Positions 1-15,820 of a stretch of DNA of 15,820 nucleotides are shown in pieces. The first letter of the stretch is position 1; each line of letters begins with the position of its first letter. The notes below the pieces were generated by a model, which saw only the letters and a program-made list of their open reading frames with translations, did no database searches and had not been told where the DNA came from. The position numbers and the translations under genes are program-made. Source of the stretch: Deltaproteobacteria bacterium (GTDB lineage: Bacteria > DRYD01); NCBI GenBank assembly GCA_028276365.1, contig JAPYWL010000030.1, positions 1 to 15,820 of the forward strand, written 5' to 3'.

Positions 1-2071
1 ATAAGGTTCTTTCAATTCCCCTATGGGTAAGCTAAACGAATTAGTACTTCAACACAAGTACCGCAGTTGGAAAACTTTCAATTCCCCTATGGGTAAGCTA
101 AACTACAAAAACCATTGACAATGCTTTTAAAAGAATTAAATCTTTCAATTCCCCTATGGGTAAGCTAAACGCAAATGAGCTAAAACTAATTTTCTTATCT
201 GGACTACTTTCAATTCCCCTATGGGTAAGCTAAACTGTTAATAGTTAACAAAAATTTAACAAAAATTTAATCTTTCAATTCCCCTATGGGTAAGCTAAAC
301 GAATAATTTAAATAATTTAAAAAACGAAATAAGTAACTTTCAATTCCCCTATGGGTAAGCTAAACTAATAGATTTTTTGTCAAGAATAGCAAAAAATATA
401 TCTTTCAATTCCCCTATGGGTAAGCTAAACAAATCTTTCTTTTATAATATCTCGTGGAGTTCGCCACTTTCAATTCCCCTATGGGTAAGCTAAACGGGTT
501 TTTACCAATAACTTCAGGGCTTTTTGAAAAGCTTTCAATTCCCCTATGGGTAAGCTAAACTTTCTTTTATCTCTTCTATTCTGTTTTCAAATATAAACTT
601 TCAATTCCCCTATGGGTAAGCTAAACTTAGATGTTATTAAAAAACTAAAAGATAAGGAGATTTCTTTCAATTCCCCTATGGGTAAGCTAAACTAGGATGG
701 TAGATTTATTTTCAGTGAGTATATTTGACTTTCAATTCCCCTATGGGTAAGCTAAACATATCTCTTTATAAGAATTTTCATTTAAATATTCATTCTTTCA
801 ATTCCCCTATGGGTAAGCTAAACATTTTTGGGTAAAAACCTTTTTAAGAATGGAAATTTAACTTTCAATTCCCCTATGGGTAAGCTAAACAGTTTTATGG
901 AAAAATTTTTATTTCGTAATAGAATTACTTTCAATTCCCCTATGGGTAAGCTAAACATAGTTTTGCTATAGACAATAAAACCTTTAAAACACCTTTCAAT
1001 TCCCCTATGGGTAAGCTAAACTCTCCTTTTACTTAGTGTGTGTGTGGGGGGGGGAGATCTTTCAATTCCCCTATGGGTAAGCTAAACTAAAAAGAAACTT
1101 ACTAAGTAGAAAACCTGATTTAACTTTCAATTCCCCTATGGGTAAGCTAAACTTAGTATTATTTTACTACCAATAGTTTTGCCTTTCTTCTTTCAATTCC
1201 CCTATGGGTAAGCTAAACAAAGAAAAGGGGTTTATAATTCTTTTATTTTTAATTCTTTCAATTCCCCTATGGGTAAGCTAAACTTGAATTAATGAGTAAT
1301 ACTGATATAGAAAAAGAGTCTTTCAATTCCCCTATGGGTAAGCTAAACTTTTTACTAAAATTCCTCCTTTTTTTCTTTATGTTTCTTTCAATTCCCCTAT
1401 GGGTAAGCTAAACCCTACATCAGCCATATTGATTAAAGCTGATGTATAAGCTTTCAATTCCCCTATGGGTAAGCTAAACATGAAAGAGAAAATGAAAATG
1501 AAAAGAAAAGAAAGAGCTTTCAATTCCCCTATGGGTAAGCTAAACCAGCATTTGCTAAATTAGTTATCTTACGACATATTGCTTTCAATTCCCCTATGGG
1601 TAAGCTAAACGAGGCTCCACTACACTAAAAGCGGCTCTTAATCCACTTTCAATTCCCCTATGGGTAAGCTAAACCCTAAAACTCTCTACGATGCTAAGAT
1701 ATCTGATGATTACTTTCAATTCCCCTATGGGTAAGCTAAACCTTATAAAAAACATTTCAAAAAACTTATAAAAACTATCTTTCAATTCCCCTATGGGTAA
1801 GCTAAACACCAACCTAGAATTAAATATTTTAAATGAATATCTCTTTCAATTCCCCTATGGGTAAGCTAAACAAAAAGAAATTGATAAAATACGCAATATA
1901 CTTCATGATCTTTCAATTCCCCTATGGGTAAGCTAAACGAGTAAAATCAAAGCAAACATCTAATTTTAGTTCTATCTTTCAATTCCCCTATGGGTAAGCT
2001 AAACACAAATATATACTTTTTTTAATGATGTAGGTAATTTACCTTTCAATTCCCCTATGGGTAAGCTAAAC
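1..2071 (-). CRISPR. CRISPR array, type I-B, 32 repeats in window, continues past left edge
   Basis: I counted 32 copies of a 29-bp repeat, the first at 9-37 and the last at 2043-2071, separated by 31 complete spacers of 35-38 bp. Positions 1-8 are the end of a further spacer, so the array continues to the left. Every repeat copy I read is identical. On the minus strand the repeat begins GTTTAGCTTACCC and ends GGGGAATTGAAAG; the last eight bases, ATTGAAAG, match the usual 5' handle left by Cas6 in type I systems. This sets the crRNA strand as minus and puts the leader and newest spacers at the right end (newest spacer 2005-2042). The only internal symmetry is CCC-ATA-GGG, so the repeat RNA is likely weakly structured. 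The adjoining I-B cas operon reads the same way toward the array. Spacers are AT-rich like the host and I could not assign their targets. Confidence 0.98.
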
Positions 2072-2149
2072 TCGTATGCTATATATCTGCTCCAATATAA
2101 TAATTAGGTAAAAAAATAAAAAATCCTTCATATAAATTTTTAATAAAAA

Positions 2150-2198
2150 AATCTGTCGATGTGGAGTAGGGTAATTTTTCTGGGGGGATCGACAGATT
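2150..2198. repeat. 11-bp perfect inverted repeat in CRISPR leader
   Basis: The arms AATCTGTCGAT (2150-2160) and ATCGACAGATT (2188-2198) are perfect reverse complements separated by 27 bp. The loop contains a G6 run and GTAGGGTAA. A further nine bases of the right arm (ATCGACAGA) recur at 2289-2297, so the motif is present three times in the leader and I did not see it elsewhere in the window. The GC-containing arms stand out in a nearly pure A/T region. The 27-base loop and the lack of a following U-run on either strand argue against an intrinsic terminator. It could be a protein-binding or integration-guiding site; that role is inference. Confidence 0.85.
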
Positions 2199-2251
2199 CA
2201 GTATTACCAAGCAAAAAACATAATTTATAAACAAAAAAGCAAAAATTCAAT

Positions 2252-2267
2252 ATTGACTTTTGTCAAT
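2252..2267. repeat. small TTGAC dyad in leader
   Basis: ATTGAC (2252-2257), four T, and GTCAAT (2262-2267) form a perfect 6-bp inverted repeat. On the minus strand it creates TTGACA, the bacterial -35 consensus, at 2266-2261, but no TATAAT-like box lies 16-18 bp downstream; the nearest is TATAAA at 2229-2224, 31 bp away. It may be an operator-type dyad near the leader promoter, or chance in AT-rich DNA. Confidence 0.35.
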
Positions 2268-2288
2268 TTTTTTAATGCTCAAAAACCG

Positions 2289-2297
2289 ATCGACAGA
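2289..2297. repeat. third copy of leader motif ATCGACAGA
   Basis: The nonamer ATCGACAGA here matches the right arm of the inverted repeat at 2188-2198 exactly and in the same orientation, 101 bp away. It sits within a CGATCG palindrome (2288-2293). Repetition of an uncommon GC-containing word in a short AT-rich leader is unlikely to be chance. Confidence 0.7.
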
Positions 2298-2370
2298 AAT
2301 TAAAAAATTAAAAAATTAAAAAATTAAAAAAAATAAAAAAAATAAAAAAGTAAAAAAAAGTAAAGTAAAG
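2298..2370. repeat. A-rich tract with 8-bp TAAAAAAT period
   Basis: About three to four tandem TAAAAAAT units are followed by degenerate A-runs broken by T or G (AAAATAAAAAA, AAAAGTAAAG). The tract lies just downstream of cas1 in the transcription direction, so the transcript would be strongly U-rich here. It could bend DNA, weaken read-through from the cas operon into the leader, or simply be low-complexity DNA. No GC hairpin precedes the U-tract, so I do not call it a terminator. Confidence 0.6.
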
Positions 2371-2377
2371 ACTTTAA

Positions 2378-3547
2378 TTAATACTCAATAACAAAAGGAC
2401 TATACTCCTCATCAGAAATTAAATGTTTTTGAATCTTGTACAATTCTAATCTAATTATGTTCCTAAAAGACACATTCCTATTAAGTTTCTTTAATTTAAT
2501 TGTAGTAGATAGCTTTTCTTCTAATAAACTAAGAAATTTCTTCTTACCATCCTCATTTAAATAACAAATTCCAACATCCTCATTAAAATCCGTAGTATTA
2601 ATAACCTTTTTATTTATCAAATTAAATATAGCTCTATCAACTAATATAGGTCTAAATATTTCAGCTATATCTAAATTTAATGAGAATCTCCTAAAAGTTA
2701 CAGAATGTAAAAAACCTATCCTCGGATCTAAATTGGTTTTATATATCTCACTTAAACAAACTGCGTATAAATAAGAATTTCCAAAACTAATTAAAGCATT
2801 TAGGAAATCGGTGGGCGGTCTCTTTGTTCTTTTTTCAAATAAAAAATTCTCATTCTTAATTATTTTATTAAATGATTTATAATAAATTATTTTATAATTA
2901 CCCTCTAAACCTAATAATTTATCTATTTCATTTGTTTCTTTGATTTTTGAGAAAATAGATTCTATATTATTTATATCTTCGTTTAAATCAACATTTCTCT
3001 TAGTGTAGTAATTCAATACTTTTAGAGAATTTAAAATAGCTCCTGAAAGTATAGATTTAGCTAAATATAACCTCTTTTCATTGTTTAAATAATGCTCCGC
3101 CTGCTTAAGAACTATATAGCCTGAATTGTAAAATTCCCTCGGATAATAAGTACCTTCATAATAACCATAATAATTATAAAAATGTATGGGTATTTTATTT
3201 TGAGAAATAAAATCTATAAACTTTTTATTAATATTAACTTCTGAAAATATATGAATATCATTAATTGAATGAATAGGAATATATCGCTTAACTATCTTGG
3301 AATTTTTTTGAGTATCCTCAATTTCTTCCTGGATTTCTAAATCTTGAGAAGTAGAAAAATTATCATAATCTTGTAAAACATTATCGTTAAAGTTTTCATA
3401 ATCTAAAGATGATTTAGAATTTAAAGGATCATCAAAAATATTATTAGTTTCAATATTATCATCAATATTTAAAACTTCCTCAAAATATACTGTATTTTGT
3501 TTCCTTTTTAAATAACCACTTTTAAAAATATATAAAGATTTCTTCAT
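2378..3547 (-). CDS. cas1: CRISPR-associated endonuclease/integrase Cas1, type I-B, with acidic insertion
   Basis: Cas1 is the metal-dependent integrase that, with Cas2, inserts new spacers at the leader-proximal repeat. The start (MKKSLYIFKSGYLKRKQNTV) and the block FYNYYGYYEGTYYPREF (about residues 123-139) are typical of I-B Cas1. The metal-binding residues are in place: Glu215 (LLGLEGN), His281 (GFLH), Asp293 and Glu296 (LDIAEIFRP). The protein is 389 residues where relatives are usually about 330. The excess is a D/E/N/S-rich insertion at about residues 24-86, between the first strands (ending YFEE) and the usual RYIPI/INDIHIFSEV strand; the frame stays open through it. The ATG has only a weak SD. 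cas2 ends 49 bp upstream, and this is the last gene before the leader. Confidence 0.96.
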   Translation of the reverse strand: MKKSLYIFKSGYLKRKQNTVYFEEVLNIDDNIETNNIFDDPLNSKSSLDYENFNDNVLQDYDNFSTSQDLEIQEEIEDTQKNSKIVKRYIPIHSINDIHIFSEVNINKKFIDFISQNKIPIHFYNYYGYYEGTYYPREFYNSGYIVLKQAEHYLNNEKRLYLAKSILSGAILNSLKVLNYYTKRNVDLNEDINNIESIFSKIKETNEIDKLLGLEGNYKIIYYKSFNKIIKNENFLFEKRTKRPPTDFLNALISFGNSYLYAVCLSEIYKTNLDPRIGFLHSVTFRRFSLNLDIAEIFRPILVDRAIFNLINKKVINTTDFNEDVGICYLNEDGKKKFLSLLEEKLSTTIKLKKLNRNVSFRNIIRLELYKIQKHLISDEEYSPFVIEY

Positions 3548-3596
3548 AGAATCTCATTAATTATTTTATTTTTTATTTTTTTGATAAAATTATCCT

Positions 3597-3860
3597 TTAG
3601 ATAAAAAAATCCTGTTCTTTTTTTAGAATTCCCATAACATCTTTAACCATATTTTTTTTAGTAGGTAAAACATAAAATATTACTGAATCTTTATCCTTTT
3701 CAATAATATCTGATATTTCCTTTTTTAATTGAAATAACTTAGCTTCTGTTATTTCTCCTTCTAAAACTGAATTCTGGATCCAATTTAAATATTTTCTTGC
3801 ACTTTTTAACACTTTAGAAACTTTATCTTCAGTTACATCATATACCATTATAACATACAT
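3597..3860 (-). CDS. cas2: CRISPR-associated protein Cas2
   Basis: This is the small ferredoxin-fold partner of Cas1 in the spacer integration complex, where it mainly bridges two Cas1 dimers. It has 87 residues, the normal length for I-B Cas2. The N-terminal strand MYVIMVYDVTEDKVSKVLK carries the conserved Asp8 after the hydrophobic strand. The segment KYLNWIQNSVLEGEITEAK is highly characteristic of this subgroup, and the SVIFYVLP strand follows. A good SD (AAGGGGA, about 7 nt spacing) precedes the ATG, and cas6 ends only 12 bp upstream. cas2 is transcribed before cas1, the reverse of the common cas1-cas2 order. Confidence 0.97.
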   Translation of the reverse strand: MYVIMVYDVTEDKVSKVLKSARKYLNWIQNSVLEGEITEAKLFQLKKEISDIIEKDKDSVIFYVLPTKKNMVKDVMGILKKEQDFFI

Positions 3861-3872
3861 AAAATAATCCCC

Positions 3873-4607
3873 TTATTCTTTAACTTCAAACATACCAAAG
3901 CCTTGCGAATTTTTTGATCCCAACCCAGTATTCCAAGCAAATTTTAATATTTCCTCACTCCCACTTATTTTATACATACCTTCATATGAAATTATATAGT
4001 TATTCTTATAAACTATAACTTTTTTATCCCTTTTATTATCAAATTTAAGAAGCTCAATATCAAAATCAAAATTATCTACATTATAATCCTTGTAATATGC
4101 TTTGTATTTTTTTAATAAATTCTGTTTTATTAATTCGTAAAACTTATTTTCATTAGGAGAATAAAAATAAGTTTTCTTATTTATAGTACTATAAACGGTT
4201 ATTGGAGACAAAAGATATATAATATTTTCTTTTTGATTAAAATTAGGAAGTTTAATAACTTCTATAGATTTCAAATATAAAATGTTATCCTCTAATTCAA
4301 AGGAACTTTTCTTTATAAATGAATTAGAAATATCAACTAAAAAGTCATCCAAAACAGAAGATAGGTAAAAAAATATTTCTTTTCCAAAATTAAATTTATC
4401 GTTATTAGAAATACTTGGTTTAGGATATATTTTAGAAAAAACAAATAATTTATAAGCCCTATTGTTAAATTTAAAGCCCTCATTATGTAAAAAATTAGAT
4501 AACTTCTTACTTTTAATGCTGTTATAAATAAAAGATTGTAAAATATAATGATAATGAAAAGATAATTTAATTTCTTTATCTGAGTAAAAAGTAAATTTCA
4601 ATCTCAT
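3873..4607 (-). CDS. cas6: CRISPR repeat endoribonuclease Cas6
   Basis: Cas6 cuts the pre-crRNA within each repeat, here expected just before ATTGAAAG, to make mature crRNAs. The protein is 244 residues with the family pattern: an N-terminal ferredoxin-like part (MRLKFTFYSDKEIKLSFHYHYILQSFIYNSI), the FLHNEGFKF segment with His41 as a candidate general base, a KLFVFSKI strand, and a C-terminal glycine-rich loop GLGSKNSQGFGMFEV (about 228-242) that contacts RNA. The SD is weak, and the ATG falls within a small inverted repeat (4600-4619). It sits between cas4 and cas2 (30 bp and 12 bp gaps), whereas many I-B loci have cas6 at the operon start. The family call is secure; the catalytic residue is inferred. 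Confidence 0.95.
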   Translation of the reverse strand: MRLKFTFYSDKEIKLSFHYHYILQSFIYNSIKSKKLSNFLHNEGFKFNNRAYKLFVFSKIYPKPSISNNDKFNFGKEIFFYLSSVLDDFLVDISNSFIKKSSFELEDNILYLKSIEVIKLPNFNQKENIIYLLSPITVYSTINKKTYFYSPNENKFYELIKQNLLKKYKAYYKDYNVDNFDFDIELLKFDNKRDKKVIVYKNNYIISYEGMYKISGSEEILKFAWNTGLGSKNSQGFGMFEVKE

Positions 4608-4619
4608 CTTATTGAGATT
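4600..4619 (-). promoter_or_regulatory. hairpin over the cas6 start codon
   Basis: In the mRNA sense, AATCTCA and TGAGATT form a perfect 7-bp inverted repeat with a 6-nt loop. The second arm includes the last two bases of the cas6 ATG, so the hairpin would partly bury the start. The codons after the ATG spell ATTGAAA, the same seven bases that open the crRNA handle in the repeat. A translational control role is inference; the symmetry itself is seen directly. Confidence 0.45.
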
Positions 4620-4637
4620 TAACTGTTTAATTTAAAT

Positions 4638-5186
4638 TTAACTATAACATAAATTATAATAAGCACATTTAAAGCAATATTTATTTTTAGATTCTTTTAA
4701 AGAAGGTGGAATTTCTCTTTGTACTATATTATTTATATTTGTTATACATTTTTTTAGTTCCTTTTCTAATTCATCATTTAGTTCTATGTTTATGCTTCTT
4801 TTTTCCAAGGGTATATATATTTTAGCTTTTAAATTAGGTACATACTTTTTAAGTATAGATAAGTAATAAGCCAATTGCATTGTAGCAGATTTAATAAAAG
4901 ATGAGCTTTTTTTTATTTCTCCCACTATTAACTGGTTTTCTTCTTCCACTTTTATTAAATCTATTTTAACATTTTCTATCAAAAATTCTTTAACATACTT
5001 TTTATTGTAGTATATTTCGTGAATAGTTCTTCCAAATTCAATTAATTCATTTTCTTGATCAGGTATTACATTTCTACTTATAAACCATACCTGCCTTTTA
5101 CATATATAATAATACCAAATTAAAACACCTGTTATTTTTATTTCCTCTACTTTTTCTATAAAGTAATCCCTATATATATCAAATAT
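4638..5186 (-). CDS. cas4: CRISPR-associated exonuclease Cas4, apparent ATA/ATT start
   Basis: Cas4 is an Fe-S cluster, RecB-like nuclease that trims prespacers and helps select the PAM. The C-terminal 114 residues follow a TTG at 4982, but the same frame stays open to a TAG at 5210-5208 and encodes the missing essential part. With the ATA at 5186 as residue 1, there are Cys29 (WYYYICKRQVWF), His56 (FGRTIHE), Asp76 (NVKIDL), Glu90-x-Lys92 (GEIKK), and C-terminal cysteines 171, 174 and 180 (YCFKCAYYNLC). All four cluster cysteines and the RecB catalytic set are therefore present. No ATG, GTG or TTG lies between the TAG and 4982. A strong SD (AAGGAGG, 5200-5194) stands 4 nt before ATT (5189) and 7 nt before ATA (5186). 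The start is thus non-AUG, or has lost its ATG by mutation or sequence error. The length of about 183 residues is normal for the family. Confidence 0.9.
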   Translation of the reverse strand: MFDIYRDYFIEKVEEIKITGVLIWYYYICKRQVWFISRNVIPDQENELIEFGRTIHEIYYNKKYVKEFLIENVKIDLIKVEEENQLIVGEIKKSSSFIKSATMQLAYYLSILKKYVPNLKAKIYIPLEKRSINIELNDELEKELKKCITNINNIVQREIPPSLKESKNKYCFKCAYYNLCYS

Positions 5187-5193
5187 AATAATC

Positions 5194-5200
5194 CCTCCTT
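5194..5200 (-). promoter_or_regulatory. strong SD for cas4 that decides its non-AUG start
   Basis: AAGGAGG is the best ribosome binding site in the operon and lies just downstream of the cas3 stop. It has no ATG, GTG or TTG at a usable distance in the cas4 frame, only ATT, ATT and ATA. The nearest TTG (5182-5180) is in another frame and meets a stop after eight codons. The site therefore supports initiation at 5192-5184. Confidence 0.75.
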
Positions 5201-5219
5201 TAATTTTCTAAAAAATATA

Positions 5220-7742
5220 CTAAAATATTAATAAGTCATTATTTTCAGGAATAAAGCCAGTTTCTAAATCATAGTACTTATCAAGATCTTCATATGATAT
5301 ATATAAAAAATTATTAACTTTTGGTGGTAAATTTTTTTCAGAATAAGTCTTTGAAACATTTATAACATAAGAAAATAAATCATTCTTAATTTTGATTAAT
5401 TCTTGTTTTATTTGTAAATAATTATGGTATTTTTTACTATTTAAAATAGTGCTATATTTTTCCCAAATTTTTTTAGCTTCAGAATCTAATTCAACAAAAA
5501 TAGGATACTCTTTGTAATTTTTCTCTATTAACTTGTTATAACTTACATTTTCAAAATTCAGATAGACAATATTATTTAGTATCTCATTAGATGTCTTATT
5601 ATTTATAGCTTGCTTTAGTTTATTTTTATATTGTTCAAAAATATAAGAGAAATTGCTTTCTGGTATAGATTGATTTTTTAACAAAATATTTTTAGTATTT
5701 TCTAAAATAATTTGATCATATATATAATAGCAATAAAATTTGTTTATATCATTTTTTAATAGAAATACATCTAAAGTGGAAGTATTTTTAGTATAGTTTC
5801 TATTAGTTCTTCCTGCTACCTGTATTATACTATCTAAAGGAGCAAGATCTCTAATAGAATAATCAAAATCAAGATCAACCCCCGCCTCTATTATTTGAGT
5901 AGAAATAACTATTAATAGCTCATTATCTTTATAATTTTTTATTTCCTTTATTCTTTTTAACCTTTCTTTAGGAACAACATGAGAAGAAAGAAAATAAAGT
6001 TTAACATTTTTATTTTCTAATTTATTAATCAAATTTCTATAAAGCTCTTTTGCTGATCCTATTGTATTTAAAACTACCAATAATTTCTTTACTGATTCTC
6101 TATTTATAATTTCTTGTATATAATCTGCTAAATCTTTGATATTTTTATTTTCACTATTTATTTTTACACTTATATTTACTCTATTTAATAATTTAAACTC
6201 TTTTGTAACATCTAAATTATCTAATATTGATTTATAGTTATCTAAGAAAATAGGAGCAGTAGCAGTAGATAAAATAAAATAAGTATTAAAGTAATAAGCT
6301 AATGCTTTAAAAATTTTATCTAAAAACTTATAATATTTATGTGGAATATTTTGAATCTCATCTAATATAATAATAGAGCTAACTAAATTATGAAATCTCA
6401 TTATACTACTTATTTGATTATCAGAAAAACTTTCAAAAAATCTTACAAAAGTAGTAAGAACTATATGTGAATTCCAGTTTTCAGATAATAACTCAGATAC
6501 CAATATATATTCTCTTATTTTTTCTTCTTCTATAAATTCATTTTTATCATAGTTATTAACATCTAAAAGATTTAAAGAATATTCCTTAGAACTTAAATAA
6601 TGATTAGATAAATATAAATAACTCTGAATTTTATTTAAATTAAAAATATTCCTTAAGATATGATCCACCTGATCTATTATACTAATAAATGGTAGGCAAT
6701 AAATTATCTTAGGGTCATAATTATAATTTTCTTTTATTTTTTTCTTTAAGTTAATAGAAAAATAAAAATTAAGTAAAGTTTTACCTAAACCCGTTGGTAA
6801 ATTCATTAAAAACAAATTATCATTAAAATCTACATTATCAATATTCTCTTTTATATAAGTGAATAATTTTTTTCTCAAGCTGTTAATATTTAAATTAATT
6901 TTATCTCCAGAAATAGAATTATCATCCTTAGTTATTTTATTTATATATTTTTCAATTATATAGTAATCAGGAAATTCACTTTTAAAGTAAAATATATCCA
7001 AAATATCCATATTTCCCTTAATACTAACTTCCAATCTATCGGAATATGTTAAAATTGAATAAAAAAGTAGAGAAATAATATAAAACCCTAAGTATTCTTC
7101 TTCCCTAAAATTATTTTTTTCTATAACATCATTTATTTTATATTCACTTAATAATGATGCTCTAAAATATTTAATAAAATTTTTTTCTTTTTCTATTACT
7201 TCTTCTACATTTTTAAGTATATCAAATAAGAAAGGTATTTTTTTAAATTCGTCTTTATACTTTTCAATGTTTTCTCTAATACTAATAAATTGCTTTTGAA
7301 GTATTTTTTTATCTTGTTCATAATTAATTGATATAATATCTCTTAAATTTTGTAAATAAGAATGATGTTTCTTTATAACAATAAAAGATATATAACTTAT
7401 TAAATTCTTTATATCATCATCTATAGAGGACTTATACTGATCTAAATATTTTTTAGTTGCAAAATAAGCAAAAATAGATGAAATTAAGGAATGATGATAT
7501 AATGGATTTGATTTTAACTTTTTTTGATTTTTAGGTTCTTCTTTTAGATAATCTTGAAAATAATTAGTTGATTTTCCTAAATCATGATAAAAAATAATAA
7601 TCTTAATTATTTCTCTTATCTCTTCCTTTGTTAAATTATATATCCTTTTTTTTAGAAAGATATTATTATAAATTTCATTAGCTATTTTGAAAGTATTTTC
7701 TAAGTGATCTATTAGTTTTTTATTAGGATGCGATAATATCAT
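5220..7742 (-). CDS. cas3: CRISPR-associated nuclease/helicase Cas3 (HD plus DExH)
   Basis: Cas3 is recruited by Cascade to degrade target DNA by nicking and then ATP-driven unwinding and cutting. The 840-residue protein carries both domains. The N-terminal HD nuclease has His-Asp at 53-54 (FYHDLGKS), His-His at 83-84 (YHHSL) and 126-127 (KKHHSYL), and an Asp near 235 (YSDRLE). The SF2 helicase has Walker A LPTGLGKT (315-322), motif II DEIQ (461-464), motif III STATAP (492-497), the motif V region STQIIEAGVDLDFD (614-627) and motif VI QVAGRTNR (641-648). The C-terminal part (about 690-840) is less conserved. The start MILSHPNKK is chosen because an ATG 4 nt upstream is out of frame. No motif is lost, so the enzyme should be active. 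Confidence 0.97.
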   Translation of the reverse strand: MILSHPNKKLIDHLENTFKIANEIYNNIFLKKRIYNLTKEEIREIIKIIIFYHDLGKSTNYFQDYLKEEPKNQKKLKSNPLYHHSLISSIFAYFATKKYLDQYKSSIDDDIKNLISYISFIVIKKHHSYLQNLRDIISINYEQDKKILQKQFISIRENIEKYKDEFKKIPFLFDILKNVEEVIEKEKNFIKYFRASLLSEYKINDVIEKNNFREEEYLGFYIISLLFYSILTYSDRLEVSIKGNMDILDIFYFKSEFPDYYIIEKYINKITKDDNSISGDKINLNINSLRKKLFTYIKENIDNVDFNDNLFLMNLPTGLGKTLLNFYFSINLKKKIKENYNYDPKIIYCLPFISIIDQVDHILRNIFNLNKIQSYLYLSNHYLSSKEYSLNLLDVNNYDKNEFIEEEKIREYILVSELLSENWNSHIVLTTFVRFFESFSDNQISSIMRFHNLVSSIIILDEIQNIPHKYYKFLDKIFKALAYYFNTYFILSTATAPIFLDNYKSILDNLDVTKEFKLLNRVNISVKINSENKNIKDLADYIQEIINRESVKKLLVVLNTIGSAKELYRNLINKLENKNVKLYFLSSHVVPKERLKRIKEIKNYKDNELLIVISTQIIEAGVDLDFDYSIRDLAPLDSIIQVAGRTNRNYTKNTSTLDVFLLKNDINKFYCYYIYDQIILENTKNILLKNQSIPESNFSYIFEQYKNKLKQAINNKTSNEILNNIVYLNFENVSYNKLIEKNYKEYPIFVELDSEAKKIWEKYSTILNSKKYHNYLQIKQELIKIKNDLFSYVINVSKTYSEKNLPPKVNNFLYISYEDLDKYYDLETGFIPENNDLLIF

Positions 7743-7776
7743 TCATTTATAAAAACTTTTTTTATATAAAATTAAA

Positions 7777-8562
7777 TTACATTATAGTTATATACTTTAC
7801 ATCATCCTTATTAGAAACATTTGAGATTTTAAGAAGCTCCTTTAGCTTAATTTTTATTGATTTCCCATTATTCTCAAAAATATAAGATTTATATTTTTTT
7901 ACTATTCTATTTTCATCCATTAAGTATGCTATTTTTTCTTTATTATAAAATCTCCCTTCTTCTATTTGAATATCTAAGATATTATCACTATCAATAACAG
8001 TAAATATGTCAATATAGTCCAAATTATTAGTTATTTTTTCTATTAACTCATATTCTCCGATAAAATCGAAATTCAATATACAAAAAGCAATCCCCATATA
8101 AGGAGTATAATAAGTATAATTATTTATAAGATATTCTTTTAGTTTTTGATATAATTTATCGTCATTTATAGAAATATATAATCTATACCTGGGGTTTTTT
8201 AATAACTCTATATTCACTTGAGTACTATGAATTTGTATATTATTAACTTTAGATAGATCTTTAAATAAGTTAGTTCTTGTGCCATCTACTTTACAATCTA
8301 ATAGGCTTATTCCAAAATACTGTTTTTCTATTGGATTAATAATCTGTAAAGCACTAATTAAAACATCCTCTGACATCAAATAAAAATAGTCACTATTGCT
8401 TTTACCTGTATTATCTTTTTTTCCAAATCCTATAATAGAGGATATTATACCAACTATAGCAGTTCTTGGAGGAATAGAGTAAGTTAAAGGAGAAGAAGTA
8501 GTATAGTATTTCCTAAAATGCCCATAATCAGAATATATATCAAATGCTAAAAATTTCCTCAT
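7777..8562 (-). CDS. cas5: Cascade subunit Cas5, type I-B
   Basis: Cas5 is the RAMP-fold subunit that holds the 5' handle of the crRNA at the foot of Cascade, next to Cas8. The protein has 261 residues. Its N-terminus (MRKFLAFDIYSDYGHFRKYY, then TSSPLTYSIPPRTAIVGIISSIIG at about 22-45) is diagnostic of the Cas5 amino-terminal domain. The pattern of aromatic/basic residues before a Pro-rich turn and the RTAIVGIIS helix is shared across I-B Cas5. The middle contains TQVNIELLKNPRYRLYI, typical of this subtype. It lies between cas7 and cas3 with gaps of 34 bp on both sides, consistent with one transcript. An AAAAGGA lies about 12 nt before the ATG, a somewhat long SD spacing. Confidence 0.95.
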   Translation of the reverse strand: MRKFLAFDIYSDYGHFRKYYTTSSPLTYSIPPRTAIVGIISSIIGFGKKDNTGKSNSDYFYLMSEDVLISALQIINPIEKQYFGISLLDCKVDGTRTNLFKDLSKVNNIQIHSTQVNIELLKNPRYRLYISINDDKLYQKLKEYLINNYTYYTPYMGIAFCILNFDFIGEYELIEKITNNLDYIDIFTVIDSDNILDIQIEEGRFYNKEKIAYLMDENRIVKKYKSYIFENNGKSIKIKLKELLKISNVSNKDDVKYITIM

Positions 8563-8596
8563 AAAAATTTATAAAATCCTTTTCTACTTTTATTTT

Positions 8597-9520
8597 TTAT
8601 TTTATTTGTATTTCTGATAATGGTATATTTTGGTTTTTTAATTCCTGTATCAAATCAGGTACATATCTTAAATTAGGATTTATTATATATTTTATTTCTT
8701 TAATTTTTTCTTTTTTATTTTTTATAGTTTCTAAGAATTGTGTAAAATCTAAAACATAATCTTCATAAGATCTTATACTTTCTTCAGATTCAATACCTTC
8801 AGCTAATTTAAGCTTAATTTTTTTATCTAAATCTCCTATATGAAAGTTATTTTCTTTATAAATTATTTGAAGTAATAATCTACTTTGTTGTGAAGGTTTT
8901 GATCTCGTTATTAAATTATTAGTTCCATAATAAATTGCTTCAAGAAGATAGTCAATATCTTGCTCTGTTAAACTTGTTTCTTTAGCTACATTTTCATTAA
9001 CTACACCATAAAAGCATACTAAAGAATAAGGTAAAACATAAGTTTCCCAAAAAGTACCTTGAGCTTTACCCTCCCCTGAAGGTAAAACTGTTGTTCCTTT
9101 TATATATTCTATACTAACTCTATGTAAAGATCTACCAAATTTAAACTGTACAGGTCCAGTTAAAGCAAAATTATTATCCTCTATAGCAAAAGTACCTCCA
9201 AATAATCTAATATCTATATATTTTTCTTTTATTTCCTCTATATCCAATTTCTTATTTTTCATATGTTCTTCTATTAATTTTTCTCTTGTCTTTACTTTCC
9301 CATCTTCTGTTTCTTTTCTTATAAGTACTTGTAATTGTTTAAATTTAAGTAAGTAATCTCTTATAGTTCTCTTAAGTCTTACATCTGTTACAATATTATA
9401 ATTATTTTTTTCATCTATCCTTGGTTTATTATCTATAGCATCTCCATTAGGGTTTCCATAGCTAATATCGTATAAAAATATAATCTCACTTCTATTAGCT
9501 ACTATCTTTGAAACACTCAT
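8597..9520 (-). CDS. cas7: Cascade backbone subunit Cas7, Csh2 family
   Basis: Cas7 forms the helical backbone of Cascade that coats the crRNA spacer. The protein has 307 residues. The N-terminal motif YDISYGNPNGDAIDNKPRID (GNPNGD at 22-27) and VTDVRLKRTIRDYL (about 44-57) are signature sequences of the Csh2/Cas7b group. The block VQFKFGRSLHRVSIEYIKGTT follows in mid-protein, and TRSKPSQQSRLLLQIIY is also typical of the family. The ATG overlaps the cas8b stop as ATGA (9520-9517), indicating translational coupling. A clear GAGGAGG SD lies about ten bases upstream, inside the end of cas8b. Confidence 0.97.
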   Translation of the reverse strand: MSVSKIVANRSEIIFLYDISYGNPNGDAIDNKPRIDEKNNYNIVTDVRLKRTIRDYLLKFKQLQVLIRKETEDGKVKTREKLIEEHMKNKKLDIEEIKEKYIDIRLFGGTFAIEDNNFALTGPVQFKFGRSLHRVSIEYIKGTTVLPSGEGKAQGTFWETYVLPYSLVCFYGVVNENVAKETSLTEQDIDYLLEAIYYGTNNLITRSKPSQQSRLLLQIIYKENNFHIGDLDKKIKLKLAEGIESEESIRSYEDYVLDFTQFLETIKNKKEKIKEIKYIINPNLRYVPDLIQELKNQNIPLSEIQIK

Positions 9521-11397
9521 TTTTTATTTTCCTCCTCTTTTTCTATAGTTTCTTTGATTTTATCGTATAAATTCATTCCAAGAACAAAATAATAATTTAG
9601 TTCCTCATTTAATAACCCTGGATATTTATTTTTCCAATTTGTACCTGATTGTAAAAAATAATAACTAATTTTCTCCTTTAATTTCTGTAAATCTTGCTTA
9701 TGAGCTATTTCATATTCATATAACTTATTCTCTAGTTCCCTAAATAAATTCTTAAAATCTGTTTCATTCATTTTTAGATTTCTGATATTCTTTATGAACG
9801 GAATAGAACCTTTGTTTTTTAATTGGTATATTAATAAATATTTTGTTAATATCCCTAATAAAAATATTCCCTTTAATAAATCGTTAGGAAAAGCTTCTTT
9901 AAAACTCTCAAAGAAATTATCTAAACTATTTATTTTAGATAAATTATCCATATTTATTTCCTCCTTTTCTAAAGCAAGATTATCATAGTCCTTTAGGATA
10001 TTTAAATACATAAGCATAAGCAAGAAGATAAAAGTTATATTAACTATTCTTTCTAGTTCTTTTTTTGATCTTTGCTCTTCTTTTTTTAATATTGCCGAAG
10101 ATAATTTATTAAGCCACTCCCTTTGTAAAAACAAAACTAAATTACTAAATATCACTTTTTTTGGAATTAATTTTAAAGTGAAAATATTATTTAGCAAAGT
10201 AAGAAAGATTTTTTCATCATCATTTACTATTTCTTTTAAGTCATCTAATCTAAAATCAATAGAAATTAACAATAATTTTTCTATTTTATTTAATGCTTTT
10301 TCGATTGAAGTTTGAATTTTATGTATATTTGATGGTAAAACACTTTGAATATACATTTTTATCTTAAAAGCATTATTATCTTTTTCATAAAATAAAAAAT
10401 TATAAATAATAAAACTATTTTGTTCAGACAACTCATATAAAATTTCCCGCTCATCTCTTGTTATTCTTTTTATTTGCTTAAGTGTATCTTTTTTATTTTT
10501 AATCAAATTGTTAAAAAAGCTATTAACTAATTCTTGTCGTAATTGTTCATTGGCATAAACAAAAGAAGGTATTAAATAATAATCTATCTTACCTATTCTG
10601 AATGAAAAATATTTTTGAATTATGTTATATCCCTTTCTTATCTTATATATACAATCTAAACATAAAGGAAAATTTTTATACATATCTGATTCCTTAAAAC
10701 CACCTGCTATATAATTTAGCTTATCGAAAGTATAAAACTTAATAGGAAAACCTTTGGAATAAACATTTTTATATTCATTACAAGAAAAACATATAGCTTC
10801 TTCAGGTTTTCCCAAATTTTTTTCAAAATCCTCTATTATTATTTGATCAAAATTATTTAGATCTTTATTTATTGAATCCTTATTAACTAAATTTGCTAAA
10901 TATAAAATTTTATTATTATCTCTTTGAAAAGCAATAGTTAGTAAATACTTGTCTTTTTTATTTCTCTTTTCATTTACTAAATTTTTTATATAATTTTTTA
11001 TAGTTTCTTTTTTTTCTTGTAATTCCTTGTTAATCTCATTAATAAAAGCATAATTCTTATTCTTTAATTTATTAACCTTCGAAATAAAATATTTAAAAAT
11101 TTTTTTTTCTAAAGTTTTTTCTAATTCCGTTAATTTAGCAGTAGGTGTATAATTAGCACCTCCTGATCCTCCAGTTATTAGCAAATATTTTTTCCCATTA
11201 TCTTTTACTTCTTCTATTTCTATACCCTCATATTTATAATTATTTTCATTCAATAGAATTAATATTACTTTGTAATCAGTAGGTATTTCTTCAGCAAGAA
11301 TATCTATTTTTTCGTTTTTTATTATATTTTTTTGAGCTGTAAATATATTTAAGTTTTGAACTTTTATTTCTTGTAAATCCAGAAAACTTTGTATCAT
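9517..11397 (-). CDS. cas8b: Cascade large subunit Cas8b (Csh1/TM1802 type)
   Basis: Cas8b recognises the PAM and recruits Cas3 in type I-B Cascade. The 626-residue protein has the family's zinc-finger pair, Cys203-x2-Cys206 (ICFSCNEYK) and Cys246-x2-Cys249 (PLCLDCIYK), in the Csh1/TM1802 arrangement. A glycine-rich LLITGGSGGANYTPT stretch (about 72-86) lies in the N-terminal part. The C-terminal half is Lys/Ile/Leu-rich and helical, where a small-subunit-like domain would sit; no separate Cas11 gene is seen and one may be made by internal translation (inference). It is the first gene of the operon. I see no good SD before the ATG, and an AAAGGG about 30 nt upstream is too far. Its stop overlaps the cas7 start by 4 nt. 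Confidence 0.93.
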   Translation of the reverse strand: MIQSFLDLQEIKVQNLNIFTAQKNIIKNEKIDILAEEIPTDYKVILILLNENNYKYEGIEIEEVKDNGKKYLLITGGSGGANYTPTAKLTELEKTLEKKIFKYFISKVNKLKNKNYAFINEINKELQEKKETIKNYIKNLVNEKRNKKDKYLLTIAFQRDNNKILYLANLVNKDSINKDLNNFDQIIIEDFEKNLGKPEEAICFSCNEYKNVYSKGFPIKFYTFDKLNYIAGGFKESDMYKNFPLCLDCIYKIRKGYNIIQKYFSFRIGKIDYYLIPSFVYANEQLRQELVNSFFNNLIKNKKDTLKQIKRITRDEREILYELSEQNSFIIYNFLFYEKDNNAFKIKMYIQSVLPSNIHKIQTSIEKALNKIEKLLLISIDFRLDDLKEIVNDDEKIFLTLLNNIFTLKLIPKKVIFSNLVLFLQREWLNKLSSAILKKEEQRSKKELERIVNITFIFLLMLMYLNILKDYDNLALEKEEINMDNLSKINSLDNFFESFKEAFPNDLLKGIFLLGILTKYLLIYQLKNKGSIPFIKNIRNLKMNETDFKNLFRELENKLYEYEIAHKQDLQKLKEKISYYFLQSGTNWKNKYPGLLNEELNYYFVLGMNLYDKIKETIEKEEENKK

Positions 11398-11571
11398 ATA
11401 TTTAATTTTTTGCTATTTTTCTTTTTTACCCTTTTTAAATAAATATACACTATTTTTATTTACTTAATCTAAAAAAATTTTTATCTTTTTATTGATAGAA
11501 ACAAAAAGGAATAATTAAACAGATATCTAAATTTATTTTTAAGATAATTTTTGAAGGGGAGGTGCTAAAAT
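11398..11571. promoter_or_regulatory. divergent promoter region of the cas operon and the membrane-protein gene
   Basis: This 174-bp gap separates the two start codons, so it must hold promoters in both directions. On the plus strand a TTGATA (11493-11498) resembles a -35 box but lacks a convincing -10 at 16-18 bp; the SD GGGGAGGTG (11556-11564) is clear. On the minus strand TATATT (near 11441-11446) could be a -10 for the cas operon, with no good -35. An AGATATCT palindrome lies at 11521-11528, extending into the 3' side of the region. Individual boxes are too degenerate in this AT content to call. Confidence 0.45.
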
Positions 11572-13995
11572 ATGGAATTAGATAAACTAAAAGAATTAAT
11601 TTTAAGTAGATTATTCTTTATTTTAGGTGCTTTATTAATACTAATAGGTGTAGGATATACCTTAGCAGAAAAACTAAAAGATAACCCAATTATTCTTAGT
11701 ATAATAATATTCTTTTTAGGGTTACCTTTTATAGCTCTACCTTATAAATATAAATCCAAATTATCTAATTTTTTCTTTATAGGTTTCCAGGTAATAGGAT
11801 TATCTATCTTATATTTAGATACTATCTTATCAGCAGTAGTATTTAACATTATACCCCTTACTTATTCACTCATAATAGTATTCCTTATTAGCTTATTAGG
11901 AATAGCTTTATCAATTATTAATAAATCAAATGAATTAATGATATTATCCACTATAGGGGTTTATTCCTCAGTTATATTCCCCGATATCCCTCTAAACCAA
12001 TACCTAAATAAATTCCTAATATTTACTACCTCAATAAATCTATTAATAACTATTAGTTCATTACTGATAAAAAAAGTAGAGGTAAGATATATAAACCTAT
12101 CCTTCTTTATATTAGCAGTTATTGTATTTTTCTTTTTAAAAGGTATCCAATTTAATCAAGAATATATACCTAAATTAGCTGTATTTTTTACAATAAACTT
12201 CATATTATTCTACATTAATTCCATAATAGGTATTATAAAAGAATCCAAAATGGAAGATATAATTTATTTTATATTGGTAAATGTCGTTTATTATTTGGTA
12301 ATAGTTTCATTAATTAAACTATACGATTTTACATATAATCCATCATTAGCAAATATAAGTAAAAATATGATTTCATTTTTCTTTAGTTTTATATTTACAA
12401 TATTTATTTCATTAAACTATTGGTTTTTTTCAAAAGGAGAAAAAACAAACATAATATGGGCATATTACAATATGCTAATATTATTTATAGGATTAACCTT
12501 AGGAACCTTATTAAGTTATTCATATTGGTTAATTTCCTGGTTAATAGTAAGCGTAGTATCAATATATATTTATACACTTAATAAAAATCCTGAATATAAA
12601 GATCTTTACGTTTCTTCTTATATTTTCTTTCTTATTTTATTTATTTTATATTACATAGTTTCATTTTCAGATCAAGAAAGAATAATATTTATAATATCTA
12701 CTTTCTTACTAAATATATTAGTAATCTATATGAATTTAAAATTACCATCTCAAGAGAGAATCGTTAATTTAGCTAATTTAAAATACTTACTAACGTTCAT
12801 TATAGGCTTACTAATTTTAATTATTTCAGGTTTTTATTCATATAGTATAAATACCAATGAAGAGGACATAGTAAATACTATAAGAATTATTAACATTTTG
12901 CTTACAATTATTGTAATTTTCAGTATTTTGTTAAAATCTTCAGATAACCTAACTAAAACACTAATTTTGTTAGCTTCTCCATTCATTTGCGGAGTTATTT
13001 TTATTATTTTCTTCTTGATTTGGGATCCTCTATCAAATATCCTTATTTTTTCAATACTCCTTTTAACTACTCTCGTTATTCTAATAGGAACAGATAATAT
13101 ATTAAAATTCTATAACCAATTAATGCAAGAAACATCTTTAAATAATATAAAAATCTTTAATCTCCTTAATTTAGCAAATAAAATCAACCTAATGTTTATA
13201 TCTATAATACTTCTAATAGAATTATTAAAGATAGAGTACATAGATAATTTAAATAGATTCTACCTTATATTAGCAGTTTATAGTATAATATCAATTGCTT
13301 TAATTGTTTTATATATGTTATCAAAAGAAAAAGATATGCTAATCTATTTTAAATACAGCTTAATTATATACTACATTTTAATTTTTATATTTTTAATACA
13401 TTTATTTTATCCATTATTAGTATTTGAACATTACCATAGAAGTTTTATTTCTTTTTCAAGTCCTATTTTAAATCTAAGAGCAGCAAGCTATATATTACTT
13501 ATATTTAATTCAATTTTAATTTACTATTTAGTTAATAGATATAAAATGGAAGAAGATTTAACACCTACAGAGATAATTATAAAAGATAATACTTCTAAAA
13601 ATACTATATTAAGTATATTTATATTATTACTAATATTAGTTATTCAGGAAATATTTGATTTAACTTACAGACTAAATATAAAAGAATCACTTATAACGAT
13701 AACTGTTTTAATAATAAGTAGCATATATGGTACAGCTTTAGGAATGTTATATAAAAAAGATAATAATTTAGTTTATTTAAGAGATGCATCTTTTTTAATT
13801 CTCGGAATAATAATACTATTATTAGTAAGAGCTTATTTAAGAGGAATAGAAAATTTTACAATATTATTAATAATAACTGGTATATATTTAGTATTATTTA
13901 GCCCTATATTAAGTCCTAAAAATATAACATCTACTGAAGATAATTTAAAAAATATACAACAAGAAACTCCTGAAAATGAAAACACCACCCCTTAA
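11572..13995 (+). CDS. large polytopic membrane protein, DUF2339-like
   Basis: This 807-residue protein is almost entirely hydrophobic, with roughly 25 predicted membrane segments from residue 14 to about 780 and a hydrophilic C-terminal tail ending ENENTTP. The N-terminal part (LFFILGALLILIGVGYTLAEKLKDN, then GFQVIGLSILYLDTILSAVV and a helix pair before ELMILSTIGVYSSVIFP) follows the order typical of DUF2339 membrane proteins, whose function is unknown. That similarity is from pattern recognition, not a search. A strong SD (GGGGAGGTG) lies 7 nt before the ATG. The gene diverges from cas8b and is followed by AT-rich hairpins. Nothing in it suggests a CRISPR role, and adjacency may be incidental. 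No catalytic motif is visible. Confidence 0.85.
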   Translation: MELDKLKELILSRLFFILGALLILIGVGYTLAEKLKDNPIILSIIIFFLGLPFIALPYKYKSKLSNFFFIGFQVIGLSILYLDTILSAVVFNIIPLTYSLIIVFLISLLGIALSIINKSNELMILSTIGVYSSVIFPDIPLNQYLNKFLIFTTSINLLITISSLLIKKVEVRYINLSFFILAVIVFFFLKGIQFNQEYIPKLAVFFTINFILFYINSIIGIIKESKMEDIIYFILVNVVYYLVIVSLIKLYDFTYNPSLANISKNMISFFFSFIFTIFISLNYWFFSKGEKTNIIWAYYNMLILFIGLTLGTLLSYSYWLISWLIVSVVSIYIYTLNKNPEYKDLYVSSYIFFLILFILYYIVSFSDQERIIFIISTFLLNILVIYMNLKLPSQERIVNLANLKYLLTFIIGLLILIISGFYSYSINTNEEDIVNTIRIINILLTIIVIFSILLKSSDNLTKTLILLASPFICGVIFIIFFLIWDPLSNILIFSILLLTTLVILIGTDNILKFYNQLMQETSLNNIKIFNLLNLANKINLMFISIILLIELLKIEYIDNLNRFYLILAVYSIISIALIVLYMLSKEKDMLIYFKYSLIIYYILIFIFLIHLFYPLLVFEHYHRSFISFSSPILNLRAASYILLIFNSILIYYLVNRYKMEEDLTPTEIIIKDNTSKNTILSIFILLLILVIQEIFDLTYRLNIKESLITITVLIISSIYGTALGMLYKKDNNLVYLRDASFLILGIIILLLVRAYLRGIENFTILLIITGIYLVLFSPILSPKNITSTEDNLKNIQQETPENENTTP

Positions 13996-14052
13996 AAAAT
14001 AAAATGAATAAAATAAAATAATGAAAAAATAATTAAAAATTGCTCCTTTTAA

Positions 14053-14103
14053 ACTAATAACAATTAGTAAGTTTTAATTAATAAAAATTATTTTAATTTT
14101 TAT
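14053..14103. terminator. AT-rich hairpins between converging genes, possible bidirectional terminator
   Basis: Two inverted repeats lie between the stop codons of the convergent genes. ACTAAT-AACA-ATTAGT (14053-14068) is flanked by partly pairing AAA/TTT and followed by GTTTTAATTAAT. ATAAAAATT-ATTTT-AATTTTTAT (14081-14103) is a 9-bp all-A/T stem. Both are weak in GC, but position favours transcription ending here on one or both strands. Confidence 0.35.
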
Positions 14104-14163
14104 CATAAAGATTTTATTTCTTTAGGTGAGAATCACTATTTAAATCATTATTTTTTATCATCA

Positions 14164-14859
14164 TTATTGAAGATTATACATAAATGCCCAAATAACTCCC
14201 CCAACAACTGCTCCAACTACTCCACCTATTAATAGCCCATTTAAAATATACTTACCTTCATTAACTCCATGATCAAATTTAACTTCTGGTTTTTCATAAG
14301 TATCTATTACATTATAAGTTATTTTAGGCGAATACCTTACCCAATATCCATCAACGTTTGTAGTACAATGTTCACTCCCCTTACTATCGGTATAGCAATT
14401 GGTACTTGTATCTGCTATAACATTTTGATTCCATCCAAGAAATATAGGCTCTTTTACTTCTTTTTTTTGATAACTAACAACTGGTTTCCCATGACCACTA
14501 AAAGTTTTTACCACCTTTTTATACACTACTTTACCGTTTTCATCCTTAACTGGTACTTCTTTTATAACTGGCTTAGTAGGAGTATTATCTATATTAGTAA
14601 ACGAACCCCAATTAGAAACATACTTATCTTCTGGAATTTTACCAATTTCTTTACTTACATAAGTAGGTTCTTTATAAGTTAAAGTGACTGTTTCAATTGG
14701 GACACTCCTTATTTCATCTTCAGCTTTAAAAGCACCATATAAAGCACCTGCACACATCCCTGATATTCCGCCAACTATTGCACCTCCTATTCCAGCTAAC
14801 ATTGTCCCTTCAGGATCTACTTTCTTAAATAAATTATTTTTTATCATCATAAATACCAT
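14164..14859 (-). CDS. hypothetical protein with two glycine-zipper membrane segments
   Basis: I do not recognise this 231-residue protein. It has a membrane segment near each end, both rich in small residues in GxxxG spacing: residues 20-44 (GIGGAIVGGISGMCAGALYGAF) and 205-228 (NGLLIGGVVGAVVGGVIWAFMY). Between them lie about 160 hydrophilic residues of beta-like, Lys/Val/Pro-rich sequence with tandem KEVPVKDENGKVVYKKVVK, a Cys155-x9-Cys165 pair (NCYTDSKGSEHCTT) and DGYWVRYSP. Glycine zippers often mediate helix packing or oligomerisation, so an envelope or channel-like protein is possible (inference). The start is uncertain: GAAAGGTG abuts the first ATG with 1 nt spacing and is 10 nt from Met4 (14850), so Met4 or Met5 may be used. 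It converges with the upstream membrane-protein gene. Confidence 0.8.
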   Translation of the reverse strand: MVFMMIKNNLFKKVDPEGTMLAGIGGAIVGGISGMCAGALYGAFKAEDEIRSVPIETVTLTYKEPTYVSKEIGKIPEDKYVSNWGSFTNIDNTPTKPVIKEVPVKDENGKVVYKKVVKTFSGHGKPVVSYQKKEVKEPIFLGWNQNVIADTSTNCYTDSKGSEHCTTNVDGYWVRYSPKITYNVIDTYEKPEVKFDHGVNEGKYILNGLLIGGVVGAVVGGVIWAFMYNLQ

Positions 14860-15290
14860 TCACCTTTCTTATATTTGTTATGAAATATAATAAATTAGTT
14901 TTTTAGCCAAAAAGAATTTATTTGTAAAAAAATGTTAAAAAATTAATGTTCAAAAATTATTGAATAAAAGCAAATAAAATTATTAATACCTAAGAAACAA
15001 ATTATAACATTAAATTTAGAATAAGAAAATAATAATCTTGTGAATTACTTTTTTTTATTAAAAAAAACCAGAGAAATTAGAAAATAAATCTAATTGATTT
15101 ACTACTTCATAATCTTTAAATTTTGAAATATTTAATAATGTAAAATAGGATAATTAACAGGAATATAAATTATCAGGAATATAATTATCAGAATTACTAA
15201 GAAATTGTGTTTTATCATAAATAGTTTTATCGTAACTATCATTAAAAAAGTTATTCATCATTCTTATTTAAATTATTTTTTATTTAATTT
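14860..15290. other. gene-free AT-rich intergenic region
   Basis: This stretch of about 430 bp separates two minus-strand genes. It should contain the 3' end region of the transporter transcript and the promoter of the glycine-zipper protein gene. Visible structure is limited to the SD GAAAGGTG (14868-14861), a TATATT-like box near 14874 on the minus strand without a clear -35, a 7-bp inverted repeat AATTAGA/TCTAATT with 7-nt loop near 15078, an A8/T8 hairpin near 15050, and the short tandem repeat at 15158-15196. Short open frames here lack SD sequences and coding character. I see no RNA gene or riboswitch. Confidence 0.6.
15158..15196. repeat. short tandem repeat, about 2.5 copies
   Basis: CAGGAATATAAATTAT (15158-15173) is followed directly by CAGGAATATAATTAT (15174-15188) and a partial CAGAATTA (15189-15196). 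Units differ by a single A indel. The function is unknown; it could be a regulator-binding array or replication slippage. Confidence 0.6.
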
Positions 15291-15820
15291 TTATTTTTTA
15301 ATAATTTTATTAACAACAGCAGAAACTGCTACATCACCTAAAACATTTAGAGAAGTTCTAAACATATCTAAGAATCTATCAACTATTATTATTATTGATA
15401 TTCCTTCTAATGGTATCCCTACAGCAGTAAATACAATAGACATAGTAACGAGCCCTGCAGACGGTATAGCAGCAGCACCAGCCGCCGCTAATACTGATGT
15501 AATAGATATAACAAATAACTCATAAATCCCAAGGTTAATACCATATAAATTAGCTATAAATATAGCAGCAACTGCTTCATATAGTGCTGTTCCATTCATA
15601 TTTATAGTAGCACCTAATGGTAAAACAAACTTAGCTACCTCCTTCCTAACTCCCACTCTATTTATAGTTAATTGAATAGTAGTAGGTAAAGTCGCCATAC
15701 TTGAAGAAGTAGAAAACGCTATCATTAACGCTTCCTTCATTTTATACATAACTTCATAAAAATTAGACCTACTAAAAACATAAACTACTAAAGGTAAAAT
15801 AATTAAAGCATGATTCAATA
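15291..15820 (-). CDS. dicarboxylate/amino acid:cation symporter (GltP/GltT family), C-terminal part
   Basis: This is the C-terminal 175 or so residues of a DAACS-family sodium- or proton-coupled transporter in the inner membrane. The gene enters from the right edge; the apparent start at 15818 is an internal TTG (Leu). Counting from that codon, the substrate-site signatures appear in order: hairpin 1 serine-rich loop AFSTSSSMATLPTT (34-47), the TM7 motif NMNGT (73-77, usually NMDGT), hairpin 2 AAAGAAAIPSAG (111-122), and TM8 DRFLDMFRTSLNVLGD (147-162). By comparison with GltPh these hold the equivalents of Asp390, Asp394, Arg397, Thr398, Asn401 and Asp405. The arginine fits an acidic substrate such as glutamate, aspartate or a dicarboxylate. 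The protein ends KIIKK. A 430-bp gap separates it from the next gene, so no operon is implied. Confidence 0.95.
   Translation of the reverse strand, partial: LNHALIILPLVVYVFSRSNFYEVMYKMKEALMIAFSTSSSMATLPTTIQLTINRVGVRKEVAKFVLPLGATINMNGTALYEAVAAIFIANLYGINLGIYELFVISITSVLAAAGAAAIPSAGLVTMSIVFTAVGIPLEGISIIIIVDRFLDMFRTSLNVLGDVAVSAVVNKIIKK

Follow-up and report, generated by a model that had tools for sequence, protein, structure and literature searches.

The cas4 gene of a type I-B CRISPR-Cas operon in an uncultured AT-rich bacterium is probably intact, with translation beginning at a non-canonical AUH codon (AUU, AUA or AUC), most likely the AUA at 5186-5184, with the help of an unusually strong Shine-Dalgarno (SD) sequence. 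The window, meaning the whole 15,820-nt stretch of DNA analysed, is contig C84 of a draft metagenome-assembled genome (MAG) of 1.59 Mb in 124 contigs, estimated to be 87% complete (G000). Because several unrelated genes of the lineage share the AUH habit, we favour genuine non-standard initiation over a broken gene.

An intact cas4 frame without a canonical start before its conserved N-terminus

All type I-B components are present in the window, as the operon cas8b-cas7-cas5-cas3-cas4-cas6-cas2-cas1 plus an array. The order cas4-cas6-cas2-cas1 is common to both genus members, the other being the sister-species MAG CAKZQG01 (G001). The features used below are as follows.

9..2070, no strand: CRISPR array of 31 repeats, each ~29 nt long, spaced 64-67 nt apart (approximate end)
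2378..3547, minus: cas1b, ATG start, acidic insertion of ~50 residues near the N-terminus
3597..3860, minus: cas2, ATG start
3873..4607, minus: cas6, downstream of cas4, ATG start
4638..5186, minus: cas4, 182 aa when read from the proposed AUA start to its TAA stop
4980..4982, minus: TTG, first canonical in-frame codon of cas4 (false start), would yield a 114-aa truncated Cas4
5184..5186, minus: ATA, likeliest start codon, 7 nt after GGAGG
5187..5192, minus: ATT ATT, alternative start codons, at spacings of 4 nt and 1 nt
5194..5201, minus: Shine-Dalgarno sequence AAAGGAGG, duplex energy -15.8 kcal/mol (96% of surveyed genes have a weaker one)
5208..5210, minus: in-frame TAG, upstream end of the cas4 frame
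5220..7742, minus: cas3, upstream of cas4, stop TAG 5222-5220 in the cas4 frame
7777..11397, minus: cas5b, cas7 (Csh2) and cas8b/TM1802, type I-B effector genes, all with ATG
Cas4 Fe-S cysteines (numbered from the AUA): Cys 29, 171, 174 and 180
Cas4 RecB-type residues (numbered from the AUA): Asp76, Glu90-x-Lys92, Gln104/Tyr108

Direct reading of the minus strand gave a cas4 frame of 5207-4638, closed upstream by the TAG at 5210-5208 and ending at the TAA at 4640-4638. The codons that follow the TAG are AAA ATT AAA GGA GGG ATT ATT ATA TTT GAT ATA TAT, and the earliest in-frame ATG, GTG or TTG is the TTG at 4982, beyond both the N-terminus of the catalytic domain and the first Fe-S Cys. The sequence-only reading had reported no ATG, GTG or TTG before 4982, and re-reading the frame gave the same coordinates. 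The window cas3 and cas4 share a frame and are separated by two TAG codons 12 nt apart (5208-5222), an arrangement absent from G001.

The full frame matched Pfam Cas_Cas4 (PF01930) with 156.9 bits over residues 21-183 of 184, compared to 94.6 bits for the version started at 4982. Likewise, the full protein scored 78.1 against NCBIfam TIGR00372 and passed its cut-off of 65, while the 114-residue version scored 57.4; the earlier warning that annotation from 4982 would give a truncated Cas4 was thus well founded. All four Fe-S cysteines are intact, the first near the N-terminus and the other three C-terminal (C31, C173, C176 and C182 in the 184-residue frame), and they were invariant in an alignment with eight relatives, as were the nuclease residues D78, E92-x-K94, Q106 and Y110. 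In a broader alignment-based scan for cas4, which gave 80 loci, the first Fe-S Cys was aligned in 80/80. A Cys29 and a His56 had been named as the essential N-terminal residues of this protein; the Cys is indeed invariant, but the aligned His varies, with Ser or Asp in some relatives and Ser in the Cas4 proteins of the sister genus. Identity to the G001 Cas4 was 43/65 upstream of 4982 versus 63/112 downstream. This conservation indicates that the segment upstream of 4982 is real protein. Gene callers that accept only NUG starts, as used on MAGs, would truncate Cas4 and drop its first Fe-S ligand, making a working adaptation system seem defective.

Elsewhere in the locus, the acidic low-complexity insertion of ~50 residues in the N-terminal domain of Cas1 (window 3300-3490, minus strand) is also found in G001. 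The G001 cas1 (L019:2085-3201, minus strand) is frameshifted within this insertion, through an error or in reality, and the window cas1 is intact. Adjoining the cas operon at 11572-13995 (plus strand) is a gene for an 807-residue multi-pass membrane protein, for which Pfam gave no match at E 0.001.

A strong Shine-Dalgarno sequence placed for an AUA start

The SD sequence AAGGAGG noted earlier at 5200-5194 is real and extends with A5201 to AAAGGAGG, which is complementary, without interruption, to the 16S 3' end of the sister genome (GGATCACCTCCTTTCT). Its duplex energy falls within the top 3.6% of 330 canonical genes. Counted from GGAGG (5198-5194), the candidate codons lie at 7 nt (ATA 5186), 4 nt (ATT 5189), 1 nt (ATT 5192) and 10 nt (TTT). 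In the 86 G000 genes that carry a GGAG-type SD, distances to the canonical start peak at 5-10 nt, with only three of 4 nt or less; since 7 nt fits the peak and shorter spacings are rare, ATA 5186 is likeliest to be the start, with ATT 5189 second. A start at the out-of-frame TTG 5182-5180 was rejected, as its +1 frame meets a stop after 8 codons.

In the mechanism that we propose, the unusually strong SD would position the 30S subunit on the cas4 mRNA and would make up for the weak codon-anticodon pairing that initiation factor IF3 normally discriminates against. We infer that initiation would then occur at the AUA itself, read by fMet-tRNA, giving a Cas4 that begins fMet-Phe-Asp-Ile-Tyr and is one residue longer at its N-terminus than the sister-species Cas4, which starts with ATG. 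By analogy with Staphylococcus aureus, output from this codon is perhaps a tenth to a third of that of an AUG version. In infC and several other genes, the lineage appears to rely on the same device, a strong SD paired with an AUU, AUA or AUC codon.

cas4 start codons in relatives

The phylum sample comprised seven genomes, G000 included, in which G001 belongs to the same genus as G000, four genomes to the family and one to the order. The G001 cas4 starts with ATG and reads ATT ATG GAT ATA TTT AAA GAC TAT, and the same stretch of the window reads ATT ATA TTT GAT ATA TAT AGG GAT TAC. The window ATA matches the G001 ATG if TTT is taken as an inserted codon (a one-codon gap), and TTT itself aligns equally well. 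It had been proposed that a conserved ATT or ATA in relatives would support the non-canonical start; in the closest relative this fails, with an ATG after a very weak SD. As the sole other genus member has ATG, AUA is not conserved in cas4. The SD of the G001 gene reaches only -3.6 kcal/mol, so that start codon and SD strength seem to be traded off between the cas4 genes of the two species, as would be expected if the AUA is truly used.

The 5' end could be resolved in 79 of the 80 Cas4 loci of the broad scan, and in all but two of these the first Cys is preceded by a canonical start; a third locus, related to those two, had only a badly spaced TTG. A single-protein Cas4 scan of genome contigs and viral contigs gave no match. 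Three related clostridial MAGs from digesters carry AUH codons at one homologous position of cas4 (ATA in L085 and L086, ATC in L122), with strong SDs (-14.8 to -17.0 kcal/mol) 10-11 nt upstream and Cas4 proteins that are 82-87% identical; in L086 a badly spaced TTG lies four codons downstream of the ATA. Their start loci are as follows.

L085:260: cas4 start, clostridial digester MAG
L086:2983: cas4 start, clostridial digester MAG
L122:2983: cas4 start, clostridial digester MAG

This conserved AUH start is a separate case from that of the window. Overall, AUH starts were found in 3/79 cas4 genes, all in one clade, versus 1 in ~194 cas1, cas2, cas3 and cas6 genes, and none was found in cas1, cas2 or cas3 of the broad-scan loci, bar one frameshifted cas1. 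We therefore rejected selection for AUH specific to cas4 across bacteria, the single clostridial clade giving no clear enrichment over other cas genes. One clade and one cas6 suggest that AUH starts arise repeatedly, and do not show them to be a habit of cas4. The cas6 in question, from a Clostridia MAG (L107), appears to be AUU-started after GGGGGGTGTAA; its frame begins ATT ATT CAT ATT GAA and reaches a first canonical start only at codon 36.

AUH starts in other genes of the lineage

We surveyed stop-to-stop frames over 596 kb of the 1.59 Mb of G000 and 1.34 of the 1.9 Mb of G001, which yielded 361 and 428 conserved genes with a closed 5' end, respectively. Most of the frames flagged as lacking a start were antisense frames, overlaps with rRNA or tRNA, transposon fragments or frameshift fragments, and these were removed by hand. 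Only 3/361 G000 genes, cas4 included, combined a strongly conserved N-terminus upstream of the first canonical start with an AUH codon placed by an SD. A fourth is infC, read separately, which starts with ATA in both G000 and G001 and with ATC in the sister genus, each at a spacing of 9 nt; the parallel with infC that the sequence-only reading had drawn thus extends to the organism's own gene. The start of a zinc-ribbon/PrsW-like protease gene is GGAGGGATAATTT-ATT in G000 and GGAGGGATAATCT-ATT in G001, where the sister genus has ATG, and an ABC permease gene has ATT in G000, ATA in G001 and ATG in the sister genus. The coaD gene starts TGGAGGTTAATAAGT-ATT in G001 and ATG in G000.

GGAGG was present in 5/6 of the AUH-start survey cases versus 115/716 canonical genes (Fisher p = 0.0006), and SD energies also differed between AUH and canonical genes (Mann-Whitney p = 0.003). 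Taken with the spacing and conservation in cas4, these genes support the earlier proposal that its translation would start on AUA (or AUU) off the strong SD. Putative AUU, AUA and AUC starts account for ~1% of surveyed genes, among them genes of CRISPR adaptation and coenzyme A synthesis. Two AUU-start genes are known in Escherichia coli (PMC9410913), compared to four AUH genes in ~362 of G000, a comparison that is only indicative as the methods differ.

Both genus members also have an rnpA-like gene (L181:2081-2505 and L229:19342-19770, both minus strand) with weak RnpA scores. In both species an ATG-started conserved stretch (MKFKI..FY.K.LS.KQ.DFF) leads to a T9 tract, after which the RnpA-like frame resumes in -1. 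This looks like conserved slippage or frameshifting.

A possible lineage-wide relaxation of start-codon selection

We tentatively suggest that start-codon selection is relaxed throughout this small, uncultured lineage of phylum rank, with a diverged C-domain of IF3 maybe the cause, although we hold this less probable than its opposite. The IF3_C scores of the family (48-56 bits, whereas the best match in each of 52 other genomes scored 66-136) were the lowest among 57 genomes, split or second copies aside. In five family members (infC L014-L018) the conserved IF3 segment R-x-R/K-G-R has become Q-L-L/I-G-K; it reads RFRGRE, MFRGRE or RFKGRA in solved IF3 structures and QLLGKS, QLIGKS or QLIGKA in the family. 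In E. coli, arginines of the IF3 C-domain help the factor to bind the 30S subunit and to keep start selection accurate. In fidelity mutants of IF3, initiation at non-canonical codons increases 3- to 15-fold (PMC5472188). We hypothesize that the diverged IF3 lies behind the AUH starts of the lineage. An altered initiator tRNA was rejected, both genus members carrying a standard initiator with GGGCTCATAACCC. The anti-SD also looks standard, judged by the 16S 3' end of the sister genome; no 16S end was found in G000. If selection is indeed relaxed, gene finders restricted to NUG would mis-annotate the lineage systematically, and if AUH starts are common in it, the lineage would offer a natural case for how SD strength and IF3 set start stringency.

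Alternative explanations

An ATG, GTG or TTG of the true population sequence could be hidden by an error in the assembly or its consensus, or by a minority variant. The window is one contig of a fragmented and incomplete draft MAG, the sister species has ATG at the cas4 start, and AUH cases seen in a single genome, such as coaD, could share this cause. Errors would not, however, favour genes with a very strong SD (p = 0.0006, as above), nor would they place AUU or AUA at a homologous position in two independent MAGs, as in the zinc-ribbon/PrsW-like gene, the permease and infC; moreover, cas1, cas2 and cas3 of the draft loci in the broad set do not lack starts, one frameshift excepted. Because of this SD strength, and because the two species have AUH starts in common in other genes, we consider an error unlikely. 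Still less probable is the loss of the start codon in an emerging pseudogene, or a truncated protein made from the TTG at 4982. The NUG start is gone and that TTG is in frame, but the gene is otherwise undamaged: it has no stops, keeps every Fe-S cysteine, and is conserved in its upstream part at least as well as in the rest. A truncated product would lose the Cys present in all 80 relatives and fall below the cas4 model cut-off, and was rejected on the grounds of conservation and cysteine content. We give almost no credence to UAG suppression across 5222-5220 and 5210-5208 that would produce a Cas3-Cas4 fusion. The two genes share a frame in the window, with about 33-36 nt from the cas3 stop to the ATA; they lie in different frames in G001, two stops would have to be passed, and a near-perfect SD right after both would be pointless. 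The fusion was rejected on the frame shared in the window and not in the sister species.

A further proposal concerns the purpose of AUA initiation; it is a sub-reading of the explanation that we prefer, and its probability overlaps with that of the latter. The AUA could be a deliberate throttle that holds Cas4 at a lower level than Cas1-Cas2 and is possibly controlled by IF3, like the starts of sigR in Streptomyces (GUC) and ccpN in S. aureus (AUA). In a type I-C complex the Cas4:Cas1:Cas2 ratio is 2:4:2 or 1:4:2, with Cas4 sub-stoichiometric to Cas1 (PMC6519985), and given these ratios less Cas4 would be needed; in Streptomyces, stoichiometry is set through IF3-sensitive starts, IF3 repressing initiation at a non-canonical codon (PMC5472188). 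The AUH cas4 starts of the clostridial clade also fit a throttle. On the other side, the sister-species cas4 has no AUH start, AUH is not clearly enriched in cas4, and the cas4 SD is the strongest of the operon (-15.8 kcal/mol, versus -2.7 for cas1, -8.6 for cas2, -1.3 for cas6 and -12.3 for cas7), which raises output and makes a low net yield of Cas4 doubtful. Because of this SD, output need not be lower than that of the neighbouring genes, and the earlier suggestion that Cas4 is throttled relative to Cas1-Cas2 found no support; as the G001 cas4 has an ATG after a very weak SD, throttling is unproven. The strong SD may merely compensate for the weak codon, and we regard a deliberate throttle as doubtful, at perhaps one chance in a few.

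Comparison with known systems

A limited literature search found no non-NUG cas4 start and no AUA-start CRISPR gene. The closest parallel is S. aureus, where AUA and AUU starts with extended SDs, mapped in 2026, give ~10-30% of AUG expression, reduced but real, in infC (AUA), cvfC1 (AUU), ccpN (AUA) and citZ (AUA) (PMC13009471). Like these genes, the window cas4 has AUA/AUU at an ordinary distance from a very strong SD, and the infC of its own genome also has AUA. For the S. aureus starts, however, the mapping came from ribosome profiling, and related species conserve several of them, whereas the AUH start of cas4 is read from sequence and the sister-species cas4 is not AUH. The infC and pcnB genes of E. 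coli (AUU) resemble cas4 in having a near-cognate start that differs at the third position and is discriminated by IF3; infC, though, is autoregulated by its own product, for which there is no known reason in cas4. Streptomyces sigR likewise has a non-canonical start in a co-transcribed set with stoichiometry at stake, but its codon is GUC rather than AUH, is IF3-repressed and conserved across Streptomyces, and its regulation was tested in vivo (PMC5472188). In relation to other type I-B Cas4 proteins (PF01930, TIGR00372), the window protein is the same Fe-S RecB-type nuclease with its ligands intact, and it too is encoded in an operon of type I-B cas genes; what differs is the start codon, and the order cas4-cas6-cas2-cas1 seen in both genus members. 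With respect to the AUH, strong-SD class, cas4 has no NUG upstream of its conserved N-terminus and has an SD at 7 nt; a supporting rather than defining trait, an AUH kept in close orthologs, is absent, since G001 has ATG, although the separate clostridial clade does keep AUH in its cas4.
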